54,268 nt of DNA, taken from positions 1-54,268 of IMG/VR virus record IMGVR_UViG_3300009170_000002. One strand, written 5' to 3'. The notes below the pieces were generated by a model. It was not told where the DNA came from. It was given only the letters and a program-made list of their open reading frames with translations, and ran no database searches. This DNA is from a virus. Shown here piece by piece: positions 1-54,268 of the stretch (position 1 is the first letter of the stretch; the number at the start of each line of letters is the position of its first letter). Both the position numbers and the translations under genes were made by a program.

Positions 1-123
1 CAAATCCCGTTTCAAAGTTTCTCTTCGGTCAAACTTTACAAAAACTTAACCCAACCGGAACAGAGCACCGGATCAGAACTTTTGCAGCCGGAACCACTTA
101 CACCATGATCGCAGTGACAATCA
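1..123. repeat. Left copy of 123-bp terminal direct repeat
   Basis: Bases 1-123 are identical to bases 54146-54268. The copy falls inside one reading frame that starts at 54091 and stops at 177-179, so joining the ends restores an intact gene. This is what a circular or circularly permuted genome looks like after assembly; a true short terminal repeat of the virion DNA would also give it, but a repeat inside a gene makes the assembly overlap more likely. Confidence 0.9.
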
Positions 124-179
124 GGGGTTTTCGGACCACCGCATACGTCATCGACGGCGAGACTTTCGTTCAGATTTAA
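1..179 (+). CDS. 3' part of junction-spanning small early protein
   Basis: This is the carboxy-terminal part of a 77-residue protein whose start lies at 54091 on the right end. In-frame codons begin at base 3 and the stop TAA is at 177-179. The rejoined sequence begins MTVKTQRFMPAAPATK and ends DGETFVQI; it has a Lys/Ala-rich amino end and a short beta-type carboxy half. No family is recognised. The full gene is expressed from the repeated early promoter at 54031-54058. It is followed after 11 bases by the next gene, so the two probably share a transcript. Confidence 0.75.
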   Translation, partial: NPVSKFLFGQTLQKLNPTGTEHRIRTFAAGTTYTMIAVTIRGFRTTAYVIDGETFVQI

Positions 180-190
180 GGAGAACCCAA

Positions 191-841
191 ATGCCAGCAG
201 CAGCAACCACCCGTCACATCCTGTTCGTTTCTAGTCTTTCCCAAAAAATCATGTTTGATGAATTTTTTCGTAGTGAAATTGTGGAGGGGATCTGGGCCGA
301 GTGGGGGAGTTCATCGAGTTATCTTCGTGAACACACGCGCCATTGGAAGGACATCAAGGTTGAGGTCGTTTCCCGTGAACTTATCCCCGGGCGTTCATTT
401 TACGCGTGTAAGTCCGATTACCAATTGGCCAGGAATGATTTGTTGACCTGTTTGGCCTCCAAGATTTTGGCAAAGGTCAATATAATTCTGAATTTTGGGA
501 TTGAGGAAGATTATTGGCCGCAAATTCCCAATGACTATGACGCTTTTGCATTTTGGCTTTATGACTCGACGACAAAATCGTTTATGACGTCTCATGGGAT
601 TACGGAAGAGGCTATCAACAATTTGAAATTCGAGCCAATATACCTTTACATCCACATGAGGCGTGACATCACCAAACTTAAGAAAGCAATGACGAACCTT
701 ATCAAGGCGAAAGACTTTCCTAAATATCCGAATCTCATGATCTCTCTCGAGGACCAAACGCGGACTTTGAACGAGTATCGTGAAAGCATTGGAAGAGATT
801 CTTACTCATCCATCGCTTACCTGGTTATTGAGACCTCATGA
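191..841 (+). CDS. Hypothetical early protein, 216 aa
   Basis: A 216-residue protein with a good ribosome binding site (AAGGAG) 8 bases before the ATG. It is soluble, mixed charged and rich in aromatic residues, with a run of Lys/Arg helices between about residues 150 and 190 (IHMRRDITKLKKAMTNLIK). There are no membrane segments or cysteine clusters, and no family is recognised. It follows the junction gene by 11 bases and precedes a copy of the early promoter, so it is probably the last gene of the transcript starting near 54065. Small phage proteins in this kind of position are often host take-over factors, but nothing in the sequence shows that here. Confidence 0.8.
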   Translation: MPAAATTRHILFVSSLSQKIMFDEFFRSEIVEGIWAEWGSSSSYLREHTRHWKDIKVEVVSRELIPGRSFYACKSDYQLARNDLLTCLASKILAKVNIILNFGIEEDYWPQIPNDYDAFAFWLYDSTTKSFMTSHGITEEAINNLKFEPIYLYIHMRRDITKLKKAMTNLIKAKDFPKYPNLMISLEDQTRTLNEYRESIGRDSYSSIAYLVIETS

Positions 842-848
842 CAATACT

Positions 849-903
849 CATTACATTTCATTACATTTCTACTATGTACACTTTTGCAATCAGTTGATAG
901 AAT
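849..903 (+). promoter_or_regulatory. Early regulon promoter copy 1 with operator half-sites
   Basis: TGTACA at 875-880, a 17-bp spacer and TAGAAT at 898-903 resemble a sigma70 promoter. Directly upstream are two TCATTACATT half-sites 10 bp apart (849-868). It lies 73 bp before the gene at 976. This copy has only the downstream pair of half-sites; most others also carry an inverted upstream pair. Confidence 0.7.
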
Positions 904-975
904 TGTTTCGTAATTGAGATAATCAACTAATACCACAAATCCACCTCATTCATTCTTTACGATTAGGAGTTCAAA

Positions 976-1170
976 ATGGCAGACCAAGAACGAAGTTTCA
1001 AACTGACAATCACCACTGCTCAGGGTAATACTTTCACTACGAGTTATTATGCCCTCAGCCTCGAATCGGCCGTCAATCGTGCTTATCGAGATTATCCGGG
1101 ATCGACCGTCGGAACCCACAAGGGTGTCGCACTCAGAATTTTAGGAAAATTGGCAGGAGGTGGGCGATGA
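976..1170 (+). CDS. Hypothetical small early protein, 64 aa
   Basis: A 64-residue protein preceded by AGGAG. It begins MADQERSFKLTITTAQGNTF and looks like a short beta-alpha fold, with strands followed by the helix LSLESAVNRAYRDY and a Gly-rich tail (KLAGGGR). No family is recognised. The stop overlaps the ATG of the next gene (ATGA), indicating translational coupling with the membrane protein downstream. First gene after early promoter copy 1. Confidence 0.75.
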   Translation: MADQERSFKLTITTAQGNTFTTSYYALSLESAVNRAYRDYPGSTVGTHKGVALRILGKLAGGGR

Positions 1171-1352
1171 ATGCCCATCCTCTTGCCAAAATTTTCTTAG
1201 CCTTTGTCGTCGGATCTGGAGCAGGAATAATTTACCAAATTTGGGCTCCAATGAAGGGGTACTCAACCCAATGGGCAATCCCCATTGCACTTGGTGTATT
1301 CATTCTAATTTGCTGGATTTTGGATGTTGGAAGGGATTTGCGAAATGTATGA
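1167..1352 (+). CDS. Small two-helix membrane protein, 61 aa
   Basis: A 61-residue protein with two hydrophobic segments, about residues 7-26 (AKIFLAFVVGSGAGIIYQIW) and 36-52 (WAIPIALGVFILICWIL), separated by a short loop. It therefore should sit in the host inner membrane as a hairpin. Start and stop both overlap neighbours: ATGA with the gene before, and its end lies within the next gene's start region. The function is unknown. It is far from the late lysis cassette and under an early promoter, which argues against a holin role. Confidence 0.7.
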   Translation: MNAHPLAKIFLAFVVGSGAGIIYQIWAPMKGYSTQWAIPIALGVFILICWILDVGRDLRNV

Positions 1353-1680
1353 CTTGGAAGAGCAACAGAAAAAATTTGAGGATTGCCTTTGGCTTCTTTA
1401 CAATGCAGGTCTTAGCCTTGAGCATTACGAATTCGTTCACCTCGATCCAATTGCGGATTTTATGATTGCCATTCGATGGTTCAAAACGCGGGAGGAAATG
1501 GGACCCTGGCTTGAACGGTTCGTTACGCGAGCGGTGCGTGGTGAGTCGCAATACAAAACGACCATCGAGGTTGATATGAATTGGGTCGATCAAGCGGCAT
1601 GGGATCGGCGAGTCAAGAAAAATAAGATTTTGGTTTTCGAAAGGCGGGCAGCAATCATCTCAATGAAGTGGCGTTTCTAA
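1345..1680 (+). CDS. Hypothetical early protein, 111 aa
   Basis: An ATG at 1324 is in frame, but the ATG at 1345 has GGAAGGG at a good distance and overlaps the preceding stop by 8 bases, so 1345 is preferred (MYDLEEQQKKFEDCLW). The protein is acidic at the amino end and basic at the carboxy end (WDRRVKKNKILVFERR), soluble, with no recognised domain. It is the last gene of the 976-1680 unit; early promoter copy 2 begins a few bases after the stop. Confidence 0.7.
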   Translation: MYDLEEQQKKFEDCLWLLYNAGLSLEHYEFVHLDPIADFMIAIRWFKTREEMGPWLERFVTRAVRGESQYKTTIEVDMNWVDQAAWDRRVKKNKILVFERRAAIISMKWRF

Positions 1681-1686
1681 TCCAGA

Positions 1687-1766
1687 ATGTAATGATTTGT
1701 CATACGATGTTCATTACAAATCATTACATTTCTACTATGTACACCTTGACGATCCTTTGATAGAAT
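1687..1766 (+). promoter_or_regulatory. Early regulon promoter copy 2 with operator half-sites
   Basis: TGTACA at 1738-1743, 17 bp, TAGAAT at 1761-1766, followed by the conserved leader CATAATCAA. Upstream are an AATGTAATGA half-site, its partner TTTGTCAT, and two direct TCATTACA half-sites 10 bp apart. Drives the gene at 1807. Confidence 0.75.
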
Positions 1767-1806
1767 TGCCTCATAATCAATCAATCTTAAGTTCAGGGAG
1801 CCCAAA

Positions 1807-2262
1807 ATGTCCACAAAAGTTTTCACCCTCACCAAGAAAGTTGCCGGAAACACTCACCGAGTTTCGTTTGAACAGAGCGTCGCGATCGACAACGTCATGA
1901 TCGTCAAAATTTTTGATCCTCGGTTCCCAGCCAAACTCGTCGATAGCGAAATGATGTCCAAGGCGGGAGCACGGGCAATCTGGACCGAAAAAATTTCTCA
2001 GGGGTTCGTCGCGAATGAACTCGAAATTGGGTTCTCAGATTTTACGAACCGGGGATTTGATCGCTCGGAGAACACTTTCATCATCGAGGCTTCCCAACTT
2101 CAGTTGTTTGTCCCCCCTACCTCATTCAAACTTCTCGTCGATAACAACGTCATGGTCTTCCACCTCCTCGAGATTGGTTGGGACTCGACACTTGAAGATA
2201 TCCTTCTTTGGAAATACGCCACATCAGATCAGAGCATGAAGGCCACGATCTTCAACGACTGA
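1807..2262 (+). CDS. Hypothetical early protein, 151 aa
   Basis: A 151-residue soluble protein, first and only gene after early promoter copy 2, with GGGAG before the ATG. It begins MSTKVFTLTKKVAGNTHRVS and has a beta-rich first half and a hydrophobic carboxy half ending in a conspicuous Trp/Leu segment (LEIGWDSTLEDILLW). Its amino end (MSTK...) resembles other proteins of this regulon only loosely. No family is recognised. The next promoter copy follows closely, so it is probably transcribed alone. Confidence 0.75.
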   Translation: MSTKVFTLTKKVAGNTHRVSFEQSVAIDNVMIVKIFDPRFPAKLVDSEMMSKAGARAIWTEKISQGFVANELEIGFSDFTNRGFDRSENTFIIEASQLQLFVPPTSFKLLVDNNVMVFHLLEIGWDSTLEDILLWKYATSDQSMKATIFND

Positions 2263-2287
2263 AATTATCATCCAGACCAAAATAAAA

Positions 2288-2365
2288 TGTAATGAAATGT
2301 AATGAGGTAATCATTACAAATCATTACATTTTTACTATGTACATCCGTGGACTTCGAATTAGAAT
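2288..2365 (+). promoter_or_regulatory. Early regulon promoter copy 3 with operator half-sites
   Basis: TGTACA at 2338-2343, a 16-bp spacer and TAGAAT at 2360-2365. Upstream is the fullest operator form: two TGTAATGA half-sites 10 bp apart, a short gap, then two inverted TCATTACA half-sites 10 bp apart. Drives the gene at 2402. Confidence 0.75.
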
Positions 2366-2401
2366 TATCTCATAATCAAAATTCACTTCAAGGAGCGCAC
2401 G

Positions 2402-2611
2402 ATGAAAGCATACAACAGCAAAACGGGAAAATGGGAAACAAAAGCCAAATTCAATCGCAACGACCGCGTAATTTACACCACCTGGACCGGAAGCACTTTC
2501 CGCGGAACGATCGTAAGAATTGGCGAGAAAAATGACGAAATTACTTACGATGTCGATCTCGACAATGGCGAAGGAAAATGGGGTTACGAAGATCAATTCG
2601 AACTTCTCTAA
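2402..2611 (+). CDS. Small SH3/Tudor-like early protein, 69 aa
   Basis: A 69-residue protein with an AAGGAG site. The pattern of alternating short strands (DRVIYTTWTG, RGTIVRIGE, TYDVDLDNGEG, KWGYEDQFELL) resembles small five-strand SH3- or Tudor-like barrels, which often bind nucleic acid or protein tails. This fold is my reading of the pattern and not a detected domain. It is alone behind early promoter copy 3. Confidence 0.7.
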   Translation: MKAYNSKTGKWETKAKFNRNDRVIYTTWTGSTFRGTIVRIGEKNDEITYDVDLDNGEGKWGYEDQFELL

Positions 2612-2630
2612 AAAATAATTCAGACACGAT

Positions 2631-2658
2631 AATGATCCTCTAGAAATAGGGGATCATT
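2631..2658 (+). terminator. Hairpin before promoter copy 4
   Basis: AATGATCC at 2631-2638 pairs with GGATCATT at 2651-2658 around a 12-base loop. There is no U-run after it, and the right arm overlaps the operator of promoter copy 4, so it may be a weak terminator or part of the operator. Confidence 0.4.
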
Positions 2659-2732
2659 ACATTTGTCATAAAATATTCATTACATTTGTCATTGTTTCTA
2701 CTATGTACACCGGGAGGGTTCGTTGATAGAAT
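2653..2732 (+). promoter_or_regulatory. Early regulon promoter copy 4 with operator half-sites
   Basis: TGTACA at 2704-2709, 17 bp, TAGAAT at 2727-2732. Upstream half-sites are CATTACATTTGTCAT repeated twice (2655-2669 and 2678-2692). Drives the gene at 2773. Confidence 0.75.
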
Positions 2733-2772
2733 TGTTTCATAATCAACCAATCGAAATTTTAAGGAGAAAAAA

Positions 2773-3054
2773 ATGACAAACTCACGAACTTCCCGCAGAA
2801 ACCAAATGAACAAAAGCTTCAAAACCCTCAACAGCACCTACCACATGGAATTCCCCCTCGACGAAATCAAAACGAAATTGGCCGCCGACGGAATGTTCAT
2901 GGTTCAGGAAGACGGAACCCCGTGGAGTGGAATTTTCTGCGGCAGCGACGGAGATGCCGGGATCGCGCTGAGCGGGATCGAACGTTCAGAAATCCGGATC
3001 ATGTGGCACACGATGCAGAGCGGAAAATTTGAAATGACCGTTTACATCCCCTAG
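2773..3054 (+). CDS. Hypothetical early protein, 93 aa
   Basis: A 93-residue protein with a strong AAGGAG site. The first 25 residues are Ser/Arg/Lys/Asn-rich (MTNSRTSRRNQMNKSFK) and likely flexible; the rest looks like a compact beta-alpha domain (EFPLDEIKTKL, MFMVQEDGTPWSGIF, SEIRIMWHTM). No family is recognised. It is followed by a UUCG-loop hairpin that probably ends its transcript. Confidence 0.75.
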   Translation: MTNSRTSRRNQMNKSFKTLNSTYHMEFPLDEIKTKLAADGMFMVQEDGTPWSGIFCGSDGDAGIALSGIERSEIRIMWHTMQSGKFEMTVYIP

Positions 3055-3071
3055 ACCTTCAAAAACCAAAC

Positions 3072-3089
3072 GAGCCCCTTCGGGGGCTC
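3072..3089 (+). terminator. UUCG-tetraloop hairpin terminator
   Basis: GAGCCCC (3072-3078), loop TTCG, GGGGCTC (3083-3089): a perfect 7-bp GC-rich stem with an extra-stable tetraloop just after the stop of the 93-aa gene. The U-run is missing, so termination efficiency is uncertain. Confidence 0.6.
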
Positions 3090-3125
3090 AATCCGTTTCA
3101 TTGCGGGGTTTGTGGCAGATCCCCA

Positions 3126-3205
3126 AATGTAATGATTTGTCATACGATATTCATTACATTTCATTACATTGCTACTATGTACGCTGGGGTGGTTTGTATT
3201 AGAAT
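3126..3205 (+). promoter_or_regulatory. Early regulon promoter copy 5 with operator half-sites
   Basis: TGTACG at 3178-3183, 16 bp, TAGAAT at 3200-3205. Upstream are AATGTAATGA, TTTGTCAT and two direct TCATTACATT half-sites. Drives the two genes at 3240 and 3433. Confidence 0.75.
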
Positions 3206-3239
3206 TGTCTCATAATCAAAATTTAGAGGAGAGACGATC

Positions 3240-3422
3240 ATGAAAACCTACGTACTAAAATTCAATTCTCAGGCAAAGCTCGAAAAGAAAGTTAAGGAAG
3301 TTTTTGGTGAGACCGCGACCATCGTAAACGGACGCGTTTTTGTCAACGATAAAGTTCTTCCACTCTCGATCGCATACACCGGCCAAATTGGTCCCCGAAC
3401 TTGGATGTTTCAGTACCGCTAG
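3240..3422 (+). CDS. Hypothetical small early protein, 60 aa
   Basis: A 60-residue basic protein preceded by GAGGAG. It reads as beta-alpha-beta-beta: MKTYVLKFNSQ, then a Lys-rich helix (AKLEKKVKEVFG), then strands ending WMFQYR. No family is recognised. It heads a two-gene unit from early promoter copy 5; its stop is followed at once by the AGGAG site of the next gene. Confidence 0.7.
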   Translation: MKTYVLKFNSQAKLEKKVKEVFGETATIVNGRVFVNDKVLPLSIAYTGQIGPRTWMFQYR

Positions 3423-3432
3423 GAGCCACAAA

Positions 3433-3681
3433 ATGAAAAACCTTCTCACACTCATCGACTCCCGGAACCACCAGATTGTCAACTGCAACGGCGAACACCG
3501 AGCATCATATCTCTTGCGCCTGAAGAAAAACGCCCTCGTCTCCTTGGCCGCCAAAAAAGACGGGGGATATGATCCGGGTTTTTATGCCACCTTCACCAAG
3601 GTCGAACTTGTGTACCTCATCCTTCTCATTGAAAATTTCATCTGGACCAAGGGCCTCACGGAGAAAGCGAGCCTTTGGTAA
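3433..3681 (+). CDS. Hypothetical small early protein, 82 aa
   Basis: The ATG at 3433 is chosen because AGGAG sits 9 bases upstream, immediately after the previous stop; longer in-frame starts would overlap the upstream gene. The 82-residue product begins MKNLLTLIDSRNHQIVNC and contains a basic stretch (RLKKNALVSLAAKKDGG) followed by a hydrophobic helix (VELVYLILLIENFIW). No family is recognised. A strong bidirectional terminator follows. Confidence 0.7.
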   Translation: MKNLLTLIDSRNHQIVNCNGEHRASYLLRLKKNALVSLAAKKDGGYDPGFYATFTKVELVYLILLIENFIWTKGLTEKASLW

Positions 3682-3696
3682 ACCAAGGACGTGACG

Positions 3697-3735
3697 AAAA
3701 AAGAGAGTCTCAGATCACCGAGACTCTTTTTTTTA
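3697..3735 (+). terminator. Bidirectional rho-independent terminator
   Basis: AGAGTCTC (3704-3711) pairs with GAGACTCT (3720-3727) around an 8-base loop. It is flanked by six A on the left and nine T on the right, so it can stop transcription of the early genes from the left and of the late operon from the right. Confidence 0.85.
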
Positions 3736-3737
3736 TT

Positions 3738-3784
3738 GATGTATATTCTATCATCGGACTGCGCTGCGTGTCTCTGGTCCTCAC
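3738..3784 (-). promoter_or_regulatory. Four-copy promoter-like element, copy 1
   Basis: Read on the minus strand: GTGAGGACCAGAGACACG, then about 11 bases, then GATGATAGAATATACATC. GAGACA and TAGAAT are separated by 18 bp, like a sigma70 promoter. The predicted start lies right at the bidirectional terminator hairpin, so any RNA would be only a few tens of bases. Its upstream end overlaps the stop codon of the metallophosphoesterase gene. Confidence 0.5.
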
Positions 3785-5022
3785 TGGGAGGTTGTTGGAG
3801 GTACCCCATTCATATAGGTTGCGAGATTGATTTGCTCATCTTCTTCACCAAAATACATTTTACCATTTATGAGTGCGGTACCGTTTTGGATGTTTACGAT
3901 ATTGGGGGATAATAAATCATTCTCATTGAACGTCAAGATCAAAAATCCCTGCTGCCAATGGTTGTTACTCGAGCCCGGAACTACGCCATTCGTTTTGCAA
4001 AGGCACCCGGGTGAGATACCCCAAATTACTTCTTTCCCTTCATAATTTTTTACCGTTCTTGTTACGGCCTCGATCCGATGGATGTGCCCCTGGATTGTTG
4101 TAACCGTATCACTCATGACGACCTGCCCCATGGTGGATCCGGGTGCTGCTCGGACCACGTTTCCGTGGATACATCGGATTTTTTCGCTCAACCAAAATTC
4201 TCCACTTGGATATCCGGGAATGTATTCGATGCCGATCCCCTCTAGGTCAAGGAGGCGTTCCACTGAGTAGGACGGGGGTGAACTCAACTCGTCGACGGAT
4301 CGCAAGTGATATCCTTGTTTTAGGTTCATGATGATCGAAGTTATAAGCCTCTGTTCGTGGTTCCCAGCAAGGGCGACGTGGACGGCATCAGAGGTTACTG
4401 ATTTGATTTTGGCCATAAATGTGGATGCTGAAATGATTGCGGGTTGCGTGGTGAAGTACATTTCGGGACTTCGTATAAACTTATCACTCCACTCGGCAAG
4501 ATCGAGAATGTCCCCCAACCAGATGACAAAATCAAAGTGGTATTCTTGTGCAATTTGGAAAACGATATCGAGGGCTCGTTGATCATGCATCGAAACCAAT
4601 TGGCCAGTATTCGTGTCCTTTAGGTACCCAAAATGTGGATCTGGGATGATCAATGCGGTTTGGGCTCCTCCAATTTTTGTTTTAGGTTGATGCAAAACGG
4701 GCGGCATGGTAATCTGGATTGGTGATATTACGGGCTCAAAAGAGATTGGGTTCTTTCTCGCTATCCAAACCTTGATTTGGTATAGGTTGGTTTTCTTTAT
4801 TTCGCCCTTATCATTTATGCTTCCCGAAATTTTGCCCTCAACAAATATGAGTTCTTTGGCCTCGTCTCGTCGTCCTATTTGCCACGTGTTGATTAGATAT
4901 CTTTCAACGATCCATTCTTCCTGATCGACCTCAAATTTTTCTAATATTTCACTCAATGTTTGGGGCATTTCATCCACCTGACCCTCGTCAAGTAGGACAC
5001 GAAAATTTTGTGTCTCTTCCAT
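3781..5022 (-). CDS. Calcineurin-like metallophosphoesterase
   Basis: 413 residues, start ATG with AGGAG upstream. The catalytic domain (about 120-350) carries the full metallophosphoesterase metal-site set: DPHF (D128, H130), GDILD, GNHE and GHIH, so an active two-metal phosphohydrolase or phosphodiesterase is expected. The first 100 residues form a separate module (FEVDQEEWIVERYLI..., LYQIKVWIARK) often seen before this domain in phage proteins and of unknown role. The gene is last in the late operon, 9 bases after the small gene at 5388, next to the fibre. Substrates could be nucleotides, nucleic acid, protein phosphate or a cell-surface phosphodiester; the sequence does not decide. Confidence 0.85.
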   Translation of the reverse strand: MEETQNFRVLLDEGQVDEMPQTLSEILEKFEVDQEEWIVERYLINTWQIGRRDEAKELIFVEGKISGSINDKGEIKKTNLYQIKVWIARKNPISFEPVISPIQITMPPVLHQPKTKIGGAQTALIIPDPHFGYLKDTNTGQLVSMHDQRALDIVFQIAQEYHFDFVIWLGDILDLAEWSDKFIRSPEMYFTTQPAIISASTFMAKIKSVTSDAVHVALAGNHEQRLITSIIMNLKQGYHLRSVDELSSPPSYSVERLLDLEGIGIEYIPGYPSGEFWLSEKIRCIHGNVVRAAPGSTMGQVVMSDTVTTIQGHIHRIEAVTRTVKNYEGKEVIWGISPGCLCKTNGVVPGSSNNHWQQGFLILTFNENDLLSPNIVNIQNGTALINGKMYFGEEDEQINLATYMNGVPPTTSQ

Positions 5023-5031
5023 GCGACTCTC

Positions 5032-5388
5032 CTATTCAAAGATCCAGATTATTTTATAAATTTCTTCAGCGGAAAGTTGTGAGTCACCAAATTTCTCAAT
5101 TGGAACAAGCTGAGATTGAATTTCTATTGAAACACTTTCAAGTTCATGAATTGCTTTGGTGAATTCCTCCATGTTTTCTTCAGGAACGATCCCTTCAGAT
5201 CCCTCACCTTTTGAGAATTTGTCAACATACTCATTGTGTTGTTTTACAAAATCTTCAATATACCCTGATACTTCACGAACAATTGTACTAATCCTGAAAG
5301 CAGCCAAAGGACTAACAGGAATTTTAGAAACCTTTCTCAAATCCTCAATCGATCCAAGAATTTCTCGTAATGTAACTTGTCTTTTCAT
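5032..5388 (-). CDS. Hypothetical helical protein after tail fibre, 118 aa
   Basis: The start is set at the ATG at 5388 because GGAGAG lies 6 bases upstream; a TTG twelve bases earlier is inside the binding site and unlikely. The 118-residue product is almost entirely helical and acidic with coiled-coil character (VREVSGYIEDFVKQHNEYVD, EEFTKAIHELESVSIEIQ). No family is recognised. It sits between the fibre and the phosphoesterase and is likely translated with them; a fibre chaperone or a small structural protein is possible but unproven. Confidence 0.7.
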   Translation of the reverse strand: MKRQVTLREILGSIEDLRKVSKIPVSPLAAFRISTIVREVSGYIEDFVKQHNEYVDKFSKGEGSEGIVPEENMEEFTKAIHELESVSIEIQSQLVPIEKFGDSQLSAEEIYKIIWIFE

Positions 5389-5400
5389 TTTTCTCTCCAA

Positions 5401-8400
5401 TTAGATAAAATAGCCGTAACAAATAGCATAACAGCCTGTTGCATTTGCTCCACCTACAATAATTTCTATGTCGCTATTGGTGGCATCGAGATTGACAATT
5501 CCCGATGAACTAGTGCTTATTGTCGAACTCAGTGATATCGCCCCTACAGGATAATTGGTATTAGACGAACCGCGTGCTCTTGCCCCAACGAAGTTACTCC
5601 CTCCAGCCGTTTGAATAGCTGACATTCTTATAGCAATTGCCTTAGCAGCGGAAGGTATACTACCATTATTCACATCTTGCATATCGAAAGGATAAGTACC
5701 CGTATTTCTCGATAATGACCCGTTCCAAGAATTGCCAGTAGTGTCCATCATAACAAATGGGTTCAAGGGAACGAATATGCAGCCAGCAGTTGAGTTGCGT
5801 TGATACTGACTTGATGTTGTTATTCCTCCAGTGATGGACAAAGTTGGATAACTTGTCGGTAATGTAAGACCGGATGTACCAAATGAGTTTAGATAAAGTT
5901 CTGCTATCTTCCCCGACCCGCCGTCTGACTTTAGCCTTAAATTTGAAACGTATTGCCCGGTAACTAACATTTGCATCGAGTATTCGCCGCTTGCCGCTTT
6001 TGTATTTATAATGCTATTAGAAGTTGAACCGTCCCACATAATATATGTTGAATTCGTTACATTGACGTTGCCATTAGTTGTAAGATTTACGCACCCTGGG
6101 ACTGTTAAAACGTCTTTGTAAATTAGTATTGAGCCAGCATGGATATACCCATCCGAACCTACACTCCACTGTTCTACGCCGCCATTGTATCCGGCAATTG
6201 ATCCAAAATAATCAGGGGCATCGTATTTTGAATAGATTTTTAGGCCTGTCGTGGGACTGCTAAACGTACCAGTGCCTTGATAAATTCCGCCATTCACGCC
6301 AAGAGTGAGAGCTTTTGTAAACTCAGCGCCAGTACTTGCATTGAACGTGAATACCGCATTACCGCCAGAGTCTTTGATCGTCAGGATACCGGACGCATCT
6401 AAGCCGATTCTCTCTGTCGTATTATTGCGTATCGAAAGTGCACCGCTGCTGATCAGGACATTCGACTTACTTACCGCAACTTCGCCAACTGTCAGGACAC
6501 CTGCCGATGTCAACCCGATAATTTCAGTGACGTTATTTCTTATCGATACCGCTCCACTGCTTATTAGAACATTCGACTTACCCGACCCAACTTCGCCAAC
6601 TGTCAAAATACCAGTAGATGCGAGATTGATCAACGTGGTTGTGTTATTGCGTATTGAAAGGCCACCGCTACTGATTATGACATTCGACTTGCTTGAATTC
6701 ACCTCACCTATTGTAATATCACCGTTCATGGCCCATTTCGCAATATTCACAGCTCCTGCCATAAACCTAATCCCGTTTGTGTCATCAATTGTAAGATATG
6801 AAGCAGACGGGTCATATTTGCCAAAGGCCGCTCCATAAGCCGTTGCCGAATAACCATAAACACCGTTCAGATTACCAATCGCAAAATGCTCAGTCCAGTC
6901 ATTATAGGTTTGTGAAAGACGGACATTTCCAACCAAAGTTGGTCCAAACGCTGACGGTGCACTTATTCCGGTTGTCGCATAAAGGTCTATAAATCCATGT
7001 CCCGCCTGTCGAGTATTTAAGACAGCATCCCCCTTTATCCATGCATTTGCTCCAGTTCCGTCGAGATTACGGGTAACGGTATATGAATAAGGGCCGACTC
7101 CACTAGGCCCTGACGTAATCCGCATGAACTCAACTTGTCCACCACCTTCGCAATAAATGGTATCATTATTCACCAAACTATTATGTTTTACATAAATCGT
7201 GGTATCACCGGCAGCCACGTCTGTAGTAAAGATTGTCGTGGGAGCAACCACAACTCGTCCACCAATTGTTGAGAGAACGTTTGCAGCAACCAAATTAGTC
7301 ACAATCAATTCCGCTGCATAAAGTGATAGATATTTTTTGGTTGGCGATCCCAATGAAATGTCATAATTTGTTACAGGGACGACATCATTTCCAGTTGGAT
7401 CAAGAAGAAGGTCACCGGTCGGAGCCATTGTAGCGTTCCCATTTATGTCAATCGTGACGTTCATATAATTTGAACCGTCGTACGATAATTTCATTTGGGG
7501 ATTTGCCGAGGCATTGATTATATTGGCCGTCCCATTCAATATGAGTGAACGGTCGTTTTTCAAAGTCATTATATCTTGCCAACTTGTCGTATAAAAACTC
7601 CACCTAAAATAGGCATTGGGGTCATTAGTCGGATTCGGTACACTAAAACGAAGGTCTTTATTCGAGTTTACTTGAAATTCGCCGGTTGACCACTGGGATA
7701 AGGATGCTGTATAAGACCCTGTTCTAAATCTTAGTTGCGTATCATTCGTTATATTCGATTCGCCAATGTCAATCCAAAACGAGCCCAAAGTTGCGCTGGA
7801 GTTGAGATACATCCTACCCGACGTAGTATGTAATTTCAGATCACTTGCTGTTTGGAACAGTTCGCCAAATATTGCGTCACTATAAGATAATTTTAATTGT
7901 TTATTCGTGCCTTCTCTTATGTCCACTCTGTAACCGGTCGGAGCGGCAACCCCAATCCCTATCGTATTCAACGATCCGGAGGCTACAAGAAGGTTTGTGT
8001 CTAATGCAATTCCACCATTCGCATCGGTAGCCAGAATGCTGGCGGCTGCTCCGGGATTGCTAGATGATGTGATTGCGTGACTGTGCGTTGTTCCTGAAAC
8101 TGAATTTGTTGATGAAACGTTTAGTGTTGAGGGCGTTCCCAAAACAATATTGTTGCTTCCATCTTCAGTGATACCGACGCCCAAAATGTCAGATACATCA
8201 ACAGTAATTGTGATCAGGTTGGTTCCCGCTACGGTATCAATTCCATCACCACTCGCTATTTTTATCCGGTTATTTCCGTCAACTGATACTACCGTATTTG
8301 CGTTATCTAAAAGGCCAGTGAATGCGACGTGATGGGCGGCCGCGTTCGCGGCATGAGCGGAGATATCAATCCCGTCAATCGTAACATTTGAAGCAACTGC

Positions 8401-8601
8401 CAAATTCCCATTTAGTGTTCGTGTTCCATCAATCAAAAGAAATTGGGGACCTTGCGAATCGATCAAAAGACCGGTATGATGCGTCGAAGATAATGGGTGT
8501 GGATCTGGTGCGTAAGCGGCACCGATTGGTGTAACACCGGCTGTCGCAATTACTCTCAGAAAAAATGGCTCTAACTTTTTTGCGAGCTCACTGATATCCA
8601 T
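5401..8601 (-). CDS. Tail fibre / receptor-binding protein, 1066 aa
   Basis: A 1066-residue low-complexity Ser/Thr/Gly/Asn/Ala-rich protein, the largest in the genome, at the end of the tail module. The amino third has fibre-type beta repeats (DGNNRIKIASGDGIDTVAG, TNLITITVDVSD); the middle has three tandem 37-residue repeats built around GEV..SKSNV.ISSG..SIRNN; the carboxy end (GARARGSSNTNYPVGAISLS to CYAICYGYFI) is unlike the shaft and may be the receptor-binding tip. No intramolecular chaperone or hydrolase motif is evident. AGGAG precedes the ATG and it follows the distal tail gene by 8 bases. It probably sets host range. Confidence 0.85.
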   Translation of the reverse strand: MDISELAKKLEPFFLRVIATAGVTPIGAAYAPDPHPLSSTHHTGLLIDSQGPQFLLIDGTRTLNGNLAVASNVTIDGIDISAHAANAAAHHVAFTGLLDNANTVVSVDGNNRIKIASGDGIDTVAGTNLITITVDVSDILGVGITEDGSNNIVLGTPSTLNVSSTNSVSGTTHSHAITSSSNPGAAASILATDANGGIALDTNLLVASGSLNTIGIGVAAPTGYRVDIREGTNKQLKLSYSDAIFGELFQTASDLKLHTTSGRMYLNSSATLGSFWIDIGESNITNDTQLRFRTGSYTASLSQWSTGEFQVNSNKDLRFSVPNPTNDPNAYFRWSFYTTSWQDIMTLKNDRSLILNGTANIINASANPQMKLSYDGSNYMNVTIDINGNATMAPTGDLLLDPTGNDVVPVTNYDISLGSPTKKYLSLYAAELIVTNLVAANVLSTIGGRVVVAPTTIFTTDVAAGDTTIYVKHNSLVNNDTIYCEGGGQVEFMRITSGPSGVGPYSYTVTRNLDGTGANAWIKGDAVLNTRQAGHGFIDLYATTGISAPSAFGPTLVGNVRLSQTYNDWTEHFAIGNLNGVYGYSATAYGAAFGKYDPSASYLTIDDTNGIRFMAGAVNIAKWAMNGDITIGEVNSSKSNVIISSGGLSIRNNTTTLINLASTGILTVGEVGSGKSNVLISSGAVSIRNNVTEIIGLTSAGVLTVGEVAVSKSNVLISSGALSIRNNTTERIGLDASGILTIKDSGGNAVFTFNASTGAEFTKALTLGVNGGIYQGTGTFSSPTTGLKIYSKYDAPDYFGSIAGYNGGVEQWSVGSDGYIHAGSILIYKDVLTVPGCVNLTTNGNVNVTNSTYIMWDGSTSNSIINTKAASGEYSMQMLVTGQYVSNLRLKSDGGSGKIAELYLNSFGTSGLTLPTSYPTLSITGGITTSSQYQRNSTAGCIFVPLNPFVMMDTTGNSWNGSLSRNTGTYPFDMQDVNNGSIPSAAKAIAIRMSAIQTAGGSNFVGARARGSSNTNYPVGAISLSSTISTSSSGIVNLDATNSDIEIIVGGANATGCYAICYGYFI
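6390..6725 (-). repeat. Three tandem 111-bp repeats in the fibre gene
   Basis: Three in-frame copies of a 111-bp (37-residue) unit, recognisable at DNA level by repeated stretches near 6440-6470, 6540-6575 and 6650-6695. They would lengthen the fibre shaft and could change in copy number by recombination. Confidence 0.75.
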
Positions 8602-8609
8602 GAATTCTC

Positions 8610-10190
8610 CTAAAGTCCAAATCCGGTGATTTGTTCAATATCCGAAACTGAAGCACGTGGTTGTGGTTTGTATGAGTCATCTTCCGCATTGTACTCTGCT
8701 GAGTCAATGAAAAACATGAATTGATCCTCTGTTGATTGAATGGCGTCCACAACCGGAGTCCTTGAAACTAATTCACACCAAACGCCAACCGGACAGAAGC
8801 AATTTGGTACGGGTGTATTAGATACCATTCCAAAAATGTTCCCGTTTTTGTCCATCCGAATGTTTGATGCGGTACTGCGAGCAATCCATTCTGCTGGTTC
8901 TGCATATATTCTAACATGCAAATCCTCATCCACGCCACCAACATACCTGACAAGGCCTGAGGTTCCTGTGATCATCAATTCTTCTGCCTCTTCTTTTGCA
9001 TTCCGCGAACCATCACGATATTGGGAAGAATAAAGACCGGATGCGTCTGTCACTTCCACACCAATATCGAATTGGGCCGATTCGTTGATTACCTCTGTAA
9101 GTTGCCGGCTGGTTTCGTAAACGCCACCGAGATGAAATTTTAGGTCAGCATCCGGAACTCTTGTCACCCAGGAAGATCCGTTCCAAAGTCTCATTTCACC
9201 AGAAGTGTATGATAAGCCTTCATCAACCCCGATTTTATAATGGTTTACAGATGAAAGCGCACCCGAACGACTCACAACAAGAAAATAGGTCGTGGCCAAT
9301 TCAAATGTAACCGGAGTTGAAAAATCTTTAGTAATCTTTTGTGTTCCGCTTTCAATTTCGGATGCGGGTATTGTTGCCGTTGCGAGAACCGTTCCTGGAA
9401 CACCAGCGTTATTGGCACAAAGTTGGACAATAAGATTATCAGTTGGCGTTCCGAAAGTCGAGGCATATATTGAAATATTATAGGCCATCCAAGACTCGCC
9501 AGAATTGTTTATTATCTTTTGATAAATTTTTGTGTTACCCGCTATCTTTCCTAAATCCTGTTCTTCTCCACCTGCGGCATTCGCCTCGACACCCGCAAGG
9601 TGAAGATAATAAACCCATGAAAGCGTTTCCCAATAACCAATACAATCAATCTCAGGAAATTCAAGACCAGAAAAATCCAATTTGGGAGTTGGTACCTTTC
9701 CTATTGCGAGGATCGTATCCCGTTTGGAGGCGGCGGCCATATCGCTAGAGGCTGATGACGAAATGATTTTTTCTTTTCGCCAATATTCCGTTACAGATGA
9801 CGCGTCATTTGCCCATGCTGTCTCTCTGTACTCTGCTGCTCCTCCACCTGGAGGTGAATATGAATATACAATTTTTACGTAATTGAAAAGACGTTCAAGT
9901 GAAAGGCCTATTGAAAAAGAAGCACCAACCCCAATTGGAATTCTCATTTCCGAAACAATACCCCACCAAACCTTTTCTCCTGTTTCGACATCATAAATTT
10001 CAATTGGGTAACGGAGAGCATTGACGAGTTCGGCTGCGTAGTCCTCGTTAGTAGAATTCATTCGTAAACGGGCCCAAAGTGGACCACCAATTGCTGATTT
10101 GGAAAATCCGATTACCTGTAATAAAGACGTAAAATCAGAATTGATATAGTTGCCTTTTCTGTCTTTCATTACGATTGAAAACTTTCTCAT
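8610..10190 (-). CDS. Distal tail / tail-tip protein with jelly-roll insert, 526 aa
   Basis: The ATG at 10190 overlaps the preceding stop (ATGA) and has AGAGG upstream, so it is preferred over in-frame starts reaching 10304. The first 150 residues (MRKFSIVMKDRKGNYINSDF) look like a tail-tip hub start. Around residues 230-340 is a jelly-roll-type module (NLIVQLCANNAGVPGTVLAT, ATTYFLVVSRSG) of the kind found in carbohydrate-binding or choice-of-anchor domains. The carboxy part has a beta-rich segment and a Pro-rich end. It lies between a tail protein and the fibre, so a baseplate or fibre-attachment role is likely. Confidence 0.7.
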   Translation of the reverse strand: MRKFSIVMKDRKGNYINSDFTSLLQVIGFSKSAIGGPLWARLRMNSTNEDYAAELVNALRYPIEIYDVETGEKVWWGIVSEMRIPIGVGASFSIGLSLERLFNYVKIVYSYSPPGGGAAEYRETAWANDASSVTEYWRKEKIISSSASSDMAAASKRDTILAIGKVPTPKLDFSGLEFPEIDCIGYWETLSWVYYLHLAGVEANAAGGEEQDLGKIAGNTKIYQKIINNSGESWMAYNISIYASTFGTPTDNLIVQLCANNAGVPGTVLATATIPASEIESGTQKITKDFSTPVTFELATTYFLVVSRSGALSSVNHYKIGVDEGLSYTSGEMRLWNGSSWVTRVPDADLKFHLGGVYETSRQLTEVINESAQFDIGVEVTDASGLYSSQYRDGSRNAKEEAEELMITGTSGLVRYVGGVDEDLHVRIYAEPAEWIARSTASNIRMDKNGNIFGMVSNTPVPNCFCPVGVWCELVSRTPVVDAIQSTEDQFMFFIDSAEYNAEDDSYKPQPRASVSDIEQITGFGL

Positions 10191-11539
10191 AGTGCCCTCT
10201 TCCTGGGGTAATGTGAAATTTTTACGGTTGCCGTATATTTTGATATCCACGAACCCGTTTGACTTCCCCAAAGAAAGTAAAGTTTCGAATCGGCTCCGGG
10301 CCAAAGTTTTATGGGGTCGCCGATACCAATGTAATTACCCAATTTGCCTGTACTACTCCACCCATCCGTATAAAGGGCCCTATTTTTAGGATCATCATAA
10401 AGGGTAACGTTATAACCAAGTCCATAACCATTTGATCGTAAAACTCTGTTCTCATCCACGGAGCCCAAAAGAAGATAATCGAGATCGAAAGGTCTGGATG
10501 TCGAGTTTGTCGTTTTTACAACCATATGAAGACGTAATGGATAAACGGAACCCGTATCCACAAGATAAGGAGGGAGTCTAAACGTGCCAAAATCAACAAG
10601 AGCGCCGGTATAACCTGAAATAATCTTCCATTTTCCTTCTGAGAGTATTGTCAATCCGGCAATCGAAATAAATAATTTTATCCAAGTTGAGGCCACTGAT
10701 GATAGACCTTTGAAGCTTCCATAAATTCTGAAAAGGTTACCTTTCGCATTGTCCAAAACTGTCGTGGTCAAATCCCAATAATACATCGTTGTCTCACCAG
10801 TAGCAGCGATTGTTACCGTTCTAGTATTACCCCCACTTGCATTAGCGTCCGCTACCGTTGACCCACCAGAAGTTGCCGATTCGCCTTCGATCATGTGCTG
10901 GAATGATGCGGGTGCTGAACGCCGATTCAAGAAAAAGTAGACGTCACCGGCGCGTAAGCTGTCATTGAATGTATTTTTGAATTCTATTTTGGTTGCCCCT
11001 GGTAACGATCCAAGAACGTCGGTTCCCGTAATCGTTACGAAATTATCGTGTGTCGAATCGTCTCGGTTATCAACTGCTATGGCCGATGTCGTTCTCGTCG
11101 CATATCTATTCGTAAGAGGGATTACAATAGGAGTTACAGCATCCCAAAAATTTTGACGCCTCACACTAACTGTAATCTCAGCAAATTGAGACACAAGAGA
11201 GATTTGTGGTTTTCGTGAGTTCCAAGAGATCCATCCACCAAGGACTACCGATTCGTAAAGCGACTCACCAGTGTCAAGTCGTGCTCGGATCATAACTCGA
11301 AGTAATTGATTGATTGAGGTTTTTGCATAATCTTCTGCTTCACTTAGAAGACGCTCCCAAACAGAAACCTGAGCCAGAATTTGGGCGCCTGTCCCCTTAA
11401 GTTTTATTAAGATTGACTCGACGACTTCAGTTTCAGTATCGTTCCCGTTCATGGGAACCCAATCGACCCCATAAACGTACGTTCCACTATCGAGTGAATA
11501 CGTTGTGGAATTTTGGTATAGATCGAGGTCAAAGGCCAT
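10187..11539 (-). CDS. Minor tail protein (distal tail-like), 450 aa
   Basis: 450 residues, directly after the tape measure, the usual place of the distal tail protein. The amino domain (MAFDLDLYQNSTTYSLDSG, ILIKLKGTGAQILAQVSVWE) and a phrase typical of tail-tip proteins (QFAEITVSVRRQNFWDAV) support this. The second half is beta-rich with a Gly/Thr/Ser-rich linker, resembling adhesion or jelly-roll modules. GGAG lies before the ATG. The stop overlaps the next start. The exact homologue is not recognised, so the assignment rests on position and texture. Confidence 0.7.
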   Translation of the reverse strand: MAFDLDLYQNSTTYSLDSGTYVYGVDWVPMNGNDTETEVVESILIKLKGTGAQILAQVSVWERLLSEAEDYAKTSINQLLRVMIRARLDTGESLYESVVLGGWISWNSRKPQISLVSQFAEITVSVRRQNFWDAVTPIVIPLTNRYATRTTSAIAVDNRDDSTHDNFVTITGTDVLGSLPGATKIEFKNTFNDSLRAGDVYFFLNRRSAPASFQHMIEGESATSGGSTVADANASGGNTRTVTIAATGETTMYYWDLTTTVLDNAKGNLFRIYGSFKGLSSVASTWIKLFISIAGLTILSEGKWKIISGYTGALVDFGTFRLPPYLVDTGSVYPLRLHMVVKTTNSTSRPFDLDYLLLGSVDENRVLRSNGYGLGYNVTLYDDPKNRALYTDGWSSTGKLGNYIGIGDPIKLWPGADSKLYFLWGSQTGSWISKYTATVKISHYPRKRAL

Positions 11540-11540
11540 A

Positions 11541-13757
11541 TTATTTTCTCCGTCTTAAGTTTATATACGAGACAACTTTTTGAGCCAAAAGGTCAATATC
11601 ACCCTGAGAGCCTACGTCACCGTGGATGTGTATCTCTACATTAGTGCCAAATGGGTTCATCTGGGCCTCACCAGGAGGTCCTGAGTATGGTTGTGGTGCA
11701 TATGTTGGATTGAGTGAAAAGCCAGTTTGAAGCGCAACCCCTCCAAATGCAGAAAGTCCTTCAAGTGTTCCCATCATAGCCCCCGCTTGTTGTCTTACGC
11801 CTTTCATTTGCTCACTGATATCAGCAAAACCCTGAGCAAGCGGAGGAAGCGAACCAGGCATATATTCTTTGGGGGCTGCCCCTCTAAGTTGGCGAAACCA
11901 GTCAATCAATGTTTTTACTTTGTCGATGACCCATTGAATTGCTTTTGAAACTGCAGTAAACCCTTTTTCCAATCCTGCAAGTAAGAAGTCCGCTATCGTT
12001 TCAAGAATAGGCATAAGGTTTACATCTATCCATTCACCTAATTTCTGTAGAATAGGAATGACTTTGTCTTGGATGAATGCCCAAACAGCAGTGAATGCTG
12101 GAAGAAGTACGTTGTTCCAAAGTGCACCAAGAGCCTCTCCATACGCCACCAAAATCACTCCGATCAGCTCACCGAGAAGGCCTAAAACTGGCAAAATATT
12201 TTGATCGATGAATGCCCAAACGGCATCGAAGGCCGGTAAAAGGACATTATTCCAGAAGTCTGAGAGTGTTTGGATCGCTGGTGGGATTACCGTGGCTAAC
12301 CACTCAAATAAGGTCGCATATAATGGAAAAACTTTTGTTAAGATAAAATTCCAAACAGTTTGAATTGCAGGAAGCAAAACATTTTGCCAAAAGTTGGCTA
12401 ATGCGGTAATCGCTTGTGAAATTACAGGTCCTAGCCAGGTCCATAATTCTGTTAAAATTGGGAGTGCTGTATTATACCAAAAGTCTGTCAATACGGTTCT
12501 GATACCACCCCAGTTTCCTGCCCAGGCTGCTGCTAAGAGAGCGATAATCCCCACGATCAGACCGATTGGTGAAAACAGTGATGCGATTACCGCACCAATA
12601 CTTGCGATTGCTGAAACGATTCCAGCAGCCGCCAAGATTGCGCCCAAGGTCATAAAGAATGTTTTTAGTTGGGGTCCGTATTTTACAACAAACGGAACCA
12701 GTGTTTTGGTTACAAAGTCACCGATCGACGTAAAGACGTTCCCGATTTGGGTAAAGAAATTCATAATGTTCGCGACCATGTCACCACCAAAAAGTGTTGA
12801 CAGAGCCTCTTTGAATTCTAAAGAACCGGGACCCGCGTCAAGGAAGGCTTCGACCACCCAGCCAACTTTTTCAAGAACGTTTCCCAATTTTTCCGTAAAC
12901 ATTGGCAGATACTTTTTGGCCAATTCTGAAATGTACTTGATGAACGGCAAAATAACGGGGATCAGTTTCATCCCAATTTCATCTTTTAGGTTTGTGAAGG
13001 TTACACCCAAACCAACGATCTCTGCTTGGGCAGAACCCGCGACGTCAGGAATATCCTTGGTATTCTCGGCTAATTTTGTGAGGGCCAGATCCATCATACC
13101 CGCTTGCAACTCGGTTTTTGATAAAGCATCTGCCTCTTTTCCGTACATCTCAGCGGCTCTTGCTGTGGCTTGTTCTAACGTCACTTGAATTTGAAGGTTA
13201 TCCAAAATCATTGGGCTTAAACGGCCAACACCCACGACCAATGAATTCATAAGGTAACCCATATCGTCACCGGTCGATGCGGAAATTTTACCTAAATACT
13301 TCATAGCATCGGGCAATTGAACCGCAAAGTCTTTGGAAATTAGTTGTGAGGCCTTGTTGAATGACATCATAAGGTCTCGGTTCGCGATCATCCCCGATGA
13401 TCCCTTTTGGAGTGCCGCGAGCATTTCGTCCATACCGCTTCCTGCCGCAGTGGCCAACCCGTCAAAACTTGCTTGAACGGTTTGAAGAGGTGCGGCATCT
13501 ATTGCCATTTTTATAGCGCCAACTCCAACAGCAGTAAATGCGGCCGCAAACCCCAAAGCTGCCTTCGTTCCAAAAGCAGCAACGTTCGCCCCGAGTTCGG
13601 CAAATCCTTGCTTTCCGGTCGAGGCAATTGTTTTTGCCATTGTCGACATTTGGCCCTTTACCATTCCCTGGGCTGCCGACATATCTGATTTTAGTTTTGT
13701 AGGATCTGCAGTTAGGTCAAGAACCGCTTCACCAAGACTCGCTCCTGATCCGGTCAT
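11541..13757 (-). CDS. Tail tape measure protein
   Basis: 738 residues. The amino end (LDLTADPTKLKSDMSAAQGM, then QASFDGLATAAGSGMDEML) is typical of phage tape measures. Residues about 370-420 form a strongly hydrophobic block (TLGAILAAAGIVSAIASIGA, GLIVGIIALLAAAWAG). After it come at least four repeats of a FWNNVLLPAFDAVWAFI-type unit of about 40 residues, matching the helical pitch expected of a length ruler. It fixes tail length and probably aids DNA entry. At roughly 1.5 angstrom per residue it predicts a tail near 110 nm. Its start overlaps the frameshifted chaperone stop. Confidence 0.9.
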   Translation of the reverse strand: MTGSGASLGEAVLDLTADPTKLKSDMSAAQGMVKGQMSTMAKTIASTGKQGFAELGANVAAFGTKAALGFAAAFTAVGVGAIKMAIDAAPLQTVQASFDGLATAAGSGMDEMLAALQKGSSGMIANRDLMMSFNKASQLISKDFAVQLPDAMKYLGKISASTGDDMGYLMNSLVVGVGRLSPMILDNLQIQVTLEQATARAAEMYGKEADALSKTELQAGMMDLALTKLAENTKDIPDVAGSAQAEIVGLGVTFTNLKDEIGMKLIPVILPFIKYISELAKKYLPMFTEKLGNVLEKVGWVVEAFLDAGPGSLEFKEALSTLFGGDMVANIMNFFTQIGNVFTSIGDFVTKTLVPFVVKYGPQLKTFFMTLGAILAAAGIVSAIASIGAVIASLFSPIGLIVGIIALLAAAWAGNWGGIRTVLTDFWYNTALPILTELWTWLGPVISQAITALANFWQNVLLPAIQTVWNFILTKVFPLYATLFEWLATVIPPAIQTLSDFWNNVLLPAFDAVWAFIDQNILPVLGLLGELIGVILVAYGEALGALWNNVLLPAFTAVWAFIQDKVIPILQKLGEWIDVNLMPILETIADFLLAGLEKGFTAVSKAIQWVIDKVKTLIDWFRQLRGAAPKEYMPGSLPPLAQGFADISEQMKGVRQQAGAMMGTLEGLSAFGGVALQTGFSLNPTYAPQPYSGPPGEAQMNPFGTNVEIHIHGDVGSQGDIDLLAQKVVSYINLRRRK

Positions 13758-14403
13758 GTTATTATCTCCACCCCAATTCCGATAAGAGCCAATTTTTCAA
13801 TCGAGGGGACTTCCCTCTTCTTTTCGAAGCCGGCCAAGTCGATCAACTGGGAGAACATTTTCTTTTTGTGTTGTTTATCGGCAAGAGCGATGTCAATGGC
13901 TTCTACAAATCCCAGTATCTGTCGTGATCTGAGTTGCGGAATTCTTTCCAAATACGCATCAATTGCCGACTGCGGCATTCTTGAAATTTCACCGAACCCT
14001 AGCCCATACCAATGCGAGAGTTCGGTGAAAACGTAGCCCCAGTCGACGGTCAGTTTCCCGGGTTATCTTTTGCCTCTTTTGCTTTTGCGGCAAGCCCCGA
14101 CTCTTCCATGTAGAAGTTGATGATCTGAACTTTTCCCATGAAAGGAACCTTTACTTTGGAAAGATCTTCACAAAAGATTGCGATCGCCTTGTCAACCATT
14201 ACCTCGATCTTGGCTGCCTCTTCTTCAGAAATTTCTTCAGTCCCTAAATCAAGGGATAGGGTTTTGTTGAAGTTTGAAAGGGCAGCCATTTGGCGAGGAC
14301 CCATTGCCTCTGGCGGCAACATGAAATATTCATAACCGCCAAAAATAATTTTGATGGTTTTTTGAGTACCAAGAAGTTCATCGAGATTAAGTGTCTTTGT
14401 CAT
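13754..14403 (-). CDS. Tail assembly chaperone GT, -1 frameshift product
   Basis: The G frame (14403-14050) and the T frame (ending 13754) are joined by a canonical -1 site. The G frame meets C CCG GGA just before its stop; slipping back one base gives ...NPGKLTVDWGYVFTELSHWYGLGFGEISRMPQS..., an uninterrupted run of about 100 further residues. WGYVFTELSHWYG is typical of tail chaperone T extensions, which recruit the tape measure and tail-tube protein during assembly. The T part has no convincing start of its own (the ATG at 13978 has no binding site). The stop overlaps the tape measure start, the standard gene order. Confidence 0.85.
14050..14403 (-). CDS. Tail assembly chaperone G, 117 aa
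   Basis: The unshifted 117-residue product. It starts by overlapping the stop of the tail-tube gene (ATGA) without a binding site, so translation is coupled. It contains a compact helical domain (PPEAMGPRQMAALSNFNKTL, acidic EEISEEEAAKIEVMVDKAIA) and a Lys/Ala-rich tail leading into the slippery site. Together with GT it coats the tape measure before tube polymerisation and is not expected in the finished virion. Confidence 0.85.
   Translation of the reverse strand: MTKTLNLDELLGTQKTIKIIFGGYEYFMLPPEAMGPRQMAALSNFNKTLSLDLGTEEISEEEAAKIEVMVDKAIAIFCEDLSKVKVPFMGKVQIINFYMEESGLAAKAKEAKDNPGN
14056..14062 (-). other. Programmed -1 ribosomal frameshift site CCCGGGA
   Basis: On the minus strand the heptamer C_CCG_GGA fits X_XXY_YYZ exactly in the G frame, two codons before the TGA stop (14050-14052). 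The -1 frame upstream is closed by a TAA three bases before the heptamer, which restricts where the shift can occur. Confidence 0.85.
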
Positions 14404-14978
14404 GGTAGGGCCGCCGCACTCTTCACAATCAATTTTCCAAATTTCAATGCTTCGGTTCCTTGTGTAAGGTCAACAAGAACCCTGAATTCAACGGGGATTT
14501 GAGCGACACCATCTTTTACGAATTCACTTTCAGTTTCACCAGCAAAGTACCCCCGTGTCAGTTGATATTGAGCGGGAAAACTGGCTCCATATGGGGATGA
14601 TCCTCTGAAAAGGAATGCTTTCTCAGTAACAGAAACACCGCGATACAATCCGATTGATTTGGTACCAATTACACCAACGCCCGGATTGACGGTAGTGATC
14701 GTTTGAGAAAGGACTTGAGCCAAATTTTCGAGCGTACTCACGGCAAGATTGGTTGAAATAGTGATCCCTTCGGTCGTCCTTACGGCCTTCACTGGGCCAG
14801 TTTCTTGGTCAACAAAAATTTCTTCGTTCTCTTGTTCGACGTTGATGGTCACACCATCAATTGTATTCCCTAAATTGATCCAATTCACGCTAGGGACGGC
14901 ATCAACCAATGGGAAGGTCTCTCCCAATGAGGCGACATAAAGCGTTCCAACACCTGTCAAAAGTTCATAAGAATTCAT
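14400..14978 (-). CDS. Major tail tube protein, paralogue 2
   Basis: 192 residues, GGAGGT before the ATG. About four fifths of the residues match the gene just upstream (14995-15570), including MNSYELLTGVG, NTIDGVTIN and KSIGLYRG. Position directly before the chaperone pair, and the compact beta-rich sequence, make it a tail tube subunit. It differs from the other copy mostly in surface-type positions and the carboxy end (VKSAAALP against VKHAAAT). It might co-assemble with the first copy, form the tube end, or be a recent duplication still diverging. Confidence 0.85.
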   Translation of the reverse strand: MNSYELLTGVGTLYVASLGETFPLVDAVPSVNWINLGNTIDGVTINVEQENEEIFVDQETGPVKAVRTTEGITISTNLAVSTLENLAQVLSQTITTVNPGVGVIGTKSIGLYRGVSVTEKAFLFRGSSPYGASFPAQYQLTRGYFAGETESEFVKDGVAQIPVEFRVLVDLTQGTEALKFGKLIVKSAAALP

Positions 14979-14994
14979 AAGTTACCTCCAAATG

Positions 14995-15570
14995 CTAGGT
15001 TGCAGCTGCGTGCTTCACGATAAGTTTGCCGAATTTCAATGCATCAGATCCTGCAGCAAGATCCACCAAAACGCGAAATTCAATAGGAATTTGGGCAACC
15101 CCATCTTTCACGAACTCAGTCTCGGTCTCACCGGCGAAATACCCTCTGGTCAATTGATACTGCCCGGTAAACGCAGCACCATAAGGTGAATTGCCACGGA
15201 AAAGAAAAGCTTTTTCAACGACGGTTGTTCCACGGTAAAGGCCGATTGATTTGGTGCCAATTGTTCCAGATCCTGGTGCAACCGTAGTAATTGTTTGAGA
15301 AAGGACCTGAGCCAGGTTTTCCAAAGTGCTTACAGCCAGGTTCGTTGAAACAGTAACGCCTTCGGTTGTTCTGATTGCCTTCACCGGACCAGTTTCCTGA
15401 TCGACCGTAATCTCTTCATTTTCCTGCTCAATGTTGATCGTTACACCATCAATAGTATTTCCGAGAGCAACCCAGTTTCCCGCTGGGGTAACTTCAAGTG
15501 CGGGGAACACCTCACCAACCGGCGCCACGTACAAAGCTCCAACTCCAGTCAAAAGTTCATAAGAATTCAT
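14995..15570 (-). CDS. Major tail tube protein, paralogue 1
   Basis: 191 residues with the strongest ribosome binding site of the region (AGGAGGTGAT). It is the first of two tandem paralogues. Its sequence is beta-rich, with the acidic segment IEQENEEITVDQETGPVKA and the repeat-like loop KSIGLYRG. In siphoviruses this subunit stacks as hexamer rings around the tape measure. The stronger binding site suggests this copy is the more abundant one, but that is inference. Confidence 0.85.
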   Translation of the reverse strand: MNSYELLTGVGALYVAPVGEVFPALEVTPAGNWVALGNTIDGVTINIEQENEEITVDQETGPVKAIRTTEGVTVSTNLAVSTLENLAQVLSQTITTVAPGSGTIGTKSIGLYRGTTVVEKAFLFRGNSPYGAAFTGQYQLTRGYFAGETETEFVKDGVAQIPIEFRVLVDLAAGSDALKFGKLIVKHAAAT

Positions 15571-15794
15571 TCATCACCTCCTAAGATTTTTTCAGCAAGG
15601 TTCTCTTGCACAAGGTAATCTGCCGTCTTTTGATCGACTTCAACCACCTCATTGGGACCACCAATTCCGACCACATCATACATTGATCGGATTTTTACTT
15701 TTACATGCGGAGAAAACGTTGCGGAAATTTCAACGTCTTTATTTTCGACATCCCCACTGGGTGAAAGCATTTTGTTTTCTGATTGCTTCTTCAT
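15567..15794 (-). CDS. Small tail-region protein, 75 aa
   Basis: The ATG at 15794 has GGAGG 5 bases upstream, so a longer in-frame start at 15854 is rejected. The 75-residue protein begins MKKQSENKMLSPSGDVENK and then has a short motif (KVKIRSMYDVVGIGGPNEVV, TADYLVQENLAEKIL) like small phage proteins that sit next to tail-tube genes. Function unknown. The stop overlaps the start of tail-tube paralogue 1. Confidence 0.7.
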   Translation of the reverse strand: MKKQSENKMLSPSGDVENKDVEISATFSPHVKVKIRSMYDVVGIGGPNEVVEVDQKTADYLVQENLAEKILGGDE

Positions 15795-15802
15795 AATACC
15801 TC

Positions 15803-16249
15803 CTAATTCGGTATTTCTTCTTCGATCGTCAAGGTTTCTTCTGAGATAAGACATTCAAAAAAACCAATAATGATATCCATATCGCCAAGATCAGGATCTA
15901 ACATTTTAGTTGGCCCTGATTGTGGAAGGATGTAATAAATCAAACCGTATCCGTCTGCTCCATGAACAACGACTCGCTCAGTTGTCCGTGAGACGTCGTG
16001 AATAGCTCGATAAATTTTGAAGGCATCCTCATAAGTTGACCCATAACATAAAACTTCTAAACGAAGCTTTTGAATTGGAAGATAAATTTCTGGTTGACCA
16101 CCATCGATTGTTACAGAAACGCCACCAGATCCGGGCGCCCAATTGGTTCCATACTCGTGACTTTCGGCAATGTTTACCCCGATTAAGGTCGACAAAGTTG
16201 AATCGGCAATCAAATAATTTATAACTAAATCGAGCGGGTCAATCATCAT
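15803..16249 (-). CDS. Tail terminator-like protein, 148 aa
   Basis: 148 residues starting MMIDPLDLVINYLIADSTLS, a helix followed by beta strands (SVTIDGGQPEIYLPIQKLRL, LEVLCYGSTYEDAF). This pattern and its position between the gp10-like protein and the tail tube match tail terminator proteins, which cap the tube at the head end. The start overlaps the preceding stop; there is no clear binding site, so coupling is expected. Assignment by position and pattern only. Confidence 0.65.
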   Translation of the reverse strand: MMIDPLDLVINYLIADSTLSTLIGVNIAESHEYGTNWAPGSGGVSVTIDGGQPEIYLPIQKLRLEVLCYGSTYEDAFKIYRAIHDVSRTTERVVVHGADGYGLIYYILPQSGPTKMLDPDLGDMDIIIGFFECLISEETLTIEEEIPN

Positions 16250-16722
16250 CTTAATCGATATCTCCCTATGATCGTTGGCATTTCTTTTCGTACTTCAGCA
16301 CCAGACGTTATGAGAAAATGGAGAACGGTTGGATCATTATGTTTTTGGTGAACATAAATCGCATACCTCATTCCAGTTCCCACTTGAACGGTCAATCTGT
16401 CTCCAACCTTACCAGGATCGTGTTTCGTTCCACCTCTTTCCGGCGTACCTGAAGCCGGTTCAACGTCATCAGATGCCCACGAATATCCTGGTGCGGCCGT
16501 ATGGATGCTTCGACGTAACGTTGCCGTTCTAACACCATGCCCGCCTCCCTTTACAAAAACGGCTTTCCCCTTTGCATTCCTTTCTTGCTTGGATGCGCGA
16601 AGTTTTTGCTTACTTTTACTCTCAACGCGTAATCCAGCTTCAGCCAATGCAGGCGAAACCGTTTTGGTAAGGACCGCTTCCGCGACCTCTTTTCCACGCC
16701 AAACTAATTTGAACTTACTCAT
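16246..16722 (-). CDS. HK97 gp10-like head-tail protein, 158 aa
   Basis: 158 residues, basic, starting MSKFKLVWRGKEVAEAVLTK. The features TLRRSIHTAAPGYSW and VGTGMRYAIYVHQKHNDPTVLHF are characteristic of the HK97 gp10 family of head-tail joining or tail-completion proteins. There is no ribosome binding site; instead GATATAAT lies directly before the ATG, so it may be read as a leaderless or very short-leader message from that promoter or by read-through. Confidence 0.75.
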   Translation of the reverse strand: MSKFKLVWRGKEVAEAVLTKTVSPALAEAGLRVESKSKQKLRASKQERNAKGKAVFVKGGGHGVRTATLRRSIHTAAPGYSWASDDVEPASGTPERGGTKHDPGKVGDRLTVQVGTGMRYAIYVHQKHNDPTVLHFLITSGAEVRKEMPTIIGRYRLR

Positions 16723-16731
16723 ATTATATCA
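16723..16731 (-). promoter_or_regulatory. Extended -10 promoter motif TGATATAAT
   Basis: A minus-strand TGATATAAT abuts the ATG of the gp10-like gene. The same 9-mer occurs four times on the minus strand in the late block and twice on the plus strand in plus-strand regions. No good -35 box is seen 17 bp upstream here. Confidence 0.4.
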
Positions 16732-16736
16732 CACAA

Positions 16737-17090
16737 TCACTCGGACAGGGTCGCAACAACCTCGATATGCGATCGAGATCGTCCATGCGGTTTGAGAATT
16801 GAACGAATAAGAAATGGTCCCGCAAACGTTTCCTCACGTGTAACTACGTTCACAATCTGATCCCTTGACGTAATATCCGTTTCACCAGGTAAATAAATTT
16901 TATACATATGAGCAGCCTCGTCCAATGCACGGTCACTTTGTCCGCCACGAGAACTCATTTCATCCAAACGGCAAAGTACATTGGTCGCCAGCGGAGCAAA
17001 TGCCGGAACTGCTTGATGATAGCGCCCGGTCGTAACCAATGAAGGCCTTTGGATATCGCATGTATGGATCATCAATGAATTTACGGCCAT
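16737..17090 (-). CDS. Head closure / head-tail adaptor protein, 117 aa
   Basis: 117 residues with AAAGGA before the ATG. MIHTCDIQRPSLVTTGRYHQ and the carboxy phrase SILKPHGRSRSHIEVVATL match head-tail adaptor proteins (SPP1 gp16 type), a small SH3-like barrel that plugs the portal-connector channel after packaging. Its neighbours, the connector gene and the gp10-like gene, are in the usual order. Confidence 0.75.
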   Translation of the reverse strand: MAVNSLMIHTCDIQRPSLVTTGRYHQAVPAFAPLATNVLCRLDEMSSRGGQSDRALDEAAHMYKIYLPGETDITSRDQIVNVVTREETFAGPFLIRSILKPHGRSRSHIEVVATLSE

Positions 17091-17100
17091 ATTTTTTCCT

Positions 17101-17532
17101 TTACTCTAACGCCACGTGACTGAGATTGACGTATAAATCAACGGTTGCCATCTTCTTTACAGGATCGTAAATTTTATAGAACTCAGACCCGCCATCTGCT
17201 TTGACAATTGATGGCCAAACTGGGATCAGGTCGCCAAAAGAAAATTGGATGCGTTGGGTAACCGGAGAACTGTTTGATGGATAGATGGTATCAATAATTG
17301 GAATTCCTTTTGCATTGACACCCCTTTGCATAAATGCATTCACCTTTCCCTCTTCCTTGATGGCTTTTACATATTTGATGATTGGTGCGGGTTCAGGCTT
17401 CGGATCAGGAACCGGATCGGGAACCGGATCGGGTAATGGTGCAATTTGATCAACAACCAAAACAACATTTACGTTCACGATTGTCCCAGTAGGGAGCCTT
17501 GATAAGAATGCCAAAATTTCGTTTGAATTCAT
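17101..17532 (-). CDS. Structural-region protein with Pro-rich linker, 143 aa
   Basis: 143 residues. A hydrophobic amino part (LPTGTIVNVNVVLVVDQI) is joined by a Pro/Asp/Glu linker (two PDPV repeats followed by PDPKPEPAP) to a beta-rich domain with WPSIVKADGGSEFYKIYDP. It is inserted between the head-tail connector and head-closure genes, where most siphoviruses have nothing. A virion surface or neck decoration is possible. No family is recognised. Confidence 0.7.
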   Translation of the reverse strand: MNSNEILAFLSRLPTGTIVNVNVVLVVDQIAPLPDPVPDPVPDPKPEPAPIIKYVKAIKEEGKVNAFMQRGVNAKGIPIIDTIYPSNSSPVTQRIQFSFGDLIPVWPSIVKADGGSEFYKIYDPVKKMATVDLYVNLSHVALE

Positions 17533-17540
17533 GGTGACCT

Positions 17541-18038
17541 CTAAATTATTGTGAATGAAAGTTTGCGAAGAATTTTACGAACTTCTATATCCCAATCGGG
17601 AGCATTATACGAGAAGTCACCGAGGCGTTCTGATACTGATGACGTCCTCTCTATCCAAATTCTCAATGCATCAATGGTGACCTGTTTACGTAGAGGTGCG
17701 TCATTTGTGGGACAATAAACCACCACAATCTTGGTGCCCCAAGTTCCATTTATCCTTTCAATTATGCCTTCATTTTCCCAAAGACGATATTCATCGGCAG
17801 TTATTGATGTGCCATCAGAAGTGATTGTCACTATCGAAAGAATTTTTCGTGCAAGGTAAAGGTGACGTGTCCCACCGTGGAACGTTTCGGTGAACTCGAC
17901 ATCTTCGGCCACGGTCTGTGGAAGTCCAACTTTGGAAACGATAAAGGCCTCCAATCGATCGATCATAGTTTGAAGTTGCAAATCATCGAGTTGCGTCTTT
18001 ATTAGAGCACGCGCTTCGTCAACGGTTACTAAAGTCAT
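17541..18038 (-). CDS. Head-tail connector protein (gp6-like), 165 aa
   Basis: 165 residues, AGGAGG before the ATG. The amino half is helical (TVDEARALIKTQLDDLQLQ, MIDRLEAFIVSKVGLP), followed by a short beta insertion and a long helix (LRKQVTIDALRIWIERT), the layout of gp6/gp15-type connectors that dock under the portal. The context agrees. Confidence 0.75.
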   Translation of the reverse strand: MTLVTVDEARALIKTQLDDLQLQTMIDRLEAFIVSKVGLPQTVAEDVEFTETFHGGTRHLYLARKILSIVTITSDGTSITADEYRLWENEGIIERINGTWGTKIVVVYCPTNDAPLRKQVTIDALRIWIERTSSVSERLGDFSYNAPDWDIEVRKILRKLSFTII

Positions 18039-18046
18039 ATTTCCTC

Positions 18047-18382
18047 CTATAGAACAATCACTTTAAGATATCCAGTGAAGACGGTATCCATTATGGAAGT
18101 AAAATCAATTACAACACAATAATGTGGGAAAACATATGTTGAAATGATATCAGCGAAGTCAACGGGGCCATCCAATAAGAATGAAAAAACGCCATTGACA
18201 GCGTCTTCGATAGTGATATCCGCTCCTTCTTTTCTAAAGAATTCCGTTCCGTCAGCGTTATTGACCACGTATGTGATTACTGCATTCGTAAGGTTCTTGG
18301 GAGTCCCTGCAGGAATTGTTACTGTTACGAGAATTCTCCGTTCTTCTGTTTTATAAAGGCTTATATTTTGTACGCTAACCAT
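18047..18382 (-). CDS. BppU-like N-terminal domain protein, 111 aa
   Basis: The ATG at 18382 has GGAGG 6 bases upstream and is chosen over an in-frame ATG at 18397 that would lie before the binding site. The 111-residue protein (MVSVQNISLYKTEERRILVT, then a single immunoglobulin-like beta domain with NLTNAVITYVVNNADGTEFF) resembles the small beta domain found at the amino end of baseplate BppU proteins and as free proteins in head-tail modules. Role unknown; possibly a decoration or joining piece. Confidence 0.65.
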   Translation of the reverse strand: MVSVQNISLYKTEERRILVTVTIPAGTPKNLTNAVITYVVNNADGTEFFRKEGADITIEDAVNGVFSFLLDGPVDFADIISTYVFPHYCVVIDFTSIMDTVFTGYLKVIVL

Positions 18383-20258
18383 AAATTCCTCCCACATTCC
18401 TATCTCTGGTTGATCCCCTTAGATTTTGGTCAACATTGAAAAGTACACTCAAATTATCCATTTCTCCAAAAAGGCCCGAAATATTTATATCAATTTTAGG
18501 TGACATAATTCTTTCTCCAGATGCCGTTAAGGTTGCGATTGCCACCAAAATGGCCGCCATATCAATCGAAATTTGTCCATCACTAATAAGTTGCGCAATT
18601 CCGTTTAGTAACGCTGATGATGACCTTTCTCTATTCCCTGTTGGGAAAACGTTTGCGGTTCCTCCAACTGAGATTATCCCATTGCGTTCCCTTTGTGATA
18701 TGGCAATCAAACTTCCCAATGAATTCAATTGAGAAATTCCATTCCGTGTAATTGCGCTGGATGCTTCCAGTGATCCGTTTGCGTTTAGATGAATAATATT
18801 ATATCTCGTTCTTGATGGAGTTGCAAGAACGGTTCCCGTACCATTCAACGTTGAAGCACTTTGAAAAACGGAAATAGGGATACCTAAAACTGATGCTATT
18901 CCTGATAAAGTTGAAGCGGCATATTGGAAACCGGTAACTTTACCTTCAGCCGTCAATAATGCTGTCCCCGTCAACACTGAGACAACAAGTCGAACTCTGT
19001 TTGGTGATCCAGTGAGCGTTCCTATTCCACTAAAAATCGCGGCTGTCGAACACGTCCTCGTACCACTTGATAAGAGCAACCCAACTCCTGATAAGGTTGA
19101 AATACCGTTCCGCTGAAGTATTCCCCGAGAAGTAACGCTTGAAATACTACTAAATGTCGTTGCCGCCACTCTAAACCGGTATCCTGTCCCTAATACCTGG
19201 GCTATTCCTGTTACTGACATTTGTGACGAACGTTGTCTTTGCCCAATTGATGAAAGTGTACCAACACTCAATAATGTAACAACACTTACACGTTCGCGAG
19301 CTGCTAATGATATTATTGTTGAAATACCGGTGGCCGTCATTGCTGCCGTTCTCGATCGCATTGGTGAGGAAACAATCAAACCGGATCCGCTTAACACTGA
19401 TTGTGTAACACGGTCACGTAATCCTACACCATTAAGTTGAGCTACTCCTGCCAGAACGGCTGCACCAAATTCATCAGCTGTAGGAGTTATAACCGTACCG
19501 GTGGCTGAAATTTGGATATTATCGAGATTTTTATCCAAATCTCCATCAATCAATACATCACCATTTATAGTCCCTGACACTCCGTCAAGAGTTTTACTCA
19601 GGTCACCGTCAACTAATACGGTCCCATTTATGGTTTTTAGTATTCCGTCAAGAGTTTTACTTAGGTCACCGTCAACTAATACGGTCCCATTTATAGTTTT
19701 TGTTACGTCGTCTAATGTCTTCGATAACGTTCCAATTACTATCTCATTTACTGTGATTGTGGGAGTGGAGGTATAAGCGTTGATTGCTGTTGAACTATCA
19801 TAAATTCTTAAAGCAATCGTATCGTTATAGGCCACTAAAGTCTTGTCAATTGTTAAGCACCATTCAATTTCGAAGAACTGTCCCGCTGCCCCAGTATTGG
19901 TTGCCCCCGTATTCGTCTCCAGCATCCCGTTGTTGTTGGTGACAAACGTTCCCGATCCGCCCGTCAATTGGCTGGTGGTGTCGTCCCCGTTCGTAAAGTT
20001 GTTTGATAACGATCCCTTGATCGGTGTCGCTGCCCCAATTGCCGTATACGTCCCGCTATTCAGACTGTATCTTAAATTCCACGTCTTTGCGGTCCATGCC
20101 CTTGAGTTCGTTTCGTCAATTAAGAACCGCACCCTGAAATTGGTGTCAACGTCAATAGTATCGTCGACACCCTGATTTTGTCGCCACGTTGCCGTCGTTT
20201 CACTTCCATTATCATTTCTTATACGGAATGCTACTTGGGTAAAAAGAGGGGCGGTCAT
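18375..20258 (-). CDS. Repeat-rich structural protein, 627 aa
   Basis: 627 residues. Residues 1-165 form a beta-rich domain (QVAFRIRNDNGSETTATWRQ, FFEIEWCLTIDKTLVAYND). Residues about 175-260 hold four 21-residue repeats of DGDLSKTLDGI.KTINGTVLV type. The rest is about thirteen loose repeats with a small-residue core, such as LSGVGLLLSSGTR and LNGTGTVLATPS, separated by Arg-rich linkers. Such Ser/Gly/Thr/Ala-rich arrays suit an extended beta-helical or fibrous virion component. It lies in the head-tail part of the operon rather than at the fibre, so a neck whisker or head fibre is a reasonable guess. GAGG precedes the ATG. Confidence 0.75.
   Translation of the reverse strand: MTAPLFTQVAFRIRNDNGSETTATWRQNQGVDDTIDVDTNFRVRFLIDETNSRAWTAKTWNLRYSLNSGTYTAIGAATPIKGSLSNNFTNGDDTTSQLTGGSGTFVTNNNGMLETNTGATNTGAAGQFFEIEWCLTIDKTLVAYNDTIALRIYDSSTAINAYTSTPTITVNEIVIGTLSKTLDDVTKTINGTVLVDGDLSKTLDGILKTINGTVLVDGDLSKTLDGVSGTINGDVLIDGDLDKNLDNIQISATGTVITPTADEFGAAVLAGVAQLNGVGLRDRVTQSVLSGSGLIVSSPMRSRTAAMTATGISTIISLAARERVSVVTLLSVGTLSSIGQRQRSSQMSVTGIAQVLGTGYRFRVAATTFSSISSVTSRGILQRNGISTLSGVGLLLSSGTRTCSTAAIFSGIGTLTGSPNRVRLVVSVLTGTALLTAEGKVTGFQYAASTLSGIASVLGIPISVFQSASTLNGTGTVLATPSRTRYNIIHLNANGSLEASSAITRNGISQLNSLGSLIAISQRERNGIISVGGTANVFPTGNRERSSSALLNGIAQLISDGQISIDMAAILVAIATLTASGERIMSPKIDINISGLFGEMDNLSVLFNVDQNLRGSTRDRNVGGIYG
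19560..19735 (-). repeat. 63-bp tandem repeats in the structural gene
   Basis: At least two nearly exact 63-bp units (anchors CCGTCAAGAGTTTTACT at 19582 and 19645) plus flanking degenerate copies, encoding 21-residue repeats. The high DNA identity suggests recent duplication or ongoing gene conversion. Confidence 0.75.
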
Positions 20259-20593
20259 AATTTTTCCTCACCTTGTGCCCAACCGGTTCGAATGGGAAAG
20301 TCTGGGTCAGTTTCGGCTTGATGGATTGCCTTATAATATTCCTCACGATCTATCAACCGGCCAATTAGTACTTTTTTCCACCCAGGCTGAACCAGATAAT
20401 CAACTAATCCCACAAAATCTACAGCATACCATCGTTCTCTTAAAACATAATAATCTCCATTTGTTACTAAACGTCTTCCATGATCTTTATCAATTTCAAT
20501 AATGCATAATACGCCCAATACCGGTGCCGTTTGAGGATCACCGGTATAGGGCTCTTGACCATCATAAAAAATCTTAAACTTATGCATTTCCAT
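20255..20593 (-). CDS. Hypothetical structural-operon protein, 112 aa
   Basis: 112 residues starting MEMHKFKIFYDGQEPYTGDP; the start overlaps the preceding stop, and an ATG two codons further in (MHKF) is equally possible. It appears as a single mixed beta-alpha domain rich in Tyr, Trp and Asp (DYYVLRERWYAVDFVGLVDY) and is acidic overall. No family is recognised. Both its neighbours are virion-type proteins and overlaps with them indicate strict co-translation. Confidence 0.65.
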   Translation of the reverse strand: MEMHKFKIFYDGQEPYTGDPQTAPVLGVLCIIEIDKDHGRRLVTNGDYYVLRERWYAVDFVGLVDYLVQPGWKKVLIGRLIDREEYYKAIHQAETDPDFPIRTGWAQGEEKL

Positions 20594-20987
20594 CAGTCAA
20601 TGTAAAGGTCGTGACGGTTACGGTTTGGTTAGTGGTAATTGAGGTATTGTCCAATTCCATATCGCCACCGCCGCCCGTTCCGGAGACACTTCCCTGCAAA
20701 TGTTGTGTCGTTCCGTTACTTGCATAAATTCTGAAATGTCCCGCTGTCCCGGTCCCATCAGCGGTCGCATCCTGCCAAGTTCCCGCTAATGCTTTTGATC
20801 CGCTTGCAGCGTTCGCCATCCAATCACTTGGCAAGTTCATTGTTGCCAAAACAGACCCCGAGTCAGCGTCTGTAATGTTGGTTGGTGGATTTCCGGTTCT
20901 AATCTTCAAAACAGCAGACGTCCCAATAGCTGTCTCTATTGCATCGAGACGCGCATTTCTAACGGTTTCACTCATTTTGATTGCCAT
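20580..20987 (-). CDS. Virion-associated beta protein, 135 aa
   Basis: 135 residues with AAGGAG. The sequence (MAIKMSETVRNARLDAIETA, then VLKIRTGNPPTNITDADSG, AGTWQDATADGTGTAGHFRIYA) is of a type common in phage structural operons, usually annotated as a tail or head-fibre protein. It is a compact Ala/Thr/Gly-rich beta domain. It shares style with the next gene upstream, and the two may form a surface structure. Exact role unknown. Confidence 0.7.
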   Translation of the reverse strand: MAIKMSETVRNARLDAIETAIGTSAVLKIRTGNPPTNITDADSGSVLATMNLPSDWMANAASGSKALAGTWQDATADGTGTAGHFRIYASNGTTQHLQGSVSGTGGGGDMELDNTSITTNQTVTVTTFTLTDGNA

Positions 20988-20998
20988 GGTTTTCTCCT

Positions 20999-21391
20999 TT
21001 AGGCAACGGAAATGTCAAGATCACCGGCTGGGAATTTGAACGTGTCACCTAACTCAATCAATTTTGACGTGGTCAGTTGACCATGAAAAAGAAGATTGCC
21101 AACCGTCAACGCATCAAAAATTGCTACATGCGAGATCGTTCCCCAGGTTCCACTTGCTTGAGGAAAAGCAATTTCGTTCGTGTTATAGGTTGCCCCGTTT
21201 GACGGGGCGTTCCACGCTGAGACCTGGACACGCTGATAATTGTTTCCAGAAACTTCACCTGCTCCACCAGCATCGGTAGGATCTTGTGTATAAAGTGCCA
21301 CATAAATCGAAGTACCCGGTGTGGTGTATGCCGTATTCCGAAGAATGTGGTTGATCAACTTGTCTTCCAAATAGTTAGAAAAAGCACTCAT
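20999..21391 (-). CDS. Tail-fibre-family small protein, 130 aa
   Basis: 130 residues, GGAGGT before the ATG. It belongs by pattern to a widespread phage family with the order ...YVALYTQDPTDAGGAGEVSG, YQRVQV.AW, GTWGTISHVAIFDA, GNLLFHGQLT, GDTFKFPAGDLDI. Members are beta-rich and generally labelled tail fibre proteins, although their place in the virion is often unproven. It is the first gene after the terminator at 21438-21466. Confidence 0.75.
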   Translation of the reverse strand: MSAFSNYLEDKLINHILRNTAYTTPGTSIYVALYTQDPTDAGGAGEVSGNNYQRVQVSAWNAPSNGATYNTNEIAFPQASGTWGTISHVAIFDALTVGNLLFHGQLTTSKLIELGDTFKFPAGDLDISVA

Positions 21392-21409
21392 TTTACCTCC
21401 AAAAAATCT

Positions 21410-21427
21410 GATGATTGAATATACATC
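21410..21427 (+). promoter_or_regulatory. Four-copy promoter-like element, copy 4 (core only)
   Basis: GATGATTGAATATACATC differs at one base from the 18-bp core of the other three copies and lacks the upstream GTGAGGACC part. It points rightwards into the hairpin at 21438-21466, opposite to late transcription. Confidence 0.4.
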
Positions 21428-21437
21428 TTATAAGCAA

Positions 21438-21466
21438 AAGGTGCCCAGATCACCTCTGAGCACCTT
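21438..21466 (-). terminator. Terminator after head genes
   Basis: AAGGTGC (21438-21444) pairs with GCACCTT (21460-21466), extended by CAGA/TCTG inside. On the minus strand it is followed by TTTTGCTTAT. It lies between the head gene at 21521 and the tail/neck genes, so it may set the ratio of capsid to tail messages. Confidence 0.7.
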
Positions 21467-21520
21467 CAGCCTATATAGAAATTGAGACGCTCACTCCTCA
21501 GAACTGAGGAAAAACCTCAA

Positions 21521-21958
21521 TTATGCGGTCCCTTCAGAAGGGTAGATGTGGCGTTCGCTGTCAGCCACCTGGGTAACCGGAGCCTTAATTGGCCCATAAA
21601 GGATCGCAACCACGGAACACGGAACCGGAGTGGTGATGTTGGGGACAGTCACAACAGCTCGAACGTATCGTTCGGCGGGATGGAAAATGTCCAGGACACC
21701 AATACCATCGGCACCAATGGTCGTATTGAAAGTCACGGCAGATCCAATCAGATCAGCAGCGGTACCCATTCCAACAACGGTATCTTGCTGTGCTTTCATG
21801 ATGTAGTCCGCGGCTTCCCCCTTCAGGGCGACTGCCACGAACAAGACTCCCTCATACCCAGCGGTATCGATGACGGCACCAGTCAGGGTCTCGTTATCGG
21901 CGGTCTTCAGACTCGAGATGGCCGGAACCATCTTTTCAAACAGGCTTGTTGATCTCAT
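21521..21958 (-). CDS. Head decoration-like protein, 145 aa
   Basis: 145 residues immediately after the major capsid gene, with GGAGGT. A beta-rich protein (GYEGVLFVAVALKGEAADYI, AERYVRAVVTVPNITTPVPC) with an even distribution of charged residues. Position and the terminator after it suggest a highly expressed head protein such as a decoration or stabilising protein. The family pattern is common next to phage major capsid genes, but I cannot name it precisely. Confidence 0.65.
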   Translation of the reverse strand: MRSTSLFEKMVPAISSLKTADNETLTGAVIDTAGYEGVLFVAVALKGEAADYIMKAQQDTVVGMGTAADLIGSAVTFNTTIGADGIGVLDIFHPAERYVRAVVTVPNITTPVPCSVVAILYGPIKAPVTQVADSERHIYPSEGTA

Positions 21959-21998
21959 AGTTTACCTCCAAGAGATTGAATTTCAGACTCAAACGACC

Positions 21999-23363
21999 TT
22001 AGGTCGATTTGACTTTCAAATTGCGGAAGGCATCCACGGCCACAACCATGCCGTCAGTTTCTTTCCGACCAATGAAGCCAACCTGATTGGTTGCCGCATA
22101 CAGTTCATCCAAACGTTGAACTTCGAAGTTCAATGCGTCTACGATCCAGTAGTACGCAAAATCGCCGATGGTCGCAACGAGAGCGTTGTTATCAAACGCG
22201 TCATTGGTCAAACCGGTGGGGTACTGATCTGAAACGTAATATGGCCAATCAAGGATTGTGCTTGGAGAACCCTGAGCCAAACCGGGCTGCCAAAGGTACT
22301 GACCAGTACCGGAACCTTCACGCAGAAGGCGGACTTTGCGGATGAAAGAGCGGTTGCACAGGATTACCGCACGTGAAGAGTATGCGGCGGGAAGTGCATA
22401 AGCCCAATTGATGATGTCATCCGAAGTCACGGTGTTCGCGGCCGCGGTAGTCATTGCGGTGATCGCGGCAGTCAAAAGACCAGTTGGCTTCTGAACGCCA
22501 TTCCCACTAATGAAACCAGCTTCCTCAGCGACATCGAACTTGCGGGACAGACGATCAAGGACCCACGACTCAACATTGGCCAGGGTTGCACCACGTAACA
22601 GAGTCCGGGAGATTTTGATCCGCTTGGCAAGAGCCTTGGGAGTCAGCATCCGTTCCCCAAAGGGTTCCACAGTGTCGTCAGATCCGGTACCAACCTCGCT
22701 CGTCCACACTGGGTCACTGAGTTCACTGTCCTCGGAAGGAGCGATCACTGATCCACCTGGGATTGGAGGAAGAACGTTGGAGATTTGGCGCATCGCAGAA
22801 ATTGACTTCTGCAGTTCGATCAAGGTGGACAATTGGGTGTCCGCAACCAAAAAGCCACCTGCAGCACCTGGCTGAGTCGCCAGATCTTTCAATTCAGGAG
22901 CGAATTTGGCAAACGCCTTGGGCAGATTTGCAATGGCGCGATCGAAGTCCTTACCGTATTTCCAATAAATGGACACGGCGACGGCATGCTTCACGGCGCG
23001 ATTGGGATCGTACTGACCGGCGCGGTTCAGATCGACAGGAGTCGGGGCAATCTTGCTGACATCGAGGCCAACGGCAGATGCGAGGCTCTTAACTTCAGCT
23101 GAAACTTCACCAGAAAACTTGGCTTCTGAATTGGTGGGAACGGACATTTCCTCACGAGGTGAAGAAAAGCTGTTTCCCATTTTCTCGATTCGTTCGGCCT
23201 GATTGGCCTGTTCCTTCAACGAATCGACCTGATCCAGCAGATCATTTACCTGCTTCAGATCCTCGGCCGGCATTTCGCTGGCGTTAGCGTAACGATTGCG
23301 GATGCCATCGGCCTGAGTAAAAAGAGTTTTTGCTTCGTCTAACAAAGCACGTGCGTTTTTCAT
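21999..23363 (-). CDS. Major capsid protein, HK97 fold
   Basis: 454 residues, GGAGGT before the ATG. Residues 1-110 are a helical, charged delta domain (NARALLDEAKTLFTQADGIR, LDQVDSLKEQANQAERIEKM) that serves as internal scaffold and is normally removed by the prohead protease. The mature part shows the HK97 pattern: GAAGGFLVADTQLSTLIELQ, ISNVLPPIPGGSV, and the carboxy phrase GFIGRKETDGMVVAVDAFR. Protease, capsid and decoration-like genes are in standard order. Confidence 0.92.
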   Translation of the reverse strand: MKNARALLDEAKTLFTQADGIRNRYANASEMPAEDLKQVNDLLDQVDSLKEQANQAERIEKMGNSFSSPREEMSVPTNSEAKFSGEVSAEVKSLASAVGLDVSKIAPTPVDLNRAGQYDPNRAVKHAVAVSIYWKYGKDFDRAIANLPKAFAKFAPELKDLATQPGAAGGFLVADTQLSTLIELQKSISAMRQISNVLPPIPGGSVIAPSEDSELSDPVWTSEVGTGSDDTVEPFGERMLTPKALAKRIKISRTLLRGATLANVESWVLDRLSRKFDVAEEAGFISGNGVQKPTGLLTAAITAMTTAAANTVTSDDIINWAYALPAAYSSRAVILCNRSFIRKVRLLREGSGTGQYLWQPGLAQGSPSTILDWPYYVSDQYPTGLTNDAFDNNALVATIGDFAYYWIVDALNFEVQRLDELYAATNQVGFIGRKETDGMVVAVDAFRNLKVKST

Positions 23364-23386
23364 GTGGTACCTCCAAAAAGTTAGAT

Positions 23387-24445
23387 TTATTGCGTTGCAA
23401 AATCGAGTGCGTTTTTCGCGGCTCGAAACCGAACCTCCAGGAGTGCCACGTGGTTGTCATCTACCGGCGTGACGGCTCCCTGCCTGGAATGAATTTCTTC
23501 AGTAAGTGCCTCGAGGGCATCAGCAAATGCTTTCAATTTCATTGGATCTGCAGAGACCAAAGCTTTTCCCTCTTTTACGCTCTTCAGAAGTTGCTCGATA
23601 ACGAGCAATCCATCCCAACTTGGTCCAATTTCCCAAGGGGCCTTTTCACCAAATTGATGAAAGTGACCTGCAAGGTGCTGTTCAACCAAGGGTAAATCGT
23701 CAACAGAAATTATATCATGAAACGCACCGGCGGCCAAGAGACTTGCTGCCTCTTTTACACCATCCAGCACGACATCACCATTGGGGTTGTGGTGCAAAAG
23801 CTGATACCCCAAAACCGATGAGGGGTCCATCTTCACATTCCGCCACGCAAACAGATCACGCATCTGCTGTGGACTTTGTATTTGGGAACGGACAGCTGCC
23901 TCATCCCACTTGGTATCGACCGATGCGGCATTCGCCTCATGATCATTGATTACCGGAAGAGTCATCCGCGATAGGAGTCCCTTAGCCAAAGACACCTGCG
24001 TCAATGGGTTCATGCCCAATGGGACTGGAGAAATTTCAAACAGTTTCACTTCACGAAGGTGACGGATACCCATCTCGTCATAATCGTGTTTGACGGTTCG
24101 GTAACCAAATGAACCTTCGGTCAGTGCTCCATCCTTCATCAACTCATACGCCTCACGACCCCAAAAGCTGCCAACGGTCAATGCCCCCTTGGCGTGAAGC
24201 CCAACCGAGTCCTCTTCCAAAACTTTTGGAGGGGGGCCAATCAGTTTCATCCAATCATGGGCATAAAACACCTTGACACGGTGGCCATTTTCTTTTAGCG
24301 TTTTGGCGAACATACCGGGTTCGGCAATGTCATTGCCATCGTCTACGTTACCGAAAACCGAGAAGTGACCATCGTACGATCCACCATCTCCAGCTTTGAA
24401 CTCGACGGCGGCTGCTTTGAATTCAATTTCGTTTTGATCACTCAT
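23387..24445 (-). CDS. Prohead protease, HK97 (U35) family
   Basis: The ATG at 24445 (MSDQNEIEFK) has GGAGG upstream and overlaps the preceding stop. The first 165 residues are the HK97 prohead protease domain: H63 in KVFYAHDWMK and S112 in ALTEGSFGYRT are the likely catalytic pair, and ISPVPLGMNPLTQV is the usual domain end. A further 185 residues form an extension with a helical domain (ASLLAAGAFHDIISVDDLPL), long compared with the roughly 200-residue simple family. It cleaves the capsid delta domain during maturation. Confidence 0.88.
   Translation of the reverse strand: MSDQNEIEFKAAAVEFKAGDGGSYDGHFSVFGNVDDGNDIAEPGMFAKTLKENGHRVKVFYAHDWMKLIGPPPKVLEEDSVGLHAKGALTVGSFWGREAYELMKDGALTEGSFGYRTVKHDYDEMGIRHLREVKLFEISPVPLGMNPLTQVSLAKGLLSRMTLPVINDHEANAASVDTKWDEAAVRSQIQSPQQMRDLFAWRNVKMDPSSVLGYQLLHHNPNGDVVLDGVKEAASLLAAGAFHDIISVDDLPLVEQHLAGHFHQFGEKAPWEIGPSWDGLLVIEQLLKSVKEGKALVSADPMKLKAFADALEALTEEIHSRQGAVTPVDDNHVALLEVRFRAAKNALDFATQ
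23709..23717 (-). promoter_or_regulatory. Extended -10 promoter motif TGATATAAT
   Basis: A minus-strand TGATATAAT inside the protease gene with TTGGCC 17 bp upstream of TATAAT. It would start a message just ahead of the major capsid gene, a sensible place for an extra late promoter. Confidence 0.45.
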
Positions 24446-24860
24446 ATTTGTCCTCCATAAAATCTGCAATGTTGGCGTCTTCGAGCTTGAATAGGGGATC
24501 GCCGCCCTTCATCCTAATTTGAGAAGAAAGAACCTTTACACCCTCAATCAATTTGATGATAACACCACGCTGATCAAATAATTTTTTCTCAAGTGAATTG
24601 ATCTTAGTATCACGCTCAAGCGAAAGTGCCTTTTGACTTTCTAAAGCCAACCTTAGGCTTTCAATATCACATTTTAAGGCAGCATGTTGATCCTTGTAAA
24701 TGTTCAATATACTCACTGTTGCCTCAGTGATAACTTGAACGGCTTCCGATCCCTCTTTTTTTGTCTCAGATCGTAAACGTCTAATCGTTTCAAAAGAAAT
24801 AAAGATGCCAAAAATGATTGTTATGATGCTTAGGACATCATTGTAATTCGGTAAATTCAT
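24438..24860 (-). CDS. Membrane-anchored coiled-coil protein, 140 aa
   Basis: The ATG at 24860 has GGAGGG 6 bases upstream, so a longer in-frame start at 24908 is rejected. After MNLPNYNDVL comes one membrane segment (SIITIIFGIFISFETI), then a long helical region with coiled-coil character (about residues 60-115: ALKCDIESLRLALESQKALS, DTKINSLEKKLFDQRG). This type II single-anchor layout resembles an i-spanin or an envelope stalk protein, but there is no partner lipoprotein and the place between portal and protease is unusual. Confidence 0.7.
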   Translation of the reverse strand: MNLPNYNDVLSIITIIFGIFISFETIRRLRSETKKEGSEAVQVITEATVSILNIYKDQHAALKCDIESLRLALESQKALSLERDTKINSLEKKLFDQRGVIIKLIEGVKVLSSQIRMKGGDPLFKLEDANIADFMEDKYE

Positions 24861-25179
24861 TCTTTCCCTCCAAAAAACTACGAATTTTTCCTTCTTCCAT
24901 TCTCGCACTCTTCCGAAATTCGCTTCGTAAGAGGCTTGTCAATGCACAAGTTCCTTGATTGATCATCAGGAGGGCAAGAAGCGACTCCAAAATTACATGA
25001 TTGGGATGAATACTCGATGCTAAATAATACCTAACAATGAATATTACCAAAAATCCCAATGAAAGAAAGAAATTTACCAGGTGCAACCATTTTCGTTCTC
25101 CCCCAACAATGGCTACGTAAGCGATACTCGTGCATGCCAGATAAATTGATGATAGGATAACACTTAAGTAGGTTACCAT
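24838..25179 (-). CDS. Multi-spanning membrane protein, 113 aa
   Basis: 113 residues with three or four hydrophobic segments (VILSSIYLACTSIAYVAIV, LVNFFLSLGFLVIFIV, ILESLLALLMINQGTCALTS) and a charged cytoplasmic tail. GGGGAG precedes the ATG, which follows the portal stop after one base. The tail overlaps the start of the next, single-anchor protein, so the two are likely made together and may form a membrane complex. A second holin-type or superinfection-exclusion function is possible. Confidence 0.7.
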   Translation of the reverse strand: MVTYLSVILSSIYLACTSIAYVAIVGGERKWLHLVNFFLSLGFLVIFIVRYYLASSIHPNHVILESLLALLMINQGTCALTSLLRSEFRKSARMEEGKIRSFLEGKNEFTELQ

Positions 25180-25180
25180 G

Positions 25181-27292
25181 TTATCTCCCCGGTTTGAAAT
25201 AAGGTGCGAATGTTCGCAAACAATTAGGGTGTTGAAGCGGATTTTGGACTCCGGCTGGACCTTCTGTCGGATGACTCCTCGAAGCCCATTCCATCGGGCG
25301 TATTTGACCCGCTATCCACCTACACGTTTCATGACTATCCAAAAGTCCATCATCCATGATGAAGAGTTCCTTCACTCCCCATGTTCCATACTGATCAATC
25401 GTCATCCCATTTTGGGTCTCTCCCAATTCCGTTCTCGCAATCGTCAATGACCGATTTTTGTACGTCTCAGAAACTACACTCGTAATGCCTGGTTGCCCCT
25501 CTATTCCATTCCTAAACTGAGCCACCGACCAACCGTTTTCATATCCATATTTGAGCACTTTACCCAAAGCTTCTCGTGTCGTCTCGGTGATCCCCTTCAC
25601 ACGCACTCCAGCCTTTGATAACTGTCTAACAACGGCGGGATTATTGATATCAAATGCGATATCAAAACCAATCGAGGCCGTCATCTTCGGCCAAGTCGCC
25701 TCCATGATTTGGAGGTAATATCTCTTGTAAATTTTTAGGAGGGCTGCCTCTTCTTCTGGTGTGATGAGGACTTCTGGTGAGGGGATTGCCTTTACTTCCA
25801 TCAACATTATATCACGTTTTTCAGCCGCCAGGACGTCGCTATCTTTGCCGGGATCGTAATACTTTACGAATCGTGACCAAACGAGATCACTCAAATCCTC
25901 AAAATAACCATCGAGATCCGAGGCGAATGGAGAGATGTAGCCACGACGAAGTGACACGAACGATCGAGCAATTCGTCGTGAATTGGCAATCGATTTGTCC
26001 TCATCTACTTTTGTCTCACCGTCATCCAAAGATTTGGCTGGTTCTGGTTCATCGAGAAGATTGACCTCTGTCATGTCCTGGTCAAAGTTTACAAAAGAGT
26101 CCGACATGCCCACTTTGTAAACCTCGTCATTAGCGCTCACGGGTAACTTCATCGCTCTTCGTGCATCAGCACGAGTAATGATACCGGCCTGCCACGCAAC
26201 GGTCACCCGCGTCCATATCGTTGTTTCATCTTTTTGAAGTGACCGAACGGTAGAAGTATTAAATACTATTTGAACGTCGGGATAATCGCGCTTGAAGAAA
26301 TGTTGGTACGTTCCCTGCCAAAGGATCCAAATTGGGATCAACGTATCCTCAGTCATCGCCTCTCTCGCCTCGGCATAATTTGCGTACGTTGATTGATCGA
26401 GGCCAACCGAGAGACCCGCGACGATGGCGGGTACCTTGAAACTTGCAGAGATACGAGACTCGGGTAACTTTCGAAGTGCGTCCCATGCCAAATCCTGCAT
26501 ATTCAAACCAAGAACGGTTGTGGTCATACCAGCTTCCAAAAACGCTGGTCCCCCACGACCTTCACCACCATATTTGTCTATCCACTGCCGACGCAATCGA
26601 GACGCCTTGGCCTCGTCGAAGTCTTCACCCGGTACCAGGTTCACCACAATACGTGGGATGGCGTCATTCTTGAGAAGACGGTACGCGTAATACGAAACTT
26701 CATTGTCTACGTCCGTGTCCCTGGCCGCTGCCTGTAGCGCACCATATCCACGCTCAGGTCGCTCAGGATCAGGTTCCCAAATTTGGTGGATGATGTCGGT
26801 TTTTTCAAGACGTTTCGTTTGTCCATCGACCTTGAGTTCGTAATGTGAAATGAACCCATTTGACGTGTCAGTTGATGCGACGGGTGTGAGGTACATATCA
26901 CTCAACGGCCACAAATCGAGAGGTTGGCCAAATTCGTTTCGTCGAACCCATGTATATGCATTCCCTGAAATGGCCGCGTAACTCATGAGCAACTTTTGGA
27001 AACGCGTTTGTGGAATGTCGGGATTTGGTGACGCGAAGAGGCGCGAAATGGGGTGATTGACAAGAATGTTGCCGTCCATATCCAAAACATGGAGAGGAGC
27101 CTCAATGAACCCACTCGTCAATGCCGAAAGACACGCGAAAACTGCCGAATTCGATTTGACGCCCTCTCTCACGAGAGTTGAAAATGAAACGTCCATAAAG
27201 AATGCGGATGCCCAAGGCGGCATGTAAGAAAGGTTTGCCGCTTTGTAAGCCCGTGATGCCATTGATAATTTGATCCTATCAAATATGTTCAA
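25181..27292 (-). CDS. Portal protein fused to MuF-type head protein, 703 aa
   Basis: The start is a TTG at 27292, overlapping the terminase stop, with AGGAG upstream. Residues 1-400 are an HK97-type portal (SNSAVFACLSALTSGFIEAP, PRIVVNLVPGEDFDEAKASR, VGLDQSTYANYAEAREAM). An acidic linker (LDEPEPAKSLDDGETKVDED) leads to a second domain with the MuF/minor-head ending WASRSHPTEGPAGVQNPLQH followed by PNCLRTFAP. The two are usually separate neighbouring genes. A dodecameric portal would thus carry twelve MuF domains in the head. Confidence 0.87.
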   Translation of the reverse strand: MNIFDRIKLSMASRAYKAANLSYMPPWASAFFMDVSFSTLVREGVKSNSAVFACLSALTSGFIEAPLHVLDMDGNILVNHPISRLFASPNPDIPQTRFQKLLMSYAAISGNAYTWVRRNEFGQPLDLWPLSDMYLTPVASTDTSNGFISHYELKVDGQTKRLEKTDIIHQIWEPDPERPERGYGALQAAARDTDVDNEVSYYAYRLLKNDAIPRIVVNLVPGEDFDEAKASRLRRQWIDKYGGEGRGGPAFLEAGMTTTVLGLNMQDLAWDALRKLPESRISASFKVPAIVAGLSVGLDQSTYANYAEAREAMTEDTLIPIWILWQGTYQHFFKRDYPDVQIVFNTSTVRSLQKDETTIWTRVTVAWQAGIITRADARRAMKLPVSANDEVYKVGMSDSFVNFDQDMTEVNLLDEPEPAKSLDDGETKVDEDKSIANSRRIARSFVSLRRGYISPFASDLDGYFEDLSDLVWSRFVKYYDPGKDSDVLAAEKRDIMLMEVKAIPSPEVLITPEEEAALLKIYKRYYLQIMEATWPKMTASIGFDIAFDINNPAVVRQLSKAGVRVKGITETTREALGKVLKYGYENGWSVAQFRNGIEGQPGITSVVSETYKNRSLTIARTELGETQNGMTIDQYGTWGVKELFIMDDGLLDSHETCRWIAGQIRPMEWASRSHPTEGPAGVQNPLQHPNCLRTFAPYFKPGR
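25806..25814 (-). promoter_or_regulatory. Extended -10 promoter motif TGATATAAT
   Basis: A minus-strand TGATATAATGTTG inside the portal gene; the same 13 bases TGATATAATGTTG recur upstream of the holin. No clear -35 box. Confidence 0.4.
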
Positions 27293-28713
27293 AATATTGT
27301 ACTCCTCTTTTGGTTTACCAATCGGTTGAAGGCTCCTGAAGAGGCATCAACCTGATCACGATACTTACCAACAGGAAAAGACTCAAGTTCATCGAGGTAT
27401 TCTTCGTTCCAAGGTCCCATAACTAACCGAACATTCCCGCCTTCTGCTTGGTCAGCAAGAGGTTCGGCCCTCGCTTCCTTGTTACCGTGTGGAAGGTCTC
27501 GTTGAACCCGAAAACCTGCCAAATTTTTGGTGGTATTCTCCATCGACTCCTTCCCACCACTACCACCCTCTTGCTCCACAATCGTAACGACCCTCGAACC
27601 GTATCTCTCTTTGTCCGCAATCGCAGTCAATTTGATACGGTTTTCTCGATCGTGTGTCGACCACTGCCCTCTAATCGAGTCGATGATGTAGTATATTTGG
27701 CTCCGCATTCCGATGAGGACACCTGCACTAAAAGTACCCCCACCATCCGTTCCACCCTTGTCCCAATAACGAACGAGAAATTCCATATTGAGAGGTTCAC
27801 TTGGGACTGGGATAAACCACTCACGTTTGAACGCTCCACCTTCACGTGGCACTGGGTTCTGCTGGTAAAGTGCCTCGAATGGACGAGGCGTAAGAACCTT
27901 CTTGATGCCTAACAAATCGGCCGTCGAATACCGTTCAGGCCAAAGTGCTTCATTCACCTTGCGACCGAGAATGTCATTGTCACTTTCAGCAATGGCGGGG
28001 AACCTGATCCGCTTCCAATCCTTATTGATCTCCTCGTCATCGAGGATCTGTCCAACGAGATCGAATTTGTGCCACCTTGTCATGATAACGATTGTGCTCG
28101 CATTTGGATGACGTCGTGTCCACAAATCCGATCTAAACCACTCCCATACTCGGGCTCGGTAGGTGGCGGAACGAGCCTCTTCTGAACTCTTCACGGGATC
28201 ATCGACGATAATAATCTCACCCCCATGTCCCGTTATTCCGCCACCAACACCAACCGAACGAAGTCCACCCCCTATCTCCGTTTCCCAGTCGACTGCACTT
28301 GCGCGCTCATTTGAGAGGGAAAACCTGTCGCGGGCAATTTTCCGACTCATCCTACTGAATTTGGTAGCGAGAGACGCCGAGTACGAACCTACAATTACCG
28401 AATGTTCGGGGTGCCTTTCAAGGTAATAAACCGGAAAGCGCACCGTCACCATTTCACTCTTCCCATGCCGCGGCGGAACCTCTAAAATTAAGTTGCGACA
28501 AACGCCATCGGCAATCCCTTGGAGTTCACGTTGGATAAATCGTTGAAATGGACGATCCCAAGTGAATGCAGGGGTGACCTCATCCAACCACTTGCTGAAC
28601 GGTAACTTAAGCGCCGATAGCGTCGGTATCGGGAGGCGGCGTCGTTTCGCTTCCTGTATCGCTAGGTACAGTCGCTCTAAGTTCTCTCTCGATGAGGGTT
28701 GCGAGTTCAGCAT
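27289..28713 (-). CDS. Terminase large subunit
   Basis: 474 residues. ATPase half: Walker A EVPPRHGKSEM (about 78-88), Walker B EIIIVDDP (166-173). Nuclease half: YWDKGGTDGGG with the first metal-binding Asp, then VEQEGGSGGKES. It packages DNA into the prohead and cuts it. Start at ATG 28713 places the first 36 residues inside the small-subunit gene in another frame; no alternative ATG, GTG or TTG leaves the conserved PFSKWLDEVTPAFTWDRPF intact, so the overlap seems real. Confidence 0.9.
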   Translation of the reverse strand: MLNSQPSSRENLERLYLAIQEAKRRRLPIPTLSALKLPFSKWLDEVTPAFTWDRPFQRFIQRELQGIADGVCRNLILEVPPRHGKSEMVTVRFPVYYLERHPEHSVIVGSYSASLATKFSRMSRKIARDRFSLSNERASAVDWETEIGGGLRSVGVGGGITGHGGEIIIVDDPVKSSEEARSATYRARVWEWFRSDLWTRRHPNASTIVIMTRWHKFDLVGQILDDEEINKDWKRIRFPAIAESDNDILGRKVNEALWPERYSTADLLGIKKVLTPRPFEALYQQNPVPREGGAFKREWFIPVPSEPLNMEFLVRYWDKGGTDGGGTFSAGVLIGMRSQIYYIIDSIRGQWSTHDRENRIKLTAIADKERYGSRVVTIVEQEGGSGGKESMENTTKNLAGFRVQRDLPHGNKEARAEPLADQAEGGNVRLVMGPWNEEYLDELESFPVGKYRDQVDASSGAFNRLVNQKRSTIF

Positions 28714-29155
28714 CCGATAATTTCCCTACTGGTTTACCCGATATAGTCGTAGTTGTCATGTCAATTTCAGTTCGTTGAGTGGGAGCCACTGTCTCACTCG
28801 CCCATCGAGCAAAATCGCTCGCGTCTTTGTCACGCAACGCAATTATTGTTCCGTCAGGATTTGTGGCCATCCCCGTCATTGCCAATTGGAGGATACGTAA
28901 ACGCAAACCTTCCGCAACGGTCACCTCAACGAATTCACCCTTAAGGTGGTCCCACGCGGTACACATCCGCGTTTCAGTCATCTCAATCAAATCGGTACGA
29001 AAATTGCGAGGACCTCTAGGGGCACCTTTAGGGTTACCACTCTCACCTTTTTTCCATGCCGTTCGTGGTGCTTTCCGTTTTGCTTTGGTAACGGGAGGAG
29101 GTGAAATTGGAGCGCCCAATGACTCGCTAGCCGGAATTTCTTCTTTTTTCTTCAC
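28607..29155 (-). CDS. Terminase small subunit-like protein (DUF5681 type)
   Basis: The start codon is GTG at 29155 with AGGTG upstream. The 182-residue protein has a Pro/Lys-rich amino end and the phrase WKKGESGNPKGAPRGPRN, the signature of a family found beside terminase large subunits and likely to recognise phage DNA. The middle is helical (VAEGLRLRILQLAMTGMA) and the carboxy end is a Thr/Pro-rich tail encoded in the 107-bp overlap with the large subunit. Confidence 0.8.
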   Translation of the reverse strand: MKKKEEIPASESLGAPISPPPVTKAKRKAPRTAWKKGESGNPKGAPRGPRNFRTDLIEMTETRMCTAWDHLKGEFVEVTVAEGLRLRILQLAMTGMATNPDGTIIALRDKDASDFARWASETVAPTQRTEIDMTTTTISGKPVGKLSDAELATLIERELRATVPSDTGSETTPPPDTDAIGA

Positions 29156-29211
29156 ATTTCACCTTATGTGTTCCCGTCTGTTTCGTGACCGTTGTCCGCC
29201 GCCGGCGCCGA

Positions 29212-29973
29212 TCAAAGTTTGAAGACCAATACAACATTGTCATCAATTGGAATATGAACTTCATTGTCAGTGAAGTCACGACCAAGAAGTGCCATCGTTG
29301 ACTTGACAGCAACTAATCGTGGCCCCGATGGTGGTTCAGGTTTTGGTTCGGGCACTAACGTCATAGTCTCAGAAACGTTAGCGTCCAAGTTTGACTTACA
29401 AATCGGATCATTCCGGTAGTGGGAAGTGTACTGCCAAAGTTCGGTATATGTCCATGGTGCCGGTACTAGTCCTGGGTTCCAAACCAGGTCCCTGCATTTT
29501 GGTATATTCGATTCATTTGGATATCGTGCACCCCACCACTCACCTACTTTCTTTGTGGTACCTATCATCCGTTTCCACCACTCATATCGTGAGTAGGTGA
29601 GGATTAAGGCCTCGGCACGGAAACGTTGATAGAGCATCCAGATCAGAGCGTTGTAGGTGTCGGTCCGTTTCGTCATCGTGACACCACCATCCAATTCGAC
29701 ATCGAGTGCCACGATCTTGACGGGGTATCCGGTAACGGCTTTGAGAAAATTATCGTAATGGGATTGTGCCGAGTAAATGGGGGATAAAACACAATAAGCA
29801 CCGAGGGTGAGACCCGCAGCGAGAACTGCCCGTGCATATTCATGAAACCGCTCATCTACGTACCCGGCACCGACAGTGGCACGGACAATTACTGATGTGA
29901 AACCAGCATTTCGTGCCGCTTCAAAACTAGTAATAGTGTTCCATTTGGAAACGTCAAGATGGCATGTTCTCAT
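29212..29973 (-). CDS. Endolysin, GH25 lysozyme
   Basis: 253 residues from ATG 29973 (a GTG one codon upstream is possible). GH25 motifs: HLDVSKWN (D7), SVIVRATVGAGYVDERF and ALDVEL with D91 and E93 as the catalytic pair, plus LWQYT near the domain end. It should cleave the glycan strand of peptidoglycan. A Pro-rich linker (VPEPKPEPPSGP) leads to a short carboxy domain of about 45 residues that may bind the wall. No signal peptide, so it depends on the holin. Confidence 0.9.
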   Translation of the reverse strand: MRTCHLDVSKWNTITSFEAARNAGFTSVIVRATVGAGYVDERFHEYARAVLAAGLTLGAYCVLSPIYSAQSHYDNFLKAVTGYPVKIVALDVELDGGVTMTKRTDTYNALIWMLYQRFRAEALILTYSRYEWWKRMIGTTKKVGEWWGARYPNESNIPKCRDLVWNPGLVPAPWTYTELWQYTSHYRNDPICKSNLDANVSETMTLVPEPKPEPPSGPRLVAVKSTMALLGRDFTDNEVHIPIDDNVVLVFKL

Positions 29974-30326
29974 CACTCACCATCAGTAGGGGCGCCAATA
30001 CGTGCCTTTTCCTCCACCCCTTGCAGGTATTTCTCAACCATCCGGAAAAATAGGGCACCTAACTGCTCATAGAATAGGGCAGCAGTAAAGCCATAGGCCA
30101 ATGAAGCAAAAACGATACCGGTAATGGTCTGAAAGTTCCAAACTGGATTTTGAACGGAACCCACCAGGTAGAGGCCACCAAAGCCAAGGCCAAAAATCAG
30201 AGCAGAGGCGGTGAGCCAATGACCGGTCACGCCAAATTTCTTGACGACGAAGACGGCCGAAATGATGACGAAAATGATGGGAATTCCTTGCCACGCAGCG
30301 TTCCAAAATGATGGATCAATGTTCAT
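29973..30326 (-). CDS. Holin-like membrane protein, 117 aa
   Basis: 117 residues with AGGAGG. Three hydrophobic segments: GIPIIFVIISAVFVVKKF, WLTASALIFGLGFGGLYLVG and ITGIVFASLAYGFTAALFYE, with an acidic, charged carboxy tail. Overlap with the endolysin gene makes a standard holin-lysin cassette. It is the first gene of the late operon, before the terminases, whereas in most phages lysis genes come last. Confidence 0.8.
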   Translation of the reverse strand: MNIDPSFWNAAWQGIPIIFVIISAVFVVKKFGVTGHWLTASALIFGLGFGGLYLVGSVQNPVWNFQTITGIVFASLAYGFTAALFYEQLGALFFRMVEKYLQGVEEKARIGAPTDGE

Positions 30327-30344
30327 ACGTTCCTCCTAAGGGTG

Positions 30345-30362
30345 GGCTCACCGAAATGAGCC
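30345..30362 (-). promoter_or_regulatory. Leader hairpin before the holin
   Basis: GGCTCA (30345-30350) pairs with TGAGCC (30357-30362) in the leader between the late promoter candidate and the AGGAGG site. It could be an RNA-stabilising 5' stem or an attenuator. Confidence 0.45.
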
Positions 30363-30386
30363 ATTTGAATTAAGCTTCCAAACAAC

Positions 30387-30395
30387 ATTATATCA
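30387..30395 (-). promoter_or_regulatory. Main late promoter candidate, extended -10
   Basis: Minus-strand TGATATAAT about 60 bp before the holin ATG; the best placed promoter for the whole 26-kb late operon. No -35 match, as often with TGN-extended -10 promoters or activator-dependent late promoters. Confidence 0.6.
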
Positions 30396-30490
30396 TACTT
30401 TATGTGCATATTGATGTGAATACCAATATGGGGTATGCCCTTTTTATCGTTTTCGTTTGCGGGTTCATAGTCGTTTACTTTGCCGCTATC

Positions 30491-30525
30491 TTAATCGTAA
30501 CCGTAACGGTTAAGGTAACGATTAA
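30491..30525. repeat. Imperfect inverted repeat in divergence region
   Basis: TTAATCGTAACCGTAA (30491-30506) and TTAAGGTAACGATTAA (30510-30525) are complementary at 14 of 16 positions around a 3-base centre. The arms resemble the iteron sequence downstream, so the same protein may bind both. Confidence 0.7.
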
Positions 30526-30541
30526 GGTTGATTAGGTCATT

Positions 30542-30550
30542 TGATATAAT
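30542..30550 (+). promoter_or_regulatory. Plus-strand TGATATAAT before the iterons
   Basis: An extended -10 motif reading into the iteron array. No gene starts for 500 bp, so a transcript from here could serve as a replication primer or activate an origin. Confidence 0.35.
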
Positions 30551-30586
30551 CAGTCTAGGTTGATTCGTTATTTTAGTTATTTTTTT

Positions 30587-30720
30587 CTTAATCAACCTTA
30601 ATCTTAATCAACCTTAATCGTAATCAACCTTAATCGTAATCAACCTTAATCGTAATCAACCTTAATCGTAACCGTAATCTTAATCAACCTTAATCTTAAT
30701 CTATCATATATCACTATATA
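30587..30720. repeat. 16-bp iteron array next to AT-rich stretch; origin candidate
   Basis: Direct repeats of ATCKTAATCAACCTTA: a partial unit at 30587-30600, full units at 30601, 30617, 30633 and 30649, a variant at 30665-30676 and another full unit at 30677-30692. An AT-only stretch (ATATATCACTATATATATA) follows. Iterons beside an AT-rich segment at the point where transcription diverges is the layout of many replication origins. An initiator protein was not identified. The bases 30396-30586 upstream contain only the inverted repeat and promoter motif listed here. Confidence 0.7.
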
Positions 30721-30843
30721 TATACGTGCCGGCACTTTTACTATGAAATGCCATCGTGCCCTATTTTGAGGAGGTTCGGTCGCGAGCCCCCTCATATCGG
30801 GGCAATTTGGCTAATGATGACCCAACAAACTGCGATAATATCT

Positions 30844-30952
30844 TCCTAAATGAACAGAACACGAATGTTTGTTATTTCACTCCGACACCTAATTCCCTAA
30901 GAATTAGGGGGAAGGTGTGAAATAACACACAGAGTGTTCTGTTCATTTAGGA
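30844..30952. repeat. 109-bp interrupted palindrome
   Basis: Perfect 19-base outer arms (TCCTAAATGAACAGAACAC, 30844-30862, and its complement at 30934-30952), then 11-base inner arms TGTTATTTCAC/GTGAAATAACA, then CACC/GGTG and CCTAA/TTAGG at the centre. As RNA or single-stranded DNA this folds into one long arm with small bulges. No gene and no U-run. It could be an origin structure, a recombination or resolution site, or a structured leader. Confidence 0.75.
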
Positions 30953-30999
30953 TACCGGTCGCCAGAACACGGGCGGCATCACGAATTTCAAAACTCGTT

Positions 31000-31027
31000 T
31001 TGTACCGTGACAAATGTGTATTATAAT
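31000..31027 (+). promoter_or_regulatory. Sigma70-like promoter for the rightward gene block
   Basis: TTGTAC (31000-31005), a 16-bp spacer and TATAAT (31022-31027). It lacks the repeated operator half-sites, so it is probably recognised directly by host polymerase at the start of infection. The first gene starts at 31064. Confidence 0.7.
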
Positions 31028-31063
31028 GACCAAAGTAATTATTTTAGTGTTTGGGAGAATGTA

Positions 31064-31960
31064 ATGGCAGACGAGTCAGTTTTGAAAGTGGGTAACCCAC
31101 TCAAGAGGCACCCGGTAGAGACGGCCCTTTTGACGGGATTGGGATCGGTTGAGACAACGATTACCAAAAATAAATTTCATGGGGCGACGGTGGGCTTTTG
31201 CGCTCGTCAATCAATCCTACACACGATGGTTGACCCCAATTATTCCGAACTCGTATCACCGGCGAGTGCGTTCTATTTTGCAATTGGTTCAGCGATGCAT
31301 CAGGTCGTATCAGGGGGACTCAAGCGGGCAGGCATTCTGGTTTTTTCCGAATTAAAAATAGAGGCACCAGAATTTGGTCCACCAAAATTGGATCTCGTAC
31401 GCGGGTATGTCGATAACATAATTGAGATTGATGGCAAGTTGGCGATAACTGATGTGAAAAGTTGTGGGTCTCTGCCAAAGGAGCCGAAAATGGCTCACGC
31501 GGCACAGGCCCGTGCGTATTCTTTGATCACGGGAATTATGTCGGCCTATATTCATTACATCAGTCGGAGTGTCGCATCCTGGGATGGGAAACTGATCCAG
31601 GCGGTTTTGAAGGTGGACAATTCTAAAACGGCAGTTACGATGACTGCAACGGAAATGGCAAAGAGTCATGTTTTTGCTCAAGAAGATTTGCTCCCTCCAA
31701 TTCCTCCGCACATTACGAACCAATCAAAATGCGGATTTTGTCCATTCAAGGCATTTTGTTGGGAGGGCGACGAAACGATCCCCATTGACGATAACCTAAA
31801 TTGTTTTCCAGAAATGGCTACCGTCGAGGCGCTTATGCTCGAAGTCGATGAGTATGCCCAAAAGTACATTGATGGGATACCGACTCGTCGTGAAGCGATT
31901 ATGGAAAAAATAAATTTCGCCAGGGAGTTTGACGATCCTGAAATGAAGGGGCACGCATAA
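31064..31960 (+). CDS. Cas4/RecB-like PD-(D/E)XK nuclease with Fe-S site
   Basis: The ATG at 31064 is chosen because GGGAG precedes it and an upstream in-frame ATG lies within the promoter. 298 residues. Nuclease motifs: GYVDNIIEIDGKLAITDVKS (metal-binding D...DVK) and AAQARAY (QxxxY). One cysteine near residue 46 (GFCARQS) and three at the end (CGFCPFKAFC) match the four ligands of a Cas4-type 4Fe-4S cluster. Likely a 5'-3' exonuclease for recombination, replication or host DNA breakdown. No Cas1/Cas2 or repeats nearby. Confidence 0.85.
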   Translation: MADESVLKVGNPLKRHPVETALLTGLGSVETTITKNKFHGATVGFCARQSILHTMVDPNYSELVSPASAFYFAIGSAMHQVVSGGLKRAGILVFSELKIEAPEFGPPKLDLVRGYVDNIIEIDGKLAITDVKSCGSLPKEPKMAHAAQARAYSLITGIMSAYIHYISRSVASWDGKLIQAVLKVDNSKTAVTMTATEMAKSHVFAQEDLLPPIPPHITNQSKCGFCPFKAFCWEGDETIPIDDNLNCFPEMATVEALMLEVDEYAQKYIDGIPTRREAIMEKINFAREFDDPEMKGHA

Positions 31961-32226
31961 TGGCCCAATTATTCAAGAACGTCAACGTGACTAAGGCAAC
32001 CTGCAAAATCAGTTGCTATTGCGATCAAGGGGAAATTACCGTAATGTATCCGGTAATGTATCCGGTTCATCAAATTGCTTGTCCGTATTGCGGGAATGTT
32101 CTTCACATTGAATGGATCTTCCAAGTTGCAACTCACATCGAAATACCTTCCGAAGAATTCCTTCAAATTCAAAATGAGCGTATCCAGGAATGGAACGAAA
32201 AGCATGGGAGACCGTATGTCCAATAA
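31960..32226 (+). CDS. Small zinc-ribbon protein, 88 aa
   Basis: 88 residues. Cysteines in TCKISCYCDQG and ACPYCGN form a likely zinc ribbon, with beta strands between (EITVMYPVMYPVHQI). The direct repeat MYPVMYPV reflects a 12-bp duplication in the DNA. Helical carboxy tail (EEFLQIQNERIQEWNEKHG). Starts on the stop of the nuclease gene. Function unknown; possibly a nucleic-acid or protein adaptor. Confidence 0.7.
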   Translation: MAQLFKNVNVTKATCKISCYCDQGEITVMYPVMYPVHQIACPYCGNVLHIEWIFQVATHIEIPSEEFLQIQNERIQEWNEKHGRPYVQ

Positions 32227-32677
32227 TCCTTGTCCATTATGCGGCGGTGAACTTACCCAGGGTATTTCATCAATCGAAACAGCCCAATCCACTTTGGCTT
32301 TTCATTATGTAATTTGTGAGAATATCGTTGACCTTCATGGGTTCGAACAAGAATGTGAATTTTGGCATGTGTCGGGTTCTGCTGACGCCATGTTCGTTGA
32401 ATTGAATTTGAAACGAGGGATGACTGTTCGACGTGATCACCAATTGGTCCTTCCATTGAGGATGCCCCAAAGTGAGTCAAATCAAACTGTTTGGCCATTG
32501 GTAATCGGCGACATGGTTGACCGGATGGAGTATGGACGGCAAAAGTACGGAGTGGATTTGAAGCCATTTGACGGTCGTGACACTCTGGTTGACGCCTATC
32601 AAGAAGCCCTTGATTTGGCCGTTTATTTGAGAAAAGAGATTTTTGAACGAGATAACAAAATAAAGGAAATTTCATGA
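32216..32677 (+). CDS. Zinc-finger plus MazG-like protein, 153 aa
   Basis: Start ATG 32216 with GGGAG upstream. The amino part has CPLCGGEL and further Cys (VICENI, QECEFWH), a zinc-knuckle-like module. The carboxy part, VDRMEYGRQKYGVDLKPFDG followed by DAYQEALDLAVYLRKEI, matches phage all-alpha MazG-like pyrophosphohydrolase or its inactive relatives. It may trim a nucleotide pool. Fusion with a zinc module is uncommon. Confidence 0.75.
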   Translation: MSNNPCPLCGGELTQGISSIETAQSTLAFHYVICENIVDLHGFEQECEFWHVSGSADAMFVELNLKRGMTVRRDHQLVLPLRMPQSESNQTVWPLVIGDMVDRMEYGRQKYGVDLKPFDGRDTLVDAYQEALDLAVYLRKEIFERDNKIKEIS

Positions 32678-33630
32678 CACGTCTTTCTGTTGCTCAAAGT
32701 GTTCTTTATGATGCCCCCCGAACAATTTATTTTTATGCAACCTCATATTGTAATTCCAATTGTTCATATTGCATTTTTAGGAATTCGAACTTGGAGATGA
32801 AGCGAGAGCATCTTCCCCTTGATCTTCTTAAGAAAGTTGTCAAAGAGTCAAATCTTCTGAAACGCACGTCTTGGGTAATCCAGGGTGGCGAAATTGGCGA
32901 GCATCCACAGGCGGCTCAAATTGCAGAATTTTTACACCTAAATGGGCACTTCGTAACCTTGTTGACCAATGCGATCCACATTCCCAGTTCAATAAGAATG
33001 CTTCCATTTGTTGATGCGATCACAATTTCATTTGATGGTCGCCGTCATGATATCGTGAGAGGTGCCCCCGGAAATACGGAGTCAATTTTCGAATACATCA
33101 AACAGGTGCGCGAAAAGGCAATCAATCCAGTTGACCTCACACTCCAGATGACTTTGGGACCTTGGAATACGAATTTGGATGAGGTCATATATGTAAAGGA
33201 ACTCGCCGATGAACACCACGTTGGTTTACGTATCAATGTGGCATCGGACACTGGCGTTTTAGGTAATGGTAACTATACCCAAAATATTGAGAAGCTTGCC
33301 AAAATTGAGGTGTATTTCGAAAGTGAAGGCGAAAATTTTACGGCACGCTATCTTCGTGAATATGTCAAACACCTCAAAGGCGAACGATTGCCCTGTGTTT
33401 CGACTTCAATTTATTCGACGATCCTCCAGGACGGAAGGGTTCTTCTGTGTCAGGGATTGGATACTGAAGAGGCAACGATTGGGAACCTGCACGATAACAG
33501 ATTTGACGATATTTGGAATTGGGCCATGGACACCCGAAAAGAGCTTCGAACGTGCAATAAATGTGGGCTTTCATGTCAGTTGATGGGAGATATAAAATTC
33601 GATGAAACCTTCTATGCGCCGGAAAGTTGA
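32674..33630 (+). CDS. Radical SAM enzyme with SPASM-like domain
   Basis: 318 residues. Residues about 25-40 carry CNSNCSYC, the CxxxCxxC that binds the radical SAM 4Fe-4S cluster; QGGEIGEHP is the GGE-type SAM-binding motif. The carboxy part (PCVSTSIYSTILQDGRVLLC, then IGNLHDNRFDDIWN and CNKCGLSCQ) matches a SPASM/twitch domain with auxiliary clusters. Such enzymes usually modify peptides or sugars. No precursor peptide is obvious, although the adjacent 33- and 76-residue proteins are small. Start overlaps the preceding stop. Confidence 0.85.
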   Translation: MTRLSVAQSVLYDAPRTIYFYATSYCNSNCSYCIFRNSNLEMKREHLPLDLLKKVVKESNLLKRTSWVIQGGEIGEHPQAAQIAEFLHLNGHFVTLLTNAIHIPSSIRMLPFVDAITISFDGRRHDIVRGAPGNTESIFEYIKQVREKAINPVDLTLQMTLGPWNTNLDEVIYVKELADEHHVGLRINVASDTGVLGNGNYTQNIEKLAKIEVYFESEGENFTARYLREYVKHLKGERLPCVSTSIYSTILQDGRVLLCQGLDTEEATIGNLHDNRFDDIWNWAMDTRKELRTCNKCGLSCQLMGDIKFDETFYAPES

Positions 33631-33703
33631 TAAAGCACTTTGGTGGTTTTTGATCACCGTCATAGTCATATCAGTAATCATGGTTGCGATTGGCGGACGA
33701 TAA
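33602..33703 (+). CDS. Small single-pass membrane peptide, 33 aa
   Basis: ATG at 33602 gives MKPSMRRKVDKALWWFLITV then IVISVIMVAIGGR: a basic amino end and one membrane helix. It overlaps the 3' end of the radical SAM gene in another frame, with GGGAG about 13 bases upstream. A shorter start at 33614 is possible. The composition is typical of real small membrane proteins, but the weak binding site keeps confidence low. Confidence 0.4.
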   Translation: MKPSMRRKVDKALWWFLITVIVISVIMVAIGGR

Positions 33704-33783
33704 TGTCACAATCATCTCATTACAACATTTTAGTAAAATCGTAATAAGATAAAAAAGTAAGTATTCTGAAATTAGGAGAGTTT

Positions 33784-34014
33784 ATGAAAATTTCCAAAAG
33801 CCTAAAGAAAGTGATCTTTGCCGCAATTCTTGCCCTCATAGCGGTAACATTTTTTCTTGTTGCGTTTCAAGTTGGCGCGACCGAGGATCCAATCAGATCG
33901 GATAACTTGTATGTTCCGATAGTGGAAAACAGTCACCCAACAGCAACTTATCCAGTAAGAGTTACCGCGACCTATCCTCTTAGAGAAACACCAACTTATC
34001 CAACGAGGCCATAA
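33784..34014 (+). CDS. Signal-anchored protein with TYP repeats, 76 aa
   Basis: 76 residues with AGGAG. Lys-rich start, then a hydrophobic helix (VIFAAILALIAVTFFLVAF) that could be an uncleaved anchor or a signal peptide cut after VGAT. The rest is extracytoplasmic and ends in three short Pro/Arg repeats (ATYPVRV, ATYPLRE, PTYPTRP). Likely displayed at the host envelope; superinfection exclusion is one possibility. Confidence 0.7.
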   Translation: MKISKSLKKVIFAAILALIAVTFFLVAFQVGATEDPIRSDNLYVPIVENSHPTATYPVRVTATYPLRETPTYPTRP

Positions 34015-34016
34015 AT

Positions 34017-34235
34017 ATGTTTTCAACTTTCAAGTCGTGGTTGAGGGCTCAAGTCCGAGCCAATGAGGAATTCGTTCCAACTTACGTTTTATTGAATAAG
34101 AATGTTGATCCACAGGCAAAATCTGGTGGCCCTAGCAAACATACCGCAGGAAGAAAAGGTCATCGTTTTGGTCAAACCAAAAAGGCTCGAAAGATCGCAA
34201 AAGAGAGCCGACGTATCAATCGAAACCGTAACTAG
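34017..34235 (+). CDS. Small very basic protein, 72 aa
   Basis: 72 residues. The second half is Lys/Arg/Gly-rich and unstructured-looking (SKHTAGRKGHRFGQTKKARK, ESRRINRNRN), so it should bind nucleic acid or acidic surfaces. It begins two bases after the previous stop with no strong binding site, suggesting coupled translation. No family is recognised. Confidence 0.65.
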   Translation: MFSTFKSWLRAQVRANEEFVPTYVLLNKNVDPQAKSGGPSKHTAGRKGHRFGQTKKARKIAKESRRINRNRN

Positions 34236-34256
34236 AGAGAAAAAGGAGAAAATGAA

Positions 34257-34700
34257 ATGAACGACAATGAACGTGCCCGAAATTTTTCAAAATTGCAAGG
34301 GCAAATTCGTAACCAAGTTAGAGAAATGATCTTCTCATCCCCCGGCAAAGTAACGACTTTGCAAAATCGTCCCTATACCGTTTGCATCATTACTTTCCAA
34401 GACACCTCAGCACCTGGCCTAATCAATACCGATCACCTAATGGGGCTTGGCTTTTCCAAAGTTCTTACTGGTGACGAGTGGCATCCGAAACGTGGTCGAG
34501 AAATTGCAACCGAACGAGCGATTGACAATTTGGTCGAGAAGATTATGGATCTTACCTACCCTGGCGTTTTCGACTTCTCTCGTCGGCCACACAACCCTGA
34601 TAATGGAAAAATCCCTGATGACGGCATGCGGCTTATTGATGCGGAAAGTATGGCAAAAATTCTTCAGGCTTCCGGCGTCGAGGTTGAGGTAAAGGAGTAG
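34257..34700 (+). CDS. Hypothetical protein, 147 aa
   Basis: 147 residues with AAGGAG. Mixed beta-alpha middle (VTTLQNRPYTVCIITFQD) followed by GFSKVLTGDEWHPKRGREIA and a helix (ATERAIDNLVEKIMDL), a pattern that recalls small dsRBD-like or phage GF-x-K folds, without a firm match. The carboxy end (RLIDAESMAKILQASGVEVE) looks like a separate helix-strand. Function unknown. Confidence 0.7.
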   Translation: MNDNERARNFSKLQGQIRNQVREMIFSSPGKVTTLQNRPYTVCIITFQDTSAPGLINTDHLMGLGFSKVLTGDEWHPKRGREIATERAIDNLVEKIMDLTYPGVFDFSRRPHNPDNGKIPDDGMRLIDAESMAKILQASGVEVEVKE

Positions 34701-34703
34701 GTC

Positions 34704-35012
34704 ATGAACCGAGTCTTCGATGCGGCAATCATTGGTGAAGAACTTTGGAAAGAATTCTTCCCCACTGTTTCAGAAAAGGTCGACCTACACGGGCAATCAA
34801 AATCGAAGTTTGCCAAATCGATAAAGCCTCATTTTATTGAGAGTCGTTCTCTCATTGACATTTTCGTTTACTATCGACTTTTCAAATATCGTGTTTATGA
34901 TTTGAAGAAACTTTCACCATCCATTTATGCTAAAATTGGAAATGAGGTTCTGAGCCTTATCCAACTTTTGGTGAAAAGACATCTTTCTGATGATGAGCGT
35001 GAAAATGGCTAA
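34704..35012 (+). CDS. Hypothetical helical protein, 102 aa
   Basis: 102 residues, mostly helical and basic (SKSKFAKSIKPHFIESRSLI, FVYYRLFKYRVYDLKKLSPS). It follows the preceding gene after three bases, with GGAGTAGG upstream of the ATG. No family is recognised. The 3' end overlaps the next gene by 8 bases. Confidence 0.65.
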   Translation: MNRVFDAAIIGEELWKEFFPTVSEKVDLHGQSKSKFAKSIKPHFIESRSLIDIFVYYRLFKYRVYDLKKLSPSIYAKIGNEVLSLIQLLVKRHLSDDERENG

Positions 35013-35406
35013 AGCGCCTCTTGATAGATATCTGTCTGAAATTTATGGGGTTACCTTTCACAACGGGAAGGTTTCCCAAATTGAAGAAAATTTTTGGATG
35101 GTCCCTAAAGTAAAATTTCTTCAAATCGTTGACGAACACCCCAATCTATGTGTTGATGACGGAATTGGGATGACAGTCTTGGTCAAAGACGACATGAACT
35201 TTCTTATTGGTACTCTGAACTTCAATACAGGGGTGGTTTTTGAAGGGGAATTCCTCCGCACCACTTTTGGGAGTGCGGAATTTATTAGAGTCGTCAAGGC
35301 ACCAAAACTGTTGATAAGACGGACAAACCTTCACACGTTACTTAGCCCATTAGAGATTGAGAAAGTTGCTGAGGGAATTTGTGCGAAAATTGGGGGCGTT
35401 GAATAA
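35005..35406 (+). CDS. Hypothetical protein, 133 aa
   Basis: Start ATG 35005 (MAKAPLDRYLSEIYG); two upstream in-frame ATGs at 34990 and 34993 lie deep in the previous gene and have no better binding site. 133 residues with a beta-rich centre (DGIGMTVLVKDDMNFLIGTL, NTGVVFEGEFLRTTFG) and helical ends. Function unknown. It ends the first rightward unit; early promoter copy 6 follows. Confidence 0.65.
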   Translation: MAKAPLDRYLSEIYGVTFHNGKVSQIEENFWMVPKVKFLQIVDEHPNLCVDDGIGMTVLVKDDMNFLIGTLNFNTGVVFEGEFLRTTFGSAEFIRVVKAPKLLIRRTNLHTLLSPLEIEKVAEGICAKIGGVE

Positions 35407-35463
35407 TTTCATATTTTATTGGTAGAAAAAATCCTCTTTTCCGTCTGACATGAAATATGACAT

Positions 35464-35533
35464 TTGTAATGCGAAAATCATTACATTTGTCATATTTTAT
35501 TATATGTACTTTTTTCTAAATGTGTAGTAGAAT
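35464..35533 (+). promoter_or_regulatory. Early regulon promoter copy 6 with operator half-sites
   Basis: TGTACT at 35505-35510, 17 bp, TAGAAT at 35528-35533; half-sites TTTGTAATG, TCATTACATTTGTCAT. It is the most diverged copy. Drives the AAA ATPase gene. Confidence 0.65.
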
Positions 35534-35577
35534 TGCATCATTCAAGGATAAAAATTTTTAGAAAAGAGGATAAGAAA

Positions 35578-36825
35578 ATGTTACGAGCCGTGAAGCACAC
35601 CGTTTTAGTGAAAGTTCTTGGAGGAAATAAAGCCCAATTGGTGCATGGTCATCCGTGCATGTGGGATAAGGTCACCGTTTTCAACCACACGAAATTCGGA
35701 CCAGTTGCGATTGGCAAGCAAATTTCCGCAACTTTTTCAGTTACCCCCAAGAGGCGCTATCTTTTAGGAATTCGTGAGTGGGAAACCTCTCTAACCGTGG
35801 AAGAATTCCAGGCGAACTACTCCTCGACTTTGGCGAAGCAAGCCGAAGCTCATGCGAAAGTCGCACGAGAAGATTGGGGAATTGAGACCATCACCCCCCC
35901 AACCGCAGCATTCACTCGTCCTTCAGAGCCCGTTTTTGAAATGAATTCATCTCCATTTCCAGTCGAAGCCCCCAAAGCAGCAGTCCCCAACGTTCTTCCA
36001 AAGGGGAAAAGCGTCAAGGCAGTTTGGCAGGACGGAGTTTATCTTGATCATGACGCAATGAAAGTTTTTGGAACCGCCCTTGCACTTGCGAATGCTGGCG
36101 AGACCGTCAACGTCCTGATGGTTGGTCCTAGCGGTTACGGAAAAACGACCATCCCCGAGAAGGTTGCACGCACCAACGGAATGGACGTTATCCGGATGAA
36201 CTGCGCGGCAGTAAGAGACCCAGAAGAATGGTTCGGTTATCGTGAGGCAGTTGATGGATCGACCGTTTTCGTCCCAACCGAATTCACCAAAACCATCATC
36301 GGCGGGAATGCGATCGTAATTTTGGACGAGTTCAATCGCGTAGAACCATGGTTGACCAACACACTTTACCCACTTTTGGACGACGCACGAAGCACCTTGG
36401 TTCACGGCGAACGGATCACTTGCGGAGAGAACCTCATCTTTGTAGCGACGATCAACCAAGGTTTTGAGTTTACCGGAACCTTCGCTTTAGATGCAGCACT
36501 CACCAATCGCTTCGATATGATTGTCCACGTTTCAGCACTCCCTCAGGATATCGAAGAAGAAGTTTTGATCACTCGAACGGGAGTCACCCCTGTAACTGCG
36601 AAAGTGATTGTGTCAATCAACAATGCACTTCGGTTGATGGTGATGGACGGCAAAATCGATATCGATCCGAGCACAAGAACCTCGATCAAAATCGCCAAGA
36701 TGGTTAGTGGCGGGATCATGAGCCTTAAGGATGCGTTCAAGTTTGTGGTAATGAATTCTGCTCAAGACGGAATTCGCGAAATAAACGATGTCATCAATAT
36801 CGAACTTTCGAAAGTGAACCCCTAA
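35578..36825 (+). CDS. MoxR/CobS-type AAA+ ATPase, 415 aa
   Basis: ATG at 35578 with AGAGGA upstream. Residues 1-140 are a non-AAA amino domain (beta-rich, then helical and Pro/Ala-rich). The ATPase core follows: Walker A VGPSGYGKTTIPEK (about 195-208), Walker B NAIVILDEFNRVEP, sensor ATINQG, and ALTNRFD with the arginine finger. MoxR-type ATPases work as hexamers with a VWA-domain partner to remodel or metallate proteins; exactly such a partner is encoded next (37152), each behind its own copy of the same promoter. Confidence 0.88.
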   Translation: MLRAVKHTVLVKVLGGNKAQLVHGHPCMWDKVTVFNHTKFGPVAIGKQISATFSVTPKRRYLLGIREWETSLTVEEFQANYSSTLAKQAEAHAKVAREDWGIETITPPTAAFTRPSEPVFEMNSSPFPVEAPKAAVPNVLPKGKSVKAVWQDGVYLDHDAMKVFGTALALANAGETVNVLMVGPSGYGKTTIPEKVARTNGMDVIRMNCAAVRDPEEWFGYREAVDGSTVFVPTEFTKTIIGGNAIVILDEFNRVEPWLTNTLYPLLDDARSTLVHGERITCGENLIFVATINQGFEFTGTFALDAALTNRFDMIVHVSALPQDIEEEVLITRTGVTPVTAKVIVSINNALRLMVMDGKIDIDPSTRTSIKIAKMVSGGIMSLKDAFKFVVMNSAQDGIREINDVINIELSKVNP

Positions 36826-36850
36826 ACAGATTATCCTCTTCTCCTTGAAT

Positions 36851-36884
36851 GGGAGGCTTCTAAGCTAAATACTTAGAGTCTCCC
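36851..36884. terminator. Hairpin after the AAA gene
   Basis: GGGAG/CTCCC outer and TCTAAG/CTTAGA inner stems around a 7-base loop. It may end the AAA transcript and is also the hairpin faced by the promoter-like element at 36914-36960. No U-run on either side. The stretch 36826-37151 holds only this hairpin, that element and promoter copy 7. Confidence 0.5.
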
Positions 36885-36913
36885 TAAGGGGGGTGAAAAA
36901 TCATGAAACGCTC

Positions 36914-36960
36914 GATGTATATTCTATCATCTAAATCCGCTGCGTGTCTCTGGTCCTCAC
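36914..36960 (-). promoter_or_regulatory. Four-copy promoter-like element, copy 2
   Basis: Minus strand: GTGAGGACCAGAGACACG, spacer, GATGATAGAATATACATC; identical to copy 1 except in the 7-base variable part. It points left into the hairpin at 36851-36884, antisense to the end of the AAA gene. Confidence 0.5.
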
Positions 36961-37020
36961 CAGGAGGTCACAAATATCAACGTAGAATGTATTTATGTAT
37001 CATTTTGATACATTTTGTGA

Positions 37021-37112
37021 AATGTAATGAAATGTAATGCCAAAATCATTACATTTGTCATATAACGAATTTCATTTCTACTATGTACACTTTACTGCTT
37101 CGGTGATAGAAT
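37021..37112 (+). promoter_or_regulatory. Early regulon promoter copy 7 with operator half-sites
   Basis: TGTACA at 37084-37089, 17 bp, TAGAAT at 37107-37112. Upstream: AATGTAATGAAATGTAATG, then TCATTACATTTGTCAT. Drives the VWA gene and probably the genes after it. Confidence 0.75.
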
Positions 37113-37151
37113 TGTGTCAATAATCAATTTTGAGAGAAAAAAGAGGAAAAA

Positions 37152-39299
37152 ATGAGGACACGGAACACGCAGGAATGGTATAAAATGATAAGGAAAGAAA
37201 TTCCCACGGTTGTCACATCGCGGGAGTTCGTCACTTTTGCAGCTTCTGTCTCCGGTTTTATCCGCGAGATTGTTCCCTCCAAGCCGTTTCCAGTCATTGG
37301 GATTACAAATCATGACTCAGCATACTGCGACCGCGGGAACGGAAAAATTTTCTTCCCAACCTCTTATTTCTCACAGGATTTTGTTGAACTTCAAGACGAT
37401 GAGGAACCTTCTCTCGTTTCTCTCGCGATGATCAACGGATCAGCAATTCACGAATGTCTCCATTGGGTTTATTCTCCACTGGATATCGAGGATTTTTTCA
37501 ACTTTTCCGCAGGCGGCAAGGAATTCTTCACCAAGACAGTGGACGTCAGAATTTCCTCGGCAGTCGTCAACGTCATCGAAGATCTTTTTATCGAGTCGCA
37601 GGCAGCCCCATTTTTTGTCCCAATTCTTCATGACAAGAATTCATTCACGGTTTCACAAGATCATTTTGAAATGATGAAAACCTCGGTCACCAAAGTCGAC
37701 CTCATCACTGCAGCAAAAACCTTGGTTTTCTTCAAGAATACGGATCTTCGAGATGATGAATTTTGGTCCCTCTACCCCATCGAGGCAGTCGAAGCTCTGA
37801 TCGAAGCAACCGAATTGAAAAGAAATTATTTTGGAGATCGATCACGATTGGCGAAGAAATTCATTGAAGCTTTCTTGAATGCAGCGGAAGCCGAAAGTGA
37901 ACCGGAACCAGAGGTTGAAGACGAGAGCGAGCCAGAAACTTCCGATGAGAACGAGTCCGAAAGTGAACCACAAACCGACGAGTCCGAGAGTGAAGACGAG
38001 TCCAAGAGTGAAGACGAGTCCGAGAGTGAAGACGAGTCCGAGAGTGAAGACGAGTCCGAGAGCGAGGGTGAGTCCGAGAGCGAAGGCGAGTCCGAGAGCG
38101 AAGATGGTTCTGAAGGTGAAGAAGAGTCCGAAAGTGAAGCTGAAGTTGAAGGTGAAACCGAAAATGAAGGTGAGTCTGACGAAGAAACCCCCGGTGATAG
38201 TGAGTCCGATGGCGAAACTGATGATGAGTCCGAAATTGAAGGAGATGCACAAGGTGAAGTTGCGGACGAACCAACCGATGACGAGAGACTCGCAGAACTT
38301 GGTGAGTACGATCCCAAATTTGGTGCCCAGGGTGCAGAAGAAGTTGAACTTTCCCCAAAAGAGATCAAAGCGATGGCGGAATTCCAAGCCAAAGTCAATG
38401 AAGATCTTCAGAAAGATTTGGAAAAGATCGAGATTACCAAAGGTCGATGTCCAGTGAAAGTCAATAAGCCCCAAACTTTCGAAGCAAAAGATTATCCTTA
38501 CACAAGAACTACTGCAAGGGTTCATGCATCAACCAATTGGGGTTTTGTAAAGGAATTACGAGCACGATTTGCACAACGAGTTCCCGGACAAGCATCAACT
38601 CGCGGACCACAACTCGTAGGAACGAGACTTTCACGAATTGCAACCGATGGAAAAGTGTTCGCATATTCAGCGAACCTCGAAAAAGTTGCCGATCCAGAGA
38701 TCATCATTTTAGTCGACATCTCGGGTTCAACTACAACCCCAATTCACGAGACTGAGGGATTTGAAGGAGCTACCGATTACCTTTCACTTTTCCAGGCACT
38801 CCTTGCAACAAGCGAAAAAATCCACGAAGCACTTCGCGAAGCGAGAATTCCAAATGTGGTAATCACCCACACGAGTGACGAAAGCGGAACGATCCCTACC
38901 TTAGGAATTGTTTCATCTTACGGAATGAAAACCGGAACGACGACAAATTCAGAAAAAGAATTTGATCGAGCATTCAATTTTTACACATCGGAAAATTATG
39001 ACGGTGTGGTTCTTCGAGAAGTTACAAAGAGTTTCTCTGAAAAACCGGGCAATAAGGTAATCATCGTTTTATCAGATGGCGAACCAGCGGGACGCGATGG
39101 ATACAACGGACAGGTTGCAAGAGAGCACACAATCAAGGAGGTTCAATCATTACGAAAAGAAGGATATAAGGTTTTCTCAATTTCAGTTTCAAGTTCAGTT
39201 GTCCGATCGAACGATCTTTTCTACGGAAAAGAATTCAATGTGGACGCCTCCTCAAATTTGAGGACTTCATTCGAGAACGTAATCAAGAAACTTTTTTAG
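37152..39299 (+). CDS. VWA-domain protein with HExxH and acidic repeats, 715 aa
   Basis: 715 residues in three parts. (1) About 1-250: contains HECLH (100-104), a zinc-metallopeptidase-type HExxH, with a downstream Glu-rich helix (VNVIEDLFIESQ), as in the metallopeptidase-like domains joined to VWA proteins. (2) About 253-390: a highly acidic Glu/Ser/Asp repeat region (ESEDES units). (3) About 400-715: VWA domain with MIDAS motif DISGS and LSDGEPAGRDG. It is the likely partner of the MoxR-type ATPase upstream, as in CobS/CobT and RavA/ViaA pairs. Good binding site; own regulon promoter. Confidence 0.85.
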   Translation: MRTRNTQEWYKMIRKEIPTVVTSREFVTFAASVSGFIREIVPSKPFPVIGITNHDSAYCDRGNGKIFFPTSYFSQDFVELQDDEEPSLVSLAMINGSAIHECLHWVYSPLDIEDFFNFSAGGKEFFTKTVDVRISSAVVNVIEDLFIESQAAPFFVPILHDKNSFTVSQDHFEMMKTSVTKVDLITAAKTLVFFKNTDLRDDEFWSLYPIEAVEALIEATELKRNYFGDRSRLAKKFIEAFLNAAEAESEPEPEVEDESEPETSDENESESEPQTDESESEDESKSEDESESEDESESEDESESEGESESEGESESEDGSEGEEESESEAEVEGETENEGESDEETPGDSESDGETDDESEIEGDAQGEVADEPTDDERLAELGEYDPKFGAQGAEEVELSPKEIKAMAEFQAKVNEDLQKDLEKIEITKGRCPVKVNKPQTFEAKDYPYTRTTARVHASTNWGFVKELRARFAQRVPGQASTRGPQLVGTRLSRIATDGKVFAYSANLEKVADPEIIILVDISGSTTTPIHETEGFEGATDYLSLFQALLATSEKIHEALREARIPNVVITHTSDESGTIPTLGIVSSYGMKTGTTTNSEKEFDRAFNFYTSENYDGVVLREVTKSFSEKPGNKVIIVLSDGEPAGRDGYNGQVAREHTIKEVQSLRKEGYKVFSISVSSSVVRSNDLFYGKEFNVDASSNLRTSFENVIKKLF
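37975..38110 (+). repeat. 18-bp acidic-repeat tract
   Basis: Tandem units close to GAGTCCGAGAGTGAAGAC encode Glu/Ser/Asp runs. Exact repetition at DNA level points to slippage or recent expansion. Confidence 0.8.
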
Positions 39300-39309
39300 G
39301 AGATAGAAA

Positions 39310-40005
39310 ATGGCTGCAAAAAGTGTAATTCGTAAGGGTACCAAGGTTTTAGAGGGTGGAGGTTCAAGTCAATTCATCGGGATCGAACCCGACGCCGCAA
39401 TCGTCGTTGCGCCCCTTGTGGGAATGGACGAAATGATCAGCATTGATCTTCACTCATTTTGGGAGATCAATCCGGCAGTCCACCTTGTTTGCCTCGGAGA
39501 CAATTGCCCGTGCTGCACTTTGGGTAATGAGTCCGGTTTCAAGGCCTACTTACCGGTCCTGACACGCGAGGGTGAGTCCAAAATCTTTGCATTTGGAATT
39601 GGGGTTGCTCGCCAGTTTTCGGAATTGGAAGAGGAAGTTGGCTCTTTGGCTGGTAAGTTGGTCAAAATTCGGCGCGCTGGATCGGGTTTACGAACTCGAT
39701 ACACGGTTACCGGTTTAGGGAAGTCGATTGACATCTCCACCGCAACCCCCGCTGATATCGAGTCTCAATTGGGACCATTCGATCTTCCCGCAATTATCCG
39801 GAAATTGGAAGAGAATGGATTGGCAGAAGCTGAACAATTCGAAGATTTGCTTCCTTCTAAGAAGGAAAAGCCAGAACCAAAGGCAAAGAAAACTGCCGAA
39901 CCTGCCCCGAAGGGTAAGAAACCCGTCAAGCCCGCTCCCGAAGAAACGGAGAAAAAGGCTGATGATTGGGAAGATGGCGAAGAGTCTGAAGATTGGGATG
40001 CCTAA
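39310..40005 (+). CDS. SSB-like protein with zinc motif and acidic tail, 231 aa
   Basis: 231 residues, AGGAG upstream, 10 bases after the VWA gene. The core has HLVCLGDNCPCCTLGN, a Cys cluster like the zinc site of T4 gp32-type proteins, followed by beta-rich sequence (FKAYLPVLTREGESKIFAFG, KLVKIRRAGSGLRTRYTVTG). A Lys/Pro/Ala linker leads to a very acidic tail (DDWEDGEESEDWDA), the hallmark of phage and bacterial single-strand binding proteins that recruit replication partners. It precedes the nucleotide-metabolism and replication genes. Not proven by motif alone. Confidence 0.7.
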   Translation: MAAKSVIRKGTKVLEGGGSSQFIGIEPDAAIVVAPLVGMDEMISIDLHSFWEINPAVHLVCLGDNCPCCTLGNESGFKAYLPVLTREGESKIFAFGIGVARQFSELEEEVGSLAGKLVKIRRAGSGLRTRYTVTGLGKSIDISTATPADIESQLGPFDLPAIIRKLEENGLAEAEQFEDLLPSKKEKPEPKAKKTAEPAPKGKKPVKPAPEETEKKADDWEDGEESEDWDA

Positions 40006-40007
40006 CA

Positions 40008-40679
40008 ATGAACGAGATGCTTGAGAGTCAAGAGATTTTGATGCGACTCCTGGGCGTTACGGAAAGAGATGGATCCCCCTCAAAAGGGGTCCATCAATCT
40101 CTTATTTTATCCGCAACGATAGGAATGGCAGTGGAAGCAGCTGAAACGCTCGATGAACTTAACCGTGCAAATCGCCCATGGAAACCTACTTCATTGAATA
40201 TGGCTGCTTTCCTCGAAGAAATGACTGATGTAGTGTTTTACATCTTAGAGGATTGCGTCCTTCTGGGCCTCACTGAGAGGCACCTGGCTATGTTGTATGA
40301 ACACAAGTACCTTAAGAATTTATGTCGTATTGTTGAGCGTCTCGAAAGGTCGCAAATCATTTCCATATTTTACAGCATTTTGGAAATAAGAATAAGGGTT
40401 CCTGACTTTAAGATAACTGACTTAACGGAACCATACGGGGCCGATACGATGATCTTGTCATCTGATGATAAACCACTCGGATGGGAAAGTACATTTTGTA
40501 CTGCTGCTGACGAATTGATTAAGAGGCCGTTTTTGGGTTTGATGACATTCGATAACATTGCCGAATTCTCTAAAGATCCCAAGGCCTATTTGGAGGACTG
40601 CTATGGACGTTATGAACCTTATCAAGAAATGCTCCGAATGTCGGAATTGCGATGGGGCGGCTTTCCAAACGAGGCCTAA
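40008..40679 (+). CDS. MazG-like nucleotide pyrophosphohydrolase, 223 aa
   Basis: Start ATG 40008. Residues about 25-100 hold the all-alpha NTP pyrophosphatase pattern: VEAAETLDEL (ExxE) and EEMTDVVFYILED (ExxD), as in MazG and dimeric dUTPase/dCTPase. The carboxy half (100-223) has no known motif. In T4 an enzyme of this type removes dCTP so that modified cytosine enters DNA; the genes that follow would fit that role here. It could equally clear dUTP. It overlaps the next gene by 77 bases. Confidence 0.75.
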   Translation: MNEMLESQEILMRLLGVTERDGSPSKGVHQSLILSATIGMAVEAAETLDELNRANRPWKPTSLNMAAFLEEMTDVVFYILEDCVLLGLTERHLAMLYEHKYLKNLCRIVERLERSQIISIFYSILEIRIRVPDFKITDLTEPYGADTMILSSDDKPLGWESTFCTAADELIKRPFLGLMTFDNIAEFSKDPKAYLEDCYGRYEPYQEMLRMSELRWGGFPNEA

Positions 40680-41226
40680 CCTCGGATGCGGAAACCCTAA
40701 TGCGCCAATTTTGGTTCTCGGATCCTCACCTCAATTGATAAAATCGACTGATCGATTTGGGCTCCAGTCTCTGGAAATTTTGGAGATGGCTTTGGAGAAT
40801 TCGGTAACCGATACCCAAATTTCGTCAATTGCCCAATTTTGGTATGATCTTGAATTCATGACGTCGTTCACCTATACGAGGATCGGGCATATTCTCGGTC
40901 CTCGTTGGTTGGAAACCGGTGATTATTACTACACGACTGCCGTACGATGCCGAACATTCCAAAATCAGGCACCATCAAATGAGATGGTTGAGAAATGTAG
41001 AGAGTTCACAGATGAGCTTCTAGTGGGCCGAGATGCGACAATCTTAATTGGTCGTCTTCCCGTAATTCAACTACTTCAAGAGAAAAGCGACGATCTACAA
41101 CCAGGCGATTTGCGAAACCACAAACATTTTGGTAAACTTTTGGCATTGAAACACCATGCCCATTGGCGACAAGTTGATGTGGACATATACACCTCATTGG
41201 TAAAAAATTTACGGAGAGAGATATAA
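40603..41226 (+). CDS. Family-4-like uracil-DNA glycosylase homologue, 207 aa
   Basis: ATG 40603 has GGAGG 6 bases upstream and lies inside the previous gene. Cysteines at CSECRNC and later in AVRCRTF and EKCREF match the 4Fe-4S ligands of family 4 UDG. YYYTTAVRCR...NEMVEKCREF is the family's strand-helix. However, the catalytic motif GEAPG is replaced by GSSPQ and the HPS motif is not evident (LKHHAHW), so it may act on a different base, be a binding protein, or be inactive. Confidence 0.7.
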   Translation: MDVMNLIKKCSECRNCDGAAFQTRPNLGCGNPNAPILVLGSSPQLIKSTDRFGLQSLEILEMALENSVTDTQISSIAQFWYDLEFMTSFTYTRIGHILGPRWLETGDYYYTTAVRCRTFQNQAPSNEMVEKCREFTDELLVGRDATILIGRLPVIQLLQEKSDDLQPGDLRNHKHFGKLLALKHHAHWRQVDVDIYTSLVKNLRREI

Positions 41227-42515
41227 TGTTGAGAGCTGATACCATCATCTTAGGTGGCGGTCTTTCTGGTTTGACCTTGCTAAAGGAACTTTCTGGTGAT
41301 GCAATTCTTATCACCAAAAATGTCGGAGGTCTTATCCAAAATTACGTGACACCAAATGGATTTTCGTTTGACCTTGGTGGTCACGTATATAATTCATCAA
41401 ATCCAGATATCGAAGAGGTCATGAACGTTATCCCCAACACACTTCATTCCCATAGGAAGTCATGGTGGATAAGGAGTGGGACCTTCAACGAATCGGAAAA
41501 GTATACATTCCCGGTGCAATCATCAATGCGTTCACTGGTAACCGATACCCCACAAGACACGAGTTGGTCACCCAACCTTGAGGATTACAGCATCAAAATT
41601 TTTGGTGAAGCATTCACCGAAGAATTCTTCCGTCCATTCAATGAGAGGGTGTGGACAACCGCACTTTCAGATTTGGATGTCGATTGGGTCAAGGGACGTG
41701 TTCAGCACCCACGTGAGTTTAGTGACAAGAATTGGGGACTGAATTCGTCCTTCTATTATGCCCCTGGATCAGAGATCGTAAAATATTTCCTTAAGGATTT
41801 TAGTAACAATATCATCAACGGTACCGTCCTCTCAGTCAATCTAGGGGATAAAACCGTAAGGTACCAGGACGATTTGAGTGGCGTGATCTATTATGTGAAA
41901 TATAACCGGTTGATTGACACGACGGGTCGTTTCCTTGAAGGGGAAAGCATCTTAAGGAGAAACTACATTGCCTATTTTGGAGTTGGTGTTGAGGGTTCTC
42001 CGGCGTATGACTTTCACTGGTGTTACGGCCCGTTTGATCAAAGCGTTCACCGCGTAACACTTCTCAGTTCATACCATCCTGGGCTTGCTCCATCTGGAAC
42101 GCATTCGTATCTTATGGAAATTCCATTTTCGAGCGAATACCGAAGTCCGTGGATCATATCAGTTTTACTTCGAGCAATGAAGACAAAACCAAACTCGTCA
42201 ATCCTCAAATTTGCCGCTTCGGCCGCTTTACGTACAGCGGGCTTTCCAATCGAGAAGGAAAAGGTGATTGATGTCTGGGCAAAAGTTTCATTGGGATACC
42301 CGGTGCCGATGGTGGGATCACGGAAGGTTGTCGCTCAAATCAAAGAAAAACTTTTCAACCAAAATGTATTTCTGGCTGGAAGATGGGGAGCGCACGGATA
42401 TTGGAATTGGGAGCACATCGTCACCGATGCTCGTGTTGTTCGCCGACTTTTGAACGATTACAGTCAAGACAACCTCAACCACTATCTCACTTCTGATTTT
42501 TATTATAAGGTGTGA
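41226..42515 (+). CDS. FAD-dependent oxidoreductase (amine oxidase/UDP-galactopyranose mutase-like)
   Basis: 429 residues. Amino end: Rossmann FAD-binding motif IILGGGLSGLTLLKEL and GGHVYNSSNPDIEEVM. Middle: PFNERVWTTALSDLDVDWVK, close to the N.KVWG..P....W...R signature of protoporphyrinogen oxidase and UDP-galactopyranose mutase relatives. End: YPVPMVGSRKV and NVFLAGRWGAHGYWNWEHIV, the FAD-closing motif. If it is a mutase it would make a furanose sugar nucleotide for the glycosyltransferase encoded two genes later; a simple oxidase is the alternative. Overlaps the preceding stop by one base. Confidence 0.8.
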   Translation: MLRADTIILGGGLSGLTLLKELSGDAILITKNVGGLIQNYVTPNGFSFDLGGHVYNSSNPDIEEVMNVIPNTLHSHRKSWWIRSGTFNESEKYTFPVQSSMRSLVTDTPQDTSWSPNLEDYSIKIFGEAFTEEFFRPFNERVWTTALSDLDVDWVKGRVQHPREFSDKNWGLNSSFYYAPGSEIVKYFLKDFSNNIINGTVLSVNLGDKTVRYQDDLSGVIYYVKYNRLIDTTGRFLEGESILRRNYIAYFGVGVEGSPAYDFHWCYGPFDQSVHRVTLLSSYHPGLAPSGTHSYLMEIPFSSEYRSPWIISVLLRAMKTKPNSSILKFAASAALRTAGFPIEKEKVIDVWAKVSLGYPVPMVGSRKVVAQIKEKLFNQNVFLAGRWGAHGYWNWEHIVTDARVVRRLLNDYSQDNLNHYLTSDFYYKV

Positions 42516-42516
42516 C

Positions 42517-43017
42517 ATGGGAAAATTGATGATAATTGAAGGTCCACGGTGTTCTGGAAAGACGACATTGGCTCAAACCTCTATCAGATTTGGGTACAAA
42601 AACATGAAAGTGTCTCGTGGTTCAAATCCATTTGAGGACATGACGAATTGGATTAGGGCAATCAGCAGCGGTAATGAGAACATAATCTTCGACAGGTTTC
42701 ACCTAACTGAATTCGTTATGGGGTTACAAGACGGAAGATCAGGTGCGAATTACTTATATAACTTTACATTGAGCGTCGACATGATGATTAAGCATAAAAA
42801 GTGGGATACGATCATTTTGCTGCCATCCGTCGAGGTTCTTGAAAAAAGGCTTGCATCAAGGAACGACGGTCGAGGGTATGACATGCCCCCCGTTTTGGCT
42901 CACCAATTGTGGGAACTGACCGCAACACTTTTCGATATCCCCGTTTTCAAAAATGAGAACGATGACGACTTTGCATTTGTCGCTTCTTTTGTTGAAAGGA
43001 AAATTAGGAATGGCTAA
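42517..43017 (+). CDS. Deoxynucleoside monophosphate kinase-like P-loop protein
   Basis: 166 residues. Walker A EGPRCSGKTTL (about 8-18), the DRF motif NIIFDRFHLTEFV, and a LID-like RLASRNDGRGYDM fit the thymidylate/dNMP kinase family, though shorter than the usual 200-210 residues. A kinase for hydroxymethylated nucleotide, like T4 gp1, would fit between the hydroxymethylase-like enzyme and the polymerase. AAGGTG precedes the ATG. Confidence 0.8.
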   Translation: MGKLMIIEGPRCSGKTTLAQTSIRFGYKNMKVSRGSNPFEDMTNWIRAISSGNENIIFDRFHLTEFVMGLQDGRSGANYLYNFTLSVDMMIKHKKWDTIILLPSVEVLEKRLASRNDGRGYDMPPVLAHQLWELTATLFDIPVFKNENDDDFAFVASFVERKIRNG

Positions 43018-44020
43018 AAAGATTGGATTTTTTACCTGGCAACCGGGCCTTCATTCAGATCAGGCCAAGGATAGTGCAGGCGGAGCAGCGTGGACTCGTT
43101 TCCTTTTCGATAATTTCATTCGATCTGGATACGAGATCATTTGGCTCACGGACAGCAATCCACCTTCAGAAACTCGTATATCACAAGTTGAGGAATGTGA
43201 TATAATCTTCTTATGTTGGAGATGGCAAATGCCCGAGTACCCTGAACGAAATGAATTATATCTTCGCCAAATGGAAATTCTTTCCAAGGCAAACGATGCA
43301 AATATTCGTGTCGTCATCCATGATGAAGATCATAAAATTTCCGATCTCGATCTGGAATTTATGAGAAATAGAGTTTTGCGAGATCGTATCATTCTTACAA
43401 CCCCGGAAATTTATCCACGCGATGGGTTCAAGACGTTATTCTTCCCAAACCCCCATACCAAAATGTTGGGATACAATCGTGGATATCCATTTATGACCGA
43501 ATGGGCAATGACCTATGTTGGGAACGTTTATGAAAGATACGAGCAAGCAGTGAAATTCTTTGCCCCCTTCAGTGTGAGACACAAAACACGCGTTTTTGGC
43601 AATTGGTTGGAACCCGGTCCTGGCCGTCCTGGTGAGAAGAAAGTTAGAAATGATATGCCTCACGTCCGTTTCCCAGGTCGACTTTCACAAGGCATGATCA
43701 GTTCGGTAATGATGGAGTCATCGACCACTGTTCATCTCTTCAAAGAAAGTTATGCAAAAACCGGATTTATGACGATGCGATGGGCAGAGGCTGCGGCAAG
43801 TGGCGTTCCAGCATTCGTCCCAGATGACTTCAACCTCGATAAAAAATTATATTCTGTTCTCCGCGAATCGCTTTTTATCGTGAGTGATGGAGAAGAAATG
43901 GCAAAAAATTATGATAAGATGACGGACAAGCAATGGGTGACCGCACTTTCGGCCCAACAGTTATGGGTTACCGAAAACATGAAAGTTGACAATTGGATGA
44001 ATTTCATTAAGGAGCTTTAG
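43010..44020 (+). CDS. GT-B glycosyltransferase-like protein, 336 aa
   Basis: ATG 43010 (MAKKIGFFTWQPG) with AGGA upstream, overlapping the previous stop by 8 bases. Two Rossmann-like halves. The carboxy half has HVRFPGRLSQGMISSVMMES, VHLFKESYAKTG and RWAEAAASGVPAFVP, the donor-binding E..ASGVP pattern of GT4-type glycosyltransferases. No membrane segment or secretion signal, so a cytoplasmic acceptor such as DNA, nucleotide or phage protein is more likely than cell wall. Neighbours suggest modified bases. Confidence 0.78.
   Translation: MAKKIGFFTWQPGLHSDQAKDSAGGAAWTRFLFDNFIRSGYEIIWLTDSNPPSETRISQVEECDIIFLCWRWQMPEYPERNELYLRQMEILSKANDANIRVVIHDEDHKISDLDLEFMRNRVLRDRIILTTPEIYPRDGFKTLFFPNPHTKMLGYNRGYPFMTEWAMTYVGNVYERYEQAVKFFAPFSVRHKTRVFGNWLEPGPGRPGEKKVRNDMPHVRFPGRLSQGMISSVMMESSTTVHLFKESYAKTGFMTMRWAEAAASGVPAFVPDDFNLDKKLYSVLRESLFIVSDGEEMAKNYDKMTDKQWVTALSAQQLWVTENMKVDNWMNFIKEL
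43198..43206 (+). promoter_or_regulatory. TGATATAAT motif inside the glycosyltransferase gene
   Basis: Plus-strand copy of the extended -10 9-mer; an internal promoter here would raise expression of the hydroxymethylase-like and polymerase genes. No clear -35. May be chance. Confidence 0.25.
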
Positions 44021-44021
44021 C

Positions 44022-44966
44022 ATGTACAAATATTTTACGCCAAGAAATTATGGCCGACTTTTGGAATGGATCGTGGCCACTGGTGAGGTGGTAAGTCCCA
44101 ATGGAGAAAAGACGGTAGAGGTTTTGAATGCCCCTCTTCTTCTCCGTGATCCTCGCGATCGGATCATAATCAATCAAAATCGGAAAGTCAACCTGGCTTT
44201 TGGGGTTGCTGAATGGTTGGGAATTTTGATGGGAGAGGCGCGCGTGTCGTTTTTCCAAACTTATATCAGTAATTATGATAAGTATTCATCTGACGGCATC
44301 TATGTCGATGGCGCTTACGGGCCACGAATTGTTGGCGAGATTGACCAAATTGAAAAGGTAATTGAATTGTTAGGGAAGGATAAAAATTCTCGACGTGCGG
44401 TAATTTCCTTTTATGATGGGAAGATTGACCTCAATGGCGGTGGCGGAGTGAACACCCCTTGCACGTTATCAATGCAATTCATTGTTAGAGAAAATAAGCT
44501 TCATTCGATTGTCACGATGAGATCGAATGACATCGTTTGGGGGTTGACATACGATCTTTTCGTTTTCACGATGATCCAAGAATACGTGGCGAGACGGTTG
44601 GGTTTGATTTTGGGAAGATATTATCATAATGCCGGATCACTCCACCTGTACGAGCGTCACTTTTCGATGGCTGATGACATCATTGCCCAACCAGAAAATA
44701 GGTGGACAATTGTGATGCAGGAAATGCCCGCAATCGGTAACGTTGAGTTGATCCGTCTTTGGAACCTTTACACTGACCCGTTCAACGTCGACAATGAGGA
44801 CCTCATTTCAAGAATGTATTCTCAGTTCGCCAAAAATCTTGGTTATCTGGCCCTTGCCTTTATCAATCGAAAGAGCCCTGATCTTTTCGAAAAGTATTAC
44901 AAACTTTGCACCGATTACACGATTAGGAAAACCCTTCGCCCTTGGGCAACCGACCAGGAGAATTGA
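44022..44966 (+). CDS. ThyA-fold enzyme, probable dCMP hydroxymethylase
   Basis: 314 residues, AAGGAG upstream. ThyA-family landmarks: SRRAVISF with R124-R125 for phosphate, catalytic C147 in NTPCTLSMQF, RSND (167-170) and GSLHLYERH. At the position of E. coli thymidylate synthase Asn177 (GLPFN) this protein has Asp178 (GLTYD), the change that marks T4 dCMP hydroxymethylase (Asp179) and shifts the substrate from dUMP to dCMP. So 5-hydroxymethyl-dCMP is the likely product. Plain thymidylate synthase remains possible. It sits between the glycosyltransferase and polymerase genes. Confidence 0.82.
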   Translation: MYKYFTPRNYGRLLEWIVATGEVVSPNGEKTVEVLNAPLLLRDPRDRIIINQNRKVNLAFGVAEWLGILMGEARVSFFQTYISNYDKYSSDGIYVDGAYGPRIVGEIDQIEKVIELLGKDKNSRRAVISFYDGKIDLNGGGGVNTPCTLSMQFIVRENKLHSIVTMRSNDIVWGLTYDLFVFTMIQEYVARRLGLILGRYYHNAGSLHLYERHFSMADDIIAQPENRWTIVMQEMPAIGNVELIRLWNLYTDPFNVDNEDLISRMYSQFAKNLGYLALAFINRKSPDLFEKYYKLCTDYTIRKTLRPWATDQEN

Positions 44967-44967
44967 A

Positions 44968-47775
44968 ATGAAATTCACCCACCTTCACGTTCATTCAGAC
45001 GCAAGTATAAAGGACGGATTAGGTACCGTAGAACGTTTAGTCTTTGCGGCATCGGAAAGGGGGTTTTCAACACTTGCCCTTACTGATCATGGATCGTTGG
45101 CAAACTCCGTACGGTTCATGATCGCGTGTGAAATGTATAAAATCAAACCAATTTTGGGATGTGAAATGTACGTCTCAGTTGGCGACGTAACCGGTCATTT
45201 CACAGTTTTGGCAAATGGAAATAACGGGTTCCAAAATCTCGTTACCCTCAACAATCTTGGCCACGCAAGTACACATCGAAAACCGGCAATCACGATCGAT
45301 CAACTGATCGAGCACAACGAAAATCTGATCCTTCTCACTGGGTGTGTTTCATCACCTTTGAATAACCTGCCATTCGACGACGCGGTAAAATTGGGAGCAC
45401 AATTGAAAGGCGTTTTTGGTGACAGAATGTTTAGTGAAGTAATGTTCATTGCAGATACCGACTCATGGTCACGACCAATGAAATTGGCTAAGGCATTGAG
45501 CCTACCAATGGTTCTCACGAACGACGTCCATTTTCCATATGAAAAGGATATCGATGTCCATCCGGTTTTGACTCAAATGAAGGCCGGGTTCACTTACAAC
45601 TCTAAACAACTTTGGCTGAAAACACCGAGTGAAATTGCTCCGCGTGCCGTTCAGGCGGGAATTCTTAAGAGTGAATTTTTAGAAATGGTAACGAATGCTC
45701 AAGTTCTTGGTGAGATAATTGAACCGGTCGTTTTGAAGAAAGAACCTCGGTTGCCACGAATGATGAAGTCTAAAGAGAACCTCAGAGAAATGACCATTAA
45801 GGCTCTTGAGAGTTCTCCGTTCAGGTTCAATGATACATACATCGAGAGAGTTCAATATGAACTGAAGGTCATCGAGGATATGGGGTATTCATCATACTTT
45901 CTAATTCTTAATGACATCATTTCATTTGCCAAAAAGAGTAAAGTAAGGGTTGGTCCTGGGAGAGGGTCTGGGGCAGGATCACTGGTCATTTTTCTTTTGG
46001 GGATAACTGGTATCGATCCAATCAAGTATAACTTATCCTTTGAACGGTTCCTTAACCCCGAAAGGAAAGGGATGCCTGATGTCGACGTTGATTTTGAAAG
46101 TGAGAGACGAGACGCGGTCCTAGAGTATGCAAGGAAAAAATGGTCAGCAATTCCGATCGCGACCTACTCAAGGTACTCACACAAAATTTTGGTTCATGAC
46201 TTAGCCAAAGCGTATCGTGTAACTCGTGAAGATGAGCACGATGCAGCGGAGATGGGACCGGAGTCGAAAGAATTTGAGCACGTTTGTCAAACGTATACGG
46301 GATTTGAACTTGCATATAATGCAATTAGTGGCCAAATTCGGCACAAAGGGAAACACGCCGGTGGGGTCATCATCACGTCCGACTCCGTTCCAATTGAGCG
46401 GGTTGGAGAGGCGATGGCAGCGGCCTGGGTTGAGGGAGAGCACAGTGAACTTTCGTATGCGGGTATCGTCAAGTTTGATTTGCTTGGTTTATCGGCACTT
46501 TCAGTTTTGCGAAGACTAGAAGAGAAATTTGGGATCCACGCGCCCGAACCAGTTGATGATGGACCAGAATTTGAAATATTCAGAAAAGGTGACGTAGCAG
46601 GTATCTTTCAATTCTCAGGTTCAGATGGAATTCGAGACCTGACCATTGAGTTGGGGCCAAACTGTTTTGATGACCTGGTCGCCCTCAATGCACTTTACCG
46701 ACCCGGGGCTCTCCACGTTGGGTCTGCACAAAAATATCCACAATGGAAAAAGACTCCTAGAGAAGTACCCGAAATTGTTGCCGACATTTTAGCTCCAACT
46801 TATGGGGCGATAGTGTACCAAGAACAGGTTATGGCAATCTATGCGAGGGTAACTGGTGGTTCGTTGGGTGAGGCAGACCTTGCTCGACGGATAATAGTAA
46901 AATCCAAAGAACGTGGTCCCGAATGGGAAATAAAGTTTTCAGCACTACGTGACGCTTTCCTAGCGGGGGCAAGTAAGTGCGGGCTACCATACAAGGACGC
47001 AATTCAAATTTGGACGGAGTTAGCAGCCCACGCCGGATACTCGTTCAATCGAGCCCATTCTGTGGCCTACGCTATGGTCGCGTGGGAGATGGCATGGTGG
47101 AAATTTCACTATCCTGCAGATTTTTATTCGGCAATTTTGAACGTTGACGTTACGATGGCACAAAGTTACATTACCGACTCAGCCAAATCTGGAATTCTCA
47201 TTCGTCCACCTCACGTAAACATTTCATCAGTGGAATACGAAACGGATGGAAAGACGATTTTTCTTCCATTTACGAGTGTGAAATTTTTAGGGATGCCCGG
47301 GGCACAAGCGATTTTGGATGCACGAAATTCAATTGGCGGGAAGTTTGAGTCAATTGAGCAATTCATGGCGGTCGTTCCAAAGAAGGCACTAAAAGCAAGA
47401 GGGAGGTTAGGGCTATTGCATCTCGGAGGCTTCGAAAGCATACCAGGTGAGGCCCAGACACTAGGCTTGAAGCCCGATGATGTAACTCAAACCTATTCGA
47501 ATATCGATGCCCAGAGAGCTTTTCTGGGATTTGTCATCCCTACTAAGAAGATGCTAGACTTTTTTGAAAGGACGACCCATGGGAAGGATCAAATTGCTGG
47601 GATCATCGAATCGAAAAAATCAAAGACATCTAAATTTGGGCCTTACGTGGTTTATCACTTAACCCCACAAGGATCATTCTGGTCTCGAGAAATGATGGAC
47701 TTGAAAGTCGGGCAAGCGGTCGTCGTCCGAATAAAAAAGAATAGTGGGAAGGCACTCAAGGTGGATATTCTATGA
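44968..47775 (+). CDS. dnaE: DNA polymerase III alpha (DnaE-type), 935 aa
   Basis: ATG 44968 with AGGAG upstream. PHP domain first: HLHVHSD and ALTDHG metal-binding motifs look intact, so proofreading by PHP is possible. Catalytic core: GPGRGSGAGSLV, PDVDVDF (two Asp) and KFDLLGL (third Asp), then QEQVM and HSVAYA regions. A carboxy OB-fold-like segment (QIAGIIESKKSKTSKFGPYV) ends the protein. It is shorter than bacterial DnaE (about 1,160) and lacks an obvious tau-binding tail. The phage therefore carries its own replicative polymerase; no clamp gene was recognised. Confidence 0.93.
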   Translation: MKFTHLHVHSDASIKDGLGTVERLVFAASERGFSTLALTDHGSLANSVRFMIACEMYKIKPILGCEMYVSVGDVTGHFTVLANGNNGFQNLVTLNNLGHASTHRKPAITIDQLIEHNENLILLTGCVSSPLNNLPFDDAVKLGAQLKGVFGDRMFSEVMFIADTDSWSRPMKLAKALSLPMVLTNDVHFPYEKDIDVHPVLTQMKAGFTYNSKQLWLKTPSEIAPRAVQAGILKSEFLEMVTNAQVLGEIIEPVVLKKEPRLPRMMKSKENLREMTIKALESSPFRFNDTYIERVQYELKVIEDMGYSSYFLILNDIISFAKKSKVRVGPGRGSGAGSLVIFLLGITGIDPIKYNLSFERFLNPERKGMPDVDVDFESERRDAVLEYARKKWSAIPIATYSRYSHKILVHDLAKAYRVTREDEHDAAEMGPESKEFEHVCQTYTGFELAYNAISGQIRHKGKHAGGVIITSDSVPIERVGEAMAAAWVEGEHSELSYAGIVKFDLLGLSALSVLRRLEEKFGIHAPEPVDDGPEFEIFRKGDVAGIFQFSGSDGIRDLTIELGPNCFDDLVALNALYRPGALHVGSAQKYPQWKKTPREVPEIVADILAPTYGAIVYQEQVMAIYARVTGGSLGEADLARRIIVKSKERGPEWEIKFSALRDAFLAGASKCGLPYKDAIQIWTELAAHAGYSFNRAHSVAYAMVAWEMAWWKFHYPADFYSAILNVDVTMAQSYITDSAKSGILIRPPHVNISSVEYETDGKTIFLPFTSVKFLGMPGAQAILDARNSIGGKFESIEQFMAVVPKKALKARGRLGLLHLGGFESIPGEAQTLGLKPDDVTQTYSNIDAQRAFLGFVIPTKKMLDFFERTTHGKDQIAGIIESKKSKTSKFGPYVVYHLTPQGSFWSREMMDLKVGQAVVVRIKKNSGKALKVDIL

Positions 47776-48962
47776 ATGAGCTCATCACTGCGTGTCTTCA
47801 AGAAGAGACCATAGAGCACCTTGTCGACTTTCCTCGTGAGCTTCTCAATAGTTTTGAGTCGGGGGTCATAACGTGGATTATAGGATATACACGTCACTTT
47901 TCAAAATCACCACATGTAAAACGGGTTACTAGAAAGTTTCCTCATTTTGTTCCAATTGGAGGGATAAGTGGAATTCCAATTAAGGACATTCTTGAAGAAA
48001 CCCTTGAACGGAAAACTAACGAGTTTGTTCTTCGTAAAATAGCAAACGTTGAAGAAAAAATAAGAAGTGGAGAGGCAATCCCTTTAGATATCCTTCATGA
48101 AATTTTGAGGGTTGTTTCATTGACATCGGGTGTGGCAAAGTTTTCCACATACGATCGAACACTTTATTTTAGAACCAAGGGTCTCGATTACGGGTTCAAA
48201 TTGATCGACAAGGTAACGGGAGGGGCTGCCCCGGGAGACTTCGATCTGATAGTGGGCCGACTCGGTGCCGGTAAATCTACGATAGCGCAATGGATTACAT
48301 ATTGTTGGTGGTTGCAAGAGAAAAGAATTTTGTACGTCTCAAACGAAATGTTGGCGGGGGATGTCTTTGGTCGGATCGATGGAATGGTTTCGAGTTTCAA
48401 TCCAATGAGGTTGCGAACAGAGACGCCTGAGGCACTTCGAGAAGTTTTGGAGTTATCAGCAAAACGTGCGAAAGAGGGGAAAGGCGAAATTCTCGTTCCT
48501 CTAAAACGTCTCGCAACTCCGAACGACGTGGGGGTGATGGCCAAAAACCTTGGCGTGGACGCGGTCGTGATCGATGGCGTTTACCTCATGTCATCCGATA
48601 CCAAGTTTGCGGCAAAATGGGAAAAAGTTTCGTCAGTCTCGAACGCAATCAAACAGACTGCGATGGACCTAGAGGTTCCCATTCTTGGTGTCACCCAAAC
48701 AAAACGTGTTGGCGAAAAAGACGAATACGATCCAGAGGATATCGCGTATTCAGATGCTCTTGGCCAGGATGCGGATAAGGTAATGTTCATTGTACCCAAC
48801 AAGGCGATTGAGAACCGCGTCGAAATCCAACTCGTGAAAAACCGATACGGACCCCCAATCGCGACGGTCGCCTACATCGATTTTGAAACGATGAGGGTAA
48901 CCGATGAAACGATTTTGGGATCACTTGATGATAGCGAGCCAAAACCTGGAAAATTATGGTAA
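47772..48962 (+). CDS. Replicative DnaB-like helicase, 396 aa
   Basis: 396 residues. The amino 150 residues form a helical domain; the RecA core has Walker A GRLGAGKST (about 163-171), H1a-type ILYVSNEM, Walker B VVIDGVYLM and VTQTKR with a likely arginine/lysine finger. It follows the DnaB/F4 helicase pattern and would unwind the fork as a hexamer. Start overlaps the polymerase stop (ATGA), end overlaps the primase start. Confidence 0.9.
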   Translation: MNELITACLQEETIEHLVDFPRELLNSFESGVITWIIGYTRHFSKSPHVKRVTRKFPHFVPIGGISGIPIKDILEETLERKTNEFVLRKIANVEEKIRSGEAIPLDILHEILRVVSLTSGVAKFSTYDRTLYFRTKGLDYGFKLIDKVTGGAAPGDFDLIVGRLGAGKSTIAQWITYCWWLQEKRILYVSNEMLAGDVFGRIDGMVSSFNPMRLRTETPEALREVLELSAKRAKEGKGEILVPLKRLATPNDVGVMAKNLGVDAVVIDGVYLMSSDTKFAAKWEKVSSVSNAIKQTAMDLEVPILGVTQTKRVGEKDEYDPEDIAYSDALGQDADKVMFIVPNKAIENRVEIQLVKNRYGPPIATVAYIDFETMRVTDETILGSLDDSEPKPGKLW

Positions 48963-49831
48963 CGTATTTCGATCCAATTTCTTTGGGGCTCCAAGTCTCT
49001 TCCTATTCAGAGGGAGAGGCTTCGTGCTTGTGTCCGTTCCATGATGATCACAGCCCATCCGCAACGTTCAATCTGGAAAAGGGATTATTTTACTGCTTCG
49101 CTTGCCAAGAGTCGGCCAACGTTCAGAAATTGGCAGCGGCCACCGGCGGATACATCGTGAAGGTCGATACAATTCCATCATCATTGAAAAGGAAGATCGA
49201 CACGCGAAAAACGTGGGACGAAATTGTGAATGCCCCCCTTGCATTAGACAATCCATATTTGAGATCGCGTCACGTCACCGACGAGCAGGTTAAGAGATTT
49301 GAAATTCTTGATTTGGGGATTGGAGTGGGTGTGATCTTCAGAGATCTTGGAGGAAAAATGGTTGGGGGTCAGATTAGGAAGTACAAGGGAACTCCCAAAT
49401 ATGAAATAATCGGAGAAAAGCCAGGGGGGTGGCCGCTCGTCACGGCCCTAGGATATGAGAGAGGGGATCGCATCTTTATTACTGAAGGATTTTTTGGAGC
49501 ACTTCGACTTGATCGAGGTAATCTAAAATCCATTGCGGCAATAGGAGCGGGATCGGTTGCCAAAATTTTAGAGATTACAAATGGGATGGACACTGTAACC
49601 GTTTTTGACAACGATTACGCCGGTATCCTTGGCGCTGGAAAGTTCTTTGTAAGTGGGCGAACGGTTTTGGTTCCTCCATTCCCAGTTGACGAGGCCTCAC
49701 CGTCACAGGTGAAGAAAATTGCAAATCTAGAATATAAGATTACATCATTGTCGGAATTGAGTGACCTCGTTGATGACAAGGCAAAATTTTACGTCACCCT
49801 CAAAAAGTTTTCATCACGCCACTTAGGATAA
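48956..49831 (+). CDS. DnaG-type primase, 291 aa
   Basis: 291 residues. CHC2 zinc-binding domain: CLCPFHDDHS and FYCFACQE (about 24-58). TOPRIM domain: FITEGFFGAL with the Glu and VFDNDYAG with the Asp pair. Much shorter than bacterial DnaG (about 600): a minimal zinc-finger plus TOPRIM primase without a helicase-binding carboxy domain. It overlaps the helicase gene by 7 bases, so polymerase, helicase and primase form one translationally coupled replisome set. Confidence 0.9.
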   Translation: MVTYFDPISLGLQVSSYSEGEASCLCPFHDDHSPSATFNLEKGLFYCFACQESANVQKLAAATGGYIVKVDTIPSSLKRKIDTRKTWDEIVNAPLALDNPYLRSRHVTDEQVKRFEILDLGIGVGVIFRDLGGKMVGGQIRKYKGTPKYEIIGEKPGGWPLVTALGYERGDRIFITEGFFGALRLDRGNLKSIAAIGAGSVAKILEITNGMDTVTVFDNDYAGILGAGKFFVSGRTVLVPPFPVDEASPSQVKKIANLEYKITSLSELSDLVDDKAKFYVTLKKFSSRHLG

Positions 49832-49838
49832 GGACATT

Positions 49839-50204
49839 ATGAAAAAAGCAAAAACAAGAATTGTTGGGAACGTCCCCAAAGGGATGTCGAAGACCGAAGA
49901 GACTTGGATAAGGGAGAGTGTCGATGCCCTATTTGGCCACTTTGGGAAGATGTCAGAAATAATTTCATATGAGGGGATAACTTTCAAGGTAGGATCATTG
50001 TCATATACACCTGATTTTATCCATCAATTTGAAGACGGAACCTTAATCATCGTCGAGGTAAAGGCCTCAAAAAGTCAAAGAGATTTTGCCTATTCGATGG
50101 CACGCCTGAAAGCGACTGCCCAAAAATTTCCGATATTTGATTTTGTGCTTGCCGTTCCCGCTCATATAACTGGGTGGGACATAACCCCAATTGAAACGGA
50201 GTAA
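49839..50204 (+). CDS. DUF1064-like PD-(D/E)XK nuclease, 121 aa
   Basis: 121 residues with AAGGA. Short nuclease fold with SYTPDFIHQFEDGTLIIVEV and KASKS: PD...(D/E)XK motif as in phage Holliday-junction or single-strand resolvase-like proteins of the DUF1064 type. Follows the primase by 7 bases. Likely resolves branched DNA before packaging. Confidence 0.78.
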   Translation: MKKAKTRIVGNVPKGMSKTEETWIRESVDALFGHFGKMSEIISYEGITFKVGSLSYTPDFIHQFEDGTLIIVEVKASKSQRDFAYSMARLKATAQKFPIFDFVLAVPAHITGWDITPIETE

Positions 50205-50208
50205 AGGA

Positions 50209-50967
50209 ATGAGAATTTATTGTGCGTCACCAATCAGTGGTTTATCGTATGACGAGGTAGTGGGATACTATTCAAAAGTTTCGGCACTCCTTAGCCCTCA
50301 TTTTGAGGTTTTCAATCCGATGGTAGGGAAAGATTATATGAGGAATGAAATTGCCTTCAAGGCTCACGGTTATGATGGGATGCCGATGTCGACGAATCGA
50401 GCGATCATGGGACGAGACCGGTGGATGGTTTCGATGGTCGATATCATTTTCGTCAATCTTCTGAATGCCAAAGAACGAGTATCAATCGGATCGGTTTGTG
50501 AATTGGCATGGGCCTTCCAAAGTGGGAAGCACACCGTGGCCGTAATTGGGAAAGAGAATATTCATAATCATTCATTCATTTTAGAAATGTGTGATATCAT
50601 TTTCGAAACGTTTGATGAAGCGATCGCTTACTTTATAAAGTTAGGCGAAATGCAAGTTCCCGGTGAAAAGGCACGCGAAGGTGGGATCAACATTTATACC
50701 AAACTCAACACTGAAGGAAATGATCCGGAGCAATGGTGGTCACGAAAAGATTATGAAGATAAAATTCTTCGTATTGAAAAGGAATTATCCACATTGCGGA
50801 AACGTGTAGGTGAACTTATCGTTAACGCCGAACTCGCGCTCGATGAGGAGTCCAAAACAAAGATGATCGTTGATCGAAACGAGTGCATCAATGAGATTGT
50901 GAAAAAAATCGCAAGGTCATCTATTTTAGAATATAAAATGCTTCATACTTTCCTTAATGGATCATGA
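50209..50967 (+). CDS. Nucleoside 2-deoxyribosyltransferase-like protein, 252 aa
   Basis: ATG 50209 with AAGGA upstream. Amino domain: MRIYCASPISG start, MVSMVDIIFVNLLNA and GSVCELAWAFQSGK with the likely catalytic Glu, the pattern of nucleoside 2-deoxyribosyltransferases, which swap bases on deoxyribose. The carboxy 110 residues are a charged helical extension (KILRIEKELSTLRKRVGELI). It may recycle or remodel nucleosides in support of modified DNA; such folds also occur in NAD-consuming defence or counter-defence proteins. Confidence 0.75.
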   Translation: MRIYCASPISGLSYDEVVGYYSKVSALLSPHFEVFNPMVGKDYMRNEIAFKAHGYDGMPMSTNRAIMGRDRWMVSMVDIIFVNLLNAKERVSIGSVCELAWAFQSGKHTVAVIGKENIHNHSFILEMCDIIFETFDEAIAYFIKLGEMQVPGEKAREGGINIYTKLNTEGNDPEQWWSRKDYEDKILRIEKELSTLRKRVGELIVNAELALDEESKTKMIVDRNECINEIVKKIARSSILEYKMLHTFLNGS

Positions 50968-51040
50968 CATTCGTCATACCATAAGTCATTACATTTCATT
51001 ACACTTTTACTATGTACATCTGCAGGCGTCGTGATAGAAT
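50968..51040 (+). promoter_or_regulatory. Early regulon promoter copy 8 with operator half-sites
   Basis: TGTACA at 51013-51018, 16 bp, TAGAAT at 51035-51040; upstream TTCGTCAT and two direct TCATTACATT half-sites. The leader differs from the others (no CATAATCAA). It drives the small membrane peptide and the long structured stretch after it. Confidence 0.7.
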
Positions 51041-51089
51041 TGCTTCTGTACGATTGAACATTACAAAGTGAATATGAAAGGAGGAAAGA

Positions 51090-51248
51090 ATGAGGGCCAT
51101 TTTGGTGATCCTCATGGTGATCCTGGTCGTCCTTCTAATCGCGGTAGCGGTTTGGGGATTTGGAAAAGTTTACAACCAAATTTTCGAACTCGCCGAGATT
51201 GCCGGAGACGCATTCAGGCACCAAATGCGGGGAAAGATTTTTCCCTAA
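51090..51248 (+). CDS. Small single-pass membrane peptide, 52 aa
   Basis: ATG 51090 with GGAGGAAAG upstream. The 52 residues (MRAILVILMVILVVLLIAVA, then VWGFGKVYNQIFELAEIAGD and a basic end) form one long membrane helix and a short amphipathic tail. Although short, it has the best binding site in the region. It is the only clear protein between promoter copy 8 and the large structured RNA candidate, so both are on one transcript. Confidence 0.75.
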   Translation: MRAILVILMVILVVLLIAVAVWGFGKVYNQIFELAEIAGDAFRHQMRGKIFP

Positions 51249-52345
51249 ACGTTCTGGAGGTCAACGTGCAAGTGACCACGACCTCACCCGATAACCCCGG
51301 TGACGACAGGAAGTCCCAATCCGGGTGGGTAGGAGTAACCGGCCTTCCAATCTTTTGAAAAGGGATCAACAGCCAGGGGAGGGAGCGGGTTCATCCGGGA
51401 CAACCGGAAGCGAAGCCGAAAGTCTACCCTCCACCAGAAGACCGGAGACAAATGCCGGCTCTCAAGGCGGAACCGAGAGACGTAAGCCTGTAGCTTCCAA
51501 TCCCTTTTCAAATCTGATTTTTTCTCCGAAGCCACAAGAGGAGTCCTAATGGGAACCGGACAGAATGTCGGAGATAAGAAATTCCCCAAGAGGGAACCGG
51601 TCTCGCACCACTTCGTCGTAACAGGCGAAGCAGAACCAAGAGTTCTGGGCTTCAGAGAAAAAATCAGATTGAGCACTTTCAAAGGTGAGCCAACAGACCA
51701 GTTTCGGTAAAATTCCTTTGGTCGGGAATGAGGAGCAGGAGTTTCACTCTCCAAATTGAAAACGATTGGTTCCGAACCGAAAAGTTGGCCACCGCTGAAA
51801 GTGCTCAATCCAGAAAATTTTCTCCCGTTAAGTTGGGCAACGAGTCGATCCTCTACGTCCCAATGGGTGCGACCAAGTGAGGGAAAGCGGAGTGACAGGC
51901 CATAATCCGCAACGGAGGATGACGAACGCCAATACCTCCAAAAACTTGGGAAGATCCAGCGTGATCGAGACCGTCCGCAAGTTCAAAGATTTGAACCTCT
52001 ACGAGAAGAAGCGCCCAAGTACGACGGTTATTTTGGACTCTACCGAGATTGAGTCCTACCCGATCGAGCGAGACCTAGTGGATACCCGGTTCAACTAAGT
52101 GCGGCGAGACCAACAGGAGTAAACCAGTTGGACGCTATGTTGAAAAGGAGGACAAGTTATCCACCTCGATCGGGAACTTCCAAAGTTCTCGAATGCCGCG
52201 ATGGCGAGGTTCAAAAAAATTGGAACCAGCACGGACAATCCGTTCTAAAGATGGACCCGGGTTGCCCACCAATTCACAATTGGCGGACGAAGGTTCAAAT
52301 CATTCCGCGGCAGCCGAGAAAGTTGGAAGTCAAAATTGGAGGAAT
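51249..52345 (+). ncRNA. Candidate giant structured non-coding RNA, about 1.1 kb
   Basis: No frame here has a convincing start and binding site or protein-like texture, yet the strand is packed with exact complements. Long-range helices include 51354-51366/51500-51512 (13 bp), 51513-51533/51648-51668 (20 of 21), a nested arm from 51671-51680/51797-51806 inward to 51702-51708/51776-51782, 51834-51841/52261-52268 (8 bp closing a 430-base domain), 51944-51950/52014-52020 and 52059-52068/52165-52174 (10 bp). Many short GC hairpins fill the loops. Size, two large domains and phage setting recall GOLLD and ROOL RNAs; I do not recognise either consensus. Transcribed from promoter copy 8. Confidence 0.75.
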
Positions 52346-52348
52346 GAA

Positions 52349-52711
52349 ATGAAACAGTCAGTTGCAATGAAACACCTTCGCACGATGCTCTTTACAATCC
52401 AAAAAATCAGATCAACGATGGACGAAAACGGTGAGGTCAAACTCGACGATCAGTTTTCTGTCGAGGTCGCTTCAGGGATGTGGAAATATATTTGGGGCAA
52501 CAAGTCAGTTTTACCGATCCTGTCGAAGGTAATTGACCAAAGTGAGGAAACCGGAAAACTCGAACCACTCGCGTTCTACAATATGATGATCATTGCAACG
52601 GAGTTCGAGCCCCTAATCATGAGTGCGGCAGGGGCGATTGACGAAACGTTTCCCGCAGTTGCCTCAATTTATTGGCTGCTGGGATGGGATCCAGAATGTA
52701 ATGAAATGTAA
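52349..52711 (+). CDS. Hypothetical early protein, 120 aa
   Basis: ATG 52349 with TTGGAGGAATG upstream, immediately after the structured RNA. 120 residues, mostly helical (KHLRTMLFTIQKIRSTMDEN, FYNMMIIATEFEPLIMSAAG). VEVASGMWKYIW is reminiscent of ISDGMWE in the protein at 52815. The last seven residues (DPECNEM) are encoded by the first operator half-sites of promoter copy 9. Function unknown. Confidence 0.75.
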   Translation: MKQSVAMKHLRTMLFTIQKIRSTMDENGEVKLDDQFSVEVASGMWKYIWGNKSVLPILSKVIDQSEETGKLEPLAFYNMMIIATEFEPLIMSAAGAIDETFPAVASIYWLLGWDPECNEM

Positions 52712-52774
52712 TGAGACGTTCATTACAAATCATTACATTTCTACTATGTACATCTGGTGGCATCGAATTAGAAT
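52697..52774 (+). promoter_or_regulatory. Early regulon promoter copy 9 with operator half-sites
   Basis: TGTACA at 52747-52752, 16 bp, TAGAAT at 52769-52774; full operator of two TGTAATGA and two inverted TCATTACA half-sites, overlapping the end of the preceding gene. Drives the gene at 52815. Confidence 0.75.
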
Positions 52775-52814
52775 TGTTTCATAATCAACCAATTCAAATT
52801 TCAAGGAGAAAAAA

Positions 52815-53333
52815 ATGTCCACCAAGTCCACCCTCAATGTTTTAAAAGTTTCCACCCAAGAAGAAAAAATTCTCTTCGTTACCGAATTCGCCGGGCAAAT
52901 TTCAGACGGAATGTGGGAGAGCGTACCCGGAGATCACTGGCAAGTTTGGACCGGTTGTGAAGTTCAGGTTTGCCCCGAAAATCCCGGAAGAAATTTCTGG
53001 GCCCGCAAGGATAATTACAACCTCGCATCGAAAAGCCTCCTCGAAGTTGTGGGAGATCGGATGCTCTTCACCCTGAACCTCATCATGCAGGACGGGCTTC
53101 CCGAAGAGATTTGGAGAGAACTTCCCGAAGGCACGAGTGAACACCTCTTCACTTCTTCAGACCCTTACTTCGTTGCAAGACGAGAAAAGCTGGCTACCTT
53201 CGGAGTTACCCAGGCCCGATGCTTAGAAATTCAGCACCAGATTGAAAACAAGGTTCCGGGATCATTCACATACATGGACATGCGGAAGGCGATCACCCGA
53301 TTACGCAACGCGATGAAAACCTTCAACGCATAA
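52815..53333 (+). CDS. Hypothetical early protein, 172 aa
   Basis: 172 residues with AAGGAG. The first third has LFVTEFAGQISDGMWESVPG followed by WQVWTGCEVQV, a pattern seen in several phage early proteins of unknown role; the carboxy half is helical and charged (KLATFGVTQARCLEIQHQIE, MRKAITRLRNAMKTF). Alone between promoter copy 9 and a strong terminator. Confidence 0.75.
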   Translation: MSTKSTLNVLKVSTQEEKILFVTEFAGQISDGMWESVPGDHWQVWTGCEVQVCPENPGRNFWARKDNYNLASKSLLEVVGDRMLFTLNLIMQDGLPEEIWRELPEGTSEHLFTSSDPYFVARREKLATFGVTQARCLEIQHQIENKVPGSFTYMDMRKAITRLRNAMKTFNA

Positions 53334-53355
53334 AAAAATCAAGAAAATAAAAGCT

Positions 53356-53382
53356 TGGGACTCGAAAGGGTCCCATTTTTTA
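53356..53382 (+). terminator. Rho-independent terminator
   Basis: TGGGAC (53356-53361) pairs with GTCCCA (53370-53375), loop TCGAAAGG, followed by a run of T. Ends the transcript of the 172-aa gene. Between 53334 and 53634 lie only this terminator, the promoter-like element at 53390, its hairpin and promoter copy 10. Confidence 0.85.
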
Positions 53383-53389
53383 TTTCTGA

Positions 53390-53436
53390 GTGAGGACCAG
53401 AGACACGCAGCATAGTTAGATGATAGAATATACATC
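53390..53436 (+). promoter_or_regulatory. Four-copy promoter-like element, copy 3
   Basis: Plus strand: GTGAGGACCAGAGACACG, about 11 bases, GATGATAGAATATACATC; GAGACA and TAGAAT 18 bp apart. It points into the hairpin at 53443-53470. Confidence 0.5.
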
Positions 53437-53442
53437 TGAATA

Positions 53443-53470
53443 CTTACATGTCACCAGGCCTCACCTGGAT
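53443..53470 (+). other. Hairpin downstream of promoter-like element copy 3
   Basis: CCAGG (53454-53458) pairs with CCTGG (53464-53468), loosely extended by ACAT/ATGT. The sequence after it repeats parts of the hairpin (TCACTGGAGGTG). No gene and no U-run follow before promoter copy 10. Confidence 0.4.
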
Positions 53471-53524
53471 GTCACTGGAGGTGTTTCAGTCCTGGAGTAC
53501 GTTTCCAAAGTTCAAATCAACCAA

Positions 53525-53605
53525 AATGTAATGATTTGTCATAGAATACTCATTACATTTGTCATCACTGCTACTATGTACACCTGGGGCGTTCGTTGAT
53601 AGAAT
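53525..53605 (+). promoter_or_regulatory. Early regulon promoter copy 10 with operator half-sites
   Basis: TGTACA at 53577-53582, 17 bp, TAGAAT at 53600-53605; half-sites AATGTAATGA, TTTGTCAT, TCATTACATTTGTCAT upstream. Drives the gene at 53635. Confidence 0.75.
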
Positions 53606-53634
53606 TGTCTCATAATCAATCCAAGGAGAGAAAA

Positions 53635-53973
53635 ATGAGCGAGCAAAAGTTTGTTTCAAGAGAAAATTTCGAAATTTGGGTCGAGCTTCAGAATGCAAAA
53701 GTTTGGGTTACCCCCGATTGGCGATCATCCAAAATTTCAGTTACTGGAAATTTCTCCAACGGCGTAGAGTGGACCCTAAACGCAACCGGAATTCTCGCAC
53801 GAACCGACGGAACCGGAGCCAAATATTTCGCACGCGGAGATGAATACAACCAGGTGCGCGTTTTTGGTTACCAGGGTTCAGTTTTCAACTTCAAGGGATC
53901 CGGCGCCCGATCTTCCGAAACCTACATCGAAGCCCAAAAAATTCTCGACGAACTTACCGCTTGCGCATTCTAA
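53635..53973 (+). CDS. Hypothetical early protein, 112 aa
   Basis: ATG 53635 with AAGGAGAG upstream; an earlier in-frame start at 53596 lies inside the promoter. 112 residues, beta-rich with many Trp/Tyr/Phe and Ser/Gly (ENFEIWVELQNAKVWVTPDW, SVFNFKGSGARSSETYIEAQ). Compact single domain of unknown family. Alone behind promoter copy 10. Confidence 0.75.
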   Translation: MSEQKFVSRENFEIWVELQNAKVWVTPDWRSSKISVTGNFSNGVEWTLNATGILARTDGTGAKYFARGDEYNQVRVFGYQGSVFNFKGSGARSSETYIEAQKILDELTACAF

Positions 53974-53979
53974 TCCAGA

Positions 53980-54058
53980 ATGTAATGAAATGTAATGTGA
54001 TAGTCTTTACAAATCATTACATTTTTACTATGTACATTCAGTGGTCGGGTGATAGAAT
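53980..54058 (+). promoter_or_regulatory. Early regulon promoter copy 11 with operator half-sites
   Basis: TGTACA at 54031-54036, 16 bp, TAGAAT at 54053-54058; two TGTAATGA half-sites, then a TTTACAAATCATTACA pair in which the first half-site has lost one match. Drives the junction gene and probably the 216-aa gene at 191. Confidence 0.72.
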
Positions 54059-54090
54059 TTTATCAGAATAAATTTTCTGAGGAGCCCAAA

Positions 54091-54268
54091 ATGACAGTCA
54101 AGACACAAAGATTTATGCCCGCAGCACCAGCCACAAAGTCAGTCGCAAATCCCGTTTCAAAGTTTCTCTTCGGTCAAACTTTACAAAAACTTAACCCAAC
54201 CGGAACAGAGCACCGGATCAGAACTTTTGCAGCCGGAACCACTTACACCATGATCGCAGTGACAATCA
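54091..54268 (+). CDS. 5' part of junction-spanning small early protein
   Basis: Begins MTVKTQRFMPAAPATKSVAN with GAGGAG upstream and runs off the right end in an open frame. Continuing at base 124 of the window after the 123-bp overlap completes a 77-residue protein with a stop at 177-179. Same protein as the partial entry at the left end. Confidence 0.8.
   Translation, partial: MTVKTQRFMPAAPATKSVANPVSKFLFGQTLQKLNPTGTEHRIRTFAAGTTYTMIAVTI
54146..54268. repeat. Right copy of 123-bp terminal direct repeat
   Basis: Identical to bases 1-123. See the left copy; removing one copy gives a circular sequence of 54,145 bp. Confidence 0.9.

Follow-up and report, generated by a model that had tools for sequence, protein, structure and literature searches.

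The window analysed here is the whole of the 54,268-bp virus record IMGVR_UViG_3300009170_000002, which carries an exact 123-base repeat at both contig ends (1-123 and 54146-54268) and is therefore probably a complete genome, assembled as a circle. Judged from its predicted proteins, among them a terminase, a capsid protein, a DnaE-type polymerase, a DnaB helicase, a primase, and a ThyA-like enzyme, the source virus is a tailed phage, and an isolated one, with full-length protein matches to cultured phages mostly at ~28-38% identity. At positions 51249-52345, a region of about 1.1 kb separates two small open reading frames (ORFs) on the + strand. The upstream ORF (51090..51248, 52 codons) has a strong ribosome-binding site, AAAGGAGG, and encodes a single hydrophobic (membrane-type) segment; its codon signal is weak, and its product found no family match in Pfam or PHROG. 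Directly downstream, the region is adjoined by a 120-codon ORF (52349-52711; 52335..52711 with its ribosome-binding site at 52338-52342) that bears a clear codon signal, and whose product has no family match in Pfam or PADLOC and a structure prediction of low confidence.

The whole unit lies behind a putative phage promoter on the + strand (50975..51040), composed of operator-like CATTACA repeats, the element TACTATGTACA, a -35 box TGTACA (51013), and, after a 16-nt spacer, an extended -10 box TAGAAT ending at 51040, from which transcription would be expected to start near 51047. The preliminary description of this DNA had proposed expression from a phage promoter, and as a sequence match this was borne out by a promoter scan; some ten similar sites occur in the genome. 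These near-identical promoters, at 870, 1733, 2333, 2699, about 3174, 37079, 51008, 52742, 53572, and 54026, have a core of TACTATGTACA ... TAGAATT that hardly varies, in most cases behind CATTACA repeats, and precede small genes of unknown function, a gene for a VWA protein, and the region studied here; together they apparently constitute a phage regulon. The member at 52742 is the next promoter downstream of the 120-codon ORF, and a terminator-like site follows at 53356-53375; the same scan found no terminator or processing site between the region and the 120-codon ORF.

The absence of a credible gene from these ~1.1 kb, also part of the preliminary description, was confirmed with a codon-usage score trained on the phage's own genes, in which true frames average 0.19 and wrong frames -0.05 bits per codon. 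From 51205 to ~52250 all six frames stay in the range of wrong frames, and the signal is regained in the frame that carries the 120-codon ORF (52349). The longest ORF within the region, 174 codons on the antisense strand, has no codon-usage support. By these scores the region has no coding potential, as would be expected of a large structured phage non-coding RNA.

The folding stability of the region is far beyond that of shuffled controls. The + strand of 51249-52345 has a minimum free energy of -404.8 kcal/mol. The mean of 100 dinucleotide shuffles is -334.4 +/- 8.7 (z -8.1), so that the region lies 70 kcal/mol below that mean and below every one of the shuffles, the best of which reached -353.6. 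Other shuffle sets gave z values of -9.2 (60 shuffles) and ~-5.8 (two sets of 20-24), and the excess stability expected of a large structured phage non-coding RNA was found both across these sets and arm by arm, as detailed below. When 21 further 1.1-kb segments from elsewhere in the genome were scored, 20 gave z values between +1.4 and -3.5, the sole outlier being a repeat and hairpin region at 30501. The many exact complementary segments noted beforehand are likewise real, in that exact helices of at least 10 bp total 54 bp in the region; the average over 300 shuffles was 2 bp, and none exceeded 30 bp.

Folding of this kind proves neither the strand nor the RNA level, because both strands of the region fold about equally well and G-U pairs make up only 5% of the + strand pairs. 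The same two facts keep a DNA-level element, such as a replication, recombination, or packaging site with its inverted repeats extruded as DNA hairpins, in play as a minor and rather improbable rival, which the location of the region in a variable stretch (see below) would also suit. Against such a site stand ~1 kb of nested, branched arms, a strong asymmetry of A over T, and a promoter of its own; moreover, the region is devoid of iterons, and a better origin candidate, with repeats, exists at 30490-30700. The + strand is indicated by the promoter, by both flanking ORFs, and by the base composition: on this strand T falls to 18.8% and A rises to 30.1% (27.1% and 28.0% in the genome), a T-poor, A-rich bias that resembles that of large structured RNAs.

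The fold resolves into five self-closed arms of ~115-160 nt each on the + strand, of which arms 1-3 abut without a linker and arms 4-5 do likewise after a middle stretch of ~250 nt. Arm 1 (51354..51512, z -3.9) is closed by a 13-bp helix, 51354-51366/51500-51512 (pair probability p 0.93). Arm 2 (51513..51668, z -7.0) has a near-perfect closing helix, 51511-51533/51648-51670, formed by a 23-nt inverted repeat of 96% identity, and contains hairpins at 51611-51630 and 51631-51647. Arm 3 (51667..51810, z -6.7) is closed by helices 51667-51681/51796-51810, 51684-51687/51790-51793, and 51689-51694/51784-51789 (p 0.88-1.0), arm 4 (52059..52174, z -4.0) by the 10-bp helix 52059-52068/52165-52174 (p 1.00), and arm 5 (52176..52330, z -5.3) by helices 52176-52183/52323-52330, 52186-52191/52315-52320, and 52194-52200/52306-52312 (p 0.98-0.99). 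The leader (51249..51353, + strand) is not significantly structured when folded alone (z 0.1), and the overall fold of the middle segment (51811..52058, + strand) is not significant either (z -1.0), although it likely contains two or three local hairpins (51887-51910, 51981-51996, and 52035-52056; p 0.89-0.96). The extent of ~1.1 kb first proposed for the RNA therefore holds for a core of five arms at 51354-52330, with the leader 51249-51353 and the middle 51811-52058 at chance level.

The individual pairings listed at the outset fared unevenly. Fourteen of the 21 helices and hairpins are supported with p of at least 0.89, namely the helices starting at 51354/51500, 51513/51648, 51671/51797, 51684/51790, 51689/51784, 52059/52165, and 52110/52127, and the hairpins starting at 51611, 51631, 51887, 51981, 52035, 52208, and 52269. 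The other seven are not. They include the supposed long closing helix, 51834-51841/52261-52268, which has a pair probability of 0.00; by our own estimate about nine 8-bp matches are expected by chance over all position pairs in 1.1 kb. The remaining failures are helices 51702/51776 (p 0.15), 51944/52014 (0.19), and 52090/52139 (0.23) and the hairpins starting at 52174 (0.00), 52231 (0.11), and 51914 (0.49). A decayed gene or spacer that folds well by accident of chance or composition might be suspected in a single sequence in which two of seven segments fold no better than shuffles, but a z of -8.1 against dinucleotide controls, five independently significant arms, and long exact helices make this the least credible of all the explanations considered.

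A weightier alternative is a cis-acting intercistronic element: as part of the mRNA, the structure would adjust how well the 120-codon ORF (or the upstream peptide) is translated or how stable its message is, one possible means being occlusion of the ribosome-binding site. The structure leads directly, with no terminator in between, to the ribosome-binding site that serves ORF 52349-52711, and pairing is predicted between 51344-51351 and that very site (52335-52342, p 0.67), as well as between 51256-51276 and 52357-52379; it is this combination that makes cis control a live rival. The end-to-end pairing, however, was selected post hoc and has weak significance, being matched in 10 of 1000 shuffles for the stretch picked afterwards and in 370 of 1000 for a wider stretch, and control of this type needs far less than 1 kb of sequence with five elaborate arms. 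We regard a cis element as unlikely, though deserving of more weight than any of the other rivals.

GOLLD and ROOL are phage-encoded RNAs that form RNA-only cages, and we know of no established purpose for these cages. GOLLD assembles into a homo-14-mer cage, and for both RNAs multimeric particles have been shown (PMC12286853). GOLLD is often located near tRNA islands (PMC12286853), and a frequent proximity to tRNAs has been noted for both families (PMC7567579). The region studied here shares with GOLLD (RF02032) its origin in a phage, a length of 800 nt or more, and an elaborate fold, and with ROOL (RF03087) the character of a large ornate phage RNA, and it had accordingly been put forward as either a member of these families or a new class beside them. 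Membership found no support. A cmscan against Rfam, in which GOLLD, ROOL, OLE, and HEARO were the models of interest, matched no family in the region at E <= 5 and none in the whole 54,268-nt window at E <= 0.1; ARAGORN found no tRNA genes in the genome, so that the tRNA neighbours of GOLLD are missing; the region is enclosed by two ORFs of a single unit; the conserved 3' half of GOLLD is unrecognisable in it; and at ~1 kb it is longer than ROOL (~570 nt). Dedicated searches with the GOLLD and ROOL models gave nothing at E <= 10, and add little to the cmscan, since neither had a true positive control above the cut-off (no known GOLLD was among the controls, and the ROOL control rang nowhere).

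A GOLLD- or ROOL-type RNA that has diverged beyond the reach of the Rfam models would account for the size, the phage origin, and the ornate fold, and a relative of the phage, introduced below, does hold a 26-tRNA array, the usual setting of such RNAs, but beside no RNA of this kind. With no match at E <= 5 to 10, no tRNA in the phage's own genome, and five self-closed arms in a row, a layout unlike those described for either family in our reading of the descriptions, we consider such divergence improbable. Still less probable is the RNA of a mobile element or intron (group I, group II, or HEARO/omega RNA) separated from its protein: a large branched RNA between two ORFs, missing from the matching place in the relative, would fit, but neither the group I and group II intron models nor the HEARO model of Rfam matches the region at E <= 5.

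Relatives were sought with the primase, DnaE (as a single sequence and as an alignment), ThyA, the major capsid protein, and the 120-codon protein, and further with the promoter motif and two loop-only RNA patterns, in viral collections and one genome scan. Among the matches listed, the only true relative phage in IMG/VR is G033 (IMGVR_UViG_3300033143_006496, 39,331 bp), whose DnaE is 52% identical and whose replication genes stand in the same order; closer relatives may exist, as the collections possibly omit near-identical records. The RNA region belongs to a variable stretch, the interval between the primase and metallophosphatase genes, which measures ~8.2 kb in our phage (across the contig ends) and ~1 kb in the relative. 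The RNA is absent from this interval of the relative, the DNA of which gave no match to the region, and the tRNA array of the relative lies elsewhere. No homologue of the RNA was found in phages, plasmids, IMG/VR, or the genome scan, among the matches listed, and over 1.76 Mb a covariance model of arm 3 alone recovered nothing but its own locus, on either strand. Sixteen matches of the two loop-only patterns look like chance; none has extended similarity, and they coincide with open frames 98 to 882 codons long.

Closer parallels are offered by phage RNAs outside the named families. In ICP1 the most abundant transcript, of ~800 nt, arises from a 1-kb gap without ORFs (PMC7567579), and phage K produces the unclassified long non-coding RNAs lnc001 and lnc002 (PMC9241854). 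Like the region here, these occupy long ORF-free stretches and are of GOLLD- or ROOL-like size with family membership not shown; they are abundant by RNA-seq, whereas the present RNA is predicted from sequence, and the ICP1 gap, read on the strand that carries its neighbouring genes, folds with a z of -2.3, compared with -5.8 for our region in the same run. OLE, a large structured RNA encoded beside the gene for its small membrane-protein partner OapA, invites a further comparison, in that the 52-codon hydrophobic ORF adjoins the region; with no Rfam match here, no Pfam or PHROG match for that ORF, and OLE residing on a bacterial chromosome and not in a phage, the parallel is one of analogy only.

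The region is a real and unusually strong structured non-coding element, which belongs to no recognised family and has one known copy. On balance we favour the view, with modest confidence, that 51354-52330 specifies a non-coding, highly structured + strand RNA of a phage operon, most likely a structural RNA acting in trans. Arguing for this are a fold z of ~-8, five significant arms, long exact helices, the lack of a coding signal, a dedicated promoter, a T-poor and A-rich strand, and the absence of an Rfam match, together with the precedent of ORF-free gaps in other phages that yield abundant, unclassified RNAs of comparable size (PMC7567579, PMC9241854); against it stand the missing terminator before the 120-codon ORF, the insignificant middle 250 nt, and the ability of both strands to fold well. 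The best reading of its kind is a lineage-specific large structured phage RNA, comparable to GOLLD and ROOL and to the RNAs of ICP1 and phage K, and of the two placements first proposed for it, a new class is the one left standing, as judged from a single sequence.

The transcription, processing, independent function, scaffold role, and partners of this trans-acting RNA are all matters that we infer, and they might be connected as follows. Driven by one of the ~ten co-regulated promoters, the RNA would be transcribed as one operon with the 52-codon membrane peptide and the 120-codon protein. Made during infection, it would fold into its five arms and act in trans, perhaps after host RNase III has trimmed it at the long helices, and would become a compact particle or scaffold, perhaps self-associating or binding the flanking small proteins. 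Arms that abut would lend themselves to coaxial stacking and to a multimeric particle or scaffold of the kind shown for GOLLD and ROOL (PMC12286853), and a role in assembly or scaffolding is suggested by analogy. The bolder form of this idea, a new giant phage RNA class unrelated to GOLLD, ROOL, or OLE that forms, together with the upstream membrane peptide, a multimeric or membrane-tethered particle, seems to us doubtful. Whether phages resort to giant structured RNAs repeatedly is a question on which each independent class of such RNA would help, and the present one supports the view that family databases miss lineage-specific giant RNAs in phage genomes; with its defined set of promoters and a small gene on either side, it also provides handles on function.

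Several minor observations concern other parts of the two genomes. The stretch 30490-30952, between two divergent gene blocks, contains TTAATCGTAATCAACC in repeated units along with a near-perfect hairpin of 109 nt (30844-30952); it folds with a z of ~-8 per 1.1 kb and is a candidate replication origin or regulatory site. The small proteins encoded at 191-841 and 52815-53333 have no Pfam match and are similar by eye (motif PGR.F.A..D.....), probably as paralogues within the variable region. In the relative phage, the GC-rich gaps were considered as further large RNAs and rejected, most of them being the tRNA array. Inside this array, a 126-nt stretch (L188:13066-13191) matches the whole of the tmRNA model RF00023 at 41.3 bits (E 3e-14), which falls just short of the gathering threshold (47). 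Ordinary tmRNAs are far longer, and the stretch is possibly a minimal tmRNA or a remnant. Finally, a 0.9-kb gap of the same genome (L188:4731-5640), without any ORF of at least 100 codons, folds on one strand with a z of ~-9 (12 shuffles).
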